NCBI RefSeq assembly: GCF_041022165.1
Contig: NZ_CP163302.1
Coordinates: forward strand, 62,001-126,000
Source: Sinomonas sp. P10A9
Lineage (GTDB): Bacteria; Actinomycetota; Actinomycetes; Actinomycetales; Micrococcaceae
DNA length: 64,000 bases
Reading direction: 5' to 3'
The stretch's first letter is position 1, and every line of letters starts with the position of its first letter. The notes below the pieces were generated by a model. The model saw nothing but the letters and a program-made list of their open reading frames with translations. It ran no database searches and had not been told where the DNA came from. Shown piece by piece: positions 1 to 64,000 of this stretch. A program made the position numbers and the translations under genes.

Positions 1-54
1 GACCTGCGCGCCAAGTACGAGGACGCCCGCGGCGCCCAGAGGTGGTTCGGATGA
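1..54 (+). CDS. 3' end of an upstream protein-coding gene (partial)
   Basis: The first frame is open from the window edge to a TGA at 52-54 and encodes the tail DLRAKYEDARGAQRWFG. The stop overlaps the ATG of the aldolase gene at 51 (ATGA), the 4-bp coupling seen throughout this window, so this is most likely the last gene before the aldolase in the same operon. Too little is present to name the product. Confidence 0.6.
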   Translation, partial: DLRAKYEDARGAQRWFG

Positions 55-854
55 GCGCCCTCAACATCGCCCCCGGCGCCCTTCGCGACCGGCTGCGGGC
101 CGGGGAGTCAACGGTAGGCACCTTCGTGGGGCTCGCCTCCTCGGGCGCGGCCGAGGTCTGCGCCGCGGCCGGGGCAGACTGGATCCTCATCGACCTCGAG
201 CACGGCTCGGGCACCGAGGACAGCGTGCGCGACGGGGTCCTCGCCGCGGCCGCGTACGGCGTCCCGACCGTTGTCCGCGTCGAGAGCGCGGAGCGGATCC
301 GGATCGGCAGGGCCCTCGACCAGGCAGCGGCCGGCGTCATGGTGCCCCGCCTCGAGCGCGCCGCCCAGGCGCGCGAGTTCGTGCGGCACCTGAACTACCC
401 GGTGCTCGGCGGCGACCGAGGCGTGGCCACCTACAACCGGGCCTGCCGCTGGGGCATGGACCGGACCCCCCTCACGGCCACCGTGCAGCAGGGCCTCGGG
501 ATCGTCCAGATCGAGACCCTCGGCGCGCTCGCCGAGGCCGAGGAGATCGCGGCGATCGACGGCGTCGACGTCCTCTTCGCCGGGCCCCTCGACCTCTCCT
601 ACTCGCTCGGAGTGCCGCTCGAGTTCGACAACCCGGTCTACACCGACGCGCTCGCCCGCGTGGTCTCCGCCGCGGAGCGCCACGGCAAGGCTGCGGGCAT
701 CCTCGCGCTCGACGGCGCTGCTGCCGCCCGCTACGCGGAGGCCGGCTTCCGGTTCGTCGCGGTCGGCTCCGACTCCACCCTCATGGCCGCCGCACTCCGC
801 GACGCGTTCGCGGCGGCCCGCACCCCTGACCTGCAGAGAAAGGCACTGGCATGA
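51..854 (+). CDS. HpcH/HpaI aldolase family protein
   Basis: This is a class II (metal-dependent) aldolase of the 2-keto-3-deoxy-sugar-acid/HpaI type, expected to cleave a 2-oxo-acid sugar intermediate to pyruvate plus an aldehyde. The 267 residues match the usual family length. Visible motifs are WILIDLEHG near residues 44-52 (the histidine is the family's general base), a glutamate in QIETLGAL, and an aspartate in the VDVLFAGPLDLS stretch (the metal ligands). A GTG at 42 would add three residues; I chose the ATG at 51 because it overlaps the preceding stop. Its own stop overlaps the next start by 4 bp, so it is translationally coupled to the Gfo/Idh gene. The substrate is not deducible; the neighbours suggest a dehydrated sugar or inositol acid. 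Confidence 0.85.
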   Translation: MSALNIAPGALRDRLRAGESTVGTFVGLASSGAAEVCAAAGADWILIDLEHGSGTEDSVRDGVLAAAAYGVPTVVRVESAERIRIGRALDQAAAGVMVPRLERAAQAREFVRHLNYPVLGGDRGVATYNRACRWGMDRTPLTATVQQGLGIVQIETLGALAEAEEIAAIDGVDVLFAGPLDLSYSLGVPLEFDNPVYTDALARVVSAAERHGKAAGILALDGAAAARYAEAGFRFVAVGSDSTLMAAALRDAFAAARTPDLQRKALA

Positions 855-2068
855 CCACCGCACCCGCCCCCCGCACCATCGGCGTGGGACTCATCAGCAT
901 CGGCTGGATGGGCAAGCTCCACGCCCGCGCCTACACGGCCCTTCCGTACGTCTATCCCGAGCTCGGCATCGAGCCGAAGCTCGTCATCGCGGCCGATACC
1001 GAGCCGAGCCGCGTGAAGTTCGCCCAGGACGTCCTCGGCTTCGCGGAAGGCACGGCGGACTACCGCGAGGTGCTCGCCCACCCGGACGTGGACGTCGTCT
1101 CGATCTGTGCCCCGAACTTCCTCCACGCTGAGATCGGGATCGCCGCCGCGAAGGCGGGGAAGCACTTCTGGATCGAGAAGCCCGTGGGCCGCGGCTACGA
1201 GGAGACCGCCGCCGTCCGGGACGCCGCCGTCGAGGCCGGCGTCGTGACCACGATCGGCTACAACTACCGCCACGCACCGGCGGTCGAGCACGCGCGCCGG
1301 CTCGTGGCGGAGGGGAAGCTCGGCCGGATCACCAATGTCCGCGCCTCCTTCTTCTCCGGCTACGCCTCCGAGCCCAACGGTGCCCTCTCCTGGCGATTCG
1401 ACCGCAAGCTCGCCGGCACGGGCGTTCTGGCCGACCTGTTCAGCCACGCGACCGACCTGTGCCAGTATGTTGTCGGCCCCATTGCCGAGGTGACCGCCCT
1501 CACGAGCACCGTGTACGCACAGCGGCCCAAGCTGGCCATGGGAACGGGAACGCACTTCGCAGTCATCGAGAACGGGGAGATGGGGGACGTGGAGAACGAG
1601 GACTACGCCGCGGCGCTGGTCCGCTTCGGCCCGTCCGCCCGCGGCGCCGGCGCGGTCGGCACCGTCGAGGCGTCCCGCGTCGCCGTCGGCCCCGAGTGCG
1701 GCTACCGCATCGAGGTGTACGGCACCGAGGGATCGCTCATGTGGGATTTCGAGCGGATGAACGAGCTCAAGGTCTGCCTCGGGCGGTCCAACGACGAGCA
1801 GGGCTACACGACGGTCAACGCGAGTCCCAAGTACGGCGACTACTCGCACTTCCAGCCCGGTCCGGGCAACAGCATGGGATTCGACGACCTCAAGGTCATC
1901 GAGGCCAAGAAGTTCCTCGTCGCTGTCACTGGAGGGGTTCAGGAGAACTCGAACATCCACGACGCCGCATCCGCCGCGGCCCTCGTCACCGCAGCCGAGG
2001 TCTCCGCGGGGACCGGGCAGTGGCAGAAGGTCGAGGACCTCGACGGCACCACGGCGGCCCGGGTCTAG
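851..2068 (+). CDS. Gfo/Idh/MocA family oxidoreductase
   Basis: This is an NAD(P)-dependent sugar/polyol dehydrogenase of 405 residues. The N-terminal Rossmann fold carries a glycine-rich loop (VGLISIGWMGKLHARAY, residues about 12-28). The family EKP signature (WIEKPVG) lies at residues 109-111, where the lysine contacts cofactor and substrate. The C-terminal alpha/beta domain includes GTEGSLMWDFER, the usual Gfo substrate-domain strand. It is about 50 residues longer than a minimal family member. It overlaps the aldolase stop by 4 bp, and the LacI gene starts 2 bases after its stop. It probably oxidises a sugar hydroxyl to a ketone before dehydration or aldol cleavage; the exact substrate is unknown. 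Confidence 0.88.
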   Translation: MTTAPAPRTIGVGLISIGWMGKLHARAYTALPYVYPELGIEPKLVIAADTEPSRVKFAQDVLGFAEGTADYREVLAHPDVDVVSICAPNFLHAEIGIAAAKAGKHFWIEKPVGRGYEETAAVRDAAVEAGVVTTIGYNYRHAPAVEHARRLVAEGKLGRITNVRASFFSGYASEPNGALSWRFDRKLAGTGVLADLFSHATDLCQYVVGPIAEVTALTSTVYAQRPKLAMGTGTHFAVIENGEMGDVENEDYAAALVRFGPSARGAGAVGTVEASRVAVGPECGYRIEVYGTEGSLMWDFERMNELKVCLGRSNDEQGYTTVNASPKYGDYSHFQPGPGNSMGFDDLKVIEAKKFLVAVTGGVQENSNIHDAASAAALVTAAEVSAGTGQWQKVEDLDGTTAARV

Positions 2069-2070
2069 CC

Positions 2071-3093
2071 ATGCCAGCCGTCTCCGCAGGAAGGCCGACT
2101 ATCCGGGACGTGGCCCAACGGGCCGGCGTCTCGAAGTCCCTCGTCTCGCTCGTGCTGCGCAATTCGCCACGGGTGAGTGAGGAGCGCCGCCTGCGGGTGC
2201 TGGAAGTGATGAAGGACATGGGGTACGAGCTCAACATCGCCGCCCGCTCCCTCGCGACGCGGGCGAGCGGGACCGTGGGGGTGCTGGTCAGCGACCTGCA
2301 CAACCCGTGGGCGTTCGACGTCGTCGACGCCGCCCGCCCCGTCCTCGAGGAAGCCGGCCACACGGTGCTGTTCAGCGCTGTGACCTCCTCGCGGGCGGGC
2401 GACGGCGTGGACACCTCGCTCCTGCAGGCGTACCGCGACCTGCGCGTCGCGGGGCTCCTCGTGATCGGGTCGGTTCCGGACACGGCGCCGTTCAGGGAGG
2501 CGATCGGGGCGGGCGCGGTCGTGTTCGCTGGCGGCGGCCCGGACTACATCGACACGGCGGACATCGTCCGCGGTGACGATGCGGCCGGGACGTCCATGGT
2601 CGTCGAGCACCTCGTGGGGCTGGGGCACGAGCGGATCGTGCACCTCGGCGGGTCCGGCGGGTCGGTCGCCCGGGAGCGGTCCGATGCCTACACCGAGGCC
2701 ATGGAACGTCACGGCCTCGGCCGCTACGCGAAGGTCCTGCCGGCCGACTTCTCCCAGGAGTCGGGATACGCGGCCGCGTGCCGGGCGCTCGCGGGCGACG
2801 GCGGTCGGCCGCCGACGGCCCTCGCGTGCGTCAACGACCTGGCCGCACTCGGAGCCATGACCGCGGCCGACGAGCGCGGGGCCACGGTCGCGATCACGGG
2901 CTACGACAACATCTCCCTCGGGGCGATGCCACGCCTGTCCCTGACCACCGTCGACCCGGACAGCGCCACCATCGGCCTGCTCGGGGCAACCTCGCTCCTG
3001 AACCGCATCTCCGGCGATGGCGGCGACTCCTTCATCCACCGGCCTGTCACCCCGCGCCTCGTGGTCCGCAACTCGAGCCGAATCGGCCTCTGA
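2071..3093 (+). CDS. LacI family transcriptional regulator
   Basis: This 340-residue protein has an N-terminal LacI helix-turn-helix (IRDVAQRAGVSKSLVSLVL, about residues 10-28), then the hinge segment and a periplasmic-binding-protein-like effector domain (GVLVSDLHNPWAFDVV; late GYDNISLGAMPRLSLTTVD motif). The ATG at 2071 lies 2 bases after the Gfo/Idh stop, so the regulator is encoded inside the operon it presumably controls, an unusual but known layout that gives autoregulation. The likely inducer is a sugar or polyol degraded by the neighbours. Its operators would lie upstream of the window, since no palindrome is visible inside locus A. Confidence 0.9.
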   Translation: MPAVSAGRPTIRDVAQRAGVSKSLVSLVLRNSPRVSEERRLRVLEVMKDMGYELNIAARSLATRASGTVGVLVSDLHNPWAFDVVDAARPVLEEAGHTVLFSAVTSSRAGDGVDTSLLQAYRDLRVAGLLVIGSVPDTAPFREAIGAGAVVFAGGGPDYIDTADIVRGDDAAGTSMVVEHLVGLGHERIVHLGGSGGSVARERSDAYTEAMERHGLGRYAKVLPADFSQESGYAAACRALAGDGGRPPTALACVNDLAALGAMTAADERGATVAITGYDNISLGAMPRLSLTTVDPDSATIGLLGATSLLNRISGDGGDSFIHRPVTPRLVVRNSSRIGL

Positions 3094-3194
3094 CCCTTTT
3101 CACCCTCCCGACGCACGACGCCGCGTGGCGGCCGAGCGCCGGCCGCGCACCCGCCGTCGTGCGCGGCTCCACCGACCTTCTGTTGAGGACACCG

Positions 3195-4169
3195 ATGTCT
3201 CCCACCTCCGAACCCCAGACCAGCCGGCACGAGCCGGTTGCCCACGCGACCGCGCCCCAGACCATCGTCGCGCTGGGCCCGCTCGAGCCAGCCCTCGTCG
3301 AGCCCCTGCTGTCCGCGCACCAGCGCCTCGTCCTCGAGCCGCGCGAGGAGGATCTCGCCGTCGCCGACGCCGCGATCGTCCGTGCCGCGTACACCGTGGA
3401 CCGGGCGCTCCTGGACCGGATGCCAGTCCTGAAGGTGCTGGCCCGCACCGGCGTGGGCACCGACCTGGTGGACGTCGCCGAGGCCGCGCGGCGCGGGATT
3501 CCGGTGGTCATCACCCCGGGAAGCAACACGGCGGCGGTCGCGGAGGGCGTCTTCGCCCATCTTCTTGCCCTCGTCAAGCGGATCCGGCCCCTCACCGCGC
3601 TCGTGCGCGAGGGCCGGTGGGACGAGCGCGACGCCGGCGCCGTGGGCGACCTCGACGGGTTCACGCTGGGAATCGTGGGCTACGGCCGCATCGGCCGCCG
3701 CGTCGAGCGCATCGCGCAGGCCTTCGACCTGCGCGTCGTCGCGTTCGACCCGTACGTCGACGTCCCGGAGGCCATCCGTGCGGACACTCTGGACGACCTG
3801 GTTGCCGCGAGCGACTTCGTGACCCTCCACGTCCCGCTCACTCCCGAGAACACGAACCTCATCGACGCGCGGAAGCTCGCGCTCCTGCGCCCCGGCAGCG
3901 CCCTGATCAACTGCAGCCGCGGCGGGCTCGTGGACCTCGACGCCGCCCACGCCGCCCTCGGCGCGGGGACCCTCGCCGGCCTGGGGCTCGACGTCTTCGA
4001 TCCGGAACCCCCGGCACACCACCCCGTCTTCGACCACGAGAACGTCACCCTGACCCCCCACCTCATGGGCTTCACGCGCCAGGGCATGGCCCACACCGTG
4101 CGGGACGCCGTCCAAGGCGCCCTCGACGTCCTCGCCGGCCGGACGCCCCCCGCGGTGGCCCGGCCATGA
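3195..4169 (+). CDS. D-isomer-specific 2-hydroxyacid dehydrogenase (NAD-dependent)
   Basis: This 324-residue dehydrogenase belongs to the phosphoglycerate dehydrogenase/CtBP family, reversibly oxidising a D-2-hydroxyacid to a 2-oxoacid. The NAD-binding GxGxxG (VGYGRIGRRVE) is near residues 160-170. The catalytic arginine is in NCSRGGLVD (about 240), the glutamate in DVFDPEPP (about 270) and the histidine in LTPHLMG (about 288), so the full triad is present. I chose ATG 3195; about 100 bases separate it from the LacI stop. The next gene begins about 50 bases downstream in the same direction. It probably handles a sugar-acid intermediate of locus A; a serine-biosynthesis role is unlikely given the context and the lack of an ACT domain. 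Confidence 0.85.
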   Translation: MSPTSEPQTSRHEPVAHATAPQTIVALGPLEPALVEPLLSAHQRLVLEPREEDLAVADAAIVRAAYTVDRALLDRMPVLKVLARTGVGTDLVDVAEAARRGIPVVITPGSNTAAVAEGVFAHLLALVKRIRPLTALVREGRWDERDAGAVGDLDGFTLGIVGYGRIGRRVERIAQAFDLRVVAFDPYVDVPEAIRADTLDDLVAASDFVTLHVPLTPENTNLIDARKLALLRPGSALINCSRGGLVDLDAAHAALGAGTLAGLGLDVFDPEPPAHHPVFDHENVTLTPHLMGFTRQGMAHTVRDAVQGALDVLAGRTPPAVARP

Positions 4170-4220
4170 CCCCCACTCAGATCCCCTCGACCGTCCCGAC
4201 CCTCCTGAAAGGCCCCCACC

Positions 4221-5249
4221 ATGTCCATTGATCGCCGCCTGCGCCTCGCCCTCTTCGGATCCGGTCGGATCGGCCAGGTCCACGCACGGAACGTTGCCGC
4301 CCACCCCGACCTTGAGCTCGCACTCATCGCGGACCCGTTCATCGACGGTGCCCGGCGCCTCGCCGCCGCGACCGGCGCGCGCGCCGTCGAGAGCGCGGAC
4401 GAGGTCTTCGCCGAGCCCGGCCTCGACGGAGTGATCATCGGCTCGCCGACCAGCACCCACGTGGGCCTCATCGAACAGGCCGTCCGCCACGGCATCGCCG
4501 CCCTCTGCGAGAAGCCCATCGACCTGGACCTCGACACCGCGCTGGCCTGCCGCGAACGCATCAGCGGCACGTCCGTGCCGATCATGCTCGGGTTCAACCG
4601 CCGCTTCGACCCGGCGTTCGCCTCCGTGCAGGCCCGGGTCGCGGCCGGCGAGGTCGGCCGGCTCGAGCAGCTCACCATCATCAGCCGCGACCCGGCCCCG
4701 GCCCCGCGGGACTACATCGCGGGATCCGGCGGCATCTTCCGCGACATGACCATCCATGATCTCGACATGGCACGGTTCTTCGTCCCGGACATCACCGAGG
4801 TCACGGCCGTCGGGACGAACGTGTTCAGCAGCGACATCGAGGAGCTCGGCGACTACGACTCCGCCGTCGTGACCCTGCGCGGCCGCGGCGGCGAGATCGT
4901 CACGATCACCAACTCGCGGCATTGCGCATTCGGCTACGACCAGCGTCTCGAGGCCTTCGGCGCCGACGGCGCGCTCGCGGCGGGCAACGTGACCCCGACG
5001 ACGGTGCGGAAGTACGGCGCCGCCGGAACCGAGGCGGCCGAGGCGTACCAGCCGTTCTTCCTCGAGCGCTATGCACAGGCGTACCAGTCGGAACTCGCGG
5101 CCTTCGCCACGTCCATCCGCACCGGCGCACCGTGCTCGCCCAGTTTCGACGACGGCGTGGCCGCCCTCATCCTGGCCAACGCCGCCACCGAGTCGGCAGC
5201 GACCGGCCGATCCGTCGCGGTCCAGCCCGTCACCGCAGGAAGGGACTGA
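4221..5249 (+). CDS. iolG: Inositol 2-dehydrogenase-like Gfo/Idh/MocA oxidoreductase
   Basis: Of the Gfo/Idh proteins here, this 342-residue one most resembles myo-inositol 2-dehydrogenase, which oxidises myo-inositol to 2-keto-myo-inositol with NAD. Evidence is the GSGRIGQVHARN cofactor loop (residues about 12-23), CEKPIDLDL with E97-K98-P99, and the GGIFRDMTIHDLDMARFF stretch near residue 170 that carries the catalytic Asp/His pair in IolG enzymes. An AAAGG-type ribosome site precedes the ATG. An SDR and an IolE-like dehydratase follow at once, consistent with dehydrogenation followed by dehydration. It could instead act on scyllo- or chiro-inositol or another cyclitol; the symbol is by resemblance. 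Confidence 0.75.
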   Translation: MSIDRRLRLALFGSGRIGQVHARNVAAHPDLELALIADPFIDGARRLAAATGARAVESADEVFAEPGLDGVIIGSPTSTHVGLIEQAVRHGIAALCEKPIDLDLDTALACRERISGTSVPIMLGFNRRFDPAFASVQARVAAGEVGRLEQLTIISRDPAPAPRDYIAGSGGIFRDMTIHDLDMARFFVPDITEVTAVGTNVFSSDIEELGDYDSAVVTLRGRGGEIVTITNSRHCAFGYDQRLEAFGADGALAAGNVTPTTVRKYGAAGTEAAEAYQPFFLERYAQAYQSELAAFATSIRTGAPCSPSFDDGVAALILANAATESAATGRSVAVQPVTAGRD

Positions 5250-5251
5250 CC

Positions 5252-6034
5252 ATGGCCGGACAGCTGCAGGACAGGATCGTCCTCGTCAGCGGCGGGACCC
5301 AGGGTCTCGGAGCCGGGATCGCCCGCCGGTCCGCCGAGGAGGGTGCAGCCGGCGTCGTCATCACCGGCAGGAACGCGGCCGCCGGGGAGAAAGCCAGGGC
5401 CGAGCTCGAGGAGCTCGGCACGCGCGCGCTCTTCGTCCCGACCGATCTGGCCGACGTCGAACAGGCCCGCGCCTCGGTCCATGCCGCCATCCGCGAGTTC
5501 GGGCGGCTCGACTGCGTGGCCAACGCCGCCGGCCTCACCACCCGAGGCACCTTCCTCGACACCGAGCCGGATCTCTTCGACGCCCATATCGCCGTCAACC
5601 TCAAGTCGCCGTTCTTCATCATGGCGGAGGCGATCCGTCATCTCGTGGACCGGAAGTCGCCGGGGACGATCGTCAACGTCATCTCCATCGCGGAGCACGG
5701 GGGCCAGTCCTACCTCGCCCCCTACGTCGCGGCCAAGGCAGGCCTCGCCGGCGCCACGCGCAACGCCGCGCACGCCCACCGCTGGGACCGCATCAGGATC
5801 AACGGACTCAACATCGGCTGGACCGCCACAGAGGGCGAGGCGGCCACCCAGAAGAAGTTCCACGGCGCCGAACAGGACTGGCTCGAGAAGGCCAGCGCCA
5901 AGGTGCCCATGGGCAAGCTCGGCCAGGTCGACGAGATCGCCGAGTTCGCCGTCTTCCTCCTCTCCGAGCGGAGTGGAGTCGTCACCGGATCGGTCATCGA
6001 CTGGGACCAGAACGTCATCGGAGGTTCAGAATGA
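5252..6034 (+). CDS. SDR family NAD(P)-dependent oxidoreductase
   Basis: This is a classical short-chain dehydrogenase/reductase of 260 residues. The cofactor motif GGTQGLGAGIA is near residue 13, the NAA(G) motif (VANAAGLTT) near 90, the catalytic serine in NVISIAEH near 144, and Y158-x3-K162 in YVAAKAGL. The ATG is 2 bases after the iolG-like stop and the end overlaps the next ATG by 4 bp, so it is a core operon member. In inositol and sugar pathways such SDRs interconvert keto and hydroxy intermediates. The C-terminal WDQNVIGGSE is typical of SDRs annotated as sugar-acid dehydrogenases; the substrate is not determined. Confidence 0.85.
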   Translation: MAGQLQDRIVLVSGGTQGLGAGIARRSAEEGAAGVVITGRNAAAGEKARAELEELGTRALFVPTDLADVEQARASVHAAIREFGRLDCVANAAGLTTRGTFLDTEPDLFDAHIAVNLKSPFFIMAEAIRHLVDRKSPGTIVNVISIAEHGGQSYLAPYVAAKAGLAGATRNAAHAHRWDRIRINGLNIGWTATEGEAATQKKFHGAEQDWLEKASAKVPMGKLGQVDEIAEFAVFLLSERSGVVTGSVIDWDQNVIGGSE

Positions 6035-6987
6035 ACACGAACATCAGCACCCGCCTCGCCGCCGCCCCGATCTCGTGGGGCGTGTGCGAGGTCCCCAATT
6101 GGGGCTACCAGCTCGACGCCGACCGCGTCCTGTCCGAGATGGCCGAACTCGGCGTGACCGCGACCGAGTTCGGGCCCGCCGGGTTCCTGCCCACCGAGCC
6201 CGGTCCCCGCGCCGAGGTCCTCTCCCGGTACGGACTCCAGGCCATCGGAGGCTTCTTCCCCGTCATCCTGCACGACGCCGGCAAGGACCCCCTCGAGGCC
6301 GTGCAGCCCGAGCTCGACGCCTACGAGGCAGCCGGCGCGCAGGTCATGGTCCTCGCGGCTGAGACCGGGGTCGAGGGCTACGACCAGCGGCACGAGCTCG
6401 ACGCCGAGGGATGGACCCTCTTCGGCCGGAACCTCGACCGGATCGTGCGGGCCGCCGCGGACCGCGGGGTCGCCGCCGTCCTGCACCCGCACGTGGGCAC
6501 GATGGTCGAGTCCGCCGCGGACGTCCGCCGGGTGCTCGACGACACGTCAGCGGACCTGTGCCTCGACACGGGCCACCTGCTCATCGGCGGCACAGACCCC
6601 CGCGCCCTGGCCCGCGAATTCGCCTCGCGGATCGGCCACACCCACCTCAAGGACGTGCGGGCCGAGCTCGCCGCCCGGGTGCAGGCAGGCGACCTGACGT
6701 ACACGGACGCGGTCAAGGCGGGCATGTACGTTCCGCTCGGGCAGGGCGACGTCGGCATCGCGGACATCGTCGCGAGCCTGACGGCATCCGGCTATCGCGG
6801 GTGGTTCACGATGGAGCAGGATACGATCCTCGAGACCGTCCCCGAAGGCGACGGGCCGGCGTCGGACGTCCGCATTTCCGTCGCGTTCCTGCGCTCGCTC
6901 GAAGACGCCGCGCAGGGCACGGCGAAGGGCACTGCGCACGACGGCGGGGCGCTCGCCGGTGGCTCCGCGCGCGGCGGGGCGGCGTGA
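6031..6987 (+). CDS. iolE: Myo-inosose-2 dehydratase-like TIM-barrel protein
   Basis: This 318-residue xylose-isomerase-like TIM barrel resembles actinobacterial IolE, which dehydrates 2-keto-myo-inositol. PISWGVCEVPNWG opens the barrel (residues about 13-25). Predicted metal ligands sit in LHPHVGTMVE (about 151-160), LCLDTGHLLIGG (about 176-187), HTHLKDV (about 203-209) and the late MEQDTI glutamate (about 261). PLGQGDVGI is also typical of the family. It overlaps both neighbours by 4 bp. A low-complexity tail after residue 295 (TAKGTAHDGGALAGGS) is probably not part of the fold. Preceded by an IolG-like enzyme, it fits inositol catabolism, though iolB, iolC and iolD are not in the window. 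Confidence 0.78.
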   Translation: MNTNISTRLAAAPISWGVCEVPNWGYQLDADRVLSEMAELGVTATEFGPAGFLPTEPGPRAEVLSRYGLQAIGGFFPVILHDAGKDPLEAVQPELDAYEAAGAQVMVLAAETGVEGYDQRHELDAEGWTLFGRNLDRIVRAAADRGVAAVLHPHVGTMVESAADVRRVLDDTSADLCLDTGHLLIGGTDPRALAREFASRIGHTHLKDVRAELAARVQAGDLTYTDAVKAGMYVPLGQGDVGIADIVASLTASGYRGWFTMEQDTILETVPEGDGPASDVRISVAFLRSLEDAAQGTAKGTAHDGGALAGGSARGGAA

Positions 6988-7991
6988 GCACCGTCCGCTG
7001 GGGCGTGCTCACGACGGCGCGCATCGCCCAGAACCGCTTCCTGCCGGCGGCTGGCCGTGCGCGCGGCGCAGCTGTCGTGGCCATCAGCAGCACGAGCGGG
7101 CGAGCGGAGGAGGTCGCCGGACGCTTCGGCATCCCGGCGGCGTACGGCTCGCACGAGGAGCTGCTCGCCGATCCAGGCGTCGAGGCCGTGTACGTCCCGT
7201 TCCCCAACAGCCTGCATGCCGAATGGGCGCTCCGGGCGGTTGAGACGGGCAAGCACGTCCTGTGCGAGAAGCCGCTCGTCGCCTCCGCGGGCGAGCTCGC
7301 CCACCTCGCGGACGCAGCCGCGAGGCGGGGGGTCAAGGTCATGGAGGCCTTCATGTACCGCTTCCACCCGCAGCACGCCAAGGTCCGCGAGCTGCTCGAC
7401 AGTGGCCGGATCGGCGACGTCGTCTCGATCCATGCCCGCTTCCACTTCGCGATGGATCGCCAGCCGGGCGAGCCGCGCCTGAAGCCGGGGTTCGACGGCG
7501 GCGCCCTCAACGACATCGGGTGCTACGGCGTCGACGCGCTCAACCATCTCATGGATGCGCCGCCGCGGTCCGTCTACGCGCGTGGCACGAGCCACTCTGA
7601 TCCCGTGGAAACGAGCATGGCAGCCATCCTCGACTACGGCGGCGTGCTCGCCACGCTCGACTGCGGCTTCGAGGGCCCGCGGACCAATACGCTGCAGATC
7701 ATCGGAACGCTCGGCCACATCACGCTCGACAAGGCCTTCGACCCCGACCCCACGGAAACGGCGAACGTGACCGTGGCCAGCAGGTCAGGGGAGGCCGAGA
7801 CCTTCGCCTTCACGGGCGACGCGTTCCGGTCGGAGATCGAGCAGTTCAGCGAGTGGACCCGCTCCGACGGCCCCACCATGCCGTTCCAGGAGCTGACCCA
7901 GCGCAGCCTTGCCGTCCGCGCGGCCCTGCACGCCTCGCTCGCCTCCGGCCAGCCGCAGGCAGTGACCCCCGCCGACGCCGTCGTCGGCTGA
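6984..7991 (+). CDS. Gfo/Idh/MocA family oxidoreductase
   Basis: This 335-residue NAD(P)-dependent dehydrogenase belongs to the subgroup that includes glucose-fructose oxidoreductase and dihydrodiol dehydrogenase. The N-terminus is VRWGVLTTARIAQNRFLPA, CEKPL carries E95-K96-P97, and MEAFMYRFHPQH is the characteristic helix of this subgroup. A GGALNDIGCYG stretch near 170 holds the catalytic region. The GTG at 6984 overlaps the iolE-like stop (GTGA) and gives the family length; a longer reading of the same frame would intrude deep into iolE. It is separated by only 35 bases from the downstream aldehyde dehydrogenase. The substrate is probably a sugar or cyclitol ketone. Confidence 0.87.
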   Translation: MSTVRWGVLTTARIAQNRFLPAAGRARGAAVVAISSTSGRAEEVAGRFGIPAAYGSHEELLADPGVEAVYVPFPNSLHAEWALRAVETGKHVLCEKPLVASAGELAHLADAAARRGVKVMEAFMYRFHPQHAKVRELLDSGRIGDVVSIHARFHFAMDRQPGEPRLKPGFDGGALNDIGCYGVDALNHLMDAPPRSVYARGTSHSDPVETSMAAILDYGGVLATLDCGFEGPRTNTLQIIGTLGHITLDKAFDPDPTETANVTVASRSGEAETFAFTGDAFRSEIEQFSEWTRSDGPTMPFQELTQRSLAVRAALHASLASGQPQAVTPADAVVG

Positions 7992-8026
7992 TTCCATCCC
8001 CTTCTCATTCCCACAGGAGTTAGATC

Positions 8027-9526
8027 ATGACTGTCAAGACCATTCCGCATTTCCTCGATGGTGAGGAGTCCAACGGTGTCGGTGAGCGGACGCAGCCGGT
8101 GTTCAACCCGGCCACGGGCGAGCAGACCGGGGAGCTGCGCCTGGCCGACGCGGCGGACCTGGAGACGGCCGTCGCGGCGGCGCGCAAGGCGGCGGAGTCG
8201 TGGAACGACATCTCCCTGGCCAAGCGGACCGGGGTGCTGTTCCGGTTCCGGGAGCTGGTCGCCTCGCACATCGACGAACTGGCGGAGCTGGTGACGGCGG
8301 AGCACGGGAAGGTGATCTCGGATGCGAAGGGCGAGATCGGGCGGGGGCTGGAGGTGGTGGAGTTCGCGTGCGGGATCCCGCAGCTGCTCAAGGGCGCGTA
8401 CTCGGACCAGGCCTCGACCGGGATCGACGTGTTCTCCTACCGCCAGCCGGTCGGGGTGGTCGCGGGGATCACGCCGTTCAACTTCCCGGTGATGGTGCCT
8501 TTGTGGATGGCGCCGGTGGCGATCGCCACGGGCAACGCGTTCATCCTCAAGCCGAGCGAGCGGGACCCGTCGGCGTCGATGCTGCTGGCGCGGCTGTGGG
8601 CCGAGGCGGGCCTGCCGGCCGGGGTGTTCCAGGTCCTGCACGGGGGCAAGGAGACCGTGGACGGTCTCCTGACCCACCCCGACGTGGACGCTGTCTCGTT
8701 CGTGGGGTCGACCCCGATCGCCAGGTACGTCCAGGAGACGGCGACCGCGCACGGGAAGCGGGTCCAGGCCCTGGGCGGGGCGAAGAACCACGCGATCATC
8801 CTCCCGGACGCGGACCTGGACAACGCCGCGGACCACCTGGCCGCTGCGGCGTTCGGCTCCGCGGGGGAGCGGTGCATGGCGATCTCCGTGGCGGTGGCGG
8901 TCGGGGACGCGGCCGATGCGCTGGTGGGCAAGGTCGCCGAGCGTGCCGAGGCCGTCAAGGTGGCCGAGGGCACCGACCCGGGGGCGGAGATGGGCCCGGT
9001 CATCACGGCCGCGTCCAGGGACCGGATGAAGGGCATCGTCACCGACGCGGCCGCGGCCGGGGCGCGGCTGGTCGTGGACGGGCGCGAGTTCACCGTGGCG
9101 GGCAAGGAGGGCGGGAACTGGTTCGGCCCGACCGTGATCGACAACGTCGGCACGGACATGGGCGCGTACACCGAGGAGATCTTCGGCCCGGTCCTGTCCG
9201 TGGTCCGCGTCGAGACGGTCGAGGAGGCCATCGAGCTGATCAACTCCAACCCGTACGGCAACGGCACCGCGATCTTCACCTCCTCCGGGTCCAACGCGCG
9301 CAAGTTCCACCGCGGGGTCCACGTGGGCATGATCGGGGTCAACGTCCCGATCCCCGTCCCGGTCGCGTACCACTCCTTCGGCGGGTGGAAGAACTCCCTC
9401 TTCGGCGACAAGCACATCTACGGCGAGGAAGGCGTCGCCTTCTACACCCGCGCCAAGGTCGTCACCCAGCGCTGGCCCGAACCCACCCACGCCTCCGGCG
9501 CCTCCTACAACTTCCCCTCCAACTAG
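8027..9526 (+). CDS. mmsA: CoA-acylating methylmalonate-semialdehyde dehydrogenase
   Basis: This 499-residue enzyme converts malonate or methylmalonate semialdehyde to acetyl-CoA or propionyl-CoA with NAD and CoA (IolA/MmsA). It shows the aldehyde dehydrogenase fold: GITPFNFPVMVPLWM near residue 145, FVGSTPIARYV near 226, and the catalytic cysteine C283 in GSAGERCMA. The GERCMA motif and the lack of the usual general-base glutamate are typical of the CoA-acylating subfamily. A good ribosome site (ACAGGAG) precedes the ATG. It is the terminal step of inositol catabolism, closing locus A. Its codons favour G-ending forms (GTG, CTG) more than its neighbours, possibly a separate history. Confidence 0.9.
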   Translation: MTVKTIPHFLDGEESNGVGERTQPVFNPATGEQTGELRLADAADLETAVAAARKAAESWNDISLAKRTGVLFRFRELVASHIDELAELVTAEHGKVISDAKGEIGRGLEVVEFACGIPQLLKGAYSDQASTGIDVFSYRQPVGVVAGITPFNFPVMVPLWMAPVAIATGNAFILKPSERDPSASMLLARLWAEAGLPAGVFQVLHGGKETVDGLLTHPDVDAVSFVGSTPIARYVQETATAHGKRVQALGGAKNHAIILPDADLDNAADHLAAAAFGSAGERCMAISVAVAVGDAADALVGKVAERAEAVKVAEGTDPGAEMGPVITAASRDRMKGIVTDAAAAGARLVVDGREFTVAGKEGGNWFGPTVIDNVGTDMGAYTEEIFGPVLSVVRVETVEEAIELINSNPYGNGTAIFTSSGSNARKFHRGVHVGMIGVNVPIPVPVAYHSFGGWKNSLFGDKHIYGEEGVAFYTRAKVVTQRWPEPTHASGASYNFPSN

Positions 9527-9562
9527 GCCCCACCGCAGGAGGTGACACGCAGGACGTGGCAC

Positions 9563-10636
9563 TCAGGAGGTGACCCGTGGACGGGAGGTGCGCGGCGCCG
9601 TCGTGCGCCTGGCCGCGGTGGTAGCGAGCGCGGCGACGAGGATCCCTGCCGCGACGCCCATGAGGGTGTCGACCGCCCGGAACGTGACGAGGGGGAGGGG
9701 CTCGGACCGGGCCGCGAGCTGGGTCATCATCAGGATCAGGGGCGTGAAGAAACCGAGGGCAAGCCCGTAGTGCCGGGCCATGAACAACTCCGTGGGGAAC
9801 AGCAGGGCCATGACCACGAGGGCCGCCGCGGCGCCGTCGAGCCCCACGGCGAAAAGCCCCGCGGTCCCGCCCAGACCCGCGAAGGTCCCCAGGACGCGGT
9901 GGGCGCTGCGCCCGGCCACGCTCGCGAGCCCGGGCCGTAGGTGGCGGCCCGGGTCCGCAGCGGCGAGGGGGACGATGGCTGAGGCTATCGCCCAATTGGC
10001 GTGGTCGACGCCCAGGAGCACCCCCGCTGATCCAGCAGCCGCCGTCGCGAGGGCGTAGCGGCCCGCGTGGGCCGTGGCGAGGGCGAGTCGGGTTCGCCCC
10101 GGCTCCGTGTCGTGGCGCACGGGCGCTCGTGCGGATCGCCCGCCCAGCAGCCCGAGGGCCAGGGAGAACAGTGCGGTGGTGACGCAGATCAGGACGGCGG
10201 TAGACGGCGCGACGCGGTCCGGTGGGACCGTCGCGAGGGCGCCGAGCGCCAAGGTCCCGAAGAACGGACCCTGGGGGTTGAGGCCAAGGCTGTCGGCAGC
10301 GACCGCCGCGGCGTACGTGAACGGCACCGCGCATGCGACCAGGACCCACGGCGCCGCGTGGGCGGCCGCGATGAGGATGCCGACGGTCGCACCGGCCAGC
10401 AGGACCGCGCCGGCCTGAGTCTGGTGGCGGAAGCGCGTCCTGCGCGACTCGCCCCGCCCGTACATGCCCGTGAACGAGCCGAAGACGGCGTAGATGATCA
10501 GGTCCGGCCTGCCGACGGCGACGAGCACCAGGCCCGGGACCACGAGCCCGAGTGCCACGCGGCACGCGTGCTGCCACGCGCCGTCGTCCGGAGAGAGCTG
10601 GCGCGCCGCCGGGGGTGGCATCGGGATCTTCGGCAC
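9563..10636 (-). CDS. FUSC-like integral membrane protein
   Basis: This 357-residue membrane protein has two halves of clustered hydrophobic helices, as in the FUSC/aromatic-acid exporter superfamily. Examples are VALGLVVPGLVLVAVGR near the start, a second block around residue 190 (GRYALATAAAGSAGVLLGV) that repeats the pattern, and HANWAIASAIVPLA, which resembles the FUSC-family segment at the start of each repeat. I chose the GTG at 10636 because an AGGAGA lies 4 bases upstream; an in-frame ATG is 15 bases later. It is transcribed divergently from a LysR regulator 136 bp away. It probably exports an aromatic or weak acid; the substrate is unknown. Confidence 0.7.
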   Translation of the reverse strand: MPKIPMPPPAARQLSPDDGAWQHACRVALGLVVPGLVLVAVGRPDLIIYAVFGSFTGMYGRGESRRTRFRHQTQAGAVLLAGATVGILIAAAHAAPWVLVACAVPFTYAAAVAADSLGLNPQGPFFGTLALGALATVPPDRVAPSTAVLICVTTALFSLALGLLGGRSARAPVRHDTEPGRTRLALATAHAGRYALATAAAGSAGVLLGVDHANWAIASAIVPLAAADPGRHLRPGLASVAGRSAHRVLGTFAGLGGTAGLFAVGLDGAAAALVVMALLFPTELFMARHYGLALGFFTPLILMMTQLAARSEPLPLVTFRAVDTLMGVAAGILVAALATTAARRTTAPRTSRPRVTS

Positions 10637-10712
10637 CTGTTCTCCTGGACGTTGACTGCCCTGCAACTCTCGCCGACCTCCGGTTCCCGCGTCCAAGCGG
10701 AAGTTCCGACCG

Positions 10713-10735
10713 GTTGATCGGCGCCGCCTATCAAC
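10713..10735. promoter_or_regulatory. LysR-type T-N11-A box between the FUSC and lysR genes
   Basis: A perfect 6-bp inverted repeat GTTGAT-N11-ATCAAC lies in the 136-bp divergent intergenic region, 38 bases before the lysR ATG and 77 bases before the FUSC start. T-N11-A within an interrupted dyad is the classic LysR recognition pattern, so this is the probable binding site for the adjacent regulator. The function is inferred from the pattern and location only. Confidence 0.6.
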
Positions 10736-10772
10736 GTGGGGCCGTGGAGCCCGGGGCGTGGTGCAATGGCTC

Positions 10773-11720
10773 ATGCTGTTCCGCCAACTCGAGTACTTCG
10801 TGGCGCTGGCCCGAGAGAAGCACTTCGCCCGCGCGGCGAGTGCGTGCTTCGTTTCGCAGCCGGCGCTTTCGGAGGCGATCCGCAAGCTTGAGCATGAGCT
10901 CCAGGTCCCGCTCGTCCAGCGCGGGCACTCGTTCGAGGGGCTGACCCCGGAAGGCGAGCGACTCGTCCACTGGGCTCGCCGCATCCTCGCGGACCAGGAC
11001 GCGCTCAAGCAGGAGGTCACCGCACTCCGGACCGGACTCACCGGCGAGCTGCGGGTCGGGGTGATCCCTGCCGCGGCGGCCACGGTCGCTCTCCTGACCG
11101 ACCCCTTCTGCGCCGAGCACCCCCTCGTGACGGTGCAGCTCGAGACGAGCCTGCGCTCGGCCGAGATCATCGGCCGGATCCGCTCCTTCGACCTCGACGC
11201 CGGCGTGGTCCACCCCGACGGGCAGGACACCGAGGGCCTCAAGCTCACGCCGCTGTACGAGGACCGGCAGGTGCTCGTGGTCGGCAGCGGCCTGCTGCCG
11301 GGCGCCCCCGACGGCATCGACTGGGCGGACGCGGCCGAGCTGCCCCTGTGCCTGCTGAGCAGCGGCATGCAGGGGCGCCAGGTTGTTGACGACGCCTTCA
11401 CCGCCCGCGGGCTCACCGTGACGCCGCGGCTCGAGGCCGACTCGATCGCGGCGCTGCTCGCCCACGTGGGTGCCGGGCGCTGGGCGAGCATCCTCCCCGA
11501 GTCCTGGCTGCGGACCCTCCGCGCGCCCGAGGGAACCCGGGTGGTCCCGCTCGGCGACCCGCCCACCGCCGCCGCCGTCGCGCTGATCACGGGCGGCGGC
11601 GAACCCGGATCGGTCCTTGCCCGCGCGTTTTCCGAGGTTGCCAGGACGCCTCACGTTCGGGACCTCCTCCGTGGGCTCCGGACGGGCGACGACGCTGGGG
11701 CGCCCCTCGCTGGCGGGTGA
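10773..11720 (+). CDS. LysR family transcriptional regulator
   Basis: This 315-residue regulator has an N-terminal winged helix-turn-helix (FRQLEYFVALAREKHFARA, then CFVSQPALSEAIRKLE with the recognition helix at about residues 27-42) and a two-lobed co-inducer domain from about residue 88 (GELRVGVIPAAA). I chose ATG 10773, giving MLFRQLEYF, the usual LysR N-terminus; GTG codons at 10758 and 10761 would add a few unsupported residues. It is divergent from the FUSC-like exporter with a T-N11-A dyad between them, so it probably controls that exporter and itself. It resembles regulators annotated as formate-dehydrogenase-linked or CbbR-like, but the effector cannot be read from sequence. Confidence 0.88.
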   Translation: MLFRQLEYFVALAREKHFARAASACFVSQPALSEAIRKLEHELQVPLVQRGHSFEGLTPEGERLVHWARRILADQDALKQEVTALRTGLTGELRVGVIPAAAATVALLTDPFCAEHPLVTVQLETSLRSAEIIGRIRSFDLDAGVVHPDGQDTEGLKLTPLYEDRQVLVVGSGLLPGAPDGIDWADAAELPLCLLSSGMQGRQVVDDAFTARGLTVTPRLEADSIAALLAHVGAGRWASILPESWLRTLRAPEGTRVVPLGDPPTAAAVALITGGGEPGSVLARAFSEVARTPHVRDLLRGLRTGDDAGAPLAGG

Positions 11721-11964
11721 TCGGCCGATTGGGGCCGGCTCGCCCGGGCGGACTTCACCGGTACCGACTTCCCAGTAAGGTCAATGTTGATGCCGTCGGG
11801 AAACCCTGACGAGACTCTCGGGGTGGGTGCGGCGCATCAATGCGCGCCGACCAAATGCCGGTGTATCCAGTGATTGCCGCCGTCCCGAGCGGAGACTATC
11901 CTCGTGGCACCCCCTTCCTTTCTCCACATGAGCAGGGGCAGTCCTATCGAAGGTCGCGAGTGTC

Positions 11965-12207
11965 ATGGCGAAGAATCCTTTTGGGCATCGAACGCACGAA
12001 TCTGACAGGCCGGAAAGGCCGGCCAGCCCGGAGAAGCATCACGGGATTCATCTGGGGGAGTGGCTGATGCGCGAGGAGGACGGTATAGACCGGGTCTTCA
12101 GCATCAGCGACCACGACCGGCCGCTCCCACCCGAGAGGACCTGTCTTCAGGGGCATGAGATACCGCATGGGCAGGATCATTGCTCACACGGTCATCCCGT
12201 CGGCTAG
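11965..12207 (+). CDS. Small protein with zinc-ribbon-like C-terminus
   Basis: This 80-residue ORF is hydrophilic at its N-terminus (MAKNPFGHRTHESDRPERP) and ends in a candidate zinc knuckle: C60, H64, C73 and H75/H77 in CLQGHEIPHGQDHCSHGHPVG-like spacing. This resembles the CPNGH...G..FCP ribbons of many small actinobacterial proteins. No strong ribosome site is visible before ATG 11965. It lies in a gene-poor stretch next to a broken YceI fragment on the other strand, so it could itself be a remnant. I do not recognise a family. If real, a structural zinc site for protein or nucleic-acid contact is likely. Confidence 0.45.
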   Translation: MAKNPFGHRTHESDRPERPASPEKHHGIHLGEWLMREEDGIDRVFSISDHDRPLPPERTCLQGHEIPHGQDHCSHGHPVG

Positions 12208-12253
12208 GAGCATCATCTGTCCTCGCCAGCCGCACGGGACGTTTGAAGCGCCA

Positions 12254-12480
12254 GCGCAGGTCCTCATGGCTCATGGGATTCATCGTGCTGACCGAGGCGG
12301 TCGCGACGGTGACTTCGACACTCGATTCCGTCAGGTCCTTGGCCACGACGATGGTGCCGCGCACCGCCTCGAAGCGGCCACGCACGCGTCCCACCACGGG
12401 GTGCTGGGCGCGGAAGGTCACGAAGGTGTGGATGGGGTCGATCTCGAAGGTGCCCACCGGAGGAGAGAGGACGTGGTTGG
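12254..12480 (-). pseudogene. YceI-family protein fragment (truncated)
   Basis: The minus strand encodes GTFEIDPIHTFVTFRAQHP...GRVRGRFEAVRG, then SVSTMNPMSHEDLR, which matches the N-terminal third of YceI-like isoprenoid-binding lipocalin-fold proteins (typically 170-200 residues). After SHEDLR, where family members continue with an aspartate-phenylalanine-rich segment, the reading frame changes to unrelated residues (WRFKRPVRLARTDD) and never recovers. No convincing start codon with a ribosome site is present. I take it as a gene remnant truncated at about 12254, not an expressed gene. Confidence 0.6.
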
Positions 12481-12610
12481 TGGTCCCCGGAGCCGGGGAG
12501 ATGAACGACGAACTGCCGCGACCCGCGGCTAGGCTTGGGAGTGGATACCCGAAGCGCCGCTGCCCCGCCACAGTGGCAGCGACAGCGGCGCTAGACCCAG
12601 GAGGTGCGTG

Positions 12611-12919
12611 GTGCACGCGATACTGAGGGTGAACACATTCGATCCGGCGAAACTGGGCGCGGCCCAGGATGACCTGCGCGAATTCAACAGGATCCACGCT
12701 GCCCAAGCGGGCTTCATCGGGAGCATCACCGTCGATCTCGGCGGCGGCCGGGAATTCGTCATGAACGTTTGGCAAAGCGCCGAGGACGCCGACGCGGGCA
12801 TGTCCGTGCTCGGTCCCCACGTGGGACGCCTGCTGAGCCCGCTCATGGCCGCGGCATCGGAGTTCATTGGAGCCGGTCCGGTTGTCGACACGGACTTCGC
12901 CCCAACACGGCAGTCCTGA
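12611..12919 (+). CDS. Hypothetical protein, ABM-like alpha+beta fold
   Basis: This 102-residue protein has the pattern of a small ferredoxin-like (dimeric alpha-beta barrel) fold: a first strand (HAILRVNTFD), a helix (KLGAAQDDLREFNRIHA), GFIGSITVDLGGGREFVMNVW, then a helix with AEDADAGMSV. Such proteins include antibiotic-biosynthesis monooxygenase-like and stress-response barrels. An AGGAGG at 12599-12604 sits 6 bases before GTG 12611, favouring it over GTG 12608. It is monocistronic within a region of gene remnants. The function is unassigned; a haem- or quinone-linked monooxygenase role is only a family possibility. Confidence 0.65.
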   Translation: MHAILRVNTFDPAKLGAAQDDLREFNRIHAAQAGFIGSITVDLGGGREFVMNVWQSAEDADAGMSVLGPHVGRLLSPLMAAASEFIGAGPVVDTDFAPTRQS

Positions 12920-13120
12920 TCCGGCCGGGTTCAGGACGAGTTGTGATTCGCTCCCCGCGCGTCCGCAAGCTCTGGTCGCGCGGGTCGGCAAGCGCCAGAG
13001 ACATGTCTTCGACCGGCTCATTTGCGCCTGCCCCGGATGCCTCCCGGCTCCGTCCGGTGAACATCGTCCATCCGATGCGGTTCGAGGGTGCGCGGCCCGT
13101 GAGGGTCCGCGCGGAGCGGG

Positions 13121-13340
13121 CTAGCGCCCTGCTGTGACGGCGTGCCCCGCGCGGAGCGCGGCGGTTCGCGCGGCGTCGACCGCCACGCCGTAGTCGCGCT
13201 CGGCGGCCTCGAGGTTGGTGAAGCCGTCGAGCACGTCCGAGAGGACCTTCTCGGGGCCGCGCTTGATCGGGTCGCCGCAGCCGCCGGAGCTCGGCACGGT
13301 GATCTCCAGCGAGTCGCTGGTGAAGCGCTCTGGGCCTGAT
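13121..13340 (-). pseudogene. Hydantoinase B/oxoprolinase C-terminal stub
   Basis: The minus strand encodes about 70 residues ending at a TAG (13121-13123): PERFTSDSLEITVP, SSGGCGDPIKRGPEKVLSDV, LDGFTNLEAAERDYGVAVD. This matches the extreme C-terminus of HyuB (N-methylhydantoinase B, ATP-dependent hydantoin/oxoproline hydrolase), which in full is over 500 residues and ends with GGGGxGDP...VLxDVxxGxVSxExAxxDYGV. Everything upstream is missing: the open frame meets an IS3-family orfA remnant at about 13355. It is a 3' leftover of a lost hydantoin-utilisation gene. The GCGDP in place of the common GGGxGDP is visible. Confidence 0.72.
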
Positions 13341-13354
13341 GGAGACTCCTGACC

Positions 13355-13700
13355 TTGGAAACGAGGATGGAGTCATGGCAACGAGTCGCACGAGTCTGGG
13401 AAGCCGACGGCACGTCGGTATTCGCCCGGAGGAGAAGGCTGCCGCGGTGTGCGGATGGTTCGGACACATGCGCGCGGAGCTGGGGGACCGAGCACGGGAC
13501 GGTGCAGCGGGTCGCGGCCCAGCTGTGCCACGGCCCCGAATCGGTGCTGGTCTGGCAGGCCGGACATCGACGACCGGCGCGGGGCCGCGTGTGAGCACCG
13601 CCGACGCCCGGCGGATCAGGGAGCTGGAACAGGAGAACCGCGAAGCAGAAGGTGGCGCGCCAAGGGTTGTGGAGCAGCCAAAGGGGCCGCAAGCAGCATG
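13355..13700 (+). mobile_element. Degenerate IS3-family orfA transposase remnant
   Basis: Parts of an IS3-type OrfA can be read only by switching frames: PEEKAAAV, then RMVRTHARG, then EHGTVQRVAAQLCHGPESVLVW, then DIDDRRGA, then VSTADARRIRELEQENRE. In intact OrfA proteins these occur in this order as the helix-turn-helix plus leucine-zipper segment of a roughly 100-residue protein. At least two frameshifts separate them, and no OrfB or terminal inverted repeats are evident nearby. It abuts the hydantoinase B stub, which suggests that an insertion and later decay removed that gene's 5' part. Confidence 0.68.
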
Positions 13701-13805
13701 GGTGTCCGGGGTGCGTCGGCGCTGACCCGGCATTGCTCTGCTAGCGTCTAGCTGTAGGGTTGGCAGGCTTTCCTTTGGTGGTACGTCTTCGGAGAGGAGC
13801 GGCTG

Positions 13806-14864
13806 TTGGCACAGGAATCGGGGCGCCCAGCATCTGTTCCGCGACGGCGGAAGCCCAGCATCAACGATGTGGCCAGGATCGCCGGTGTCTCCTATCAGAC
13901 CGTCTCCCGAGTCATCAACAACGCCCCGGACGTGAGTGCTGCGACCCGGGACCGGGTGCTCGGCGTGATCAAGGAGATCGGCTACCGCCGCAATCGGACG
14001 GCCACGGCGCTCGTCACTAGTCGTTCGACGGTCATCGGGATCCTGACAGACGGCTCTCCGCGCTTCGGGCCGGTAGGGACGCTCATGGCACTTGAGAGCC
14101 TGGCGCGGCAGAACGGCTACGCATCGACAGTTGTGACCGTCGACGAGCCGTACCAGGAGAGCGTGCCGAAGGCACTGGACGCCTTGGACGACGTGGGCGT
14201 CGACGGCATCATCGTCATCGCGCCACGCCTTGCCATGGCTGCCGCCGTATGGAATGCCGACGTCCGGGTGCCGGTCGAGATGATCGCAGCCGGGGCCTCC
14301 TCCACGCCGAACGTCTTCACCTACTCCGAGAACCAGGAACTGGGCGCCCGCATGGCGACCCAGCACCTCATCGACCTCGGCCACAAGGACATCGCCCATA
14401 TTGCAGGTTCGATGGAATGGTTCGACGGCCGTGTCCGTAAGCGCGGCTGGGAGGCATCGATGCGGGATGCCGGCTTGGAACCCGGGTTGTGCGTCGAGGG
14501 CGACTGGAGCCCGAAGTTCGCCTATGAGACTGGGCTGCGCGTGGTTTCCGAGGGAAGGGTGCCACAGGCGATCTTCGCTGTGAGCGACCACACCGCGCTC
14601 GGCCTGATCCGGGCGTTCGCTGAGAACGGCGTCCGGGTTCCCGAGGATGTGAGCATTGTGGGCTTCGACGACGTAGAGGGCTCAGACTACTTTCTTCCGC
14701 CGCTGACAACTGTCCGCCAGGACTTCCCGGCGCTCGCCCAGGCCAGCATCGACGCGCTCCTGGCGGCTGTCGAGGGGCGCGAGGTCGACAGGACCCCGAG
14801 CGTCCCAACTCTTGTCGTGAGGGCGAGCACCATCCCAGCGCGTCTTCGCCAGACCAGCCCTTGA
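13806..14864 (+). CDS. LacI family transcriptional regulator
   Basis: This 352-residue regulator starts with TTG at 13806, supported by a GGAGAGGAG ribosome site about 6-14 bases upstream. The helix-turn-helix (INDVARIAGVSYQTVSRVI) spans about residues 19-37, followed by the NNAPDVSAATRDRV hinge lead-in and a sugar-binding-protein-like domain (GILTDGSPRFGPVGTL; SIVGFDDVEGSDYFLPPLTTV). It heads locus B. About 130 bases downstream are two CCGTGAACGTTCACG palindromes before a 163-residue protein and a ribose-type ABC importer, so it most likely represses that operon and is released by the imported sugar or a derivative. Confidence 0.9.
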   Translation: MAQESGRPASVPRRRKPSINDVARIAGVSYQTVSRVINNAPDVSAATRDRVLGVIKEIGYRRNRTATALVTSRSTVIGILTDGSPRFGPVGTLMALESLARQNGYASTVVTVDEPYQESVPKALDALDDVGVDGIIVIAPRLAMAAAVWNADVRVPVEMIAAGASSTPNVFTYSENQELGARMATQHLIDLGHKDIAHIAGSMEWFDGRVRKRGWEASMRDAGLEPGLCVEGDWSPKFAYETGLRVVSEGRVPQAIFAVSDHTALGLIRAFAENGVRVPEDVSIVGFDDVEGSDYFLPPLTTVRQDFPALAQASIDALLAAVEGREVDRTPSVPTLVVRASTIPARLRQTSP

Positions 14865-14977
14865 GCCGAATGCACCGAAACCAGGACGAGGCGCTTTTGC
14901 TCCCTGGGTAAGCGGGGGAGCGTGCGTCTAGGCCCCTGCTTTCGATGGCTCCGATCATCACGAGTTAAAAGTGACCC

Positions 14978-15030
14978 TTGACACACCACCCCGTGAACGT
15001 TCACGATAGACGGACCGTGAACGTTCACGG
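14978..15030 (+). promoter_or_regulatory. Promoter -35 element with twin LacI-type palindromic operators
   Basis: A consensus TTGACA (14978-14983) is followed by two near-identical palindromes: CGTGAACGTTCACG at 14992-15005 and CCGTGAACGTTCACGG at 15015-15030. Their centres are 24 bp apart. The first lies across the expected -10 region, the second just downstream, an arrangement that would block initiation when a LacI dimer or pair of dimers binds. No clear TATAAT is seen; CACGAT at 15002 is the best-spaced candidate. The upstream LacI gene is the obvious regulator. Confidence 0.72.
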
Positions 15031-15058
15031 TAGGTCTCAAGGAAAAGGAGGAGCCACG

Positions 15059-15550
15059 GTGGAAGCCGACAAACCGGTCCAGTCCCTCGGGCTCCCACCC
15101 GGGGTCCGGGTCGGCGAAGTCGACGCCGGGCAGTGGGCCAACGCAGCGCAGCTGCTGCTCGCGGCGCCCGGTTCGGGCGACGATCTCGCCAGGGGTGTGG
15201 AGGTGTTCGTACCCCGGAACTCCTCTGCGGTCGTGGGCGTCGTCCACGACGGGGCCCTGTGGGCGAGCCTGGTCGTCACGGCGGATAATACGGGCTCTCT
15301 CGCAGCGGTGAGCACCGTGGACCCGGACGGTCTGGGATCCTCCGATGACCTGGCTGGCGTCTCCTCAGGGGCGGTCGCGTGGGTCCACATCCACCACGGT
15401 CCCTGCAGTCTCGGGCTCTTCTTCGACAAGCCACATGCAGAGGCATTCCTTGATGCCTCTGACAAGGCCGCCGCGATCCGCGCAGCCTCGACTGCCAGGA
15501 GGCTCATTCTGTCGCCGGTCCCTCCTGCTCTGGCGCTTGCGCTCGCCTGA
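15059..15550 (+). CDS. Conserved-looking hypothetical protein leading the ABC-importer operon
   Basis: I do not recognise this 163-residue protein. I chose GTG 15059 for its strong AAGGAGGAG ribosome site; an earlier in-frame start would lie inside the operator. The N-terminal half is acidic (LPPGVRVGEVDAGQWANAAQ), the middle forms beta-rich stretches (NSSAVVGVVHDGALWASLVV), and ALDASDKAAAIRAASTARR-like helix-forming sequence follows AEAF. No signal peptide or membrane helix is seen, so it is probably cytoplasmic. It is the first gene after the twin operators and precedes the substrate-binding lipoprotein by 114 bases, so it is likely co-regulated with sugar uptake. Fold prediction would be needed to go further. 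Confidence 0.65.
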   Translation: MEADKPVQSLGLPPGVRVGEVDAGQWANAAQLLLAAPGSGDDLARGVEVFVPRNSSAVVGVVHDGALWASLVVTADNTGSLAAVSTVDPDGLGSSDDLAGVSSGAVAWVHIHHGPCSLGLFFDKPHAEAFLDASDKAAAIRAASTARRLILSPVPPALALALA

Positions 15551-15664
15551 GCATCCCAGAACCGAACTCCTACCACCGGATCCAGACCGTCCAAGGGGGA
15601 TGACCCCTTACCGCGTCGCGGTCCAGCACAACCCTTCCCCTCCCGACAGGACTGGAGATCACCC

Positions 15665-16819
15665 ATGATCCGCAGAACAGCGTCCCTCGCGGCGGCCGCC
15701 GCAATCACCCTCGCGGCTGCCGGGTGCAGCTCATCGACGAGCGCCGCCGGAGGAACGGACTCCGGCGTCTCCCAGAAGGCCGAGACCGCCCTCAGGCAGG
15801 TCACCGGGCAGGTGCTCAGCAAGGGCCCGAACGGCGAGACACCCTCGCCCGCCTCGGCCACGACCCTGACATCCGACGAGATCGCGAAGGTCAAGGCCAT
15901 GGGCGCCACGGCCGCGATCGTCATGCACTACGGCGGCAATGACTGGGCGACAGCCCAGACCGCCGGCCTCAAGAGCGAGTTCGAGAAGCTCGGCATCAAG
16001 GTCATCGCCACGACGGACGCCGACTTCAAGCCGGACAAGCAGGTCTCCGATCTCGAGACCGTCATGACCCAGAAGCCGAACATCATCGTTTCGATCCCCA
16101 CCGACCCCGTTGCCACCGCGTCGGCCTACCGCAAGGCCGCGCAGGCCGGAGCCAAGCTGGTCTTCATGGACAACGTCCCGCAGGGCTTCACTGCGGGCAA
16201 GGACTACGTCTCCGATGTCTCCGCGGACAACTACGGCAACGGCGTCGTCTCCGCCCACGAGATGGCCAAGGCCCTCGGCGGCAAGGGAAAGATCGGGGTC
16301 ATCTTCCACCAGGCCGACTTCTTCGTGACCCAGCAGCGGCACCAGGGCTTCAAGGACACCATCGCGAAGGACTACCCGGACATCCAGATCGTCGAGGAGA
16401 AGGGCATCGCCGGCCCTGACTTCGCCGGCGACGCCCAGGCCGGAGCGAACGCGATGCTGAGCAAGCACGCGGATCTCGCGGGCATCTGGGCGGTGTGGGA
16501 CGTCCCGGCCGAGGGTGTCATGGCGGCGGCGCGCGCTGCGGGGCGCCAGGACCTCAAGATCGCGACCGAGGACCTCGGCAAGAACGTGGCCATCGCCCTC
16601 GCGAAGAACGACCTCGTCGTCGGCCTCGGCGCCCAGGTTCCGTTCGACCAGGGCGTGACCGAGGCGCAGATCGCTGCCGGAGCCCTGCTCGGCAAGCAGG
16701 AGCCCGCCTACGTCGCGCTGAGCGCACTGCCCGTGGACCACTCGAACGTCCTGGACGCGTGGAAGCAGGTCTACCACGCAGACGCCCCCGCGGACCTCCA
16801 GAGCTCCTACAAGAAGTAG
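15665..16819 (+). CDS. Sugar ABC transporter substrate-binding lipoprotein (ribose type)
   Basis: This 384-residue lipoprotein has an N-terminal signal (MIRRTASLAAAAAITLAAAG) ending in a lipobox with Cys21, so it is anchored to the outside of the membrane. The rest is a periplasmic-binding-protein type I fold (AIVMHYGGNDWATAQTAGL; GKIGVIFHQADFFVTQQR; LAGIWAVWDVPAEGVM), as in RbsB/XylF-like proteins. It delivers a sugar or polyol to the permease encoded downstream. A perfect hairpin follows its stop, which may raise its mRNA level above the ATPase and permease, as commonly seen for binding proteins. The ligand is not deducible; the downstream oxidoreductases suggest an unusual sugar, cyclitol or glycoside. 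Confidence 0.9.
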   Translation: MIRRTASLAAAAAITLAAAGCSSSTSAAGGTDSGVSQKAETALRQVTGQVLSKGPNGETPSPASATTLTSDEIAKVKAMGATAAIVMHYGGNDWATAQTAGLKSEFEKLGIKVIATTDADFKPDKQVSDLETVMTQKPNIIVSIPTDPVATASAYRKAAQAGAKLVFMDNVPQGFTAGKDYVSDVSADNYGNGVVSAHEMAKALGGKGKIGVIFHQADFFVTQQRHQGFKDTIAKDYPDIQIVEEKGIAGPDFAGDAQAGANAMLSKHADLAGIWAVWDVPAEGVMAAARAAGRQDLKIATEDLGKNVAIALAKNDLVVGLGAQVPFDQGVTEAQIAAGALLGKQEPAYVALSALPVDHSNVLDAWKQVYHADAPADLQSSYKK

Positions 16820-16843
16820 CGGGCCAGAAGCACCAGAAGCAGT

Positions 16844-16869
16844 CGGGCGGGGGCTGATGCCCCCGCCCG
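16844..16869 (+). terminator. Intercistronic perfect hairpin
   Basis: CGGGCGGGGGC, a TGAT loop and GCCCCCGCCCG form a perfect 11-bp GC-only stem between the binding-protein stop and the ATPase start. No U-tract follows, and the next ribosome site (GGGAGGGA) begins at its 3' edge. It more likely acts as an mRNA-stabilising or partial-termination element than as a full terminator. Confidence 0.65.
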
Positions 16870-16882
16870 GGAGGGACAACCC

Positions 16883-18388
16883 ATGAACACGCCAGACAAT
16901 GCCGTCGAGATGCGGTCCATCTCCAAGGGCTTCAACGGGGTTCCGGTCCTGAAGGAGGTCGACTTCGAAGTCCGCAGAGGCGAGGTCCATGCGCTTGCAG
17001 GGGGCAACGGTGCCGGCAAGTCCACCCTCATGAAGATCCTGCAGGGCGTCTACCAGGCAGATGCCGGCGAGATCCTCATCGACGGGAGGCCGACAGCCAT
17101 CAATTCCATCCAGGGGGCGAAGGCCGCCGGGATCGGAATGGTCTTCCAGGAATTCAGCCTCGTGCCGAGCCTGACGGTCGCGCAGAACATCTTCCTCGCC
17201 TCCGAGCCGCTGGCCGGCGGCCTCATCAATGACCGCGAGGCCGTCCGCCGAGCCAAGCAGATCTTCGAGGAGATGGAGGTCCGCGTCGATCCCAAAGCCG
17301 AGGTCTCCCGCCTCGGAACGGCGTACTGGCAGCTCACGGAGATCGCCAAGGCACTGTCCCAGAACGCCAGGGTGCTCATCATGGACGAGCCGACTGCGAG
17401 CCTGGCCAGGCACGAGACCGAGGCGCTCTTCGAGCTCATCGATCGGCTCAAGGCCCGCGGCATCTCGATCATCTACATCTCCCACCGCATGGACGAGGTG
17501 TACCGGATCGCGGACCGGATCACGATCCTCCGCGACGGCCGACGGCTGCTCACGGAGCCGCTGTCCAGCGTGACGCCCGAGCAGATCGTCGAGGGCATCG
17601 TGGGCAAGAAGATCGAGGGGCAGCTCGCCTACCGCGAACGTGAGCATGCGACGCACGACGGCGTCCCGCTCCTCGAGGTCCGCGGGCTCACCTCCGGACC
17701 CAAAGTCCGGGACGTCTCGTTCGCGCTGCGGCCCGGGGAGATCCTCGGACTCGCAGGCCTCATGGGCAGCGGGCGCACCGAACTGGCCCGCACGCTGTTC
17801 GGTATCGACAAGGCCACGAGCGGCGAGATCCTCATCAAGGGCAAGAAGGTCACGATCTCCTCGCCCAAGCAGGCGATCGCGGCAGGGCTCGCCCTGATCC
17901 CGGAAGACCGCCGCGCCCAGGGCCTCGTCCTGGACCACTCCGTGCGCGACAACCTCCTGCTCCCCCTCCTCGGGAACATCAGCCGCGGCCCGCTCCTGGA
18001 CATCGGTGAGGGCAAGAAGCTCTCGTCGTCGCTCATCGAGAAGCTCGCGGTGAAGGTCGCCCACCCGAACCGCCCCGTCAGGCTCCTCTCCGGCGGAAAC
18101 CAGCAGAAGGTGGTCATCGCCAAGTGGTTGGGCACCAACCCTGAGGTGCTCATCCTCGACGAGCCGACGGCCGGCGTCGACATCGGCACGAAGAGCGAGA
18201 TCCTCGACATGATCCGGGGCCTGGCGAGCACCGGCAAAGCGGTGATCGTCATCTCCTCCGAATACCCCGAACTTCTTGCGGTGAGCGACCGAGTCCTCGT
18301 CCTCAAGGAAGGCTCCATCATCCAAGACCTGCCTCGCGGCGAGATAGCCGACGAGGAATCACTCCAACTCGCAGTCCAGGGAGTCTGA
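16883..18388 (+). CDS. Sugar ABC transporter ATP-binding protein (double-domain, RbsA type)
   Basis: This 501-residue tandem ABC ATPase energises the ribose-type importer. The first domain has Walker A GGNGAGKST (about residue 39), the Q-loop VFQEFSL and Walker B LIMDEPTAS (about 165). The second domain has the usual degenerate Walker A GLMGSGRTE (about 293), signature LSGGNQQKV and Walker B LILDEPTAGVD (about 423). This asymmetric pattern is standard for carbohydrate-uptake type 2 ATPases. The gene ends 1 base before the permease start. It is cytoplasmic and membrane-associated with the permease dimer. Confidence 0.93.
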   Translation: MNTPDNAVEMRSISKGFNGVPVLKEVDFEVRRGEVHALAGGNGAGKSTLMKILQGVYQADAGEILIDGRPTAINSIQGAKAAGIGMVFQEFSLVPSLTVAQNIFLASEPLAGGLINDREAVRRAKQIFEEMEVRVDPKAEVSRLGTAYWQLTEIAKALSQNARVLIMDEPTASLARHETEALFELIDRLKARGISIIYISHRMDEVYRIADRITILRDGRRLLTEPLSSVTPEQIVEGIVGKKIEGQLAYREREHATHDGVPLLEVRGLTSGPKVRDVSFALRPGEILGLAGLMGSGRTELARTLFGIDKATSGEILIKGKKVTISSPKQAIAAGLALIPEDRRAQGLVLDHSVRDNLLLPLLGNISRGPLLDIGEGKKLSSSLIEKLAVKVAHPNRPVRLLSGGNQQKVVIAKWLGTNPEVLILDEPTAGVDIGTKSEILDMIRGLASTGKAVIVISSEYPELLAVSDRVLVLKEGSIIQDLPRGEIADEESLQLAVQGV

Positions 18389-18389
18389 C

Positions 18390-19376
18390 ATGAGCAAGAC
18401 AGCCCCCGCAGCCCCCATCGAGACGGCGGCATCGCCGAGCTTCGGCGAGACGCTGAGGAAGCTCGACTGGCGTCGCTACGTCATCTACATCGGCTTCGTC
18501 GTGGTGTTCGCGTTCTTCGCGATCCTCCTGCGCGACCAGGGCTTCCTGTCTGCGGTGAACCTGCTGAACATCTTCCGGCAGACCGCGACCATCACAGTGA
18601 TCGCCGTCGGGATGACCTACGTCATCTCGTGCGCCGAGATCGACCTCAGCGTCGGGTCCACCGCCGGCCTATCGAGCGTCGCCACCGCGATGGCGATCTC
18701 CCATTGGGGCCTCCTGCCGGGCATCCTGGCCGGCCTGGCCATGGGCGTCATCGTCGGGGCCATCAACGGCGGCCTCGTGAGCCTCCTGGGCATCCCCTCG
18801 TTCCTTGTGACCCTGGGCATGATGGGGATCGCGGTCGGGGCCGCGCAGTGGATCACGGCGTCGGCCCCTCAGCCGATCCTCGACGACACCTTCAACATTA
18901 TCTTCGGCTCCGGCAACATCGGCCCTGTCCCGGGCCTGGTCCTGTGGTCCGCGCTCTTCGTGGCGGTGGGCGCCGTCGTGCTGTCCCGCACGAAGTTCGG
19001 CCGGCAGGTCCTCGCGACGGGCGGCAACCGCACAGCAGCGGACTTCACCGGCATCAGCACCAAGCGCATCAAGTTCCAGGTCCTGCTCATCTCCGGCATC
19101 GTGGCGAGCATCGCCGGCATGCTTTACGCAGGTCGCCTCCAGTCCGGACGCTTCCAGTGGGGCACGGGGGACGAGCTCTCGGCGATCGCCGCCGTGATCC
19201 TCGGAGGGACCAGCCTGTTCGGCGGCTCTGGCACGGTGATCGGAACGCTGTTCGGCTCGCTGCTCATCGGCCTGATCAACAACGGCCTCATCCTCGCCGG
19301 GCTCGACAGCAGCCAGCAGCAAGTCGTGCGCGGGGCGATCATCATCCTGGCCGTCGCCCTCGCCCGGAAGAAGTAG
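18390..19376 (+). CDS. Sugar ABC transporter permease (RbsC type)
   Basis: This 328-residue inner-membrane permease has about 8-10 hydrophobic segments, starting with YVIYIGFVVVFAFFAILL near residue 30. The family stretches AVGMTYVISCAEIDLSVGS (near 71) and GGNRTAADFTGIS (near 211, the cytoplasmic ATPase-coupling loop) are visible, as is AVILGGTSLFGGSG near 268. It forms the translocation path for the sugar captured by the upstream lipoprotein. The downstream Gfo/Idh gene starts 2 bases after its stop, so import and first oxidation are encoded together. Confidence 0.92.
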   Translation: MSKTAPAAPIETAASPSFGETLRKLDWRRYVIYIGFVVVFAFFAILLRDQGFLSAVNLLNIFRQTATITVIAVGMTYVISCAEIDLSVGSTAGLSSVATAMAISHWGLLPGILAGLAMGVIVGAINGGLVSLLGIPSFLVTLGMMGIAVGAAQWITASAPQPILDDTFNIIFGSGNIGPVPGLVLWSALFVAVGAVVLSRTKFGRQVLATGGNRTAADFTGISTKRIKFQVLLISGIVASIAGMLYAGRLQSGRFQWGTGDELSAIAAVILGGTSLFGGSGTVIGTLFGSLLIGLINNGLILAGLDSSQQQVVRGAIIILAVALARKK

Positions 19377-19378
19377 CC

Positions 19379-20500
19379 ATGGGCGCCGCACTCCGCTCCG
19401 GGATCATCGGCACGGGATTCATCGGAGAGGTCCATGCGCACGCGGTGCGGGCAGCCGGCGGCACGGTGAGCGCCGTCGCCGGCCGGACGACGGCGAGCGC
19501 CGAGCGCGCTGCCCCCGCACTCGGGGCGCTGCACGCAGCAGCATCGCCGGAGGCCCTCATCGAGCGCGACGATATCGACGTCGTCCACATCTGCACCCCC
19601 AACGCGACGCACGCCCAGTACACGAAGCTCGCTATCGCCGCGGGCAAGGCGGTCGTGTGCGAGAAGCCACTCGCGACCTCGGTTGAGGATGCCGCGGAGC
19701 TTGCAGACCTGGCCCGGCGCCATCGAAGCGTCGCCGCGGTGCCGTTCGTCTACCGGTTCTACCCTGCCGTCCGCGAAGCGCGAGACCTCGCCCGCCGCGG
19801 GGACGCCGGCCGCCTCTGGCTCCTGCACGGCTCCTACCTCCAGGACTGGCTCGCCAGCCCCCAGGCAACGAACTGGCGCGTCGACCCGGCCAGGGGAGGG
19901 GCGTCCCGGGCCTTCGCCGACATCGGCGTCCACTGGTGTGACCTCATGGAATTCGTCACCGGGCAGCGGATCACCCGGCTTGTCGCATCGACGTCGCAGG
20001 CGTTCCCCGAGCGGTCCGGCGAGGGAGGCCCCAGCCCAGTCACCACCGAGGACGGCGCGAGCGTGCTGTTCGAAACCGACCAAGGCGCCGCAGGGTCCGT
20101 CGTGGTCAGCCAGGTCACCCCTGGCCGGAAGAACCGGCTCTGGTTCTCCTTCGATGGGACCGAGGCCTCCCTGAGCTTCGACCAGGAGCAGCCGGACACG
20201 CTTTGGCTGGGACGGACAGCGGCCGCCACCCGTGTGGCCGTGGGCCCGGACACCCTCACAACCCAGGCCGGGAGGCGGTATGCCAGGCTCCCCGCCGGCC
20301 ACCCGCATGGCTATCAGGACAGCTTCAACGCCTTCGTCGCCGACGTCTACGACGCTGTGCGCGGCGGGGCCCCCGACGGGCTGCCCACCTTCGCCGACGG
20401 GCTACGCGCGGCGCAGCTCACCCAGGCGCTCATCGACTCAGCGCAGGGCGGCGGATGGGTCAGCGTTCCCGCCTACGACAAGGTTTCCACCATCATCTGA
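19379..20500 (+). CDS. Gfo/Idh/MocA family oxidoreductase
   Basis: This 373-residue NAD(P)-dependent dehydrogenase has the cofactor loop GIIGTGFIGEVHAHA at residues 8-22, E95-K96-P97 in VVCEKPLA, and the substrate domain motifs GGASRAFADIGVHWCDLMEF (near 178) and FDGTEASLSFDQEQ. The DIGVHWCD stretch supplies the catalytic Asp/His region. It begins 2 bases after the ABC permease. Proteins with this ADIGxHWxDL pattern are often annotated as glucoside or sugar 3-dehydrogenases or levoglucosan-type dehydrogenases; that role here is an inference. A TIM-barrel partner follows 12 bases downstream. Confidence 0.88.
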   Translation: MGAALRSGIIGTGFIGEVHAHAVRAAGGTVSAVAGRTTASAERAAPALGALHAAASPEALIERDDIDVVHICTPNATHAQYTKLAIAAGKAVVCEKPLATSVEDAAELADLARRHRSVAAVPFVYRFYPAVREARDLARRGDAGRLWLLHGSYLQDWLASPQATNWRVDPARGGASRAFADIGVHWCDLMEFVTGQRITRLVASTSQAFPERSGEGGPSPVTTEDGASVLFETDQGAAGSVVVSQVTPGRKNRLWFSFDGTEASLSFDQEQPDTLWLGRTAAATRVAVGPDTLTTQAGRRYARLPAGHPHGYQDSFNAFVADVYDAVRGGAPDGLPTFADGLRAAQLTQALIDSAQGGGWVSVPAYDKVSTII

Positions 20501-20512
20501 AAGGGCCAGCCA

Positions 20513-21334
20513 ATGAAACTCGGATACTGCACCATCACCTGGGGCGGGGTCGTCGGGCACCCGGTCGGGGTGACAAGCGTCAAGGACCTCTTCTACATGA
20601 CCCACGGGTCTATGGACCGGGCCGTGAAGGACATCGCTGCGGTCGGCTACGAGGGCGTGGAGATGTTCGACGGCAACCTCGCCGAGTACGCCGACCGGCC
20701 CGAGGAACTCCGCGGCCTCCTCCAGGAGGCGGGCGTCTCGCTCGTGAGCGTCTACACCGGAGCGAACTTCATCTACGCCGACATCCTGCCCGACGAGCTG
20801 GACCGCATCCAGCGGTCCGCCGAACTGGCGGCCATGTTCGGAGCTGAACGCCTCGTCGTCGGCGGCGGCGCGCGGCGCGCCGCGGGAACCAGGGACGAGG
20901 ACTACCAGCGCCTCGGCGAAGCCCTCGACCGGGTCGCCGACATCGCCGAAGGATTCGGCCTCTCCGCCAGCTACCACCCGCACCTCACCACCATCGTCGA
21001 AGGCCCGGACGAGCTCGAGCGCCTCATGTCGCTCACCAGGATCGGCTTCTGCCCGGACACCGCGCATCTGGCCGCCGGCGGTGCCGACCCCGCGGCCATG
21101 ATCCGCAAATACCCCGAGCGCCTCCGCCATGTGCACCTGAAAGACCTCCGAAGGGACCCGTTCACGTTCCTGCCCCTCGGTGAAGGCGAGCTCGACCTCC
21201 CGGACATCGTCCAGGCCGTCAAGGAGAGCGGCTACGACAGCTGGCTCATGGTCGAGCTCGACGAGTACGACGGAGACCCCCGCGCCGCCGCCGAGATCAG
21301 CAAGAAGTACTTGGACTCCCTCCTCCATTCCTGA
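20513..21334 (+). CDS. Sugar phosphate isomerase/epimerase-fold (TIM-barrel) protein
   Basis: This 273-residue xylose-isomerase-like TIM barrel begins MKLGYCTITWGG. Predicted divalent-metal ligands lie in SYHPHLTTIVE (about 157-167), FCPDTAHLAAGG (about 181-192), HVHLKDLR (about 205-212) and MVELDEYDG (about 243-251), the usual Glu/Asp/His set. PLGEGELDLPDIV is a family landmark. An AAAGGG precedes ATG 20513. It probably catalyses isomerisation, epimerisation or beta-elimination of the keto-sugar produced by the adjacent Gfo/Idh enzymes; inosose dehydratase-like activity is an alternative. No phosphate-binding motif specific to one reaction can be picked out. Confidence 0.83.
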   Translation: MKLGYCTITWGGVVGHPVGVTSVKDLFYMTHGSMDRAVKDIAAVGYEGVEMFDGNLAEYADRPEELRGLLQEAGVSLVSVYTGANFIYADILPDELDRIQRSAELAAMFGAERLVVGGGARRAAGTRDEDYQRLGEALDRVADIAEGFGLSASYHPHLTTIVEGPDELERLMSLTRIGFCPDTAHLAAGGADPAAMIRKYPERLRHVHLKDLRRDPFTFLPLGEGELDLPDIVQAVKESGYDSWLMVELDEYDGDPRAAAEISKKYLDSLLHS

Positions 21335-21357
21335 CCCCCATCGAATAGGAACACGTC

Positions 21358-22539
21358 ATGAAGAATCTCAACGTCGGCCTCATCGGAGGCGGCTTCATGG
21401 GCAAGGCCCATTCGCTCGCATACTCGGCGATGCCCATGTTCTTCTGGCCGGCCCCGGCCATGCCTGTCCGCAAGACGATCGCCGAGGCGAATGAAGGCCT
21501 CGCTGCGGAGGCCGCCCGGCGCTTCGGCTTCGAGCAGTCGACCTCGGACTGGCGCCAGATCATCGAGGACCCAGAGATCGACGTCGTCGATATCGCGACG
21601 CCGAACCACCTCCACGCCGAGATCGCGATCGCCGCAGCCCAGGCGGGCAAGCACATCATCTGCGAGAAGCCTCTCGCCCGCACCGGCGAGGAGTCCAAGG
21701 CGATGTACGACGCGGTCAAGGACGCCGGCATCGTGCACATGGTGGCCTTCAACTACCGCCGCACCCCCGCCGTGGCCCTGGCCAAGAAGTACATCGAGGA
21801 GGGCGCTATCGGCCGCATCCTCAACTTCCGCGGCACCTACCTGCAGGACTGGAGCGCCGACCCCAATTCCCCGCTGTCGTGGCGCTTCCAGAAGTCCGTA
21901 GCCGGCTCCGGGGCGCTGGGCGACATCGCGACGCACGTCATCGACATGGCCCGCTACCTCGTGGGCGAGTTCGCCTCCGTCAACTCGATCCTCTCGACCT
22001 GGATCCCTGACCGACCTCTGCAGTCCGGCGGCGCGGACGCGCTCGGGAACGTTCTGGGAGGCGACGGGCCGAGGGGCGACGTGGACGTCGACGACGAGGT
22101 CATGACTATGGTCCGCTTCGCCAACGGGGCCGTCGGCTCCATCGAGGCCACCCGCAACGGCTGGGGGCGGAACAACTTCATCACGTTCGAAATCCACGGC
22201 ACCGAGGGCAGCATCGTCTTCAACTACGAACGCCGGGACGAACTCCAGGTCTGCTTCGCGAACGACGGCGACGACCGCCGCGGCTTCCGGACCGTCTACA
22301 CCGGGCCCGCCCACCCCTATGGAGAGGGCCTGTGGCCGATTCCGGCGCTGGGCATCGGCTATGGCGAAACCAAGATCATCGAGGCGCACGACTTCTTCAA
22401 GGCCATCGCCGAGGGCACCAGCGTGAGCCCGAACTTCGGGGATGGCTACCAGACCGCACTAATCGACGACGCGATCATCGCATCCGCCGAGAAGGAAGCT
22501 TGGGTCGACGTCCCCCTAGTGGCCGAGCTCGCGGACTAG
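21358..22539 (+). CDS. Gfo/Idh/MocA family oxidoreductase
   Basis: This 393-residue dehydrogenase has the cofactor loop GLIGGGFMGKAHSLAY (residues 6-21), E103-K104-P105 in IICEKPLA, and AFNYRRTPAVALAKK near residue 133. The GTYLQDWSADP and WRFQKSVAGSGALGDIATH stretches are typical of the long Gfo subgroup in actinobacterial sugar loci; the GDIATHVID region carries the catalytic residues. The gene is third of the metabolic set behind the ABC importer, 23 bases after the TIM-barrel gene. A perfect 16-bp hairpin follows its stop. It is closely similar in layout to the locus A enzyme at 851. Confidence 0.88.
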   Translation: MKNLNVGLIGGGFMGKAHSLAYSAMPMFFWPAPAMPVRKTIAEANEGLAAEAARRFGFEQSTSDWRQIIEDPEIDVVDIATPNHLHAEIAIAAAQAGKHIICEKPLARTGEESKAMYDAVKDAGIVHMVAFNYRRTPAVALAKKYIEEGAIGRILNFRGTYLQDWSADPNSPLSWRFQKSVAGSGALGDIATHVIDMARYLVGEFASVNSILSTWIPDRPLQSGGADALGNVLGGDGPRGDVDVDDEVMTMVRFANGAVGSIEATRNGWGRNNFITFEIHGTEGSIVFNYERRDELQVCFANDGDDRRGFRTVYTGPAHPYGEGLWPIPALGIGYGETKIIEAHDFFKAIAEGTSVSPNFGDGYQTALIDDAIIASAEKEAWVDVPLVAELAD

Positions 22540-22549
22540 GCCGAACACA

Positions 22550-22586
22550 GGGGCGGGGGCGGTGCCAGGAGCACCGCCCCCGCCCC
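22550..22586 (+). terminator. Intercistronic 16-bp perfect hairpin
   Basis: GGGGCGGGGGCGGTGC, the loop CAGGA and GCACCGCCCCCGCCCC form a perfect 16-bp stem between the Gfo/Idh stop and the ABM-like gene. There is no U-tract, and the next gene's ribosome site (AGGAGA, about 22595-22600) follows within 10 bases, so an attenuating or mRNA-protecting role inside the operon is as likely as full termination. Confidence 0.7.
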
Positions 22587-22604
22587 ATCCCTTCAGGAGA
22601 GAAC

Positions 22605-22934
22605 ATGACCACCGGTTCCACACCTACAGCAGAGCAGCAGGCACAGCAGATCCGTGAAGTATGGCTCCTGCCCGTCTTCACGCCCAGACCCGACTGTGCC
22701 GCGGAACTCAGCGCCGCCCTCCGCGAGCTCCAGCAGGAGAGCCGCCAGGACCAAGGCTCCATCGAGTACAGCGTGTACGCCGTCGATGGGCGGTTCATCC
22801 TCATCGAGGGCTGGGACAGCCAGACCGACCTCGAACGCCACAACGAGCAGGCCCACGTCCAGGAATTCGTTGCCCTTTCTGCACGCCTGCTCGCCAAGCC
22901 GTTCACCGTCACACCGATCACCCGCGTGGGCTGA
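22605..22934 (+). CDS. Antibiotic biosynthesis monooxygenase (ABM)-like protein
   Basis: This 109-residue protein has a short disordered N-terminus and an ABM-type ferredoxin-like fold: VWLLPVFTPRPDCAAELSAAL, SRQDQGSIEYSVYAVDGR, FILIEGWDSQTDLERHNEQ, HVQEFVALSARLL. The EGW...LxxHxxxxH pattern is the family hallmark, in YgiN-like quinol monooxygenases and related sugar-locus proteins. An AGGAGA site precedes ATG 22605. It sits between two hairpin- and operon-linked sugar genes, so it probably assists sugar-keto chemistry rather than antibiotic synthesis. No cofactor site is needed in this family. Confidence 0.8.
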   Translation: MTTGSTPTAEQQAQQIREVWLLPVFTPRPDCAAELSAALRELQQESRQDQGSIEYSVYAVDGRFILIEGWDSQTDLERHNEQAHVQEFVALSARLLAKPFTVTPITRVG

Positions 22935-22957
22935 AGCCCCGACCTAGGAGAGATCAC

Positions 22958-23962
22958 ATGCCCCGTCCGTTCACCCTGTTCACCGGCCAGTGGGCCGACC
23001 TCAAGCTCGAGGAGGTCGCCGAGCTCGCGGCCGGCTGGGGCTACGACGGCCTCGAGATCGCCGTCTCCGGCGAGCACCTCGACGCCGCCCGCTGGGACGA
23101 GCCCGCCTACATCGCCGAACGCCTCAGCATCCTCGACAGGCACGGCCTGGCGCTGTTCGCGATCTCGAACCACCTCAAGGGCCAGGCCGTCTGCGACGAC
23201 CCGATCGACTTCCGCCACCAGGCGATCGTGGGCTCCGCCGTGTGGGGCGACGGCGACCCCGAGGGCGTCCGCACGCGCGCCGCCGAGGAGCTCAAGGACA
23301 CCGCCCGCCTGGCCAGGGCCCTCGGGGTCAGGACCGTCGTCGGGTTCACCGGATCGGGCATCTGGCAGTACGTGGCCATGTTCCCGCCCGTGCCCGCCTC
23401 CGTCATCGACGCCGGCTACCAGGACTTCGCCGACCGCTGGAACCCCATCCTGGACGTCTTCGACGAGTGCGGGGTCCGGTTCGCCCACGAGGTCCACCCC
23501 TCCGAGATCGCCTACGACTACTGGTCCACGAAGCGCGCGCTCGAGGCAATCGGACACCGGCCCGCGTTCGGCCTGAACTGGGACCCCTCCCACATGATGT
23601 GGCAGGGACTCGATCCGGTCGCGTTCATCACCGACTTCGCCGAGAGGATCTACCACGTGGACTGCAAGGACACCCGCATCCGCATGGGCAACGGCCGCGC
23701 CGGCATCCTCTCCTCCCACCTGCCCTGGGGCGACCCGCACCGCGGCTGGGACTTCGTCTCCGCCGGGCGCGGCGACGTCCCCTGGGAGGACTGCTTCCGC
23801 GCCCTGACCGCGATCGGCTACGACGGGCCCATCTCCGTCGAATGGGAGGACGCCGGCATGGACCGCCTCGTGGGCGCCCCCGAAGCCCTCGCCGCCCTGA
23901 AGAAGTTCGACTTCGCCCCCGCCACCGCCTCCTTCGACGCCGCCTTCAGCAACCAAGACTGA
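22958..23962 (+). CDS. Sugar phosphate isomerase/epimerase family protein (long TIM-barrel subgroup)
   Basis: This 334-residue TIM barrel belongs to a subgroup widespread in Actinobacteria. It is marked by LFTGQWADLKLEEVAELA (residues 6-23), the FAISNHLKGQAVCDDPID region near 70, VVGFTGSGIWQ near 130, FAHEVHPSEIAYDYW near 176, GLNWDPSHMMWQG near 208, YHVDCKDT near 232 and VEWEDAG near 296. The Glu/Asp/His/Glu metal set is complete. It is longer than the 273-residue paralogue at 20513. Relatives are annotated as isomerases, but related barrels act with Gfo/Idh enzymes in 3-keto-glycoside cleavage; whether that applies here is inference. It is the last metabolic gene of locus B. Confidence 0.83.
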   Translation: MPRPFTLFTGQWADLKLEEVAELAAGWGYDGLEIAVSGEHLDAARWDEPAYIAERLSILDRHGLALFAISNHLKGQAVCDDPIDFRHQAIVGSAVWGDGDPEGVRTRAAEELKDTARLARALGVRTVVGFTGSGIWQYVAMFPPVPASVIDAGYQDFADRWNPILDVFDECGVRFAHEVHPSEIAYDYWSTKRALEAIGHRPAFGLNWDPSHMMWQGLDPVAFITDFAERIYHVDCKDTRIRMGNGRAGILSSHLPWGDPHRGWDFVSAGRGDVPWEDCFRALTAIGYDGPISVEWEDAGMDRLVGAPEALAALKKFDFAPATASFDAAFSNQD

Positions 23963-24003
23963 CCTCGGAGGGGTGACGACTCGGACAAGGTGCGGGGAGA
24001 AGG

Positions 24004-24210
24004 ATGCTGACGCGTGTGGATGACTGGTCCAAGCTATGCGGACAGACGATCGAGTTGCGCCTGCATGGCAGGACCGTTTGCACCGGCGTCGTTGGGGAGA
24101 TCTCGGCGACCGGAACGGTTCTGCGGGTCCAGCCATTCACTGGGATCCGCAGGGTCTTCTACAAGCGCGACTCTTACGAGGCATGGGCCGACTGGCGCCC
24201 AGTTTCATGA
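24004..24210 (+). CDS. Small hypothetical protein
   Basis: This 68-residue protein has a GGAGAAGG ribosome site directly before ATG 24004. The sequence alternates strand-like segments (TIELRLHGRTVCTGVVGEIS, TGTVLRVQPF, RRVFYKRDSYEAW), resembling a small SH3- or Sm-like beta barrel. It has no signal or membrane segment. It follows the locus B TIM-barrel gene by 41 bases and precedes the gene-poor patch, so it may be the last gene of the operon or the first of the accessory region. I do not recognise a named family. Confidence 0.55.
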   Translation: MLTRVDDWSKLCGQTIELRLHGRTVCTGVVGEISATGTVLRVQPFTGIRRVFYKRDSYEAWADWRPVS

Positions 24211-24462
24211 AGCTCAACCAGACTTACCGCCCGCATATGTGGGGGCTTTCCTGCCGCCTATTGGCAGAGTGCCCATCGGCAGATCACTCATGGGCGCCGG
24301 TAGGTTCAGTCCCGGATTCGATGGTTCCTGAGACAGACAACTGGGATTCTTGGGGCGATGCGGATTCCAAGGGTGTGGATCGCAGCGCTATATGGCGTGG
24401 TTCTGGGATCGCTAAGTGGCGGTCCGGCTGCCCGTTTGGGGATGCCTCACCGGGGCTGCCCC

Positions 24463-24786
24463 TTATGGAGCAGCAACGGTGGACATATAGGAGTCGAACG
24501 CCTGGGGGCTCTTGAGCGCTGAGAACGGGAGCCTCGACAGGTTTGGGTGGTCCGTGGCCCGCAGATGATTAAGGGCGGCGATAGCGGCTCTCTTGTTCCA
24601 ACGAACGGCACGCAGCCCCGGAAGCGCAACTCCGAATAGGATCACCAGGACACCCAGGACGGCCAGGACGGCCAAGGACAGTCGAAGAGGGCCGCCGACA
24701 GGACCGAGTCCCGAGGGGTCGACCATAGACGCCACCGACAGGATGACCGTGACGGCGGCCGAGGCTAACTGGACCAGCCGGGGCAT
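24463..24786 (-). CDS. Small putative membrane protein
   Basis: This 107-residue ORF has two hydrophobic segments, LVQLASAAVTVILSVASM (residues 4-21) and LRLSLAVLAVLGVLVILFGVAL-like sequence (about 34-55). A basic, soluble C-terminus follows (RAVRWNKRAAIAALNHLRATD). Its topology would be a helical hairpin with a cytoplasmic tail. A weak AAGAGG lies before ATG 24786. It is isolated on the minus strand in a lower-GC stretch without clear neighbours. The family is unknown; existence rests on the hydrophobic pattern and the intact frame. Confidence 0.45.
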   Translation of the reverse strand: MPRLVQLASAAVTVILSVASMVDPSGLGPVGGPLRLSLAVLAVLGVLVILFGVALPGLRAVRWNKRAAIAALNHLRATDHPNLSRLPFSALKSPQAFDSYMSTVAAP

Positions 24787-25873
24787 GCACGCCTCTTATC
24801 AGCTTCGCTGTCGCCTCATCGCCCACTCTCGGTACCCAGTTACCCCGGATACGACTGTCGATCTTCAGCACGTATCGCGCTCATCCCATGACCCGCACCC
24901 ACGACGAACCCATATCGCGCCGACCGGTTCGGCCCGTCCCGCGGAAAGCGGAATGTTATAGCCTCGATTCACCTGCAACTCCACCGGCGTTCAGCGGGAA
25001 GCCTAGTCGCCAGACAGCAGGCAGTCCCCTCAGAGATTGCTTGGAGACTCGCCTTCTGGTTCGCAACCGCACGACGCTGTCGGTGAGCCGGTCCGTGATG
25101 GCACCTTCGGCGCTGCGCGGCGCGGTCCCGTTGTCCCAGGCATGCGGCGGAGCGTACACCCGGATCGATGAAATGAACGATGGCGGTGCGCCAGCCGACT
25201 GTTCTGCAAAGCTACAGCTTTCCGAGACGCTGGCGCGGTCCCGCACAGACCTGTCTCAGGGGCAGACCGCCTCTGGACCCCCGGTGTCTCAGAAAGGTGC
25301 CTCGACGGAATCTGCCTCCCCAAGCGACTCAAGAAAGAAGGTGCCGCACGGCCAGGAGGGGCGGTTCACCGGCGCGGGAGCCGTGCTAGTCACGCGCACA
25401 GCGCCAGCCCGCGCGCATGACCTGCCCCGGAGGTCCACTGCCAGATCCAGGTGCCGTCCGTAGTCAGATGAGGTCCACCGGCCTCGTTCCCAGCAGAGAG
25501 CTTTGGCAAAGGCCGGGCCGGATGAACCCAGAGATGATTGACAGCGCCGGTGCTGTCGCCGGGGGCTGCACCGCGCCATACATGCGGAGGAAATGGATCG
25601 GGGGCGGCGAGTTCGTGGCGCAGCCGGGCTTCTATTTGAGACAACTGAAGAGGGTGGCACGGCCAACGCCGATGGTCACCTTGCCGACGTCAAGACCGCC
25701 GAGGACCTCGACCTCCCGCTCTCGGCCCTCACAGAGCGGGCAGGCGACGGGCAGCGCGCCCCGGAGCTGCACCCTGTGGAGAAACGACCTTTGGAACGCG
25801 CCAGCTTCATCAGTTCCGCAGCCCAACGTCCTAGAGTGATCTTTGGTCCGTTCGGTATTTGGGGGTTGATGGA
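24787..25873. other. Gene-poor, lower-GC stretch (about 1.1 kb)
   Basis: I find no convincing gene here. Open frames on both strands (for example 25417-25839 plus, 25030-25332 minus, 25390-25644 minus) lack ribosome sites, recognisable domains and the strong third-position GC bias of neighbouring genes. Composition is visibly less GC-rich than the flanks. No terminal inverted repeats, tRNA or integrase were seen. A TAGAGT at 25832-25837 could be a -10 hexamer for the coiled-coil gene at 25874, but no good -35 pairs with it. It may be decayed DNA beside an acquired two-gene module. Confidence 0.5.
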
Positions 25874-27121
25874 ATGGCGCGGCGTCGCGGGTTCCTTGCA
25901 GAGATTCAGCATCAGCAGCGGTTGGCCCAGCAGCGGGAGAGCGCGGCCCAGCGTGCTGCAGCGGCCGCGCAGGTCCGGGTGGAGCGGGCGCGGGCTGCGG
26001 CTGCTCGGGCGGCTGCAGCTGCGGAGCGTGCATCTGAGGCCGAGCGCAAGCGGCTCGCGAAGGAGGCCCTAGCGGCTCACGTCGAGGCCATGCAGGCTGA
26101 GGTCGAGAGGCTCAACGCGGGCCTGGCCGGCGAGTACGCGCAGATCGACGGGATCCTGGCCGCCACCCTGGAGTCGGACGACTGGGTTGACCTGCAGTTG
26201 CTCAAGAGGTCGGTGCAGCACCCGCCGTTCCCGCACCCCGAGCTGGAACGCCCGAACCCTGCCCCTGGACCCATCGAAGTTCCTCCGGCACCGATCCGGC
26301 GTGAACCCCAGCCTCCATCGGGGCTGTTCGGGCGGAAGAAGAAGCTCGAGACTGCCAAGCAGCAGGCTCAGGCCGAGTACCAGCAGGCCATGCAGGACTG
26401 GATGGCGTACCGTGACTCGATCCCCGCACAGGAAGCCGCGCTCAAGGCCACACACGCCGCCTTCGAGCAGAAGAGGCTCAAGCAGCTCAAGGCTGAGACC
26501 TCCCGCTATGAGGCGGACTGCAGGGAACGTGAGAACGAGGTCGCCGAACACAACGCCTCCATCGACGATCTCGAGGCCGGTCTCGGCTACGGGGCAGCTG
26601 ACGCGGTGGAGGAATACGTCGGCATCGTCCTGGCGAACTCGCTCTACCCGGACCACTTCCCGGTCCAGCACGAGGCCCAGTTCGACCCCGCCACGGCCGA
26701 GCTGATGCTCACGGTCGCCGTGCCGGCACCAAACCGCGTCCGGACGGTGAAGGCCTACAGGTACGTGAAGGCCAGCGACGAGATCACCGAGGCCCAGCTG
26801 TCCAAGACGGAAGCAGGAAACCGGTACGCCTCCGCGCTGCACCAGGTCGCGATCAGGTCCCTGCACGAGATCTTCGAGTCCGACCGTCAGGGGATCATCC
26901 AAGCGATCTCCCTGCAGGTCGGCCCCCAGACCAAGGACCCCGCGACAGGACGCAGCACCTTCATTCCGCTCGTCGCCGTGACCTCGCCCCGGGAGACGTT
27001 TCTGGAATTCGACCTCTCTGGCGTGGTCCCTTCCGCCACGCTGCAGCACCTCGGGGCGGCTGTGTCGAAGAGCCCCGCGACGCTTGTCGCGGTGGATCCC
27101 GCCGGCGTGCGCAGATCGTGA
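25874..27121 (+). CDS. Coiled-coil protein of a two-gene T5orf172 system
   Basis: This 415-residue protein pairs with the DUF4041/T5orf172 gene it overlaps. Residues 1-90 are an Ala/Arg/Glu-rich coiled coil (AAAAQVRVERARAAAARAA), then a helix with AEVERLNAGL, a Pro-rich linker (PNPAPGPIEVPPAPIRREPQ, about 125-150), GLFGRKKKLE, a second helical section, and a globular C-terminal domain from about 235 (EYVGIVLANSLYPDHFPVQ; AYRYVKASDEITE; EIFESDRQGIIQAISLQV; EFDLSGVVPSATLQHLGA). Relatives I recall are annotated restriction endonucleases, but I see no PD-(D/E)xK-type triad I can assign. A TTG at 25859 is an alternative start. Accessory location and lower-GC flanks suggest horizontal acquisition; defence is a hypothesis. 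Confidence 0.72.
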   Translation: MARRRGFLAEIQHQQRLAQQRESAAQRAAAAAQVRVERARAAAARAAAAAERASEAERKRLAKEALAAHVEAMQAEVERLNAGLAGEYAQIDGILAATLESDDWVDLQLLKRSVQHPPFPHPELERPNPAPGPIEVPPAPIRREPQPPSGLFGRKKKLETAKQQAQAEYQQAMQDWMAYRDSIPAQEAALKATHAAFEQKRLKQLKAETSRYEADCRERENEVAEHNASIDDLEAGLGYGAADAVEEYVGIVLANSLYPDHFPVQHEAQFDPATAELMLTVAVPAPNRVRTVKAYRYVKASDEITEAQLSKTEAGNRYASALHQVAIRSLHEIFESDRQGIIQAISLQVGPQTKDPATGRSTFIPLVAVTSPRETFLEFDLSGVVPSATLQHLGAAVSKSPATLVAVDPAGVRRS

Positions 27122-28551
27122 GTACGGGCAGGCTGCGGTTCAACCCCGCTCCCGGGTGGCCTCCCGCCCGTGCGGGCTGGACGCCCCCTGCGGGGTGGAA
27201 GCCGCCCAGCTCCTGGCCAGCACCGCCCCCGGGCTGGCAGCTCTGGGTCCCAGAGGGAGAGGCCGCCGAGGGCGCAACCGCCGAGGCTCCCTCTGCCACG
27301 CCTGATCCGAAGCCCGGGCCTGAGCCCGTTCTGGAAGCACCACAGGCTGCCAAGCCCACCGCTCCTGAGGACGGGCAGCCGCTGGCGAGACTTGAAGCGC
27401 TCGAGGTCGAGAACGCCAGGCTCCGCCGGCTGCTCGAGGATGCTGTGGTGGGGGCTGGAGGGGTCCTCCAGCTCGATGACCAGAAGTTGCTTCAAGAGGT
27501 CGGCATCTACCGCTATCACCACCCCCTCGAGAATGCCGCGGCGTACCTCCAACGACTCCAAGACGTCGAATCCCGCACCGCAGCGCTGATCCGCGACGGC
27601 CACGCAATCGAGACGTCGAATATGTTCACCTTCGACAACTCCTTGGCCAAGGGTCGGAAGATGTCCGCCGACCTGGCCAAGCTGATGCTCCGTGCCTACA
27701 ACGCCGAATCCGACAACAGCATCCGCACATTGAAGGCCGGCAACGTCCTGACTGCCAAGCGAAGGATCGAGGCCTCTCGCACCGCGATCGCCCGCCTGGG
27801 AGCGATGATGCAGATGCGCATCAGCGACGCCTACCACTCCCTCCGCATCGAGGAGATCGAGCTCACGGCCGACTGGCTGATGATGAAGCAGGAGGAGAAG
27901 GAGCGGGAGCGGGAAGAACGAGCTCGGCTCCGTGAGGAAAGACGCGTAGAGAGGGAGCTCGCCGAGGAACGGGCCCGACTCGACAAGGAACGCGCGCTGC
28001 TCCTGCAGACCCTCGAGACCCTCAACGCCGCCGGGACCACCAACCCAGATCTCATCCAGCGGCTCGCCGACATCGACAAGGCGATCGCCGATAACGACTA
28101 CCGTGCGGCCAACATCCGCGCGGGCTATGTCTACGTGATCTCCAACCGGGGGGCCTTCGGCATGGGAGTGGTGAAGATCGGTCTGACCCGCCGGCTTGAC
28201 CCCGCCGATCGCGTCAGTGAGCTCAGCGGAGCCTCCGTCCCGTTCCGCTTCGACATCCACACCATCTACTTCTCCGAAGACGCCGTCACCCTCGAAGCCG
28301 AACTCCACCGCCACTTCGCAGACCGCGCACTCAACCAGGCCAACCTCAGGAAGGAGTTCTTCTTTGCCACACCCGCCGAGGTACGTGACGTCCTGACGAG
28401 CAAGGTCGGCAATCTCCTCGAATTCACCGAAGAGGCAGAGGCAACCGAGTACTTTCAATCCCTTGGCTCGTGGCCCACCGAGCGTCATGGCCTAGACGTG
28501 CCACTACAGACCGATGACGGCCGCCTCTCGTTCGAAAGATCACACGACTAG
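27118..28551 (+). CDS. DUF4041 / T5orf172 (GIY-YIG-like) domain protein
   Basis: This 477-residue protein starts with a GTG at 27118 overlapping the coiled-coil gene's TGA. The N-terminus holds Trp/Pro repeats (PGWPPARAGWTPPAGWKPP, residues about 12-30), as in proteins with SH3- or lipid-contact low-complexity leaders. A DUF4041-like middle (about 115-250) precedes a charged coiled coil of E/R (about 255-305). The C-terminal T5orf172/Mug113 domain begins GYVYVISN at 335, with VVKIGLTRR (GIY-YIG-type strand and arginine) and LEAELHRHF providing the glutamate/histidine region, ending near 430. This suggests a nuclease-like, phage-related activity. It forms an operon with the previous gene. Confidence 0.8.
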   Translation: MSTGRLRFNPAPGWPPARAGWTPPAGWKPPSSWPAPPPGWQLWVPEGEAAEGATAEAPSATPDPKPGPEPVLEAPQAAKPTAPEDGQPLARLEALEVENARLRRLLEDAVVGAGGVLQLDDQKLLQEVGIYRYHHPLENAAAYLQRLQDVESRTAALIRDGHAIETSNMFTFDNSLAKGRKMSADLAKLMLRAYNAESDNSIRTLKAGNVLTAKRRIEASRTAIARLGAMMQMRISDAYHSLRIEEIELTADWLMMKQEEKEREREERARLREERRVERELAEERARLDKERALLLQTLETLNAAGTTNPDLIQRLADIDKAIADNDYRAANIRAGYVYVISNRGAFGMGVVKIGLTRRLDPADRVSELSGASVPFRFDIHTIYFSEDAVTLEAELHRHFADRALNQANLRKEFFFATPAEVRDVLTSKVGNLLEFTEEAEATEYFQSLGSWPTERHGLDVPLQTDDGRLSFERSHD

Positions 28552-28699
28552 TTCCCGCGCGCACGGACACACCGTGCCGTGCTCTCAGCAGTAGGCGACG
28601 TAGCCCGCCTCGCGTTCGGCTCGCCGTCTCTCCCGTCCACTCCCCAGACTGTGTCCGCCAAACCGGGAACGGTCCAGAGCGCGACGTAGGCTGCTGACC

Positions 28700-29659
28700 G
28701 TGAGCTACCCGATTGGCGAGCCGCACGACGCGGGGATGATGGCGACAGGCGACGGGCACCGGGTCTACTGGGAGGCCTACGGCAGCCCCGACGGCAAACC
28801 CGCGCTCGTGCTCCACGGCGGCCCGGGCTCGGGCGCCAGCCCGTGGTGGCGGCAGTTCTTCGACCCTTCCCGCTACCGGGTGGTGATGTTCGACCAACGG
28901 GGATGCGGCCGCAGCACGCCCAATGCCCGCGACGACCTCGCGGCCCTCGAGAACAACACGACGGCGCATCTCATCGCGGACATCGAGGCCCTGCGGGACC
29001 TCTTGGGAATCGACAGATGGCTCCTGTTCGGCGCTTCCTGGGGATCCACCCTCGGGCTCAGCTACGCCGTCCAGCACCCCGACCGCGTCTCCGAGCTGGT
29101 GCTCTGGGCGCTCGTGACGACCCGTGCCAGAGAGGTCCACTGGCTCACCCACGTCATGGGCGAGATCTACCCGAAGGAGTTCGACGAACTCCTCAGCGTG
29201 ATCCCGCCTGAGTTGCGCAGCGGCAATATCCCCATGGCCCTGAGCGGACTGCTGCGTTCCCCTGACGCAGAAGTGCGCGATCGGGCCGCTCGGGCATGGT
29301 GCGCCTGGGAAGACCGCATCGCGACCCTCTCGGGTCCCGTCGTTCCGAGCCGGGAATGGCAGGAGCCCTCTGCGCGCCTTGGTTTCGCTCGGCTTGTGAC
29401 CCACTACTTCGGCCATCACGCATTCCAGGCCGACGACGCCATCACGGCAAACCTCGATCGCATCAGAGGCATCCCCGCGTACTTCCTGCGCGGGCGGCTC
29501 GACATCGCCTCGCCCCTGCGGCCGGCCTACGAGATCGCGCAACACCTGCCCAAGGCCACGCTGGAGATCGTCGAGGCCGATGCCCACGGAGCGTGGGACG
29601 ACACGCTCGAGCGCCTGGTCAGGGTGTTCGACACGCTCGGGAACGCAACGACCCCCTGA
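28700..29659 (+). CDS. pip: Proline iminopeptidase (alpha/beta hydrolase, S33)
   Basis: This 319-residue cytosolic peptidase removes N-terminal proline from peptides. The oxyanion-hole motif HGGPGSGAS lies near residue 39, followed by MFDQRGCGRSTP. The nucleophile is S113 in GASWGSTLGLSYA, the S33 elbow. The acid is in FLRGRLDIASP and the histidine in EADAHGAWDD. GTG 28700 is upstream of an in-frame ATG at about 28739; the longer form gives the usual N-terminal FYWEA-like strand with a short leader. It is monocistronic and downstream of the accessory module, marking the return to typical composition. Confidence 0.85.
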   Translation: MSYPIGEPHDAGMMATGDGHRVYWEAYGSPDGKPALVLHGGPGSGASPWWRQFFDPSRYRVVMFDQRGCGRSTPNARDDLAALENNTTAHLIADIEALRDLLGIDRWLLFGASWGSTLGLSYAVQHPDRVSELVLWALVTTRAREVHWLTHVMGEIYPKEFDELLSVIPPELRSGNIPMALSGLLRSPDAEVRDRAARAWCAWEDRIATLSGPVVPSREWQEPSARLGFARLVTHYFGHHAFQADDAITANLDRIRGIPAYFLRGRLDIASPLRPAYEIAQHLPKATLEIVEADAHGAWDDTLERLVRVFDTLGNATTP

Positions 29660-29696
29660 AACCGCGCCGCCCCAGCCGCCCACGCGCCGTCGTGCG

Positions 29697-30302
29697 TCAG
29701 CCCCCGAAGGCGAGCATCGCGGCGAGGCTCGCCATGAGCACGGCGACGAACCCATCGAGAAAGCGCCACGCGGCGGGCCGTGCGAAGAACCCGCTCAGGG
29801 ACCGCGCGCCGTACCCGAGGAGCGGGAACCAGAGCGCGCTCGCCGTCACGGCACCGAACCCGAAGGCCCAGCGGCCGTCGCCCTGGGCATTCGCGAGCGA
29901 GCCGAGCAGCACGAGCGTGTCGAGGTACACGTGCGGGTTGAGCCACGTGAGCGCGAGGACGGTGGCGACGGCGGCCCACACCGTCCCGTTGCCGCGCCCC
30001 TCGGCGGCGCGCAGCGAGCCGGGGCGGAGGGCGCGCTTGGCCGCGAAGAACCCGTACGTCACGAGGAACGCCACGCCGACCCACCGCACCACCTGCAGCA
30101 GCATGGGCGCGCTCTGCACCGCCGCGCCGATCCCCGCGACACCCGAGAAGATGAGCGCCGCGTCGCTGGCCGCGCACACGAGCACCACGGGCAGGATCCA
30201 CTCGCGCTTGATGCCCTGCCGGAGCACATAGGCGTTCTGCGCCCCGATCGCGATGATGAGGCCGAGGCTCGCGCCGAGGCCGGCGAGGTAGGAGAGGATC
30301 AT
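29697..30302 (-). CDS. lysE: LysE/ArgO family amino-acid exporter
   Basis: This 201-residue membrane protein has five to six hydrophobic helices. Family hallmarks are GLSLGLIIAIGAQNAYVLRQG-like sequence at residues 10-30 (GAQNAYVLRQG is diagnostic), AALIFSGVAG near 50, and TWLNPHVYLDTLVLLG near 118 (the conserved NPHxYLDT). It exports basic amino acids such as lysine or arginine from the cytoplasm. It is divergent from an ArgP/LysG-type LysR gene with 69 bp between, the standard arrangement in which the regulator senses excess basic amino acid. Confidence 0.92.
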   Translation of the reverse strand: MILSYLAGLGASLGLIIAIGAQNAYVLRQGIKREWILPVVLVCAASDAALIFSGVAGIGAAVQSAPMLLQVVRWVGVAFLVTYGFFAAKRALRPGSLRAAEGRGNGTVWAAVATVLALTWLNPHVYLDTLVLLGSLANAQGDGRWAFGFGAVTASALWFPLLGYGARSLSGFFARPAAWRFLDGFVAVLMASLAAMLAFGG

Positions 30303-30330
30303 CCTTCGACGGTACGGACCTCGGATATGA

Positions 30331-30349
30331 AGATCAACTAACGATATCT
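30331..30349. promoter_or_regulatory. LysR-type AGAT-N11-ATCT box between lysE and argP
   Basis: AGAT-N11-ATCT, a T-N11-A dyad, lies midway in the 69-bp divergent region, partly nested in a larger GATAT-N15-ATATC repeat (30324-30348). It is the likely binding site for the ArgP/LysG-type regulator controlling the exporter. It is a pattern match only. Confidence 0.55.
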
Positions 30350-30359
30350 GAATCTACAT

Positions 30360-30365
30360 TAGTAT
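30360..30365 (+). promoter_or_regulatory. -10 element for a leaderless argP-type transcript
   Basis: TAGTAT ends 7 bases before the ATG at 30372, the spacing expected if transcription starts on the A of the start codon. No ribosome site precedes that ATG. Leaderless mRNAs with TANNNT at this distance are common in Actinobacteria; no start-site data are available here. Confidence 0.5.
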
Positions 30366-30371
30366 CTCTTC

Positions 30372-31271
30372 ATGGACTTGGAGCAGTTGCGGGCGCTCGC
30401 CGCCGTCGTGGACGAGGAGACGTTCGAGGCCGCGGCCGACGCCCTGCGCATCACGCCGTCCGCTGTGAGCCAGCGGATCAAGGCACTCGAGCGCTCAGTG
30501 CGCAGCGTGCTCGTCCGACGCCTCAAGCCGGTGGTGCCGACCCCGGCGGGGGAGCGGCTCCTGCGCTCGGCCCGCCAGCTGCTCCTGCTCGCCGACGAGG
30601 CGCTCCTCGCCCTCCGCTTCGACCAGGCGCACGACGCCGCCGGGCCGGGTTCCGGGGGCGGCCTCGCCGAGCGGCTGCGCGTGCCCATCGTGGCCAACGC
30701 TGACTCGATCGCCACGTGGCTCCCGCCCGCGATCCGCGAGGTCGCGCTGGGAGGGCGGATCGCCGTCGAGCTCCTCCGCGACGACGAGCACGCGACGGCG
30801 GACCTCCTCCGCTCCGGCGACGCCGTCGGTGCCGTGACCGCGGACCCGCGGCCCGTGCAGGGGTGCAGCGTGCGGCCGCTGGGAACGATGGTGTACCGGG
30901 CCAAGGCGTCGGCGGCGTTCGTCCAGCGGTGGTTCCCCGGCGGGGCGACGGCAGAGGCGCTCGCGATGGCGCCTGTCATGCAGTACGACCGCAAGGACTC
31001 CCACCAGCTCGCGCTCCTCGCCCGGGTCGCGCCCGAGGCGACGCCGCCGCAGCACTTCATCCCGGACTCGGTCCAGTACGTCGAGGCCGTGCAGGCCGGA
31101 CTCGGGTGGGGCATGGTGCCGGACCAGCAGGACCCGGACGGGCTGCTGGTCGAGCTGGACCCGGCGTGGAGCGAGGACCTCGGGCTCTACTGGCAGTCCT
31201 GGACGCTCGACTCGCCGGGCCTCGACGAGGTGAGTGCCGCCGTCGTGCGCGCCGCGCGGGTGCTGAGGTAG
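30372..31271 (+). CDS. argP: LysR family regulator, ArgP/LysG type
   Basis: This 299-residue regulator has an N-terminal winged helix (DLEQLRALAAVVDEETFEAA; LRITPSAVSQRIKALE with the recognition helix at about 31-44) and a LysR substrate domain from about 95. The TFEAAADALRITPSAVSQRIKA pattern is characteristic of ArgP/LysG proteins, which activate lysE/argO on binding lysine or arginine. Divergent from lysE with a T-N11-A dyad between. The ATG has no ribosome site, but a TAGTAT is 7 bases upstream, suggesting a leaderless transcript. The convergent locus C operon ends 1 base after its stop. Confidence 0.9.
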   Translation: MDLEQLRALAAVVDEETFEAAADALRITPSAVSQRIKALERSVRSVLVRRLKPVVPTPAGERLLRSARQLLLLADEALLALRFDQAHDAAGPGSGGGLAERLRVPIVANADSIATWLPPAIREVALGGRIAVELLRDDEHATADLLRSGDAVGAVTADPRPVQGCSVRPLGTMVYRAKASAAFVQRWFPGGATAEALAMAPVMQYDRKDSHQLALLARVAPEATPPQHFIPDSVQYVEAVQAGLGWGMVPDQQDPDGLLVELDPAWSEDLGLYWQSWTLDSPGLDEVSAAVVRAARVLR

Positions 31272-32144
31272 TCACGCGAAGGGCAGCACGAGCTTGGCGT
31301 AGCGCTCCTTCATGGCCTCGAGCGTCGCGTCGTTGTCGCCGTCCCAGATCTCCTGGTTGAAGATCTCCACTTCGATGAGCCCGGCGTAGCCGGCCTCTCT
31401 GACCCACGTGGTGATGGTCGGGAAGTCGATCACGCCGTCGCCCATCATGCCCCGGGAGAGCAGGGCATCCGCGGCGATCGGCAGGTTGAAGTCGCACACC
31501 TGGTAGGAGGCCAGACGCCCCACACGGCCGGCCCGCGCGATCTGCTCGCGCAGCTGCGGGTCCCACCACACGTGGAACGTGTCCACGGCGACGCCGACGT
31601 CGGACGGCGCGAACGGCTCCGCGAGGTCCAGCGCCTGCCCGAGCGTGGAGACGAGCGCCCGGTCCGCGGCATACATGGGGTGCAGCGGCTCGAGGACGAG
31701 CCGGACGCCGTACTCGTGGGCGAACGGTGCGAGCTCCCCGAGCCGGTCCGCGATCCGCTGGCGCGCCGCGACGACGTCCTTCGATCCGCCCGTGAGCCCA
31801 CCCACCACGAGGTAGAGGTCCCGCGTGCCCAGCGCCTCCGCTTCGCGCACCGCGGCGCGGTTGTCGGCGAGGGCGGCGGCCTGCCCCTCGGCGTCGGCCG
31901 CCGTCAGGAAGCCGCCGCGGCACAGCGAGGACACCTCGAGCCCGGCGGCCCGGATCATCGCGGCGGCCTCGGAGAGCCCGGCCTCGTGGACGCGGTCCCG
32001 CCACGGCCCGATCGCGCCGATCCCGGCCCGGACGCAGCCGTCCACGGCCTCGCGCAGAGTCCACTTCTTGGTGGTGGCGGTGTTGAGCGAGAGCCGCTCG
32101 GCGCCGGGGGCTACCCCGCCCCCGCCCACGCCGCCCTTGGTCAC
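31272..32144 (-). CDS. Sugar phosphate isomerase/epimerase-fold (TIM-barrel) protein
   Basis: This 290-residue TIM barrel is the last gene of the locus C operon. Barrel-ligand motifs are LVLEPLHPMYA (near 158), VGVAVDTFHVWWDP (near 196), SYQVCDFNLP (near 230) and GLIEVEIFNQE (near 262); the last glutamate-containing strand is typical. The start is LSLNTATTKKW following a Gly-rich leader. GTG 32144 overlaps the DUF993 stop by 4 bp. A role in isomerising or dehydrating a keto-sugar produced by the operon's Gfo/Idh enzyme is likely; the substrate is unknown. It is distinct from the IolE-like and locus B barrels in its motif details. Confidence 0.83.
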   Translation of the reverse strand: MTKGGVGGGGVAPGAERLSLNTATTKKWTLREAVDGCVRAGIGAIGPWRDRVHEAGLSEAAAMIRAAGLEVSSLCRGGFLTAADAEGQAAALADNRAAVREAEALGTRDLYLVVGGLTGGSKDVVAARQRIADRLGELAPFAHEYGVRLVLEPLHPMYAADRALVSTLGQALDLAEPFAPSDVGVAVDTFHVWWDPQLREQIARAGRVGRLASYQVCDFNLPIAADALLSRGMMGDGVIDFPTITTWVREAGYAGLIEVEIFNQEIWDGDNDATLEAMKERYAKLVLPFA

Positions 32145-33415
32145 TGGGGGACTCCGTTCACGTCGAGGAAGGCGGACATGCGCCGCGCGGCGAGGTCGGG
32201 ATCGAGTAGGAGCCCTGCGGCGTCGGCTAGCTCGAACACCCTCACGAGATGCGGCACGCTGCGCCCGGACTGCAGCCCGCCCACCATCTGGAACCCGGCC
32301 CGATGCCCGTTGAGCCACGCCAGGAACGCAACCCCGGTCTTGTAGTAGAACGTCGGCGCGCTGAAGATGTGCAACCCGAGCTCGCGGGTCGAGTCGAGGA
32401 TGCTCCTCGCGGCGGCGGGGTCGCCGGAGTCGTACGCCTGCACGGCCGCGGACGCCGCGGGGTAGATCGCCGCGAAGATCCCCAGCAGCGCGTCGGAGTG
32501 CTGCGAGCCGTCGCCGTCGATGAGCTCGGGATAGTTGAAGTCGTCGCCGGTGTAGAGCCGGACGCCCGCGGGAAGCGCCGCGCGCAGCGCCTTCTCGTGC
32601 TCGGCGTCCAAAAGCGAGACCTTGACCCCGTCCACCTTGGCGGCCAGCCCGCGCACGAGTTCGAGGAACGTCTCGGTGGCCTCCGCAACGCTGTCCGAGC
32701 CCCAGTAGCCGGCGAGGGCCGGATCGAACATCGGGCCGAGCCAGTGCAGGATCACCGGTTCGCGCGCCTCCTCGATCAACGTGCGGTAGACGCGCAGGTA
32801 GTCCGCGGGCCCGGCAGCGGCCTTCGCGAGGGCCCGCGACGCCATGAGGATCACCTTCGGCCCCGCCTCCTCGACGACGGCGAGCTGCTCCCGGTACGCC
32901 TCCAGGGCGCGTTCGACGCCGGCTGGCCCGGCAGGAACCTCCGTGACGTCGAGCTGGTCGGTACCGGCCCCACACGCGACAAGGTCGCGCACCGGGAGCC
33001 CGGCCACCGCCGGAACGGTGCCCGCCGCGGCAACGGCCGCGGCCTCCGCCCCGACACGCCGGATGAGCTCCCGCGTCGCGGCCCAGTCCAGGCCCATGCC
33101 GCGCTGCGCAGTGTCCATGGCGTCCGCGACGCCGAGCCCGTAGGACCACAGCTCGTGCCGGAACGCGAGCGTGGCCTCCCAGTCGATTTCCGCCGGCGCC
33201 CCGGGGGTGTTGTTCCCCATGGCCGTCGGGATCACGTGCGCCGCCGCGTACACCTTCCGCGCGGCGAACGGCGCCTCGGGGCGGGCCCACACCCGAGCCG
33301 GGGCGAGCTCGTGGAGGCGAGTGCCGCCGTCGTGCGTGGGAAGCACGACGGCGGGCGCACGCCCCGGCGGCTCCGTCACCTGCGCGTGCCGCGCGGCCTG
33401 CGCGGGCGCGCTCAC
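32141..33415 (-). CDS. DUF993 / dihydrodipicolinate synthase-like family protein
   Basis: This 424-residue protein belongs to the DUF993 family, distantly related to dihydrodipicolinate synthase/N-acetylneuraminate lyase aldolases. Landmarks are VYAAAHVIPTAMGNN (near 62), IDWEATLAFRHELWSYGLGVADAMDTAQRGMGL (near 85-117; only short parts quoted), VILHWLGPMFDPALAGYWG (near 215) and LYTGDDFNYPELI (near 285), with FNYP a hallmark. A catalytic Schiff-base lysine cannot be assigned with confidence. GTG 33415 overlaps the upstream Gfo/Idh stop. It probably cleaves or condenses a keto-acid sugar derivative within the operon. Confidence 0.8.
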   Translation of the reverse strand: MSAPAQAARHAQVTEPPGRAPAVVLPTHDGGTRLHELAPARVWARPEAPFAARKVYAAAHVIPTAMGNNTPGAPAEIDWEATLAFRHELWSYGLGVADAMDTAQRGMGLDWAATRELIRRVGAEAAAVAAAGTVPAVAGLPVRDLVACGAGTDQLDVTEVPAGPAGVERALEAYREQLAVVEEAGPKVILMASRALAKAAAGPADYLRVYRTLIEEAREPVILHWLGPMFDPALAGYWGSDSVAEATETFLELVRGLAAKVDGVKVSLLDAEHEKALRAALPAGVRLYTGDDFNYPELIDGDGSQHSDALLGIFAAIYPAASAAVQAYDSGDPAAARSILDSTRELGLHIFSAPTFYYKTGVAFLAWLNGHRAGFQMVGGLQSGRSVPHLVRVFELADAAGLLLDPDLAARRMSAFLDVNGVPQ

Positions 33416-34587
33416 AGCTCGATCTCCGGGACGTCCACGGTGCGGCGCTCGTCGTTGGAGCGCAGGCCGAGCTCGGCGAGCTGCACACCGCGCGCGGCGG
33501 AGAGCAGGCCGTAGCGGTGCTCGCGCCCGGCGAGGACGTCGCGCAGGAACTCCTCCCACTGCAGCCTGAAGCCGTTGTCGAGGTCGCCGTTCGCGGGGAC
33601 GTCGAGCCACTGCTCGCGGAACGGCTCGGTGACGGGCAGGTCCGGGTTCCACACGGGCTTGGGGGTGTGGGCGCGCTGCTGGGCGACGCACTTGCGCAGG
33701 CCGGCGACCGCGGAGCCGTGCGTGCCGTCCACCTGGAACTCGACGAGCTCGTCGCGGTACACGCGCACGGCCCACGAGGAGTTGATCTGGCCCACCACCG
33801 GGTCCCCGCCGGGGGTCTCGAGCTCGAAGATGCCGTACGCGGCGTCGTCGGCGGTGGCCTCGTACTCGTTGCCCTGTTCGTCCCAGCGCGCCGGGATATG
33901 GGTGGCGGTGAGGGCGTTGACGCTCTTGACCGTGCCGATGATCCCCTCGAGGACGTAGTTCCAGTGGCAGAACATGTCCGTGGTCATGCCGCCGCCGTCC
34001 TGCTTGCGGTAGTTCCACGACGGGCGCTGCGCGGCCTGCACGTCCCCCTCGAAGACCCAGTAGCCGAACTCGCCGCGGATCGAGAGGATGCGGCCGAAGA
34101 ATCCCTCGTCGACGAGGCGGCGCAGCTTCACGAGGCCGGGGAGGTACAGCTTGTCATGCACCACGCCCGCGGTCACCCCGGCGTCCCTGCCGATCCGCGC
34201 GAGCTCCACGGCCTCCTCGAGCGTCTCCGCCGTGGGCTTCTCGGTGAAGACGTGCTTGCCGGCGCGCATCGCCTTGCGCAGCGTCTCGGCCCGCAGGCTA
34301 GTCATGGAGGCGTCGAAGACGATGTCCACGCTCGGGTCGTCGATGAGGGCGTCGAGGTCCGTGGACCATTCGGCGACCTTGTGCTCCTCGGCGATCTCGC
34401 GCAGCTTCGCCTCGTTGCGGCCCACGAGAATCGGCTCCACCTGGATGCGGGTGCCGTCCGCGAGGAGGATGCCGCCGGCATCGCGGATCGGGAGGATGGA
34501 GCGCAGCAGGTGCTGGCGGTAGCCCATTCGGCCGGTGATGCCGTTCATGGCGATCCGCAGGGTCTTCGGCTCGGGGTTCGCGGTCAA
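33412..34587 (-). CDS. Gfo/Idh/MocA family oxidoreductase
   Basis: This 391-residue dehydrogenase begins with TTG at 34587, supported by an AAGGAGG ribosome site. It has the cofactor segment IAMNGITGRMGYRQHLL (a variant of GxGxxG, residues 12-28), E116-K117-P118 in FTEKPTAE, and GVVHDKLYLPGLVKLR, GMTTDMFCHWNY motifs in the catalytic region. The DMFCHWNYVLEG stretch differs from the HD/DIGxH pattern of the other five Gfo enzymes here, indicating a distinct subgroup that occurs with DUF993 proteins. It is the promoter-proximal gene of the locus C operon, divergent from a LacI regulator. Confidence 0.87.
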   Translation of the reverse strand: MTANPEPKTLRIAMNGITGRMGYRQHLLRSILPIRDAGGILLADGTRIQVEPILVGRNEAKLREIAEEHKVAEWSTDLDALIDDPSVDIVFDASMTSLRAETLRKAMRAGKHVFTEKPTAETLEEAVELARIGRDAGVTAGVVHDKLYLPGLVKLRRLVDEGFFGRILSIRGEFGYWVFEGDVQAAQRPSWNYRKQDGGGMTTDMFCHWNYVLEGIIGTVKSVNALTATHIPARWDEQGNEYEATADDAAYGIFELETPGGDPVVGQINSSWAVRVYRDELVEFQVDGTHGSAVAGLRKCVAQQRAHTPKPVWNPDLPVTEPFREQWLDVPANGDLDNGFRLQWEEFLRDVLAGREHRYGLLSAARGVQLAELGLRSNDERRTVDVPEIEL

Positions 34588-34620
34588 GGCCGCCTCCTTC
34601 GGTGGTCATTCAAACGCTGA

Positions 34621-34636
34621 TGGAAAGCGCATTCCG
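34621..34636. promoter_or_regulatory. Candidate LacI operator, promoter-proximal to locus C
   Basis: TGGAAAGCGCATTCCG contains inverted GGAA/TTCC arms around AGCGCA, the classic LacI/GalR-type shape. It lies 34 bases upstream of the TTG of the Gfo/Idh gene, and shares AAGCGCATTCC with the second site at 34664. Confidence 0.6.
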
Positions 34637-34663
34637 ATATCCACTATGGCGCGCGCCACGCCG

Positions 34664-34683
34664 ATTGGCAAGCGCATTCCAAT
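34664..34683. promoter_or_regulatory. Candidate LacI operator, second site
   Basis: ATTGGCAAGCGCATTCCAAT has perfect ATTGG/CCAAT arms around CAAGCGCATT and shares an 11-bp core with the site at 34621; centres are about 45 bp apart. It lies 50 bases before the divergent LacI ATG, so binding here could also autoregulate the repressor. Confidence 0.62.
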
Positions 34684-34733
34684 CATCGTGCTGGGATGCC
34701 ATAATCGGCTGTAGTCCACCACTGGGAGGTTCC

Positions 34734-35822
34734 ATGGCCGCCGTGAGGCTCAGCGACGTCGCACGACAGGCGGGGGTCTCGCCGGCCACGGCGTCCCGCG
34801 TGCTCAACGGCTCCGCCCGTACGCCCGCCGCGGAGATCGCCGAACGGGTGCGCGCGGTCGCCGCCGACCTCGGCTACATCCCCAACGCCCAGGCGCAGTC
34901 GCTTGCCCGCTCGAGCTCGGGCCTGATCGGGCTCGTGGTCCATGACATCGCCGACCCCTACTTCTCCTCCATTGCCCGCGGCGTCCAGGCCGCGGCGCGC
35001 GAGGCGGGCAAGACCCTCCTGCTCATCAGCACCGAGACACCGGCGGAGGAGCGCGTCGCCGTCGAGGCCTTGGCCTCCCGGCGCGCCGACGCGATCGTCA
35101 TCGCGGGCTCCCGCTCCTGCCAGCCCGAGCACGGCGACGACAACGACGCCCTCGCTCACGCGGCCGCGCGCTACGAGGAGAACGGTGGCACGCTCGTCAT
35201 GATCGGCTCGCCGCTGATTCCGCAGACGCACGACGGCGAGGGCGCACCCGCCGCGCCCGGTCCGCCCGACGCCGCGGGAGCCTCGGAGACGATGCTGCTC
35301 GCGATCCCCAACGGGCCGCTCGCCGCAGACCTCGCCCGTGCGCTGGTCGGGGCCGGCTGGTCGCGGTTCGCCGTGGTCGCGGGCCCGGGCGGCCTCCAGA
35401 CCTCGGACCTTCGGCTCGATGGATTCCAGCGCGGCCTGCGTGACGCGGGCGTCGCGGAGGCCACGGTGCTGCGCGCGGCGTTCAACCGGGGCGGCGGCTA
35501 CGGGGCGGGGGAGGAGCTCGAGGCGCTCGCGCGGCAGAAGGGCGATCCGCTGTGCGTCTTCGCCGTCAACGACCGCATGGCCATGGGTGCCGTCGCGGGC
35601 CTGCGCGCACGGGGACTGGGTGCGCCCGCGGATTACGGCATCGCGGGCTTCGACGACATCGACACGCTCGCAGACTTCGTTCCCGAGCTCACCACCGTGC
35701 ACCTCGACCTCGAACAGATCGGACACGACGCCGCGTCGGCGGCACTCGGCGCCGGAACCGATGGCGCAGACCTCCTGCCGGCCGAGGGGCGGGTGGTCCT
35801 GCGGGCGAGCACAGCCCGCTGA
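34734..35822 (+). CDS. LacI family transcriptional regulator
   Basis: This 362-residue regulator has the helix-turn-helix RLSDVARQAGVSPATASRV at residues 5-23, the hinge NAQAQSLARSSSGLIGLVV (about 48-66), and an effector domain with DIADPYFSSIARGVQ and late GIAGFDDIDTLADFVPELTTV. An insertion around residues 165-185 (GEGAPAAPGPPDAAG) is longer than usual. ATG 34734 follows a GGGAGG ribosome site. It is divergent from the Gfo/DUF993/TIM operon across two palindromes that it probably binds, lifted by a sugar-related inducer. Confidence 0.9.
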   Translation: MAAVRLSDVARQAGVSPATASRVLNGSARTPAAEIAERVRAVAADLGYIPNAQAQSLARSSSGLIGLVVHDIADPYFSSIARGVQAAAREAGKTLLLISTETPAEERVAVEALASRRADAIVIAGSRSCQPEHGDDNDALAHAAARYEENGGTLVMIGSPLIPQTHDGEGAPAAPGPPDAAGASETMLLAIPNGPLAADLARALVGAGWSRFAVVAGPGGLQTSDLRLDGFQRGLRDAGVAEATVLRAAFNRGGGYGAGEELEALARQKGDPLCVFAVNDRMAMGAVAGLRARGLGAPADYGIAGFDDIDTLADFVPELTTVHLDLEQIGHDAASAALGAGTDGADLLPAEGRVVLRASTAR

Positions 35823-35841
35823 GCGCGGGCGCCGAGTCCCC

Positions 35842-36159
35842 TTACCGGAACTCGCCAGCCGCGAACACGAGCGCGAGTGCCGCATTGACGGCGGCTGCGC
35901 GTCGCCGCTTCGGGTCGAGGGCCGCGACCGCGGCCATGGTGAGGGCGTGGACCGCGTCGACGGCACCGCCGAGCCGGTGCATCCCCGCTCCGGCTCGGGC
36001 GGTCACGAGTGCCTGGGCCAGATGCCGAGCGCCGAGGATCCTCACCACCGTGCGCGCCCGGGCATCGGGCACGCTCCCGAGGAGCAGCCGCTCGACTGCC
36101 CCGGGCGCGAGGAGCTCGGTGGCGCCGTAGGCCGCACGGACTAGCTCGAGCGGGCTCAC
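35842..36159 (-). CDS. Small hypothetical protein
   Basis: This 105-residue protein is rich in Ala, Leu and Arg with several helix-forming stretches (LELVRAAYGATELLAPGAVE; VVRILGARHLAQALVTARAG; AAVNAALALVFAAGEF). The C-terminal half is hydrophobic enough for one or two weak membrane segments. Its ATG overlaps the SDR gene's TGA by 4 bp, so the two are translated together. Similar small proteins accompany oxidoreductases in Micrococcaceae, but I cannot assign a family or role. Confidence 0.65.
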   Translation of the reverse strand: MSPLELVRAAYGATELLAPGAVERLLLGSVPDARARTVVRILGARHLAQALVTARAGAGMHRLGGAVDAVHALTMAAVAALDPKRRRAAAVNAALALVFAAGEFR

Positions 36160-37172
36160 CGCGTGCCGTTCCGGACGAGTGCAGTGGCCGCAACCACGGC
36201 CCCCGCGAGGAGCACGCCCGCACCGGCTACCACGCGGTGGTGCTGGGAGGCGTAGAGCTGGGCGCTGCGTGGGGAGGCCTTATCGTCGAAGATTCCCCGG
36301 GTTCCGAAGTCCCGAGCGCGGTCGGCGGGCTCCCACAGGTTGGCAGGCTGATCGGGATCGCGGGGGTCCGGAGTCTGCTGGGCCGAGAAGCCCGTCTTGG
36401 CCAGATAGCGGTCGAGCACACCGGGCATGACCGCGTTCGCGATGAGCGTCGCCGCCGTGCTCCCGCCGACCCAGTACTCCCGGCGCCCGGGGTGCGCCGC
36501 CGCGTGGACGACGGCGCGGGCCGCCACCTCGGGCTGGTAGATAGGCGGCACGGGCTGGGCCTGACGCGGCAGCCTCGAGAGAACCCACGAGAACTGCGGG
36601 GTGTTCACGGCGGGCATCTGGACCATCGTGGTCCGGATGCCGCTCTTCTCATGCAGGAGCTCGGTGCGGAGCGCCTCGTTGAAGCCCTGGATCGCGTGCT
36701 TGGCCCCGCAGTACGCCGTCTGGAGAGGGATGCCGCGGTAGGCGAGGGCAGAGCCGACCTGCACGATCGTGCCCCGGTTGCGGGACCGCATGCGCCGGAG
36801 GGCGGACATCGTCCCGTAGACGAACCCCAGGTAGCTGACCTCGGTCACGCGCTTGAACTCCTCCGGGGTGATGTCCTCGAAGCGCGAGAACACCGAGGTG
36901 AAGGCGACGTTGACCCAGACGTCGATGGGGCCGAGCTCCCGTTCCACCCGCTCCGCCGCGGCCTCGACGGCGTCGGCGTCCGCGACGTCGACCGGGACGG
37001 CGAGGGCCTGTCCGCCTGCCGCCTCGACCTCCGCGGCGGCCCCTGCGAGGCCATCCTCGCCCCGCGCGAGGAGGGCGACGGCGTCCCCCTCCCGCCCGAA
37101 GCCGATGGCCGACGCTCGGCCGATTCCTCCGCTCGCCCCGGTGACGACGACGACCCGACGTGCTGTTCCCAT
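36156..37172 (-). CDS. SDR family oxidoreductase with C-terminal membrane segment
   Basis: This 338-residue protein has a classical SDR core: TGASGGIGRASAIGF near residue 10, the catalytic serine in VQVGSALAYRG near 143, and Y-x3-K in TAYCGAKHAIQG near 158. The core is followed by about 100 extra residues ending in a hydrophobic helix (VVAGAGVLLAGAVVAATAL, about 315-333), so it may be membrane-anchored. ATG 37172 is preceded by AAGGAG; the frame extends further upstream without support. The next gene overlaps its end by 4 bp. Substrate unknown; similar long SDRs act on lipid-like or hydrophobic alcohols. Confidence 0.85.
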   Translation of the reverse strand: MGTARRVVVVTGASGGIGRASAIGFGREGDAVALLARGEDGLAGAAAEVEAAGGQALAVPVDVADADAVEAAAERVERELGPIDVWVNVAFTSVFSRFEDITPEEFKRVTEVSYLGFVYGTMSALRRMRSRNRGTIVQVGSALAYRGIPLQTAYCGAKHAIQGFNEALRTELLHEKSGIRTTMVQMPAVNTPQFSWVLSRLPRQAQPVPPIYQPEVAARAVVHAAAHPGRREYWVGGSTAATLIANAVMPGVLDRYLAKTGFSAQQTPDPRDPDQPANLWEPADRARDFGTRGIFDDKASPRSAQLYASQHHRVVAGAGVLLAGAVVAATALVRNGTR

Positions 37173-37335
37173 GTGGACTGCTCCTTGGCTCTCGCAGGGA
37201 CTGATGGCTTTCGGCAGCAAGGGTTTCGTACCCGCGACGCCGCGCGTGAAACACCGCCGTCCGGCCGCGCATTGGACTGGGCGATGCGATCGCCGATCCA
37301 TTGCGCCGACGGGACGGCCGCCCTAGCCTGCAGGG

Positions 37336-39099
37336 ATGATGTCCCGCGACGCAGAGGATTTCCCGCCGTACGTCCTGCGCGAGTACGCCGTGCTCGCCGA
37401 TGGACGGCGCGGGGCCCTTCTGGGACCCCGTGGGGACATCGTGTGGATGTGCGCGCCCGCATGGCACGACGACGCGGTCTTCTCGTCCCTCCTGGGAGGA
37501 CCGGGCTGTTTCGCCGTGACGCCCGCCGATCCCAGGTTCGTGTGGGGCGGCCAGTATGAGGACGGAACGCTCATCTGGGTCAGCCGGTGGATCACGGGCA
37601 GCGGCACCATCGAGTGCCGGGAGGCGCTGGCCCACCCCGGCGATCCGCACCGGGCCGTCCTCCTGCGAAGGGTCAGGGCGGTCGACGGGCCGGCGGAGGT
37701 GCGTGTCGTCGTCGACGTCCGGGCGGGCTTCGGACGCCACCGCATGACGAGCCTCCACGAGGACGACGGCGGGCGCTGGACGGCGCGCAGCGGCCCCGTG
37801 AGGATCAGGCTCACCGGCGCACGCGACCCTGAGACGGCAGGCGGCGCGCTCGAGTTCACCCTCCGGCTTCCGGAAGGCCACTACCACGACCTCGTCCTCG
37901 AGGTCTCCGATATCGGGCTCCCCGACCCCGTCCAGCCTGACGAGGCCTGGCTCGCGACCGAGCATGCCTGGGACCGCGACGTTCCGCGGTTCGCGGACAC
38001 GATCGCGCCCGACGACGCGCGGCAGTCCTACGCCGTCCTCCGCGGGCTCACCGGTGGTGGGGGTGCCATGGTTGCGGCCGCGACGATGGGCCTGCCGGAG
38101 CGGGCGGAGCAGAACCGGAACTACGACTACCGCTACGCGTGGATACGGGATCAGTGCTTCGCTGGCCTCGCCGTGGCCTCATGCGGCGAGTTCCCGCTCT
38201 TGGACGACGCGGTCCGTTTCGTCGCAGCGAGGCTCCTCGACGACGGGCCGAAGATGCGTCCCGCCTACACGGTCGACGGCGGGCGGGTCCCCGACGAGCA
38301 CGACGTCGGCCTGCCGGGGTATCCGGGAGGATCGGGTACGGCGGGCAACTGGGTCAACGGGCAGTTCCAGCTCGACGCGTTCGGCGAGGCCCTCCTGCTG
38401 TTCGCCGCCGCGGCCGAGCACGACCGGCTCGACCTCGAGCACTGGAGGGCTGCGGAGATCGCGGTCGAGGCCATTGCCGAGCGGCACGGCGAGCCTGACG
38501 CGGGCATCTGGGAACTCCCGCCGGAGCACTGGGCGCACTCGCGGCTCATCTGCGCCGCCGGGCTGCGGTCCCTCGGCCGCTACGCTCCGGCCCACCAAGG
38601 GGCCGCCTGGACCTCACGCGCCGATCAGCTCATCGCGGACGTGGCCAAGGACTGCCTCCACCCGAGCGGGCGATGGCAGCGCTCCCCGGACGACGAGCGG
38701 GTCGACGCGGCGCTCCTGCGGCCCGTGCTGCGCGGCGCGCTCACTCCGCAGGATCCCCGCTCAGTGGCCACGCTCGCCGCGATCCGCGGGGACCTTGCAG
38801 GGGACGGGTATCTCTACCGCTTCCGGCAGGACGAGCGGCCCCTCGGCCGATCCGAGGGCGCTTTCCTCCTGTGCGGGTTCGATCTGGCCATGACGCTCCA
38901 CGAGAGCGGTGACGCCGTCGAGGCCGCCCGCTGGTTCGAGCGCAACCGCGCGGCCTGCGGGAGTCCGGGGATGTTCACCGAGGAGTACGACGTCGAGCAG
39001 CGGCAGCTGCGCGGGAACTTCCCGCAGGCCTTCGTCCACGCCGCGATGATCGAGACCGCACGCCGGTTGGCCGGCGAGCCCGGCCGAGGGGTGTACTGA
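37336..39099 (+). CDS. Glycoside hydrolase family 15 protein (glucoamylase/trehalase type)
   Basis: This 587-residue cytosolic hydrolase has an N-terminal beta-sandwich (about 1-220) and an (alpha/alpha)6 catalytic barrel. Key motifs are NYDYRYAWIRDQCFAG near residue 258, LPGYPGGSGTAGNWVNGQFQ near 326, the catalytic acid in GIWELPPEHWAHSR (E near 394), and the catalytic base in GMFTEEYDVEQRQLRGNFPQ (E near 550, in FTEEYD). It releases glucose from alpha-glucans or splits trehalose, possibly in trehalose/glycogen turnover. It is monocistronic, divergent from the SDR gene. No signal peptide is seen. GH15 members of this length in Actinobacteria are often trehalases; specificity cannot be read. 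Confidence 0.85.
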   Translation: MMSRDAEDFPPYVLREYAVLADGRRGALLGPRGDIVWMCAPAWHDDAVFSSLLGGPGCFAVTPADPRFVWGGQYEDGTLIWVSRWITGSGTIECREALAHPGDPHRAVLLRRVRAVDGPAEVRVVVDVRAGFGRHRMTSLHEDDGGRWTARSGPVRIRLTGARDPETAGGALEFTLRLPEGHYHDLVLEVSDIGLPDPVQPDEAWLATEHAWDRDVPRFADTIAPDDARQSYAVLRGLTGGGGAMVAAATMGLPERAEQNRNYDYRYAWIRDQCFAGLAVASCGEFPLLDDAVRFVAARLLDDGPKMRPAYTVDGGRVPDEHDVGLPGYPGGSGTAGNWVNGQFQLDAFGEALLLFAAAAEHDRLDLEHWRAAEIAVEAIAERHGEPDAGIWELPPEHWAHSRLICAAGLRSLGRYAPAHQGAAWTSRADQLIADVAKDCLHPSGRWQRSPDDERVDAALLRPVLRGALTPQDPRSVATLAAIRGDLAGDGYLYRFRQDERPLGRSEGAFLLCGFDLAMTLHESGDAVEAARWFERNRAACGSPGMFTEEYDVEQRQLRGNFPQAFVHAAMIETARRLAGEPGRGVY

Positions 39100-39177
39100 C
39101 AGGGACTCCCAGAGCCCGAGCGCCCGCCGTAGGCTCGACGACGCAGTGCACGACACACCACCCAAGGAGACACCCTT

Positions 39178-40221
39178 TTGCTGACTGTCAACGCCTACGC
39201 AGCCTCGTCCTCCGATGCTCCCCTGGAGCCGGTGACCATCACCCGGCGTGATCTGGGCCCGAAGGACGTGCTGATCGAGATCAAGTACTCCGGGATCTGC
39301 CATTCCGACATCCACACCGTCCGCGGGGAGTGGGGCCCGATCAAGCACCCGCTCGTCGTCGGGCACGAGATCGCGGGGATCGTCGCCGAGGTCGGCGCGG
39401 ACGTGAGCCGGCACGCCGTCGGCGACCGGGTCGGCGTCGGCTGCATGGTCAACTCCTGCCGCGAGTGCGAGAACTGCCTCGCCAGCGAGGAGCAGTACTG
39501 CCTCAACGGCAACACCGGGACCTACGGCAGTGTCGATGCGGACGGCACCATCACCCAGGGCGGCTACTCGACGCACGTGGTCGTGGACGAGGACTTCGTG
39601 CTCCGCATCCCCGAGGCTCTCGATCTCGCAACGGCGGCGCCGCTCCTGTGCGCCGGGATCACGACCTACTCGCCGCTGCGCCACTGGGAGGCCGGTCCCG
39701 GGAAGAAGGTTGCCGTGGTCGGCGTCGGCGGACTGGGCCACATGGCGGTCAAGCTCGCCCACGCGATGGGCGCGGAGGTCACCGCGCTCTCCCGGAGCCT
39801 GTCGAAGAAGGACGACGCCCTGCGCCTCGGCGCGGACCACTACTTCGCGACCGGCGACCCGGAGACGTTCGAGAAGCTCAAGAGCAGCTTCGACCTGATC
39901 GTCAACACCGTCTCGGCCCCGATCGACCTCGGCGCGCACCTCGGGCTCCTGCGCCGCAACGGCACGATGGTCAACGTGGGCGCCCCGGCGGAGCCTTTGC
40001 CCCTCAGGGTGTTCACGCTGTTCAGCAACCGGCGCTCGTTCGCCGGTTCGGGGATCGGCGGCATCCGCGAGACTCAGGAGATGCTCGACTTCTGCGCCGA
40101 GCACGGGGTCAGCCCCGATACCGAGCTCATCGATGCCTCCTACATCAACGAGGCGTGGAAGCGGGTCCTCTCCTCGGACGTGCGGTACCGGTTCGTCATC
40201 GACGCGGCCACGTTCGCGTAG
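39178..40221 (+). CDS. Zinc-dependent NAD(P)-dependent alcohol dehydrogenase
   Basis: This 347-residue medium-chain dehydrogenase reduces aldehydes or oxidises alcohols. The catalytic zinc site comprises C in SGICHSDIH (near 41), H in GHEIAGIV (near 62) and the later cysteine; the structural zinc four-Cys motif is [15 protein letters not shown] near 96-110. The cofactor motif [18 protein letters not shown] is near 182. TTG 39178 follows AAGGAG with a suitable gap. The next gene (SDR) starts 3 bases after its stop, so the two form an operon. It resembles broad-range aldehyde reductases of the YjgB/AdhA group. Confidence 0.9.
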
Positions 40222-40224
40222 GCC

Positions 40225-40962
40225 GTGAGCCGGATCCTGATCACCGGCTCTGCGGACGGACTGGGCCGGGCCGCCGGCGAGGCGCTGCTCTCTGCGGGAC
40301 ACGACGTCGTGCTGCATGCGAGGAACTCGGGGCGGGCGGCGAGCTTGGCGCCTCTCGTCGATCGCGGTGCGCACGTCGTCGTGGCGGACCTCGGAGAGCG
40401 CGACGACGTGCTGGGGCTGGCGGACCAGCTGGCCGAGGGTGCCCCGCTCGACGCGGTGATCCACAACGCGGGGGTGTGGAGCGGGACGGCCGTGATGCCG
40501 GTGAACGTCGTGGCCCCCTACCTGCTCACGGCCCTGCTGCCGGCACCGCGTCGCCTCGTCTACCTCAGCAGCGGCTCGCATTTCGGCGGGCACCCTTCGC
40601 TCGCTGGGGTCGACTGGCGCGGCACGAGGGCTGGGTCGTACTCGGACAGCAAGCTCTTCCTGACCGCACTCGCGGCCGCGGTGGCGCGCCTGCGTCCGGC
40701 GGTGCTGAGCAACGCCGTCGACCCCGGGTGGGTGCCCACGAAGATGGGCGGCCCCCACGCCCCGGACGACCTGGAGCTCGGCCACCGCACCCAGGAGTGG
40801 CTCGCGACGAGCGACGACCCGGAAGCGCAGACCACCGGCGGGTACTGGTACCACCAGAGCAGGCGCGATCCTCATCCCGCGGTCCACGACGAGGCCTTCC
40901 AGGAGCAGCTGCTGCGGGCCTTGGCCGAGGAAACGGGGATCGCGCTCGCCGATGCGGGATGA
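40225..40962 (+). CDS. SDR family NAD(P)-dependent oxidoreductase
   Basis: This 245-residue short-chain dehydrogenase starts with GTG 3 bases after the alcohol dehydrogenase stop. Motifs are ITGSADGLGRAAGEALL (residues 6-22), HNAGVWSG near 75 (NAG), the catalytic serine in VYLSSGSHFGG near 112, and Y-x3-K in YSDSKLFLTAL near 139. The sequence VPTKMGGPHAPDDL after the active site is typical of divergent SDRs annotated as daunorubicin- or retinol-like reductases. No specific substrate is deducible. Pairing with an alcohol dehydrogenase suggests alcohol/aldehyde handling. Confidence 0.82.
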   Translation: MSRILITGSADGLGRAAGEALLSAGHDVVLHARNSGRAASLAPLVDRGAHVVVADLGERDDVLGLADQLAEGAPLDAVIHNAGVWSGTAVMPVNVVAPYLLTALLPAPRRLVYLSSGSHFGGHPSLAGVDWRGTRAGSYSDSKLFLTALAAAVARLRPAVLSNAVDPGWVPTKMGGPHAPDDLELGHRTQEWLATSDDPEAQTTGGYWYHQSRRDPHPAVHDEAFQEQLLRALAEETGIALADAG

Positions 40963-41015
40963 CACGGAGACTCCGCGTCTAGGCTGGACCGAGCACTACG
41001 AGCGAAGGGATTCCC

Positions 41016-42047
41016 ATGTCTTACACCGCCGCAGATGACCGTTACGACCGGATGGAGTACCGCTTCACGGGCAGGAGCGGGCTCAAGCTCCCCGCGCTGT
41101 CCTTGGGCCTCTGGCAGAACTTCGGAACCGACCGGTCAGAGGTGACCCAGCGCGCCATCCTGCAGCGGGCGTTCGACCGCGGCGTGACCCATTTCGACCT
41201 CGCCAACAACTACGGCCCCCCGTATGGCCGGGCCGAGGAGAATATGGGCCGCTACCTGCGCGAGGACTTCGCGGCGTACCGCGACGAGCTCATCATCTCG
41301 ACCAAGGCCGGCTGGGACATGTGGCCCGGTCCGTACGGCCAGGGTGGCGGGTCGCGGAAATACGTGCTCGCGAGCCTCGACCAGTCGCTCAGGCGGCTCG
41401 GCCTCGACTACGTGGACATCTTCTACAGCCACCGCTTCGATCCGGATACTCCGGTCGAGGAGACGATGATGGCCCTCGACACGGCCGTCCGCTCGGGGCG
41501 TGCGCTGTATGTGGGGATCTCGTCCTACTCGGCTGCGAAGACGCGCGAGGCGGCCGAGATCGCTCGCGACCTCGGGACGCCGCTGCTCATCCACCAGCCG
41601 TCCTACTCGATGCTCAACCGGTGGATCGAGGCAGACCTGCTCGACGAACTCGACGCGCAGGGGATGGGGTGTATCGTCTTCACGGCGCTCGCGCAGGGCG
41701 TGCTGACCGACCGCTACCTCAACGGGATCCCCGAGGACTCGCGGGCGGCGCGGTCCGGCTCCACGATCAAGTCCGACCACCTCGACGAGCGCACGCTCGC
41801 GCACGTTCGGCGGCTCAACGAGATCGCCGAGGCGCGCGGGCAGAAGCTCGCCCAGCTCGCCCTCCAGTGGGCGCTCCGCGATCCTCGCGTCACGTCCGCG
41901 GTCATCGGAGCCTCCTCGGTCGAGCAGCTCGACACGAACCTCGACGCGCTCGCGGGCCCGCCTCTCACCGCGGAGGAGCTCAACCTCATCGACCGCGACG
42001 CCGTCGAGGCGGGGGTCAACCTCTGGGCGAAGCAGACGGAGGAGTAG
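41016..42047 (+). CDS. Aldo/keto reductase, YghZ/L-glyceraldehyde 3-phosphate reductase type
   Basis: This 343-residue NADPH-dependent aldo/keto reductase is a TIM barrel with the tetrad Asp in HFDLANNYGPPYGRAE (near 48), Tyr in the same YGPPYG stretch, Lys in ISTKAGWDMWPGP (near 94) and His in YSHRFDP (near 134). The GWDMWPGPYG motif marks the YghZ subgroup, which detoxifies methylglyoxal and reduces L-glyceraldehyde-3-phosphate. A GAAGGGA site precedes ATG 41016. It converges with the MMPL operon on the opposite strand, with 36 bases between. Confidence 0.92.
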   Translation: MSYTAADDRYDRMEYRFTGRSGLKLPALSLGLWQNFGTDRSEVTQRAILQRAFDRGVTHFDLANNYGPPYGRAEENMGRYLREDFAAYRDELIISTKAGWDMWPGPYGQGGGSRKYVLASLDQSLRRLGLDYVDIFYSHRFDPDTPVEETMMALDTAVRSGRALYVGISSYSAAKTREAAEIARDLGTPLLIHQPSYSMLNRWIEADLLDELDAQGMGCIVFTALAQGVLTDRYLNGIPEDSRAARSGSTIKSDHLDERTLAHVRRLNEIAEARGQKLAQLALQWALRDPRVTSAVIGASSVEQLDTNLDALAGPPLTAEELNLIDRDAVEAGVNLWAKQTEE

Positions 42048-42083
42048 GAGGGCGGCTGGCCTGACCTTCTCGTCAGTGCGTGC

Positions 42084-44360
42084 TCAGGAGACGCTCTCGG
42101 CCGGCGCGGGCGACGGGTCACGCGAACCGCCCTCCGTGGCCGAGCGCCGCCCGAGGCGGGATGGCCACCAGAGGGCTCCTGCGACGTCGTAGGCGAGCGC
42201 CGGAACAAGCAGGGACCGCACCACCACGGTGTCCAGCAGCACACCGAACGCGACGATGAACGCGATCTGGGCGAGGAACAGGATCGGGATGACGCCGAGA
42301 GCTGCGAACGTCGCGGCGAGCACCACGCCAGCGGACGTGATGACGCCGCCGGTCAGGGCGAGCCCGCGCAGGATCCCCGGCCGGGTCCCGTGCGCGAGGG
42401 ACTCCTCCCGCACACGCGTCATGAGGAAGATGTTGTAGTCCACCCCGAGGGCCACCAGGAACACGAACCCGAACAGCGGCACCGCCGCGTCCGCGCCGGG
42501 GAACCCGAACAGATGGTTGAACACGAACGCCGAAACCCCGAGCGCTGCGGCATAGGACACTACGACGCTGCCCACGAGCAGCAATGGCGCGACGATCGAG
42601 CGCAGGAGCAGGAGCAGGACCACGAGGATCACTCCGAGCACGAGCGGGACGATCCTGAGCAGGTCGGCCTGAGCGGTGTCGTTCGTGTCGAGCGCGATCG
42701 CGGTGACCCCGCCCACAAGGGCCTCCGGATCCGCGGAGTCGAGCGTCGTCCGGAGGGTGCGGACTACGCCTTGCGCCTCGGCCGAGTCAGGCTGGTGAGC
42801 GAGTACGCCGTTGATGAGCACCATCCCGTCGCGCACGGCGGCGCTCCCAGCCTGGGCGGCCGACCCGCCAGGGACGGGGCTCCCCGCAGTGGAGGGTTGG
42901 GCCGGCGCCCCTGTGTACACCGCGGCGGAGCTGATGCCGGGTGTGTTCCGGACCATCTGCAGGACGGCGTCGGCGCGGTCCTGACGCGCGATGACGACCA
43001 CGGGGCTGCCCGAGCCGGCGTCGAAGTGTCGAGCGAGCACCTTTTGGCCGGCAGTGGAGTCCGTCGCCGTGAGTACGAGCTGCGTCTGCTCGACCCCGTT
43101 GGCCTTGAGCTGCGGCAGCCCGGCCACCCCGAGTGCGAGAAGGATGAGCGCCGCGGCCCACGTGGCCCGCGGGCGCCGCGCTACGAGGGACCCGACGCGG
43201 AGCCACAGCCCGCGTACGCCCTCGAGACCGGCCGGGGTGCCGGACCTGGAGCCGGCCCCAGCGCCAGCCAGTCCCCGCACCCCGGCCGGAGCCTTGGCAT
43301 GCCTCGCTGGCGAGCCCCCGCCGTCGAACGCGGGCCGGAGCGGCCAGAATGCGGCCCGGCCGAACAGCACGAGCAGGGCCGGCAGGAACGTGAGTGCCGA
43401 GAGGAGCGAGAACGCAATGCCCATGGCGGCGATCGGCCCGAGGCTCCGGTTCGAGTTCAGGTCGGAGAACAGCAGGCACAGCAGGGCCAGGATCACGGTC
43501 GCACCCGAGGCGAGGATCGGCTCGAACGCGGCCCGCCACGCACGGCGCATCGCCGCCCACCGCGACTCCACGGCGTGTAGGGCCTCGCGATAGCGGGCCA
43601 CAAGCAGCAGCGCGTAGTCGGTCGCGGCGCCGATCACGAGGATCGACAGGATGCCTTGGCTCTGGCCGTTGAGTGTGATCCATCCGGCCCGCGCGAGCCA
43701 GTAGATCGCGAGGACCGCACCGCACAGGGCCGCGACCGCGGAGAAGAGGACGAGGAATGGCAGCACGATCGATCGGTACACGAGGGCGAGGATCACGAAG
43801 ACGGCGCCGACGGCCACGAGGAGCAGGATCCCGTCGATGCCTCCGAACGCGGAGACGAGGTCGGCCGTGAGCGCGGCCGGTCCGGTGACCCACGCGCGCA
43901 TACCGGCCGGGAGGTCGCGGGTGGCACCGCGCAGCCCCGCGACGACGGTCCGCACGTGCTCGGTGTCCGCGATGGGCACGACGAACTGGGCGGCGCGCCC
44001 GTCCCGGGACGGGATCGGCCCGATCACGGCCGACGCAGCGCCAGCCGCAGGTGGGGCGACGCCCTCCACGGAACCGAGGCTGGCTGCGAGGGGGGCAAGG
44101 GCAGCCAGGTCGGTCCGGGAGAGCGCGCCGTCATTCTCGACGACGACGAGCGCGGGGATCGCATTCGATGCCGTGAACTTCTCCTGCCAGGCCCTCACCT
44201 CCGTTGACTCGGCCTTCGCGGGGAGGAAGGTGGCCTGATCGTTGCTCGAGACGGAGGAGAGCCTGCCGAAGGTGGGCCCGCCCACGCCGCTGAGCACGAA
44301 CCACACGGCCACGAGCGCGATCGGGAAGAGCCAGCGCAGGTTCCGGCGGAGAGCCGTCAC
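42084..44360 (-). CDS. MMPL family RND transporter
   Basis: This 758-residue membrane protein has the two-fold RND layout: helix 1, a large soluble loop (about 35-160), helices 2-6 (ILLLVAVGAVFVILALVYRSI near 176), then a second loop (about 425-550) and helices 8-12. The proton-relay Asp-Tyr pairs of MmpL proteins are visible in IGAATDYALLLVARYR (near 250) and VALGVDYNIFLMTRVREE (near 640). It would export a lipidic substrate. As in Corynebacterium glutamicum, where a similar transporter gene is inside the crt operon, it lies beside carotenoid genes and may handle a carotenoid or lipid. GTG 44360 overlaps the preceding stop by 4 bp. Confidence 0.9.
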   Translation of the reverse strand: MTALRRNLRWLFPIALVAVWFVLSGVGGPTFGRLSSVSSNDQATFLPAKAESTEVRAWQEKFTASNAIPALVVVENDGALSRTDLAALAPLAASLGSVEGVAPPAAGAASAVIGPIPSRDGRAAQFVVPIADTEHVRTVVAGLRGATRDLPAGMRAWVTGPAALTADLVSAFGGIDGILLLVAVGAVFVILALVYRSIVLPFLVLFSAVAALCGAVLAIYWLARAGWITLNGQSQGILSILVIGAATDYALLLVARYREALHAVESRWAAMRRAWRAAFEPILASGATVILALLCLLFSDLNSNRSLGPIAAMGIAFSLLSALTFLPALLVLFGRAAFWPLRPAFDGGGSPARHAKAPAGVRGLAGAGAGSRSGTPAGLEGVRGLWLRVGSLVARRPRATWAAALILLALGVAGLPQLKANGVEQTQLVLTATDSTAGQKVLARHFDAGSGSPVVVIARQDRADAVLQMVRNTPGISSAAVYTGAPAQPSTAGSPVPGGSAAQAGSAAVRDGMVLINGVLAHQPDSAEAQGVVRTLRTTLDSADPEALVGGVTAIALDTNDTAQADLLRIVPLVLGVILVVLLLLLRSIVAPLLLVGSVVVSYAAALGVSAFVFNHLFGFPGADAAVPLFGFVFLVALGVDYNIFLMTRVREESLAHGTRPGILRGLALTGGVITSAGVVLAATFAALGVIPILFLAQIAFIVAFGVLLDTVVVRSLLVPALAYDVAGALWWPSRLGRRSATEGGSRDPSPAPAESVS

Positions 44361-45862
44361 GGGAGGTCCTTTCGAGGGTAGGCGGCCTGTGCGTACGGCG
44401 CCCCGGTTTCCGCCGCGGCGGTGATCCGCGAGGCCATGCCGCGGAAGATGACGCCGTGGAACGGGAGCACGGCGAGCCAGTAGAGCCGCCCGGCGAGCCC
44501 GTGCGGGACGAAGACCGCGCGCTGGGCATAGGCGCTTCCCTCAGGGCGCGGCTCGACACTCATCTCGAGCCAGGCCCGCCCGGGCACACGCATTTCGGCG
44601 CGCAGGCGGAGGAGCCGCCCCGGCTCAAGGGCCTCAACGCGCCACCAGTCGAGGGCCTCACCGAGCTGCAGGCGGTGCGGATTGCGGCGCCCTCGCCTCA
44701 GGCCGACCCCGCCTGCGAGCTTGTCAATCCAGCCGCGCACGGCCCATGCGAGTGGGAACGAGTACCAGCCGTTCTCGCCGCCGATCCCCTCGACGACGTC
44801 CCAGAGCTGGCTGGGACGGGCCGTGGACGTCTCGGTCCGCAGGTCAGTGAAGACAGTGCCGCCGGACCAATCGGGGTCACTCGGCAACGGATCGCTCGGT
44901 GCGTCGAGTGGGGACGAGCTGGCCCACGTCGTCTCGACCTCGCCGCGCGCAATCTTCCCGAGCGCGAGCTCGACGGCTCGCCGGTAGCCGGTGAGTCCGC
45001 CCGCGGGTCGCGGTACGAGCTCGTCGATATCGTGCTCGCGCACCACGCAGTCGTTCTGCAGCGACTCGACGAGCGGCACCGCCAGGGAGCGGGGGATCGG
45101 CGTGACGAGGTTGACCCACTGGGCCGCGAGCCACGGCGTGAGCACCGGGAGCGCGATGATGAGCGGCGCCCGCAGGCCCGCGGCCCGTGCATAGCCGCGC
45201 ATCATGTCCGCATAGGTGAGGACGTCCGGGCCGCCGATGTCGAACGCACGGCTCACATGCTGCGGGAGGTCAGCGGCGGCCTCGAGGTAGTGCAGGGCAT
45301 CGCGCACAGCGATCGGCTGGACCCGGTTGAGCACCCAGCGTGGCGCCGGCATGACGGGAAGGATATCGGTCAGGTGCCGGACCATCTCGAAGCTTGCCGA
45401 CCCCGAGCCGATCACGAGGCCTGCCTGGAGGATGGCCGTCGGAACCCCCGACTGCCCGAGAATGCGCCCTACTTCCGCGCGGGAGGCGAGGTGGCGGCTG
45501 AGACCGCTGCCCGGGTTGAGCCCGCTGAGGTAGACGATGCGCCGCACGCCGGCGTCGTGGGCCGCATGCCCGAGCGTCTCGGCGCACGCGCGCTCGCGGG
45601 CGGGGAAGTCCTCCCCGGCGTGCGCCCCCATCGAATGCACAAGGTAGTAGACGACGTCGGCGCCCTGGCACAATGCGGCGGCGGCAGCAGTGTCGTCGAG
45701 GCTGCCAGTGACAACCTCGACGTCTTCCCCCCACGGCACGTCCCGGAGCTTGGAGGAGTCCCGGGTCAGGACCCGTACGCGGTTCCCGGCGGCTAGGAGG
45801 CGGGGCACGAGGCGTCCGCCGATGTAGCCCGTGGCCCCCGTGACAGCGATGAGGCCGCTCAC
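44357..45862 (-). CDS. NAD(P)-binding protein with C-terminal DUF2867 domain
   Basis: This 501-residue fusion has an N-terminal NAD(P)-dependent epimerase/NmrA-like Rossmann domain (VTGATGYIGGRLVPRLLA, residues 6-23; VVYYLVHSMGA near 83, RIVYLSGLNPGSGLSRHL near 120) and a C-terminal DUF2867 domain (about 325-500; WYSFPLAWAVRGWIDKLAGG, DWWRVEALEPGRLLRLRAEM, YWLAVLPFHGVIFRGM). No SDR Y-x3-K is evident, so it may bind a nucleotide without being a dehydrogenase. The GTG at 45862 overlaps the TspO-like stop. It is the middle gene of the operon divergent from crt, possibly acting on lipids or isoprenoids. Confidence 0.87.
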   Translation of the reverse strand: MSGLIAVTGATGYIGGRLVPRLLAAGNRVRVLTRDSSKLRDVPWGEDVEVVTGSLDDTAAAAALCQGADVVYYLVHSMGAHAGEDFPARERACAETLGHAAHDAGVRRIVYLSGLNPGSGLSRHLASRAEVGRILGQSGVPTAILQAGLVIGSGSASFEMVRHLTDILPVMPAPRWVLNRVQPIAVRDALHYLEAAADLPQHVSRAFDIGGPDVLTYADMMRGYARAAGLRAPLIIALPVLTPWLAAQWVNLVTPIPRSLAVPLVESLQNDCVVREHDIDELVPRPAGGLTGYRRAVELALGKIARGEVETTWASSSPLDAPSDPLPSDPDWSGGTVFTDLRTETSTARPSQLWDVVEGIGGENGWYSFPLAWAVRGWIDKLAGGVGLRRGRRNPHRLQLGEALDWWRVEALEPGRLLRLRAEMRVPGRAWLEMSVEPRPEGSAYAQRAVFVPHGLAGRLYWLAVLPFHGVIFRGMASRITAAAETGAPYAQAAYPRKDLP

Positions 45863-46737
45863 GCGGGTGCCTCCCTCGGGGTCTTGCGAGCCGGGACCCG
45901 CCGGCCCGGCCGGAACCGGAACGCCGCCCCCGCTCCAAGCACAATGACGGCGGCGACGGCCGCGGCGGTCCCCACCGTGGGCATCGCGAGGGGCCCGCCC
46001 CAGCGGGCGACTGCGATCCAGACGAGACCCCACGCGATGGCGGCCAGAGGCGCCCAGCGCCGTGTGCGCGCGATGGCGACTCCGAGGCCCGCGACGACGG
46101 CGAGCACGATGATGCCGGCGGCCTCTGACGGAAGACCCGCCGGGAGCCCCGGGGCGGGGTCCCCAGGCCGCAGCCCGAGACCAAATCCGATCAGGGCCGC
46201 GGCGTTCGCGACGGTCGCGACGCAGATCCAGCCGAGGTAGAGGCCGAAAGTGCCGTCTGAGAGGAACTGCTCAGCGCGTGACCCCGCCGGCGTGCCGAGG
46301 TGCAGGGCGAACAGGCGGCACAGGACCGCCAACAGCACGAGCATCACGGCGAACGTGGCCGGTAGTGAGATGGCGGGGGAGGGGATCTGCGCAGCCCACA
46401 GCCACGCCGCGTTGAGCAGCATGGACGCCGCCGCCCACGGCCGGACCGTGCGCTGACGCCTGCTCGCGCGGCCCGCAGGGAGGAACTGCCAGACTGCGTA
46501 GCCCAGAAGGCCGGCGTAGACCACGCTCCAGATCGAGAAAGCCTGGGTGGCGGGCGAAACGGGCGTCGCACTGCTCGAGAGGTACCCGCCGGCGGCGTCC
46601 TGCACGGGGGTGCCGCCGAACGCACCGCTGCCCAGGGCCGCGAAGGCAAGCGCCGCGACTGCAGAGACTGCCGTCAGTACCGCTGGCGCGAGCGCCGATC
46701 GGGGGGATCCTCCGGGCTGGATCGCGGACTGTTCCAT
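45859..46737 (-). CDS. TspO/MBR-related tryptophan-rich membrane protein
   Basis: This 292-residue protein has six to seven hydrophobic helices. Motifs such as FSIWSVVYAGLLGYAVWQ (near 68), LNAAWLWAAQ (near 108), FGLYLGWICVATVANAAAL (near 164) and WAPLAAIAWGLVWIAVA (near 227) match the long TspO/tryptophan-rich sensory group, which bind tetrapyrroles or sterol-like ligands and can modulate pigment gene output. It is first in the operon, behind a TTGATA-17-TATGAT promoter, and divergent from idsA. The basic C-terminal tail (RFRPGRRVPARKT) is cytoplasmic by the positive-inside rule. Confidence 0.82.
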   Translation of the reverse strand: MEQSAIQPGGSPRSALAPAVLTAVSAVAALAFAALGSGAFGGTPVQDAAGGYLSSSATPVSPATQAFSIWSVVYAGLLGYAVWQFLPAGRASRRQRTVRPWAAASMLLNAAWLWAAQIPSPAISLPATFAVMLVLLAVLCRLFALHLGTPAGSRAEQFLSDGTFGLYLGWICVATVANAAALIGFGLGLRPGDPAPGLPAGLPSEAAGIIVLAVVAGLGVAIARTRRWAPLAAIAWGLVWIAVARWGGPLAMPTVGTAAAVAAVIVLGAGAAFRFRPGRRVPARKTPREAPA

Positions 46738-46805
46738 TGCTGACTCCCGTGGCTGAATCTCGGCACCGACTCTGGTGGGCCTTTACTTTCGGACTATTCT
46801 CGAAG

Positions 46806-46834
46806 ATCATATTTCTCGATTGACGAGATATCAA
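46806..46834 (-). promoter_or_regulatory. Strong promoter of the tspO-like operon
   Basis: Reading the minus strand, TTGATA (46834-46829) and TATGAT (46811-46806) are separated by exactly 17 bp, close to the SigA consensus and about 70 bases upstream of the tspO-like ATG. The crt inverted repeat overlaps the spacer, so one bound regulator could control both directions. Confidence 0.7.
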
Positions 46835-46844
46835 GCAATCGAGA
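46814..46844. promoter_or_regulatory. Operator-like inverted repeat in the divergent crt/tspO promoter region
   Basis: TCTCGATTG and CAATCGAGA form a perfect 9-bp inverted repeat with 13 bases between. Another TCTCGA half lies at 46798-46803. The site lies 19 bases upstream of the idsA ATG and within the -35/-10 spacer of the leftward promoter. It is a good candidate for the MarR (CrtR-like) regulator encoded at the end of the crt operon. A plus-strand TTGACG (46820) might be a -35 for crt, but the -10 is unclear. Confidence 0.6.
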
Positions 46845-46862
46845 TGTCTGCAGGAGGCCATC

Positions 46863-48011
46863 ATGCACACCGCGATGAGAACCGGACAAGCCACCCTCGG
46901 CCGTGACGTCGAAGCCGGGCTGGACAGCCCCGGGCCAAGGTGGGAGGACGTAGGCGCCGCCACCGAGCGCGCCCTCACCGCTTGGCTCGAGGAATCCCGT
47001 TGTACCGCCGCGACCCCGCGTCTGGGCCTGCTGTGGGAGCGCATCGCTGCCGGGATCGAGGGAGGGAAACGCCTCCGTCCCCAGCTCGCCTTCCACGCGT
47101 ACGCCGCCTTCGGCGGGCGGGACGCGGACGCCTGTGCGACCCTCGCGGCGGCGATCGAGCTGCTGCACGCGGCCCTCCTTGTCCACGATGACGTCATCGA
47201 CAGGGACTTCGTGCGGCGCGGCCGTCCCAACATCGCAGGCCTCTACCGCGATGACGCGCTTGCCCGCGGGCTCTCGCAGGAGGAGGCCCGGCACCTGGGC
47301 GTGTCCGTGGCGGTGATTGCGGGCGATCTCCTCCTCGCCGGGGCCTTCCGCCTCGCCGACCTCGCCTCCGCAGACCCCGAGGTTCGCGTGCGGCTCAGCG
47401 ACGTGATGCACGCCGCCGTCACGGATGCCGCCGCTGGCGAGCTCGACGACGTCCTCATGGCCCACGATCCGGAGCAGACCCTCGACGACGTGCTCGAGAT
47501 GGAGCAGCTCAAGACGGCGGCCTACTCGTTCGCGGCACCGATGCGGCTCGGTGCGATCCTTGCAGGCGCCCCCGAGACGAGCGCCGAGGACGTGGCCCGG
47601 GTGGGCATGCTCGTCGGCGCGGCCTATCAGGTGATCGACGACGTCCTGGGCACGTTCGGAGACGAGGCCCAGACCGGGAAGCCCGTGACCTCGGACCTGC
47701 GCGAGGGCAAGCTCACGGTCCTGACCGCTTACGCGCGCAGCCATCCGGAGGTGGCCCGTCACCTTGCCCCGAGCTCGGGGATCGCCGTCGACCCCAACGC
47801 TGTGCTGGACCCCGACGCCCCCGGTGACCAGGACGGCGTCGGGCACGTCCGCGACATCCTCCACGGGATGGGGGCGGACACCCACGCGCTGACCCTTGCG
47901 CATTCGATGGTCACGGAGGCGCTTGACGAGGCCCGGCGCTGCGACCTCCCTCCCACGCTGCGGTCTGAGCTCACCCGGATCTGTAACCATGTCCTCCACC
48001 GGGAGCGCTGA
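46863..48011 (+). CDS. idsA: Geranylgeranyl diphosphate synthase
   Basis: This 382-residue trans-prenyltransferase makes GGPP (C20) from IPP and allylic diphosphates, the precursor for phytoene. It has the first aspartate-rich motif LLVHDDVIDRD (near 100-110), preceded by GKRLRPQLAF (near 62), and the second aspartate motif YQVIDDVLGTFGDE (near 255-268; DDVLG where DDxxD is standard, as is common in actinobacterial IdsA). AGGAGG precedes ATG 46863. It heads the crt operon under the operator-like inverted repeat. The crtB start lies 1 base after its stop (GTG 48013) or overlaps it (ATG 47989). Confidence 0.93.
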   Translation: MHTAMRTGQATLGRDVEAGLDSPGPRWEDVGAATERALTAWLEESRCTAATPRLGLLWERIAAGIEGGKRLRPQLAFHAYAAFGGRDADACATLAAAIELLHAALLVHDDVIDRDFVRRGRPNIAGLYRDDALARGLSQEEARHLGVSVAVIAGDLLLAGAFRLADLASADPEVRVRLSDVMHAAVTDAAAGELDDVLMAHDPEQTLDDVLEMEQLKTAAYSFAAPMRLGAILAGAPETSAEDVARVGMLVGAAYQVIDDVLGTFGDEAQTGKPVTSDLREGKLTVLTAYARSHPEVARHLAPSSGIAVDPNAVLDPDAPGDQDGVGHVRDILHGMGADTHALTLAHSMVTEALDEARRCDLPPTLRSELTRICNHVLHRER

Positions 48012-48012
48012 C

Positions 48013-48963
48013 GTGGCACCGCATCGCATCGCATCTGCGCCCGACGGGGCGACGCCGCTGAGGCGGTACTCGGACACCGCCGAGGCGGGCTCGGCCGTGG
48101 TGATCCGGCGCTACTCGACTTCTTTCGGCCTGGCGTGCCGACTCCTCGGGCCATCCGTGCGGAAGGACATCGAGAATGTCTACGCGCTCGTGCGGATTGC
48201 GGACGAGGCGGTGGACGGCGCTGCCGCGGAGGCGGGCCTCTCTACCGATGCGGTCCTCGGCCAGCTGGACCGGCTCGAGGACGAGACGCGAATGGCCCTT
48301 GGGCTCGGATACAGCACGAACCCGGTAGTGCACGCGTTTGCGCGGACGGCGCGCCGGTCTGGAATCGGCGAGGGCCTCGTCGCACCGTTCTTCGCATCCA
48401 TGCGGCGCGACTGCGACCCGCACGGCCACTCCGACGCCTCGCTTGGCGACTACATCTACGGTTCAGCCGAGGTGGTCGGGCTCATGTGCCTGCGCGTCTT
48501 CCTCGCCGGGCTGAGCGTGCTGCCCGCCGAGCTCGCGCGCTTCGAGCGCTCGGCCCGCAGCCTCGGGGCCGCGTTCCAGAAGGTCAACTTCTTGCGGGAC
48601 CTCGGCCAGGACGGTGAAGAGCTCGGGCGCAGGTACTTTCCCGGCGTAGACCCCCAGCGTCTCACCGAGGCGCAGAAGCACGCACTGCTCACCGACCTCC
48701 GCGCAGACCTCGATGCGGCACTCCCGGGCCTCCGGCGACTTCCGGGGACGTCGCGCCGCGCCGTAGCTCTCGCGCACAGTCTGTTCTCCGAGCTCGCAGA
48801 CCGCATCGAGGCGTGCCCCGCGGACGTCCTCGTGCCCACCCGCGTCCGCGTACCCACGGCCGTCAAGCTGCGGCTGGCCGCCGCGGCCCTTGCAGGCATC
48901 GGTCCGGCCTTCGAGCCCGACCCCGCGGGGTCGGCCCAGCGCGCCGAGGGGAGGGCCGCGTGA
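48013..48963 (+). CDS. crtB: Phytoene synthase
   Basis: This roughly 316-residue enzyme condenses two GGPP to phytoene. The two DxxxD active-site motifs appear as YALVRIADEAVDGAA (near 50) and NFLRDLGQDGEELGRRYFP (near 190-210); SFGLACRLLGPSVRKDI (near 33) is the squalene/phytoene synthase signature. I chose GTG 48013 because GGGAG lies 7 bases upstream; ATG 47989 would overlap idsA and lacks a ribosome site. It ends in a 4-bp GTGA overlap with crtI. It is a soluble, membrane-associated enzyme. Confidence 0.92.
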   Translation: MAPHRIASAPDGATPLRRYSDTAEAGSAVVIRRYSTSFGLACRLLGPSVRKDIENVYALVRIADEAVDGAAAEAGLSTDAVLGQLDRLEDETRMALGLGYSTNPVVHAFARTARRSGIGEGLVAPFFASMRRDCDPHGHSDASLGDYIYGSAEVVGLMCLRVFLAGLSVLPAELARFERSARSLGAAFQKVNFLRDLGQDGEELGRRYFPGVDPQRLTEAQKHALLTDLRADLDAALPGLRRLPGTSRRAVALAHSLFSELADRIEACPADVLVPTRVRVPTAVKLRLAAAALAGIGPAFEPDPAGSAQRAEGRAA

Positions 48964-50750
48964 CTCGGCGCTATGCCACCGGCCGCGCGGCCGGACCGTC
49001 GCGTCCCCTCCCGGGCCGGCCCCGGCGACCCTTGGCGGTGACGGTGATCGGTGGCGGCATCTCCGGGCTCGCTGCAGCCGGCCTGCTCGCCCGGGAGGGC
49101 CACGCCGTCCAACTCCTTGAGCAGAATGACACGCTGGGCGGCAGGGCGGGCCGGTGGGAGGCCGGCGGCTTCCGGTTCGACACCGGGCCGTCGTGGTACC
49201 TCATGCCAGAGGTGATCGACCACTGGTTCCGCCTCATGGGATCCAGCGCCGCCGCGGAGCTCCGGCTCACGCGACTCGACCCCGGGTACCGCGTGTTCTT
49301 CGAAGGCTCCGCGCAGCCGGTGGACGTCCCCGCGGGGCGGCACGGCGCCGTCGGCCTCTTCGACTCGCTCAGCCCGGGTTCGGGCGAATCGCTTGCCCGC
49401 TACCTCGACGAGGCTGAGGATGCCTACGGCGTGGCTCTCGAACGGTTCCTCTACGACGACTTCTCGTCCCTGCGGGGCCTCGCTCACCCGAAGGTGCTCA
49501 GGCGTGCGCCGCAGCTTGCCGCGATGCTGGCCCAGTCGCTGCACGGGCGCGTCTCGCGCCGGTTCTCGGATGTGCGTGAGCAGCAGATCCTCGGCTACCC
49601 GGCTGTGTTCCTCGGCACGACCCCGTTCCACGCCCCCGCCCTGTACCAGCTCATGAGCCATCTGGACCTTACCCAAGGGGTCCTCTATCCACAGGGCGGG
49701 TTCGCCGCGCTCGTGGATGCCATGGAGCGGCTCGCTCGCGAGGCGGGCGTCCACATCCTCACGGGTGCCCGCGCCACGGGGATCGTCACGGGCCCGGCGC
49801 CCGGAGGTCCCCGGGTCGAGGGTGTCGCGTGGACCGACGCACAAGGCCGAGTGCACCGCACGGGCGCGTCCGTCGTGGTCGGCGCCGCCGATCTCCACCA
49901 CCTCGAGACCGAGCTCCTGCCCGAGGAGCTCAGGACTCACCCAGAGGCCGCCTGGAACCGCCGCGACCCGGGGCCGGGGGCGGTGCTCGCGTGCCTCGGC
50001 GTGCGGGGGCGGCTCCCGCAGCTGGCTCACCACAGCCTGTTCTTCACCCGCGACTGGCGCGACAACTTCGACCGAATCCGGCGGGGTACGGCCCCGGCCG
50101 AGGCCACGTCGGTCTATGTCTCCCGGACGAGCGCGACCGATCAGGCAGTCGCCCCGCCGGGCGACGAGAGCCTCTTTGTGCTCGTTCCCTCCGCGGCCGT
50201 CCCAGAGTGGGGACGGGGTGGAGTGGACGGCGCCGGTGCTCCCGAAGTCGAGGCGGTCGCCGACGCCGCGGTGCGCCAGATAGCGACGTGGGCTGGCATT
50301 CCGGACCTCGCTGATCGCGCCGTGGTCCGCCGCACGTTCGGACCCGCAGACTTCGTCCACGACGTGAACGCGTGGCGCGGGGGAGCGCTCGGGCTCGCGC
50401 ACACCCTCGCCCAATCAGCGTTCCTGCGCCCGGGCAACGCGAGCCGCACAGTGGATGGTCTCCTCTACGCGGGGGCCTCGGTGCGGCCGGGGATCGGGGT
50501 TCCGATGTGCCTCATCAGCGCTGAGCTCGTGCTCAAGCGGATCCGCGGGGTGCATGGTCCCGGGCCGGTGGGGCCGCCCGTAGTCCCGCTGCGCGGTGAG
50601 GCGCTCCTGGGAGAGGGCACCTCCCCGGAACGGAACGGGTCGCGTGAGTCTGGCGCCGCGGCTTCCGAAGCGCCGGTCTCCGGGGCCACGCCTCCCCGAG
50701 CGGCCGCCGCCCGAGTGGGCGCGGGAGCGGGGTCTAGATGGCTTACCTGA
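48960..50750 (+). CDS. crtI: Phytoene desaturase
   Basis: This 596-residue FAD enzyme introduces double bonds into phytoene to give lycopene. The dinucleotide-binding motif VTVIGGGISGLAAAGLLARE (residues 27-46) is preceded by a basic leader, and FDTGPSWYLMPEV (near 74) and the C-terminal CrtI signature (GLLYAGASVRPGIGVPMCL, near 500) are clear. The final 60 residues (SPERNGSRESGAAASEAP) are a low-complexity tail absent from most CrtI proteins. The gene overlaps crtB by 4 bp and extends 13 bp into crtYe. FAD is the oxidant; no membrane segments are needed. Confidence 0.93.
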   Translation: MTRRYATGRAAGPSRPLPGRPRRPLAVTVIGGGISGLAAAGLLAREGHAVQLLEQNDTLGGRAGRWEAGGFRFDTGPSWYLMPEVIDHWFRLMGSSAAAELRLTRLDPGYRVFFEGSAQPVDVPAGRHGAVGLFDSLSPGSGESLARYLDEAEDAYGVALERFLYDDFSSLRGLAHPKVLRRAPQLAAMLAQSLHGRVSRRFSDVREQQILGYPAVFLGTTPFHAPALYQLMSHLDLTQGVLYPQGGFAALVDAMERLAREAGVHILTGARATGIVTGPAPGGPRVEGVAWTDAQGRVHRTGASVVVGAADLHHLETELLPEELRTHPEAAWNRRDPGPGAVLACLGVRGRLPQLAHHSLFFTRDWRDNFDRIRRGTAPAEATSVYVSRTSATDQAVAPPGDESLFVLVPSAAVPEWGRGGVDGAGAPEVEAVADAAVRQIATWAGIPDLADRAVVRRTFGPADFVHDVNAWRGGALGLAHTLAQSAFLRPGNASRTVDGLLYAGASVRPGIGVPMCLISAELVLKRIRGVHGPGPVGPPVVPLRGEALLGEGTSPERNGSRESGAAASEAPVSGATPPRAAAARVGAGAGSRWLT

Positions 50751-51076
50751 CATTCATGATTGCGGCCGCCGCGGGCACTGCGGTGCTCGACGCCCGCCTT
50801 CACCTCGCCTTCTGGCGTGATCCGCGCGCCGCGGCCGTCACGGTTGCCGCAGGCACAGTCTTCTTCCTCGCGTGGGACCTCGCCGCCATCGCCGCGGGCG
50901 TCTTCCGGCACGGGAGCTCGCCGCTTATGACCGGCGTCATGCTCGGCCCCGAGCTTCCCCTCGAGGAGCCGGTGTTCCTCGCCTTCTTCTCCTACACGGC
51001 AGTGGTGCTGTACGCCGCGGCCGGGCGGGTCGTCGCGGCAGTGGCGCGCCGCACGGATGCTGGGGGGAACCGGTGA
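50738..51076 (+). CDS. crtYe: Lycopene cyclase subunit CrtYe
   Basis: This 112-residue membrane protein is one half of the heterodimeric C50 lycopene cyclase. It has three hydrophobic helices (LTFMIAAAAGTAVLDARL; VTVAAGTVFFLAWDLAAI; VFLAFFSYTAVVLYAAAG) and the ELPLEEP motif (near 76), the short sequence conserved in split cyclases. Start ATG 50738 lies inside the crtI end. It and crtYf together close the rings of the elongated C50 chain; the partner overlaps by 4 bp (GTGA). Confidence 0.88.
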   Translation: MAYLTFMIAAAAGTAVLDARLHLAFWRDPRAAAVTVAAGTVFFLAWDLAAIAAGVFRHGSSPLMTGVMLGPELPLEEPVFLAFFSYTAVVLYAAAGRVVAAVARRTDAGGNR

Positions 51077-51570
51077 CCTACGCCTTGATCGACCTCGGCT
51101 TCCTCGTGGTCGCAGGAGTCGCCGTGGCCCTGCTGGGACGCTCCGCAGGCAGCGCACGACGCCGCTCCCGCACCCAGGCAGTCCCGCCCGCGACCGCCGC
51201 CGTGCGCCCAGCAGACGCACGACGACGGCCCGGCAGGTGGGTGCCCGCGCTCATCGCGGGCGCGGGGCTCGTTGCGCTCACGGCGGTCTTCGACAACGTC
51301 ATGATCTCGGCGGGGCTCTTCGGATACGCGCCCGAGAAGCTCCTGGGCCCGGCCGTGGGCTTGGCCCCCGTCGAGGACTTCGCGTACCCGCTCGCCGCGG
51401 CCGTGCTCCTGCCGGCGCTGTGGCGCCGTCTCACCCGTGAAGCGTCGGGGCACAACGTCGACCGCGGTGCGTCGACCCCTGCAACGCCGGCCTCCTCGAC
51501 ATCAGCGCCCACTGCACAAGGCTCCGCGGCGCTCCCCTCCACGACAACAGAGTCCAAGGAGAGCCGATGA
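51073..51570 (+). CDS. crtYf: Lycopene cyclase subunit CrtYf
   Basis: This 165-residue protein is the second half of the split cyclase. It has a first helix (YALIDLGFLVVAGVAVALLG), a basic stretch (SARRRSRTQ), two further helices (WVPALIAGAGLVALTAVFDN; DFAYPLAAAVLLPALWRRL) and a short hydrophilic tail (about 50 residues) that is longer than usual. The APVEDFAYPL stretch (near 102) is the counterpart of CrtYe's PLEEP. GTG 51073 overlaps crtYe's stop and its end overlaps crtEb by 4 bp. Ring type (epsilon as in decaprenoxanthin) is inferred from the gene set. Confidence 0.86.
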   Translation: MTYALIDLGFLVVAGVAVALLGRSAGSARRRSRTQAVPPATAAVRPADARRRPGRWVPALIAGAGLVALTAVFDNVMISAGLFGYAPEKLLGPAVGLAPVEDFAYPLAAAVLLPALWRRLTREASGHNVDRGASTPATPASSTSAPTAQGSAALPSTTTESKESR

Positions 51571-52481
51571 CCGCGTCGACGCGCCCTATCGGCGTCGCCC
51601 CCAGGCCGCGCCTCGCACGTGCCCTTCTGATCTCGTCCCGACCACTCTCGTGGGTCAATACGGCCTACCCGTTCGCTGCGGCTTACCTCCTCGCCGGAGG
51701 GGTAGTCGACTGGCGCCTCGCGCTCGGCACCGTGTTCTTCCTCGTGCCGTACAACCTCGCGATGTACGGCACCAATGACGTCTTCGACTACGCCTCCGAC
51801 CTCCTCAACCCCCGCAAGGGCGGCGTCGAGGGTGCGGTGCTGCCGCCCGCGCTGCACCGGCCGGCCCTGTGGTGGGCATGGGGAGGGTGCGTCCCGTTCG
51901 TCGTGGCGCTCACGGCTGGTGGGGCGCCCGCGAGCTGGGCCGTCCTCGCTGTGTCCCTGTTCGCCGTTGCGGCCTACAGCGTCCCCGTGCTGCGCTTCAA
52001 AGAGCGCCCCGTCGTCGATTCGATGACGTCCAGCACCCACTTCGTCTCGCCCGCGGCGTACGGGCTCGCGCTCGCGGGAGGTGGCCTGACTCCCGCGGCC
52101 GCGGCCGTCCTCTGCTCCTTCTTCCTCTGGGGGATGGCGAGCCACGCCTTCGGGGCGGTGCAGGACATCGGCCCCGACCGCGAGGCTGGGATCGGTTCGG
52201 TTGCGACGATGCTGGGTGCCCGCACGACGGTCCGGCTCGCGGTGGTGGGATACCTGGCCGCCGGCTTCCTCCTGCTCGCGCTCGTACCCGGTGCCCATGG
52301 CCCCGAGAGGTTCGTGGGCCTTCTGGCGCTGCCCTACGCTGCGAGTGCGGGGGTGTTCTGGTCCGTCACGGACAGCACTGCGGAGCGCACCCGGGCGGGC
52401 TGGCGGCGCTTCCTCTGGCTCAACTACGTCACCGGCTTCCTCGTGGCTCTCCTGCTCATCTCCGTCTGGATGCATCTATGA
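51567..52481 (+). CDS. crtEb: Lycopene elongase (UbiA prenyltransferase family)
   Basis: This 304-residue integral membrane prenyltransferase adds C5 units to lycopene to form C50 carotenoids such as flavuxanthin. It has about eight hydrophobic helices. The first Asp-rich motif is YGTNDVFDYASDLLN (NDxxDxxxD near 70-78), and the second is QDIGPDREAGIGSV (near 198), the magnesium/diphosphate sites. It overlaps crtYf and phr by 4 bp each. Its presence with crtYe/Yf makes decaprenoxanthin or a glycoside the expected end product. Confidence 0.92.
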   Translation: MTASTRPIGVAPRPRLARALLISSRPLSWVNTAYPFAAAYLLAGGVVDWRLALGTVFFLVPYNLAMYGTNDVFDYASDLLNPRKGGVEGAVLPPALHRPALWWAWGGCVPFVVALTAGGAPASWAVLAVSLFAVAAYSVPVLRFKERPVVDSMTSSTHFVSPAAYGLALAGGGLTPAAAAVLCSFFLWGMASHAFGAVQDIGPDREAGIGSVATMLGARTTVRLAVVGYLAAGFLLLALVPGAHGPERFVGLLALPYAASAGVFWSVTDSTAERTRAGWRRFLWLNYVTGFLVALLLISVWMHL

Positions 52482-53986
52482 CTCCTGTTGAAAGCACCGC
52501 GGCCACCCCCGCCGTTGTCTGGTTCCGTGACGACCTGCGGGTCCGCGACAACCCGGCCCTGCGCGCCGCACTCGCCCATGGGCCCACCGTGGCCGTCTAC
52601 GTCCTCGACGAGGAGTCCCCGGGCATCCGCCCGCTCGGCGGGGCCGCACGATGGTGGCTCCACCACGCGCTGAAGGACCTCGCGGCGTCGCTCGAGCACC
52701 TCGGTGTCCCGCTCGTACTCCGGCGCGGCACGGCGGCGGCCATCGTGCCCGACGTCGCTGCCCAGTGCCGAGCTGGGTACGTGGCGTGGAACCGCCGCTA
52801 TGGCGGCCCCGAGCGGCGGGCGGACACTGCAGTGAAGTCGCTTGTGCGCCGCTCGGGACGGGAGGCGGAGAGCTTCCAGGCCTCCCTCCTGCACGAGCCC
52901 TGGGACGTCCTGACCCAGCAGGGCGGCAGCTACAAGGTCTTCACGCCCTTCTGGCGGGAGGTCTCGGGGCGGGACCATCGTCACCCGCTGCCTGAGCCCG
53001 AGCGCCAGCGCACCCTCCCCGAGCGCGTCCCGATCAGCAACGACCTCGAGGAATGGGAGCTCCTCCCGCGGGACCCCGACTGGTCAGGATCGCTCGCGGA
53101 AGCATGGACGCCGGGGGAGCAGCCGGGGCACGCGCTGCTGGGTGAGTTCGTTGGCCCGGACCATGCCGACACAGCCCTGGCCGAGTACCCCGAGACCCGC
53201 GACCATCCGGCGCGGCCCGGGACGAGCCGTCTCTCGCCCTACCTCCGCTGGGGCCACCTGAGCCCGTTCCAGGTGTGGCACGCGGTGGCGGACCGGCGGC
53301 GCGCGGCCCCCGAGGGCAGTGCCGTGTTCGCCTCCGAGCTCGGCTGGCGCGAGTTCGCGTGGCACACGCTCTTCCACCACGCTGACCTCGCGTCGGTGAA
53401 CCTCCGCAGCCAGTTCGATGCCTACCCGTGGTGGCTTCCGCGTGCATCGAATGGCGCAGCACAGCACGGTCCGCACGACGCCGCGCACGGCCGCGCGCCC
53501 GAGGGGACACCCGCCGTCGTGGGCGGGGAAGCCGACGCGCGCCGTCTGCTCGAGGCATGGCAGCGGGGTCGCACGGGGTTCCCACTCGTCGACGCCGGCC
53601 AGCGCGAGCTGTGGGCCACGGGCTGGATGCACAACAGGGTCCGGATGGTCTCGGCGAGCCTGCTCGTGAAGAACCTCGGCATCCACTGGCGCCTCGGCGA
53701 GCGATGGTTCTGGGACACACTGGTGGACGCGGATGCCGCGAGCAACCCGTTCAACTGGCAGTGGGTTGCCGGGTCCGGCGCGGACGCGGCGCCGTTCTTC
53801 CGCATCTTCAACCCGCGTGCGCAGGCGAAGAACTTCGACCCCGACGGCACGTACGCCCGGGACTGGATCCCCGAGCTCGGGACCGACGAGTACCCCCAGG
53901 AGTGCGTCGATCTCGCCGAGACCAGGGTCGCGGCCCTCGAGGCCTACCAGTCCCTCGCGCAGGTCGATGGAAGGAGGCGAGCCTAG
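52478..53986 (+). CDS. phr: Deoxyribodipyrimidine photo-lyase
   Basis: This 502-residue flavoprotein repairs UV-induced pyrimidine dimers using blue light. The N-terminal antenna domain begins VVWFRDDLRVRDNPALRAAL (residues 12-31), and the C-terminal FAD domain has TSRLSPYLRWGHLSP (near 248), LGWREFAWHTLFHH (near 288), GFPLVDAGQRELWATGWMHN (near 365) and NPFNWQWVAGSGADAAPFFR (near 420). An insertion of about 27 low-complexity residues (GAAQHGPHDAAHGRAPEGT, near 327) makes it longer than typical (about 470). It is fused into the crt operon by a 4-bp overlap with crtEb and followed directly by marR. Confidence 0.93.
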   Translation: MTPVESTAATPAVVWFRDDLRVRDNPALRAALAHGPTVAVYVLDEESPGIRPLGGAARWWLHHALKDLAASLEHLGVPLVLRRGTAAAIVPDVAAQCRAGYVAWNRRYGGPERRADTAVKSLVRRSGREAESFQASLLHEPWDVLTQQGGSYKVFTPFWREVSGRDHRHPLPEPERQRTLPERVPISNDLEEWELLPRDPDWSGSLAEAWTPGEQPGHALLGEFVGPDHADTALAEYPETRDHPARPGTSRLSPYLRWGHLSPFQVWHAVADRRRAAPEGSAVFASELGWREFAWHTLFHHADLASVNLRSQFDAYPWWLPRASNGAAQHGPHDAAHGRAPEGTPAVVGGEADARRLLEAWQRGRTGFPLVDAGQRELWATGWMHNRVRMVSASLLVKNLGIHWRLGERWFWDTLVDADAASNPFNWQWVAGSGADAAPFFRIFNPRAQAKNFDPDGTYARDWIPELGTDEYPQECVDLAETRVAALEAYQSLAQVDGRRRA

Positions 53987-53987
53987 A

Positions 53988-54602
53988 ATGTCACCCGTGA
54001 ACCATGAGCCTGACCGGCCTCCCGAGATCCCGCAGCCTCAGGAGGCCGAGTCGGAAGCTCCTGTGGGAGCTGCTGATTTCGTCTGGTCCAAGGACGCCCG
54101 CATCGACCACGAGCCGTTGGCCGAGCCGCGGGAGGGCCTGCGTTCCACCCCGGGCTTCGAGCTCCTGTTCCTCCTGCAGAAGTTCACGAACGAGGCAGAC
54201 CGCTACGCCGAGACGGTGCGGCGCAAGCACGGTCTCGCCCGCAACGACATCCATGCGATCAACGCTGTGGTCGAGGCGGAGCGCGCTGGCACGACCACCA
54301 CGCCCGGTGTGCTGCGCGAGAGGCTCGTCCTCAGCTCCGCCGCCATGACGTCGGTCATCGACCGCCTCGAGGCCTCGGGGCACCTCGAGCGGCGGCACTC
54401 TCTCGAGGATCGACGACAGGTCGAGCTGAGCACGACCCCGAGCGCCCGGGAGACCGGTCGGGAGATGTTCGACCCCATGGTCAAGCACATGCTGCCCGTC
54501 GTCGCCGAGTACACCACCGAGCAGCTCACGCTCGTGACCGGCATGATGAACCGGCTCACGCAGGCGATCGCGGAGGCCCGCGAGGAGCTCCAGCGTCTGT
54601 AG
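53988..54602 (+). CDS. MarR family transcriptional regulator (CrtR-like)
   Basis: This 204-residue regulator has an acidic N-terminal extension (about 60 residues) and a winged-helix domain: HDIHAINAVVEAERAG-like helix, then LRERLVLSSAAMTSVIDRLEASGHLERRHSLEDRRQV (recognition helix near 118-132, wing DRR near 142), and C-terminal dimer helices. An AAGGAGG site precedes ATG 53988. It ends the crt operon and is followed by a strong terminator hairpin. By analogy to Corynebacterium CrtR, which binds the crtE promoter and senses GGPP, it probably binds the inverted repeat before idsA; this link is inferred. Confidence 0.85.
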   Translation: MSPVNHEPDRPPEIPQPQEAESEAPVGAADFVWSKDARIDHEPLAEPREGLRSTPGFELLFLLQKFTNEADRYAETVRRKHGLARNDIHAINAVVEAERAGTTTTPGVLRERLVLSSAAMTSVIDRLEASGHLERRHSLEDRRQVELSTTPSARETGREMFDPMVKHMLPVVAEYTTEQLTLVTGMMNRLTQAIAEAREELQRL

Positions 54603-54607
54603 TCGCA

Positions 54608-54633
54608 GGGACTCCCCGCGCCCGGGGAGTCCC
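54608..54633 (+). terminator. Terminator of the crt operon
   Basis: GGGACTCCCC, a 6-base loop GCGCCC and GGGGAGTCCC form a perfect 10-bp stem starting 5 bases after the marR stop. There is no long U-tract, as usual in high-GC actinobacteria. It separates the operon from the RNase Z gene. Confidence 0.75.
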
Positions 54634-54727
54634 GTCTCAGGGATCCCCGGCCACATTCTCGAGATCGGGGCTCGGTGCTCGCACAGACCCGCCCTACAGC
54701 TCGAGGACCCGGTGGATACTGGGCAGC

Positions 54728-55618
54728 ATGCGCGAACTCGTGGTTCTCGGCACGGCGTCCCAGGTGCCGACACGCGCGCGGAACCACAACGGGTACCTCC
54801 TCCTCTGGGATGGCGAGGGCCTCCTCTTCGACCCGGGCGAGGGCACGCAGCGGCAGATGCTCCACGCAGGCGTGTCCGCGACGCAGGTGACACGCATCTG
54901 CCTCACCCACGTCCACGGCGACCACTGCTACGGGCTGCCCGGCGTGCTCTCCCGCATGGTGCTCGACGGAGTCGAGCACCCCGTGCACCTGCATTACCCG
55001 GCGTCGGGGGAGGCCGTGGTCCGGGCGCTTGTCGCGGTGTCCTCCGGCGGTGTTGACCTGCGGCTCGTACCGCACGGGTCTGCCGGCGCGATTGCCCCGG
55101 GGCTCGAGATCCGGCCGCTCCGGCACCGCATCGATACGTACGGCTACCGGCTCGCCGAGCCCGACGGCCGGACGCTCGTGCGCGAGCGGCTCGCTGCGGC
55201 GGGGATCGCAGGGCCGGACGTCGGGCGCCTCCAGCGCGACGGGCGTCTGGGGAGCGTGCGGCTCGAGGACGTGAGCGTGCCGCGACGCGGGCAGCGTTTC
55301 GCCTTCGTCATGGACACGGCCCCGTGCGACGGCGCCGGGGAGCTCGCGGACGGCGCGGACCTCCTCGTCGCCGAGAGCACCTTCGCGGACGACGATGCCG
55401 CACTCGCCGAGCAGTACCTCCACCTCACGGCCGGGCAGGCGGGCGCCCTCGCCGGGGCCGCGGGCGTCCGGAACCTCGTGCTGACCCACTTCTCCTCGCG
55501 CTACCCCGAGGTGAGCGGGCTGGAAGATGAGGCACGACGGCGGGCGGCGGCCGCCGTCGTGCGTGCCGCCAACGATCTGGACCGGTTCGGGTTCCCGAGG
55601 CGGCGCCCCGATGGCTGA
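54728..55618 (+). CDS. rnz: Ribonuclease Z-like MBL-fold protein
   Basis: This 296-residue metallo-beta-lactamase fold protein processes tRNA 3' ends. It begins MRELVVLGTASQVPTRARNH and contains the metal-binding HVHGDHCYGLPG (near 61-66), later VMDTAPCDG (Asp near 194), and the HFSSRYPE histidine (near 258), which is the RNase Z motif. The long loop expected in RNase Z is around residues 148-190. It has all ligands. Start ATG 54728 lacks a strong ribosome site. It is monocistronic. Confidence 0.85.
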   Translation: MRELVVLGTASQVPTRARNHNGYLLLWDGEGLLFDPGEGTQRQMLHAGVSATQVTRICLTHVHGDHCYGLPGVLSRMVLDGVEHPVHLHYPASGEAVVRALVAVSSGGVDLRLVPHGSAGAIAPGLEIRPLRHRIDTYGYRLAEPDGRTLVRERLAAAGIAGPDVGRLQRDGRLGSVRLEDVSVPRRGQRFAFVMDTAPCDGAGELADGADLLVAESTFADDDAALAEQYLHLTAGQAGALAGAAGVRNLVLTHFSSRYPEVSGLEDEARRRAAAAVVRAANDLDRFGFPRRRPDG

Positions 55619-55691
55619 GCGGAGCGTCCCGGTGCTCCGGCACCGAGGCCAGAAGGGCGCGGAGGTTTTCTACAACGGACCCAGGAGAACC

Positions 55692-56138
55692 ATGACACTC
55701 GCCGACACCGCGGAGCTCACCGTAGGCCAGCTCGCCGCTCGCAGCGGGCTGAGCGTCTCGGCGCTGCACTTCTACGAGCGCGAGGGCCTCATCCACAGCC
55801 GGCGTACCTCCGGCAACCAGCGACGCTATCCCCGCTCCGCGCTGCGGCGCGTGGCCGTCATCAAGGCCGCGCATCGGGCCGGGATCCCGCTGGCCACGGT
55901 GGCACAGGCGTTCGAGGCGTTGCCGCACGACGGCGTGCCGACCCTCGAGGATTGGGGCCGCCTTTCGACCGCCTGGCGCGAGGAGATCGAGGACCGGATC
56001 GCCCGGCTCGAGCACCTTCGCGACCGTCTCGACGGGTGCATCGGCTGCGGCTGCCTGTCACTCTCGAGCTGTGCCCTCGTCAACCCAGCGGACCGGCTCG
56101 CAGCCGAGGCGGTCGGCGCCCCGGCCCTAGAACCCTGA
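55692..56138 (+). CDS. soxR: SoxR-type redox-sensing MerR regulator
   Basis: This 148-residue regulator has the MerR winged helix (LTVGQLAARSGLSVSALHFYEREGLIHS, about residues 8-35; TSGNQRRYPRSALRRVAVIK) and a dimerisation helix followed by CIGCGCLSLSSC (near 118-129), the [2Fe-2S] cluster motif C-x2-C-x-C-x5-C that identifies SoxR. AGGAGA precedes ATG 55692. It senses redox-active or nitrosative compounds and activates from promoters with long spacers. The flavin reductase gene 77 bases downstream has such a promoter, so it is the likely target. Confidence 0.92.
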   Translation: MTLADTAELTVGQLAARSGLSVSALHFYEREGLIHSRRTSGNQRRYPRSALRRVAVIKAAHRAGIPLATVAQAFEALPHDGVPTLEDWGRLSTAWREEIEDRIARLEHLRDRLDGCIGCGCLSLSSCALVNPADRLAAEAVGAPALEP

Positions 56139-56177
56139 GCCCCGCTTCAGCCACGGTGTGATCATGGACACTTACCC

Positions 56178-56208
56178 TTGACCTCAACCATTGTTGAGGT
56201 TCTACCGT
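56178..56208 (+). promoter_or_regulatory. SoxR-box-like promoter with long spacer
   Basis: TTGACC (56178-56183) and TACCGT (56203-56208) flank a 19-bp spacer holding the perfect palindrome ACCTCAAC-CATT-GTTGAGGT (56181-56200, overlapping the -35 end). The long spacer with a CCTCAA...TTGAGG dyad is the hallmark of SoxR-activated promoters. The -10 ends 7 bases before GTG 56215, predicting a leaderless mRNA. Confidence 0.75.
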
Positions 56209-56214
56209 CGGAGT

Positions 56215-56733
56215 GTGGCCTCTCCCAAGCTCTCCCTGACTCCTTCTGAATCTGCCGTGTTCCGAGAGGCCTTCCGATCGCACCCGGCCGGCGTCGCGGT
56301 CGTGACCGCAGCCGGCCCGGAGGGACCCGTCGGCCTGACCGCCTCCTCCGTCGCGTCCGTCTCGGTGGACCCCCCGGCGCTCGCGTTCTCGGTGTCCGGC
56401 GGCCGCTCTGCCGCGCAGCTCGTCGAGGCGGAGACCGTGGTGGTCCACCTCATGGACGCCGACCGGCTCGACCTGGTCCGCACCTTCGCGACCCCCGGAA
56501 CGCCGCGGTTCACCGCGGACATGGACTGGGAGACGCTTCCCACCGGCGAGCCGTGGCTGCGCCAGGCGCCCTGGGCGCTGCGCTGCCGCATCGAGCACCG
56601 TGTACCCGTGGGCAGCTCGGTGCTCCTCACTGCGATCGTGCTCGACATCCGGATGCACGACGACGTTGGGGAGCCTCTCGTCTATCACGACCGTGCGTTC
56701 CACTCGCTCGGCGGGCACTCGCTGTTGCCGTAG
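56215..56733 (+). CDS. Flavin reductase family protein
   Basis: This 172-residue protein has the FMN-binding split-barrel fold of flavin reductases, which use NAD(P)H to reduce FMN. Landmarks are FREAFRSHPAGVAVVTAAGP (residues about 17-36), GPVGLTASSVASVSVDPPAL (near 42), FSVSGGRSAAQLVE (near 60), and the late VYHDRAFHSLG (near 156). GTG 56215 matches a leaderless start 7 bases after a TACCGT -10 in a SoxR-type promoter. It probably supplies reduced flavin for redox defence or a monooxygenase. A longer frame start at 56191 would sit within the operator. Confidence 0.87.
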   Translation: MASPKLSLTPSESAVFREAFRSHPAGVAVVTAAGPEGPVGLTASSVASVSVDPPALAFSVSGGRSAAQLVEAETVVVHLMDADRLDLVRTFATPGTPRFTADMDWETLPTGEPWLRQAPWALRCRIEHRVPVGSSVLLTAIVLDIRMHDDVGEPLVYHDRAFHSLGGHSLLP

Positions 56734-56775
56734 ACGGACCATGTGACCTGCTTGGAGAGGACCGTGGCGTTGCGG

Positions 56776-57717
56776 CTATTCCGCGTGCGCGTCCAGCGCC
56801 CCGAGGAGCCGCTTGACCGAGCCGCCCAGGTTCCAGTCGGTGGCGAGGCGTTCGAGCGCGCGGCGCGCATCGCCGTCGGGCGCCCTGAGTCTGGCACCCG
56901 CCTCGGCGAGACTCGGCAGCTCGAGGTCGCGGACCACGTTCACGACGGCGGGCGCAACCTCCAGGTACGCGGCGGCCGTCGCGAGCTTCGCGCGCATGGG
57001 TCCAGGAACATCGCTGCCCGGATCTGCGGCCGCCTCGAGGAGTCCCTCCAGAGTCCCGTACCGCCCGAGCAGGGTCGCGGCGGATTTTTCGCCGATGCCG
57101 GCAACACCGGGCAGCCCGTCCGACGCGTCACCGCGCAGCGTCGCGTAGTCCGCGTACTGCTCGGGCAGCACGCGGTACTTGCCCACGACCACCGCGTCCG
57201 TCACCATCTCCAGATTCTTCATGCCCCGAGCGGTATAGATGACCCGAACATCCCGGGCATCGCTGACCATCTGGAACAGGTCTCGGTCTCCGGTCACAAT
57301 GTCGACGGGCACCGCGGCGTGGCTCGCGTACGTTCCGATGACGTCGTCGGCCTCGTGACCCCGAGCGCCGACGATCGCGATCCCGGCGAGCCCGAGCACA
57401 TGCCGGATGAGCGGCACCTGCGCCACGAGCCCCGCCGGGACGGTCTCAACGTCGGGCCCGCCCGCCACAAGGCGCTCCACCCGGTGCGCCTTGTAGGTCG
57501 GGATGAGCTCCACACGCCAGTGCGGGCGCCAGTCGTCGTCCCAGCAGGCCACGAGATGGGTGGGGCCGAACTCCCCTGTGAGCCGCGCGATCATGTCCAA
57601 CAGCCCGCGCACCGCGTTGACGGGCGTCCCGTCCGCGCGGGTGATGGATTCGGGGACGCCGTGGAAGGCGCGGAAGTACATTGACGCGGTGTCCAGCAGC
57701 ATGAGGCGGTCCGGCAT
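56776..57717 (-). CDS. 5'-3' exonuclease (Pol I-like N-terminal nuclease)
   Basis: This 313-residue flap/5'-3' exonuclease acts in RNA-primer removal or repair. The family aspartates appear in LMLLDTASMYFRAFHG (near 5-20), RGHEADDVIGTYA (near 119-131), VTGDRDLFQMV (near 138-148) and LRGDASDGLPGVAGIGEKSA (near 182-201, the HhH2 helix-hairpin-helix). ATG 57717 has AGGA about 9 bases upstream; a GTG 15 bases earlier is an alternative. It is monocistronic and convergent with the flavin reductase. It is a stand-alone protein, not fused to a polymerase. Confidence 0.9.
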   Translation of the reverse strand: MPDRLMLLDTASMYFRAFHGVPESITRADGTPVNAVRGLLDMIARLTGEFGPTHLVACWDDDWRPHWRVELIPTYKAHRVERLVAGGPDVETVPAGLVAQVPLIRHVLGLAGIAIVGARGHEADDVIGTYASHAAVPVDIVTGDRDLFQMVSDARDVRVIYTARGMKNLEMVTDAVVVGKYRVLPEQYADYATLRGDASDGLPGVAGIGEKSAATLLGRYGTLEGLLEAAADPGSDVPGPMRAKLATAAAYLEVAPAVVNVVRDLELPSLAEAGARLRAPDGDARRALERLATDWNLGGSVKRLLGALDAHAE

Positions 57718-57798
57718 GGTCCATCCTGACACGGCCGCCGCGCATCACGGTCCAGCGCCGCCTCAGCTCACGGTCCAGCACAGCGCGAGAGGCAGCGA

Positions 57799-58476
57799 TC
57801 AGTCGGAGAGTCGCCGCCCGATCACGCTCTCCTCGAACCCCTCCAGGAGCTCCCGCGGCGCGGGAAAGACCTCGACGGCCCCGGCATCCCGGAGCTCCGC
57901 CTCACTGTAGCCGCCGGACGCCAGCCCCACAGTCGGAATGTCCAGTGCGGCAGCGGCCTGGACGTCCCACACCGCGTCGCCCACGAACAGCACCTCGGAC
58001 GCCTCGAGTCCGCCGGCCTCCAGCGCCGCGATGAGGATGTCCGGCGCCGGCTTGGACTCCTCCGCGTCCGCGGAGCTGGTCGCAGCATCGATGAGACCGT
58101 CGGCGCCGATCACCGAGCGCAGCACCTCGAGGTCCTGCTGCCGGGCCGAGGACGCCAGCACCACCGTGAGCCCCTGTGCCTTGCAGCGCTCGAGGAGTCC
58201 CCGTGCGCCGTCGAACGGGCGCAGATGCGGCCAGAACGTTGAGAACACTGCACCGTGCGTGTCCAGGATCTGGGTGTCCTGGGACGAGTCCCGGCCGGGG
58301 CCAAGGAGACGTTCGACAATCTTCTGCCCGCCCATCCCGACCAGCCTGTGGATCTCGTTCATCCGCACGTCGTGCCCCAAGCGGCGGAAGCCATACCACC
58401 ACGCGAGCGTGTGGAAGTAGGTCGAATCGACGAGCGTGCCGTCCACGTCGAACAGGACTCCCCGAAGCCGCGTCAT
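57799..58476 (-). CDS. HAD family hydrolase
   Basis: This 225-residue phosphatase of the beta-phosphoglucomutase-like HAD group has DVDGTLVDSTYFH (residues 10-22, nucleophile D10 and D12), LASSARQQDLE near 107 (motif II), KPAPDILIAALE near 142 (motif III lysine), and VGDAVWDVQAAAA near 163 (motif IV aspartates). The acidic insertion between is the cap domain (about 20-85). It is full-length, while a near-identical paralogue at 62354-62881 is cut off after motif IV. The substrate is an unknown phosphomonoester. Confidence 0.9.
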   Translation of the reverse strand: MTRLRGVLFDVDGTLVDSTYFHTLAWWYGFRRLGHDVRMNEIHRLVGMGGQKIVERLLGPGRDSSQDTQILDTHGAVFSTFWPHLRPFDGARGLLERCKAQGLTVVLASSARQQDLEVLRSVIGADGLIDAATSSADAEESKPAPDILIAALEAGGLEASEVLFVGDAVWDVQAAAALDIPTVGLASGGYSEAELRDAGAVEVFPAPRELLEGFEESVIGRRLSD

Positions 58477-58549
58477 CTACCGCACCCGTTCACTGTTCAT
58501 GGAACGACTGCTACCCCGGACACCACTGCCTCAATCCAAGTCCCGGCGC

Positions 58550-60421
58550 TTACCCGAACGTGAAGGAGTAGAGCTCGACGCCGGCACTCGCCGTGACCTC
58601 GATGGTCCCCTCGCGCTGGGCCTGGCTGTCGTAGAGGACGTAGGAGCGAGGTGTGCCGCCGACCTCGACGGTCCGTTCGCCGTCCGGACCCTTCAGCGTG
58701 AGCGTCCCCGTCCCGCTGGCCACCGCCTGGACCTGCCGCGCATGGAAATTCAGCCGCACGGCCGGCGAGGCCGCAGCGCCGGGCGAGGCGCCGCCGTCGT
58801 TCGCGGAACCAGCGGTGATCTTCTGTGAGTCGAGGGTCCACGCGCCGGAGAGGGCAAACGAGTCCGCGGGCTGGCTGGCAGGGAAGGAGAACGTGCCCGG
58901 CCCGGAGCGGTACTGGCCCGCGCCCGAGTAGTTCACCTGCTTCGCAATGCCCAGGAACGTCTCCGGGGTGGTGCTGCCGGCCGCCGGCGCGGTGTCCTTG
59001 CCCTCGACCGGAGCAGGCAGGGCCACGCCCGGATGCGCGGCGGACAGCAACTGCCGCACGAGGTTCTCGGTGTTCTGGTAGCCGCCTTCGCCCTGCTGGA
59101 TGTGGCGGACGTTGCCGTCGGAGTCGATGAGGTATTGGGCCGGCCAGAAACGGTTCCGGTAGGCGGACCAGGTCGAGTACGCGTTGTCCATGGCTACGGG
59201 GTAGTCGATGCCGTGCTCCTTCACGCCGGCCTCGACGTTGCGCTGCTCCCGCTCGAACGCGTACTCCGGGGTGTGGACGCCGATCACCTCGAGCCCTGCT
59301 GCTTTGTAAGCGTCGTTGAGCTGGACGATGTGGGGGAGCGAGCGCTGGCAGTTGATGCACGAATAGGCCCAGAAGTCGATCAGCACCACCTTGCCGTGCA
59401 GCCCGGCGAGGGTCAGCGGGTCGGAGCCGATCCACGCCGTCTCCCCGCGGATCGCGGGCGCTGGCCCGCAGTCCTGCAGCTCCGCGGAGCCCTGGGTGCA
59501 GTTCGCGAGGCCGCGGTTCTCATCGGTGGGCGCCCCGCCGAGGTCCAGGGGCGTGCCTGCTGCGGGACGGAGCTGGTCCTGGAAGGACGCGGTGTAGTCG
59601 GGGATGAGCCGCTGGACGGCGGCGGGGAGGTCGAGGGCGAGGCCCGCCGCGAGGGCGATCATGAGCGCGCCGGCCGTGATGCGGATGCCTCGCTGGCGGC
59701 GCCGGAACGACTTGAGCCGCTCGGCAAGCCCGCGGCCGGCCAGTGCGAAGAAGAGGAGCGGCACCGAGACGCCGATCGCGAAGGCGAGCGTGAGCCCGAC
59801 CGTCTCCGGCCCGATCCGGCCCGTAGCGCCCGAGACCGTGATCGCCGCGAGGACCGGCCCGGCGCACGGCACGAACACGGCACCCAGGGCGAGGCCTAAG
59901 CCGAAGCCGCCGCGGCGCGCATCGACCTGTTTCTGCGGGATCCAGGAGAACGGCTTCTCGAGCCATTCTTCGACACGGGGCACCATGAGCCCGAGCCCCA
60001 CCGCCGCGAGCACCGCGATGCCGGTCCAGCGCAGCACGTCCTGGGGGAGCCCGAGGGTCGAGAGCAGCAGCGAGCCGAGGAGCGTGACCGCGCTGAAGCT
60101 CAGCACGAGCCCCGCGATCACCTGGTAGGGCCGCCACCGCGACGCCGCCCGCGCCGGCTGTGCCGCCTGTGCGCCGAGGTCACCGCGTGTGGCGCCGAGG
60201 TCACCGCGTGTGGCGCCGAGGTCACCCCGCGTGCGCTCGAGGTCACCCCGTGCGGCGCCGAGGTCACCCCGTGCGGCCACCGAAACCGGGGCGGACGACG
60301 GCGCCGCTCGGCGCGCGCTGTCGAGCCCGCCCGAGAAGAAGATCACCGGTAGAACCGGCAGGATGCAGGGCGAGATGCCCGTGATGAGACCGCCCAGCAG
60401 CCCGATGAGTATGACGTCCAT
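58550..60421 (-). CDS. dipZ: DipZ-type protein: CcdA membrane domain plus thioredoxin-like domain
   Basis: This 623-residue fusion reduces extracytoplasmic disulfides. The N-terminal CcdA-like domain has GISPCILPVLPVIFFS (residues 15-30, redox Cys19) and FVPCAGPVLAAITVSG (near 166), with six to eight helices to about 275. The extracytoplasmic part has the thioredoxin motif DFWAYSCINCQRSLPHIV (CxxC near 360) and a C-terminal beta-rich DipZ domain (about 490-623). A 34-residue RGDLGAT-type repeat (51-84) sits in the loop after helix 1. A CCAATCC-N15-GCGAAC element 8 bases before the ATG predicts a leaderless, ECF-sigma-driven transcript. Confidence 0.9.
   Translation of the reverse strand: MDVILIGLLGGLITGISPCILPVLPVIFFSGGLDSARRAAPSSAPVSVAARGDLGAARGDLERTRGDLGATRGDLGATRGDLGAQAAQPARAASRWRPYQVIAGLVLSFSAVTLLGSLLLSTLGLPQDVLRWTGIAVLAAVGLGLMVPRVEEWLEKPFSWIPQKQVDARRGGFGLGLALGAVFVPCAGPVLAAITVSGATGRIGPETVGLTLAFAIGVSVPLLFFALAGRGLAERLKSFRRRQRGIRITAGALMIALAAGLALDLPAAVQRLIPDYTASFQDQLRPAAGTPLDLGGAPTDENRGLANCTQGSAELQDCGPAPAIRGETAWIGSDPLTLAGLHGKVVLIDFWAYSCINCQRSLPHIVQLNDAYKAAGLEVIGVHTPEYAFEREQRNVEAGVKEHGIDYPVAMDNAYSTWSAYRNRFWPAQYLIDSDGNVRHIQQGEGGYQNTENLVRQLLSAAHPGVALPAPVEGKDTAPAAGSTTPETFLGIAKQVNYSGAGQYRSGPGTFSFPASQPADSFALSGAWTLDSQKITAGSANDGGASPGAAASPAVRLNFHARQVQAVASGTGTLTLKGPDGERTVEVGGTPRSYVLYDSQAQREGTIEVTASAGVELYSFTFG
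60167..60271 (-). repeat. 21-bp tandem repeat encoding RGDLGAT heptads within dipZ
   Basis: Five in-frame 21-bp units encode RGDLGAA, RGDLERT, RGDLGAT, RGDLGAT and RGDLGAQ. Units 3 and 4 are nearly identical at the DNA level (plus-strand GAGGTCACCGCGTGTGGCGC). Because the period is a multiple of three, unit gain or loss keeps the frame. The array lies in the loop between CcdA helices 1 and 2. Confidence 0.85.
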
Positions 60422-60428
60422 GCCGAGG

Positions 60429-60456
60429 GTTCGCAGCGGCGGGAGGCCCGGATTGG
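60429..60456 (-). promoter_or_regulatory. ECF-sigma-type promoter of dipZ
   Basis: On the minus strand, CCAATCC (60456-60450), a 15-base spacer and GCGAAC (60434-60429) lie 8 bases before the dipZ ATG, suggesting a leaderless mRNA. The elements match those upstream of the genes at 60666 and 63790. They resemble the mycobacterial SigK consensus as I recall it (CCATCC...CCGAAT). Confidence 0.62.
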
Positions 60457-60528
60457 GGCGCCCAGAGGGCAACGGCCCGCAACGAGGCACCTGCAGGGAG
60501 TCGCGCCCCGCCGTGCCTGCATCCATGG

Positions 60529-60588
60529 CAATCCGCACCAGCATCCTGCTCCGAACGGCCCAATCCGCACTCGTGTGCCGCTCCGAAC
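60529..60588 (+). promoter_or_regulatory. Tandem ECF-sigma-type promoters of the secreted-protein operon
   Basis: Two direct 32-bp-spaced copies each contain CAATCC, 16 bases, then CCGAAC: 60529-60534/60551-60556 and 60561-60566/60583-60588. A third CCAATCC (60598-60604) has no matching -10. The copies precede the secreted-protein ATG at 60666 by 77-110 bases. The duplication is visible directly; promoter function is inferred from the match to the other two sites. Confidence 0.6.
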
Positions 60589-60665
60589 AGCAGTCGTCCA
60601 ATCCCCGCAGCGGCCGAGAGGGCTGGACGGCTGGTTGGCGGCCGCTCATCTCAAGGAAGTGCATC

Positions 60666-61313
60666 ATGAGTTCACTCATTCGCATGGCACGGCCGGCCCT
60701 TCGGGTCTGGGCTGCTGTGCTTGCGGGGCTCGCCCTCGCCTTCGGCGGTGTGGCGGCGGCGGCCTTCGCCTCCGGATCCACCGTCCTGCCGGTCTCGAGC
60801 GCTAGGACACCGGCCTGGACCAACGGGCAGACCGTGACGGTCCAGTACGCCCAGAATTTCTTCTGCGACACGAGCGTCCCCGCCTCCGCGCCTTCCGGGT
60901 GTGAGGTGGGCACTGCCGCGAACACCGGACCGGTCGCCAACGCGGACCGCTCGGTCCTGTACGTGCTCGTGCCGCTCTTCGCGAACCCGAGTCCGGCGGC
61001 GATGTGCGCCGTCGCGAGCTGCCCCAACCACCCGCTCGACATCGACCTGTCCCGGATCGCCGGGGCCCTTGGCGCGTCTCCGGGAGCCGTGGCTTCGGTG
61101 CCGCTTCCAGCGCACAGCCACATCCTTGACGGCCCTGCCGGAGGCTGGTGGCAGATCAAGGTTGTCGCGGTGACCAACCAGGCGGCCTGGGCCCAGCTCG
61201 CGGCCGGCAAGTCGGAGACCACGATGAACGCATTGATCGCCACTCCGGGCAGCGGCGTGATTGGCCCAGTGCCCACCAACCTGTACCTGTTCTTCAACGT
61301 TGTGGGGAAGTGA
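60666..61313 (+). CDS. Hypothetical secreted protein
   Basis: This 215-residue protein starts with a basic N-region and a hydrophobic helix (RVWAAVLAGLALAFGGVAAAAFASG, of which only LAGLALAFGGVAAAAF need be noted), followed by a probable signal-peptidase site (AFA-SG) near 34, so it is probably exported. The mature part is beta-rich with three or four cysteines (FFCDTSVPASAPSGCEVG; MCAVASCPNH) that could form disulfides maintained by the adjacent DipZ. AAGGAAG precedes ATG 60666. It is behind tandem ECF-type promoters and in operon with a membrane protein 5 bases downstream. Family unknown. Confidence 0.75.
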   Translation: MSSLIRMARPALRVWAAVLAGLALAFGGVAAAAFASGSTVLPVSSARTPAWTNGQTVTVQYAQNFFCDTSVPASAPSGCEVGTAANTGPVANADRSVLYVLVPLFANPSPAAMCAVASCPNHPLDIDLSRIAGALGASPGAVASVPLPAHSHILDGPAGGWWQIKVVAVTNQAAWAQLAAGKSETTMNALIATPGSGVIGPVPTNLYLFFNVVGK

Positions 61314-61318
61314 GGAGG

Positions 61319-62338
61319 GTGACCTCCCACAGCTTCCTCTCGGTAGCCCGGGTGCGCCGGTTGGCGCACCCGGGCCTCCGGGCGAGCAGCCCGCTGTCGA
61401 CGACGATGGCGCTCGCCGCGCTCGTCGCGGCAGTGGCGGGCCTGCTGCTGCCCTGGGTGACCGTATTCCACGGATTCGCGCCCTTGAACGGCATCGCGGC
61501 CGGTGGTGGCACCTACGCCGGGCTGGCCACGGCGTCCGCCCTCCTGCTCCTTGCCGCGCACCGCTACGCGTGGGCTCCGGGCCGCTGGCTCGCACTGGCT
61601 GCTGCGTCGGCCGCGGTGGCAGGCTCTCTGTGGATCGCGCGGTCCGTGGCCGACTACGCTTCGGATCCGGGCCCCGCGGCGGCGCTGGCCTCGCCCGTCC
61701 CGGGGCCCGGCCCCTGGGTGCTCGCGGCAGGCGCGGCCCTCGTCGTGGTGGCAGTCTTCCTGCCGCTTCCACAGAACTCCCGCGGCGCGGGACTTGACCG
61801 CGCGGGACTCAACGGCGCGGGACTCGCCGGAAAAGGGAGAGCAGGCCTCGGCGCGAGGCTCGGACTCGGGGCGACGGCCTTCGTGGCCGGCTGGATCCAT
61901 CTGCTCCTCGTGCCCGAGCACTGGGGAGAGTCTGCGCTGCTTGGCGCAGGCTTCCTCGGCGCAGCGATCCTGCAGCTCGCCCTCGCGATCTCGGTCGTGG
62001 AGCGCCCTGGCCATGCCGCGCACCTCACGCTCGTGGTGCTCAACGTCGCGCTCGTCGGCGTGTGGCTCTATGCGGTGTTCGTGGGGCTTCCGCTCGGAGA
62101 CGCCCACGACCACGGTGGCGCGGCTGGGTGGTCGATCGGAGCGGGAGAGCCGATCGACACAGGCGCAGTCGTGACCAAGGTGGCCGAGATAGCCGGTGCA
62201 GTGTGGGCAGGCGTGCTGATCAGCCGTCCCGTCCGGCGGCCGCATGGCGCGGGACAGCAAGTGCAACGCGCCCGCCACAGGTTTGGCGGCGCGGCAGGGC
62301 TTCGGATCGGAGCCGGATCACGGGGCGGGGCGGCCTAG
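61319..62338 (+). CDS. Hypothetical multi-pass membrane protein
   Basis: This 339-residue protein has about seven hydrophobic helices (MALAALVAAVAGLLLPWVT, ATASALLLLAAHRY, LALAAASAAVAGSLWIA, VLAAGAALVVVAVFLPL, GLGATAFVAGWIHLLLV, LQLALAISVVERP, VVLNVALVGVWLYAVFVGL). A central Gly/Ala repeat (GAGLDRAGLNGAGLAGKG) and a His-containing DAHDHGG segment follow. GTG 61319 begins right after a GGAGG; an in-frame ATG at 61406 gives the first helix directly and may be the true start. It shares the tandem ECF promoters with the preceding gene. Function unknown; a copper- or metal-related role is only a thought from the histidines. Confidence 0.72.
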   Translation: MTSHSFLSVARVRRLAHPGLRASSPLSTTMALAALVAAVAGLLLPWVTVFHGFAPLNGIAAGGGTYAGLATASALLLLAAHRYAWAPGRWLALAAASAAVAGSLWIARSVADYASDPGPAAALASPVPGPGPWVLAAGAALVVVAVFLPLPQNSRGAGLDRAGLNGAGLAGKGRAGLGARLGLGATAFVAGWIHLLLVPEHWGESALLGAGFLGAAILQLALAISVVERPGHAAHLTLVVLNVALVGVWLYAVFVGLPLGDAHDHGGAAGWSIGAGEPIDTGAVVTKVAEIAGAVWAGVLISRPVRRPHGAGQQVQRARHRFGGAAGLRIGAGSRGGAA

Positions 62339-62353
62339 CCGGTCCCGAGCTGC

Positions 62354-62881
62354 CTACCGATGAGGCACGTCCCACACGGCGTCGCCGACGAACAAGGCCT
62401 CCGAGGCTTCCAGGCCCGTGGCCTTGAGCGCCACCACGAGGATGTCCGGTGCGGGCTTGGGCTCCTCCGCGTCCGCGGAGCTCGTGGCGGCGTCCACGAA
62501 CGCGTCGGCATCGATGACCGAGCGCAGCACGCTCAGGTCCTGTTCCCGTGCCGAAGAGGCCAGGACCACGCTGAGGCCCGCGTCCTCGTACCGCGCGAGG
62601 AGGTCGCGCGCGCCGTCGAACGGCCGCAGGTGCGGCCAGAACGTCGAGAACACCGCGGCGTGGGTGTCGAGGATCTCACTGTCCTGGGCCGTGTCCCGCT
62701 CCGCACCTAGCAGGTGCTCGACGATCTTCTGCCCACCCATTCCGACACGCCGGTGGATCTCGTTCATCCGCACGTCGTGCCCGAAGCGGCGGAACGCGTA
62801 CCACCACGTGAGGGTATGGAAGTACGTGGAGTCGACGAGCGTCCCATCCACGTCGAAAAGGATTCCGCGCAATGGTGACAC
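62354..62881 (-). pseudogene. Truncated paralogue of the HAD hydrolase
   Basis: This 175-residue ORF closely matches the HAD protein at 57799-58476 from MSPLRGILFDVDGTLVDSTY through LFVGDAVWDV, then ends PHR-stop, lacking about 50 C-terminal residues. The catalytic motifs I-IV are present (DVDGT, VLASSARE, KPAPD, VGDAVWD), so it might retain partial function, but the missing C-terminal helix and strand make stable folding doubtful. It is on the same strand 4 kb from the intact copy, a duplicated then truncated gene. I judge it a probable pseudogene. Confidence 0.7.
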
Positions 62882-62948
62882 GGGCTGCCTTCCGGTCTCG
62901 GGTGCGCCCAGCCTAAGTCAGCCTCCCAGGTCCGGCTAGCCTGAGGGG

Positions 62949-63674
62949 ATGGGGTGGCACATTGGAACGTCGGGCTGGAGCTACGACCACTGGGCGGATG
63001 CCCTGTACCCGCCGGGAACGCGTCCGGGGGACCGCCTCGGGATCTACACGAGCCGCTTCTCCACGGTGGAGCTCAACGCGAGCTTCTACCGGTGGCCGCG
63101 CACGACGGCGTTCGCGAGCTGGCGTCGTCGGCTCCCCGAGGGCTTCCTCATGTCGGTCAAGGCCCCCCGCGGGCTCACCCACGCCAAGCGGCTCTACGCC
63201 CCGGAGGCCTGGTCGGAGCGCATTGCGGAGTCGTGGCACGAGCTCGGTCCGCGCCGCGGCGTGCTCCTCGTCCAGCTCTCGCCGAACCACGCCCGCGACG
63301 ACGCCCGCCTCGACTGGTTCCTCGGCGCCCTGCCGCAATGGATCCAGGTTGCCGTCGAGCTCCGCCACCCGACCTGGCACGACGCGGCGGTCTTCGACAT
63401 CCTCCGGCGCCACGGCGCGGCCTACTGCATCATGAGCGGCGCCAACCTCCCGTGCATCCTGGAGGCGACCGCCCAGACCGTCTACGTCCGCCTGCACGGG
63501 CCAGACCACGACAACCTGTACGGCGGCTCCTACTCGGACGCGGACCTCGGCTGGTGGGCCGAGCGCATCCGCGAATGGGATCGGTCCGGCCACGAGGTCT
63601 ACGCCTACTTCAACAATGACGGCGAAGGCAACGCCGTGCGCAACGCCCTCACGCTGCGTGGGATGTTGGGCTGA
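62949..63674 (+). CDS. DUF72 domain-containing protein
   Basis: This 241-residue protein belongs to the DUF72 (YecE-like) family of TIM-barrel fold proteins of unknown function. Hallmarks are GTSGWSYDHWADALYPPG (residues 6-23), YTSRFSTVELNASFYRWP (near 33-50), VKAPRGLTHAKRL (near 70), LLVQLSPNH (near 105), VAVELRHPTWH (near 134) and the C-terminal YAYFNNDGEGNAVRNA (near 218). It is full-length and monocistronic. No role is established. Confidence 0.92.
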   Translation: MGWHIGTSGWSYDHWADALYPPGTRPGDRLGIYTSRFSTVELNASFYRWPRTTAFASWRRRLPEGFLMSVKAPRGLTHAKRLYAPEAWSERIAESWHELGPRRGVLLVQLSPNHARDDARLDWFLGALPQWIQVAVELRHPTWHDAAVFDILRRHGAAYCIMSGANLPCILEATAQTVYVRLHGPDHDNLYGGSYSDADLGWWAERIREWDRSGHEVYAYFNNDGEGNAVRNALTLRGMLG

Positions 63675-63724
63675 GGTTTCGACTCCGCTCAACCATCGGG
63701 TTTGGACTGCGCCCGACAACCATC

Positions 63725-63751
63725 CAATCCGTCCCCGCGACTGCTCCGAAG
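63725..63751 (+). promoter_or_regulatory. ECF-sigma-type promoter of the fasciclin-like lipoprotein
   Basis: CAATCC (63725-63730, preceded by C), a 15-base spacer and CCGAAG (63746-63751) lie 39 bases before ATG 63790, with the same elements as the dipZ and secreted-protein promoters. A CCATCC overlaps at 63720-63725 as an alternative -35. Confidence 0.6.
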
Positions 63752-63789
63752 AACCGGTGCAAGCCACCCGTGAAACAAGGAGTGAAGCC

Positions 63790-64000
63790 ATGAAGATCAT
63801 CCAGCGCACGTCGGCCGTCGTGGGCCTCGCGGCCCTGAGCGCCCTCGGCCTCGCCGCGTGTGGCGGGTCGACGTCGGCGGCGAGCGGCCCGTCGTCGTCC
63901 GCGCCCTCCAGCAGCTCGGCGAAGGCCGCGAGCCCGTCGGCGATGTCCACGAAGGACCCGGCAGCGAACCTCGTCGGCGCTGGCTGCGCCGACTACGCCA
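63790..64000 (+). CDS. Fasciclin-like lipoprotein, N-terminal part (runs off window)
   Basis: The visible 70 residues begin MKIIQRTSAVVGLAALSALG and reach a lipobox (LAACGG, Cys near 24), so it is a surface lipoprotein. A Ser/Ala-rich linker follows (SGPSSSAPSSSSAKAASPSA), then DPAANLVGAGCADYA, which matches the start of bacterial fasciclin (MPT70/MPT83-like) domains (LVGxGCxxYA). AAGGAG precedes ATG 63790. It has an ECF-type promoter of the same type as dipZ nearby; mycobacteria also have dipZ next to MPT83/MPT70. The rest lies beyond the window. Confidence 0.75.
   Translation, partial: MKIIQRTSAVVGLAALSALGLAACGGSTSAASGPSSSAPSSSSAKAASPSAMSTKDPAANLVGAGCADYA

What the first reader, a model, noticed from the sequence alone, without database searches (positions are those of the whole stretch)
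60429..63751. Shared ECF-sigma (SigK-like) promoter signature ties DipZ, a secreted protein and a fasciclin lipoprotein into one regulon
Four copies of CCAATCC or CAATCC followed after 15-16 bases by (C/G)CGAA(C/G) sit directly upstream of dipZ (minus strand), the secreted protein (two tandem copies) and the fasciclin-like lipoprotein. The elements were found by reading, and closely resemble the mycobacterial SigK consensus as I recall it. In mycobacteria dipZ lies between MPT83 and MPT70, SigK-controlled fasciclin proteins. Here the same gene types are within 5 kb, with a new secreted Cys-containing protein and a membrane protein that may be DipZ clients. No sigK or anti-sigma gene is in the window; it should lie just beyond 64 kb.
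Basis: partly seen in the sequence, partly recalled or inferred. Interest (0 to 1): 0.78.

Follow-up and report, generated by a model that had tools for sequence, protein, structure and literature searches.

The report
Soil-bacterium SigK regulon around MPT83 and DipZ
A soil actinobacterium (genus Sinomonas) carries the same stress switch that in tubercle bacilli controls the surface protein MPT83 and its redox partner DipZ, with matching promoter signatures in front of six transcription units, nearly all for exported or membrane proteins; it looks like a member of a known system with several new target genes.

Summary
The four sites exist as described. The pattern occurs 5 times in the window (0.03 expected) and 8 times in the 4.29 Mb genome (reversed control 0); 6 of the 8 lie within 7.6 kb. 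The predicted sigK starts 592 bases past the window end, followed by rskA and a DUF4383 gene with its own site. The fasciclin protein is MPT70/MPT83-like (E 4e-67 to MPT70). In 15 Sinomonas genomes the site, in strict or looser form, precedes fas (11 of 11), dipZ (11 of 11), sec (3 of 3), a CHRD-like gene (7 of 7) and most copies of a membrane gene "memB", also far from sigK. In 80 named SigK loci it precedes fas in 30 of 32 and rskA in 0 of 80 (random windows 2.2%).

New details: an in-frame start codon lies exactly 7 nt after the -10 in 11 of 11 dipZ and 11 of 11 examined memB genes (predicted leaderless mRNAs); fas and dipZ occur in the same 11 of 15 genomes; 97 of 98 fetched SigK relatives lack the mycobacterial cysteine pair, yet RskA is full length. 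The core system is already published. No expression data exist; that sec is a DipZ client is weak.

The parts
58550..60421 (-). dipZ: CcdA-type membrane domain + thioredoxin-like domain (CINC by reading) + C-terminal Thioredoxin_10 domain, 623 aa
   Evidence: PF02683, PF08534/PF00578, PF17991; E 7.5e-99 to Mtb DipZ 2hyx over residues 291-623
60429..60455 (-). SigK-type promoter of dipZ; start codon 7 nt after the -10 (predicted leaderless)
60529..60556 (+). SigK-type promoter, distal copy of a tandem pair 32 bp apart, upstream of sec
   Evidence: only the proximal copy in S. notoginsengisoli G010
60561..60588 (+). SigK-type promoter, proximal copy, upstream of sec
60666..61313 (+). sec: exported protein (signal sequence by reading) of unknown family, 215 aa, 4 invariant Cys
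   Evidence: no Pfam/NCBIfam; homologues; model mean pLDDT 71, no fold match
61319..62338 (+). mem: membrane protein, about 8 long helices in the model, GTG start 5 bp after the sec stop
   Evidence: no Pfam over cut-off; no significant fold match
63725..63751 (+). SigK-type promoter of fas, probably also of fas-sigK-rskA
63790..64000 (+). fas: MPT70/MPT83-like fasciclin lipoprotein (lipobox LAAC by reading), cut by the window end; the gene runs to genome position 126458, sigK follows at 126592
   Evidence: PF02469; 229 bits, E 4.4e-67 to MPT70 1nyo
58532..58559 (+). fifth pattern match, antisense over the dipZ stop codon; judged a chance match, not a part of the regulon
   Evidence: seen only in this species (G000, G011) among 15 genus genomes

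Best explanation
This is the SigK-RskA envelope regulon of a Sinomonas species. RskA holds SigK at the membrane (inferred from family). When RskA is inactivated, probably by two-step proteolysis ending with a site-2 protease (inferred), SigK directs RNA polymerase to promoters of the form CCAATCCG-N9-11-GCTCCGAA. Targets in this genome: dipZ; sec-mem; fas-sigK-rskA (positive feedback); DUF4383; memB (133161-133700); and a CHRD-like secreted protein (529594-530343). All products except SigK look exported or membrane-bound. The dipZ and memB transcripts start at or within a base or so of the start codon (inferred from the fixed 7-nt gap). DipZ would pass electrons from cytoplasmic thioredoxin to thiols outside the membrane, most likely serving the MPT83-like fasciclin protein (inferred from domains and co-occurrence).
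For: Shown here: motif statistics; sigK over the NCBIfam SigK cut-off, 266.4 vs 226 bits; RskA_C 90.6 vs 29.4; matches of fas and dipZ to MPT70 and DipZ. Genus: site upstream of fas in 11 of 11 (all strict), dipZ 11 of 11 (8 strict, 3 with TTCGAA), sec 3 of 3 (strict), CHRD 7 of 7 (4 strict incl. G010, 3 with CCGAAT or CCGAAA). Five of 5 Sinomonas genomes without fas just before sigK have the site before sigK itself (3 strict, 2 ending CCGAAT). In 80 named loci: fas 30 of 32, DUF4383 11 of 13, sigK without fas just upstream 34 of 50, sigK directly after fas 0 of 30, rskA 0 of 80, random windows 210 of 9600. Exact 7-nt gap for dipZ 11 of 11 and memB 11 of 11 examined, with diverged gap sequence. 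fas and dipZ in the same 11 of 15 genomes. A site-2 protease family gene is present.
Against: No transcript, binding or mutant data. SigK here lacks the cysteine pair that modulates Mtb SigK. In 80 loci dipZ has the site in only 3 of 6 (one miss is a remnant) and 16 of 50 sigK genes without fas have none. Only 3 of the 11 memB sites are strict. Published sigma consensus motifs predicted only 6 of 15 known Mtb sigma-sigma interactions (PMC4821874 passage), so motif matches alone are weak in general. Other ECF sigma genes may share the motif (first look: 17 candidates in this genome, not all identified). RskA_N scores below its Pfam cut-off, 23.3 vs 27.
Confidence: 0.9

Rival explanations
1. The promoters belong to a different ECF sigma factor of the same genome, and sigK is only one of its targets.
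For: Other ECF-like candidates exist (first look); ECF sigmas can cross-regulate (PMC4821874, passages).
Against: The site sits in front of sigK itself when fas is missing: 5 of 5 such Sinomonas genomes, 3 strict and 2 ending CCGAAT, and 34 of 50 named loci. SigK sites are described as highly conserved between Actinobacteria (PMC7509140, passages).
Confidence: 0.06
2. The motif is a chance or composition effect.
For: Five of 11 hits of the refined pattern (its reversed control had 1) and 3 of 8 strict hits are not at plausible regulon genes, so single hits can be chance.
Against: 0.03 expected vs 5 found in the window; reversed pattern 0 in the genome; strong tracking of orthologues.
Confidence: 0.01
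3. sec and mem are passengers of a recombined block (HAD1-dipZ-sec-mem inserted at HAD2) and have no SigK- or DipZ-related role.
For: Only 3 of 15 Sinomonas genomes, two species, have sec; HAD1 and HAD2 are 80% identical over 172 aa and HAD2 lacks the C-terminus.
Against: Both species keep a strict site 105 nt before sec, with a second copy in one. sec and mem homologues share contigs elsewhere, inferred from three equal contig lengths.
Confidence: 0.2

Closest known systems
Mycobacterial SigK-RskA regulon (sigK-rskA locus plus mpt83-dipZ-mpt70)
   Same: SigK and RskA families, MPT70/MPT83-like protein, DipZ with its own promoter (PMC9861118 passages), autoregulation
   Different: Here fas is directly upstream of sigK; a search at E <= 1e-15 found one such fas gene in this genome, so no MPT83/MPT70 pair; extra targets DUF4383, memB, CHRD, sec-mem; SigK without cysteines
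mpt83-sigK-rskA minimal cassette with SigK site, described outside mycobacteria, even in Yersinia (PMC7509140 passages)
   Same: Gene order fas-sigK-rskA and a site upstream of fas
   Different: dipZ and other transcription units joined to it by the same promoter; fixed 7-nt spacing for dipZ and memB
Cysteine-less SigK of Nocardia (PMC7509140 passages)
   Same: No C133/C183 equivalents
   Different: Most Nocardia of that paper have truncated RskA and no mpt83; the loci here keep RskA frames of 239-378 aa (80 of 80), and fas was found in 32 of 80

Membership tests
SigK (ECF sigma factor) | Sequence over the curated SigK family cut-off | tested here: met
   NF007228 266.4 vs 226 bits; E 8e-48 to Mtb SigK 4nqw
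RskA (anti-sigma-K) | Gene next to sigK with RskA C-terminal domain | tested here: met
   PF10099 90.6 vs 29.4 bits
RskA (anti-sigma-K) | RskA N-terminal anti-sigma domain | tested here: inconclusive
   PF22618 23.3 bits, below cut-off 27; helix motif HLLTGAYALNAL by eye resembles the AS19-1 consensus HTLAGAYALDAL (PMC7406223 passage)
SigK (ECF sigma factor) | Cysteine pair C133/C183 (common, not universal: 94% of ECF18, 56% of ECF19 per PMC7509140 passage) | tested here: not met
   A and V at these positions; 97 of 98 aligned SigK from the fetched loci lack the pair, the exception is L088
SigK regulon | SigK-type promoter before an MPT83-like gene | tested here: met
   11 of 11 in genus; 30 of 32 in named loci; MPT70 match
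SigK regulon | dipZ with its own SigK-type promoter | tested here: met
   11 of 11 in genus, 3 of them with TTCGAA; only 3 of 6 in the named loci
SigK regulon | Agreement with the published promoter consensus | not tested
   The source paper (Veyrier 2008, PMC2258859) is not held; the consensus is recalled only
SigK regulon | Transcription depends on SigK | not testable with these tools
   needs a mutant or in vitro transcription

The most novel reading that the evidence does not exclude
Throughout Micrococcales, SigK-RskA runs an envelope redox-repair programme without the thiol switch of mycobacterial SigK: the signal enters only through RskA, and targets include DipZ, an MPT83-type fasciclin protein that is an obligate DipZ partner, a membrane-anchored molybdopterin oxidoreductase (Arthrobacter), and new families (DUF4383, memB, sec-mem). 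dipZ and memB mRNAs are held leaderless by selection on the 7-nt promoter-to-start distance, so their translation follows a different rule from the other targets.
Probability: 0.3. Interest if true: 0.62.

Novelty: new member of a known kind. Interest (0 to 1): 0.45.

Why it matters
MPT83 and MPT70 are studied largely as antigens of tubercle bacilli, and the stimuli of SigK-RskA remain obscure (PMC9861118 passage). A soil genus with the same sigma factor family, an MPT83-like protein and DipZ, the latter two found together in this genus, offers a safe system to ask what they do. A cysteine-less SigK with full-length RskA separates the redox-switch question from the anti-sigma question. The fixed 7-nt spacing is a sharp prediction that one start-site mapping experiment can test.

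Tried and rejected
Fifth in-window match (58532) as a promoter: rejected, it overlaps the dipZ stop on the other strand and is seen only in this species. Distant strict hits: 939756 lies inside a reading frame open for about 730 nt before and 810 nt after it, 3447194 has no plausible gene start behind it (one search had looked at the wrong strand for these two and is not used for them). Refined-pattern hits at 479910, 1884471, 2829396, 3048085 and 4089036: none judged to stand at the start of an exported-protein gene; 479910 lies inside a transporter-like frame by reading. Fold comparison of sec and mem: models of middling confidence, no match with E <= 0.001 (weak claudin-like hits for mem ignored). 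sec in wider samples: 3 of 245 family genomes (all Sinomonas), 4 of 396 phylum genomes (three remote, 33-37%), 3 of 396 order genomes (one remote, 27%), so the promoter of close sec homologues outside Sinomonas could not be read. Of the remote loci, L172 has one loose match (CATCC with TCTCGAA, about 80 nt before the aligned start), L173 and L174 none; L221 was not looked at. Published consensus: paper not held. DUF4383 with sigma factor: no paper in the library. 'Sinomonas' had 0 occurrences in the 12 listed rows of 61 papers.

One search was discarded because minus-strand loci had not been turned; one search replaces it. The motif table used 45 sites and left out G011 (same species), memB of G004b, G008, G013 and G014, CHRD of G010, the distal site of sec, the sites directly before sigK, and the DUF4383 sites of G003, G012 and G013; ATCC and CGAA are fixed there by construction. 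In one search memB of G008, G013 and G014 was left out, because there memB follows DUF4383 (shortened in G008, by reading) and has no site of its own near its start; fas, CHRD and sec were measured in 10 of 11, 5 of 7 and 2 of 3 genomes. The 80 named loci include nine Sinomonas and many Curtobacterium, so they are not independent. A second weak CHRD row (G003, 47%, E 7.5e-4) was not examined.
Full report
Where it is. The window is positions 62001-126000 of a single 4.29 Mb contig. The closest named relative found is Sinomonas sp. ASV486, whose SigK is identical, so this is a Sinomonas, a member of Micrococcaceae (family and soil habitat recalled).

The observation. All four sites are present as described. 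The pattern CAATCC-N15-16-SCGAAS is found 5 times in the window; 100 shuffles give 0.03 on average and never more than 1. In the whole genome it is found 8 times and its reversed form 0 times; 6 of the 8 lie in 7.6 kb. In all 15 genomes of the genus searched the pattern is present, with 3-10 matches each; reversed matches are 0 in 12 of 15 and 1, 2 and 2 in the others, so some single hits are chance. A refined pattern gives 11 hits (reversed 1), 6 of them at 122-134 kb, including a new one before memB.

The prediction. Past the window end lie sigK (126592-127170), rskA (127163-128047) and a DUF4383 membrane gene (128154-128615) with a site at 128064-128090. SigK scores 266.4 bits against the NCBIfam SigK cut-off of 226, RskA_C 90.6 against 29.4. 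fas is MPT70/MPT83-like (229 bits, E 4.4e-67 to MPT70), and dipZ matches Mtb DipZ at E 7.5e-99 over the outer domains.

The motif across the genus. With each gene looked up in 15 genomes, the site lies upstream of fas in 11 of 11, dipZ in 11 of 11 (8 strict; G008, G013 and G014 have TTCGAA), sec in 3 of 3, and the CHRD-like gene in 7 of 7 (G002, G003, G004 and G010 strict; G014, G000 and G011 end in T or A) (G010's CHRD site is read because the locus used was cut by a contig end). CHRD here is a weak family match, 21.8 bits against a cut-off of 24.1. For memB 14 of the 15 hit rows were examined, the other being a second fragment: 11 have a site 33-55 nt before the aligned start, 3 of them strict and 8 looser; in G013 and G014 memB follows DUF4383, which carries the site, and in G008 it follows a shortened DUF4383 with a site. 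DUF4383 copies seen in the genus loci plus this genome's: 12 of 13 have a strict site, the other (G003) a CCGAAT form; DUF4383 was not searched for systematically. In several species these genes lie far from sigK, so linkage alone does not explain the sites.

The site before sigK. In the five Sinomonas genomes without fas just before sigK (G001, G007, G009, G010, G012) the site precedes sigK in all five: strict in G009, G010 and G012, ending CCGAAT in G001 and G007.

The motif beyond the genus. In 80 named SigK loci (nine of them Sinomonas), a looser form (ATCC-N15-17-NCGAA within 300 nt) precedes fas in 30 of 32, DUF4383 in 11 of 13, dipZ in 3 of 6, sigK lacking fas just upstream in 34 of 50, sigK directly after fas in 0 of 30, and rskA in 0 of 80; random windows score 210 of 9600. 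This fits one promoter for fas-sigK-rskA and feedback on sigK. In six Arthrobacter-type loci looked at, a second site after rskA precedes a large protein; one of them (L056) was scanned and has a molybdopterin oxidoreductase domain, PF00174, and the others look alike by eye. A table of 45 Sinomonas sites gives CCAATCCG, 15 or 16 nt from ATCC to NCGAA, and GCTCCGAA; letters outside the fixed ATCC and CGAA are also conserved.

Start codons. An in-frame ATG or GTG begins exactly 7 nt after the last base of the -10 in 11 of 11 dipZ and 11 of 11 examined memB genes, although the 7 bases differ (in G001 and G008 dipZ a GTG at 1 nt is also in frame). fas, CHRD and sec have 26-92 nt to their ATG; some fas and one CHRD gene also have an in-frame GTG at 1-5 nt, which their alignments do not favour. 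Genome G032, of another genus in the family, has the same 7 nt at dipZ. ECF promoters usually start some 5-8 nt after the -10 (recalled), so the dipZ and memB mRNAs should be leaderless. In a scan of 83 loci, 21 of 37 long frames starting within 14 nt of a site are at 7 nt, but many of these are Curtobacterium sites upstream of sigK.

Sensing. The Mtb SigK cysteines 133 and 183 influence its partnership with RskA (PMC7509140, passages). Here SigK has no cysteine, and 97 of 98 aligned SigK from the fetched loci lack the pair; the exception is L088, labelled Sporichthyaceae. All 80 RskA frames are 239-378 aa with starts chosen by script. The same paper reports that most cysteine-less SigK keep RskA, so this is in line with print, but it makes a thiol switch in SigK unlikely in these bacteria. 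A site-2 protease family member is present (best 151.9 bits); its identity as Rip1 was not tested.

DipZ partners. fas and dipZ are found in the same 11 of 15 genomes and missing from the same 4; equal sets by chance have odds of 1 in 1365 if kinship is ignored, so this is suggestive only. sec has four invariant cysteines in 30 aligned homologues, but G010 keeps sec and mem with only a dipZ remnant, so sec does not seem to need DipZ there.

What is known. The mpt83-sigK-rskA cassette with a SigK site, also outside Actinobacteria, and conservation of SigK sites between Actinobacteria are in print (PMC7509140, passages, citing Veyrier 2008, which I could not read). mpt83, dipZ and mpt70 each have a SigK promoter in Mtb (PMC9861118, passages). 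The mycobacterial regulon is given as ten genes at two loci (PMC10540498, passages). Hints about signals: light induces the mpt83 and mpt70 homologues in M. kansasii, though not the dipZ between them, and UV lowers RskA in a soil actinobacterium (PMC8965627, passages).

Verdict. A well supported SigK regulon, with targets beyond those named for mycobacteria in the passages read, and with a few sharp, testable features. Functional claims about sec, mem, memB and DUF4383 remain open.

Noticed in passing
window 57799-58476 and 62354-62881: Two HAD-phosphatase genes, 80% identical over 172 aa, flank dipZ-sec-mem; the second lacks about the last 50 residues, as if the block had recombined in through HAD. 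Five other Sinomonas loci show one HAD gene near DUF72.
   Followed up: partly
window 60154-60277; L009 10400-10483: 21-bp tandem repeats in the linker of dipZ and in the linker of rskA, both with a GGTCAC or GGTGAC core.
   Followed up: partly
L009 11090-11156 and relatives: The DUF4383 leader begins with an inverted repeat GGTGCGG-CCGCACC, kept in most of 12 aligned leaders and lost or altered in G007 and G013.
   Followed up: partly
window 60598-60604: A third CCAATCC after the tandem promoters of sec, without a -10 element.
   Followed up: no
L129 (G002:C1:925692): A second, short dipZ copy (about 60 matching residues) with its own SigK-type site.
   Followed up: no
L084, L092, L106 and other Curtobacterium loci: The site about 225 nt before sigK is followed at 7 nt by a GTG, perhaps a leaderless upstream frame.
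   Followed up: no
L062, L065: Records labelled Sporosarcina beigongshangi hold two Arthrobacter-like SigK loci; probably contamination or a wrong label.
   Followed up: no
sec family: The 120 best listed sec homologues are about 70-89% identical, many from metagenomes, with labels from Micrococcales to Chloroflexota, yet sec was rare in the genomes sampled: conserved and perhaps horizontally moved.
   Followed up: partly
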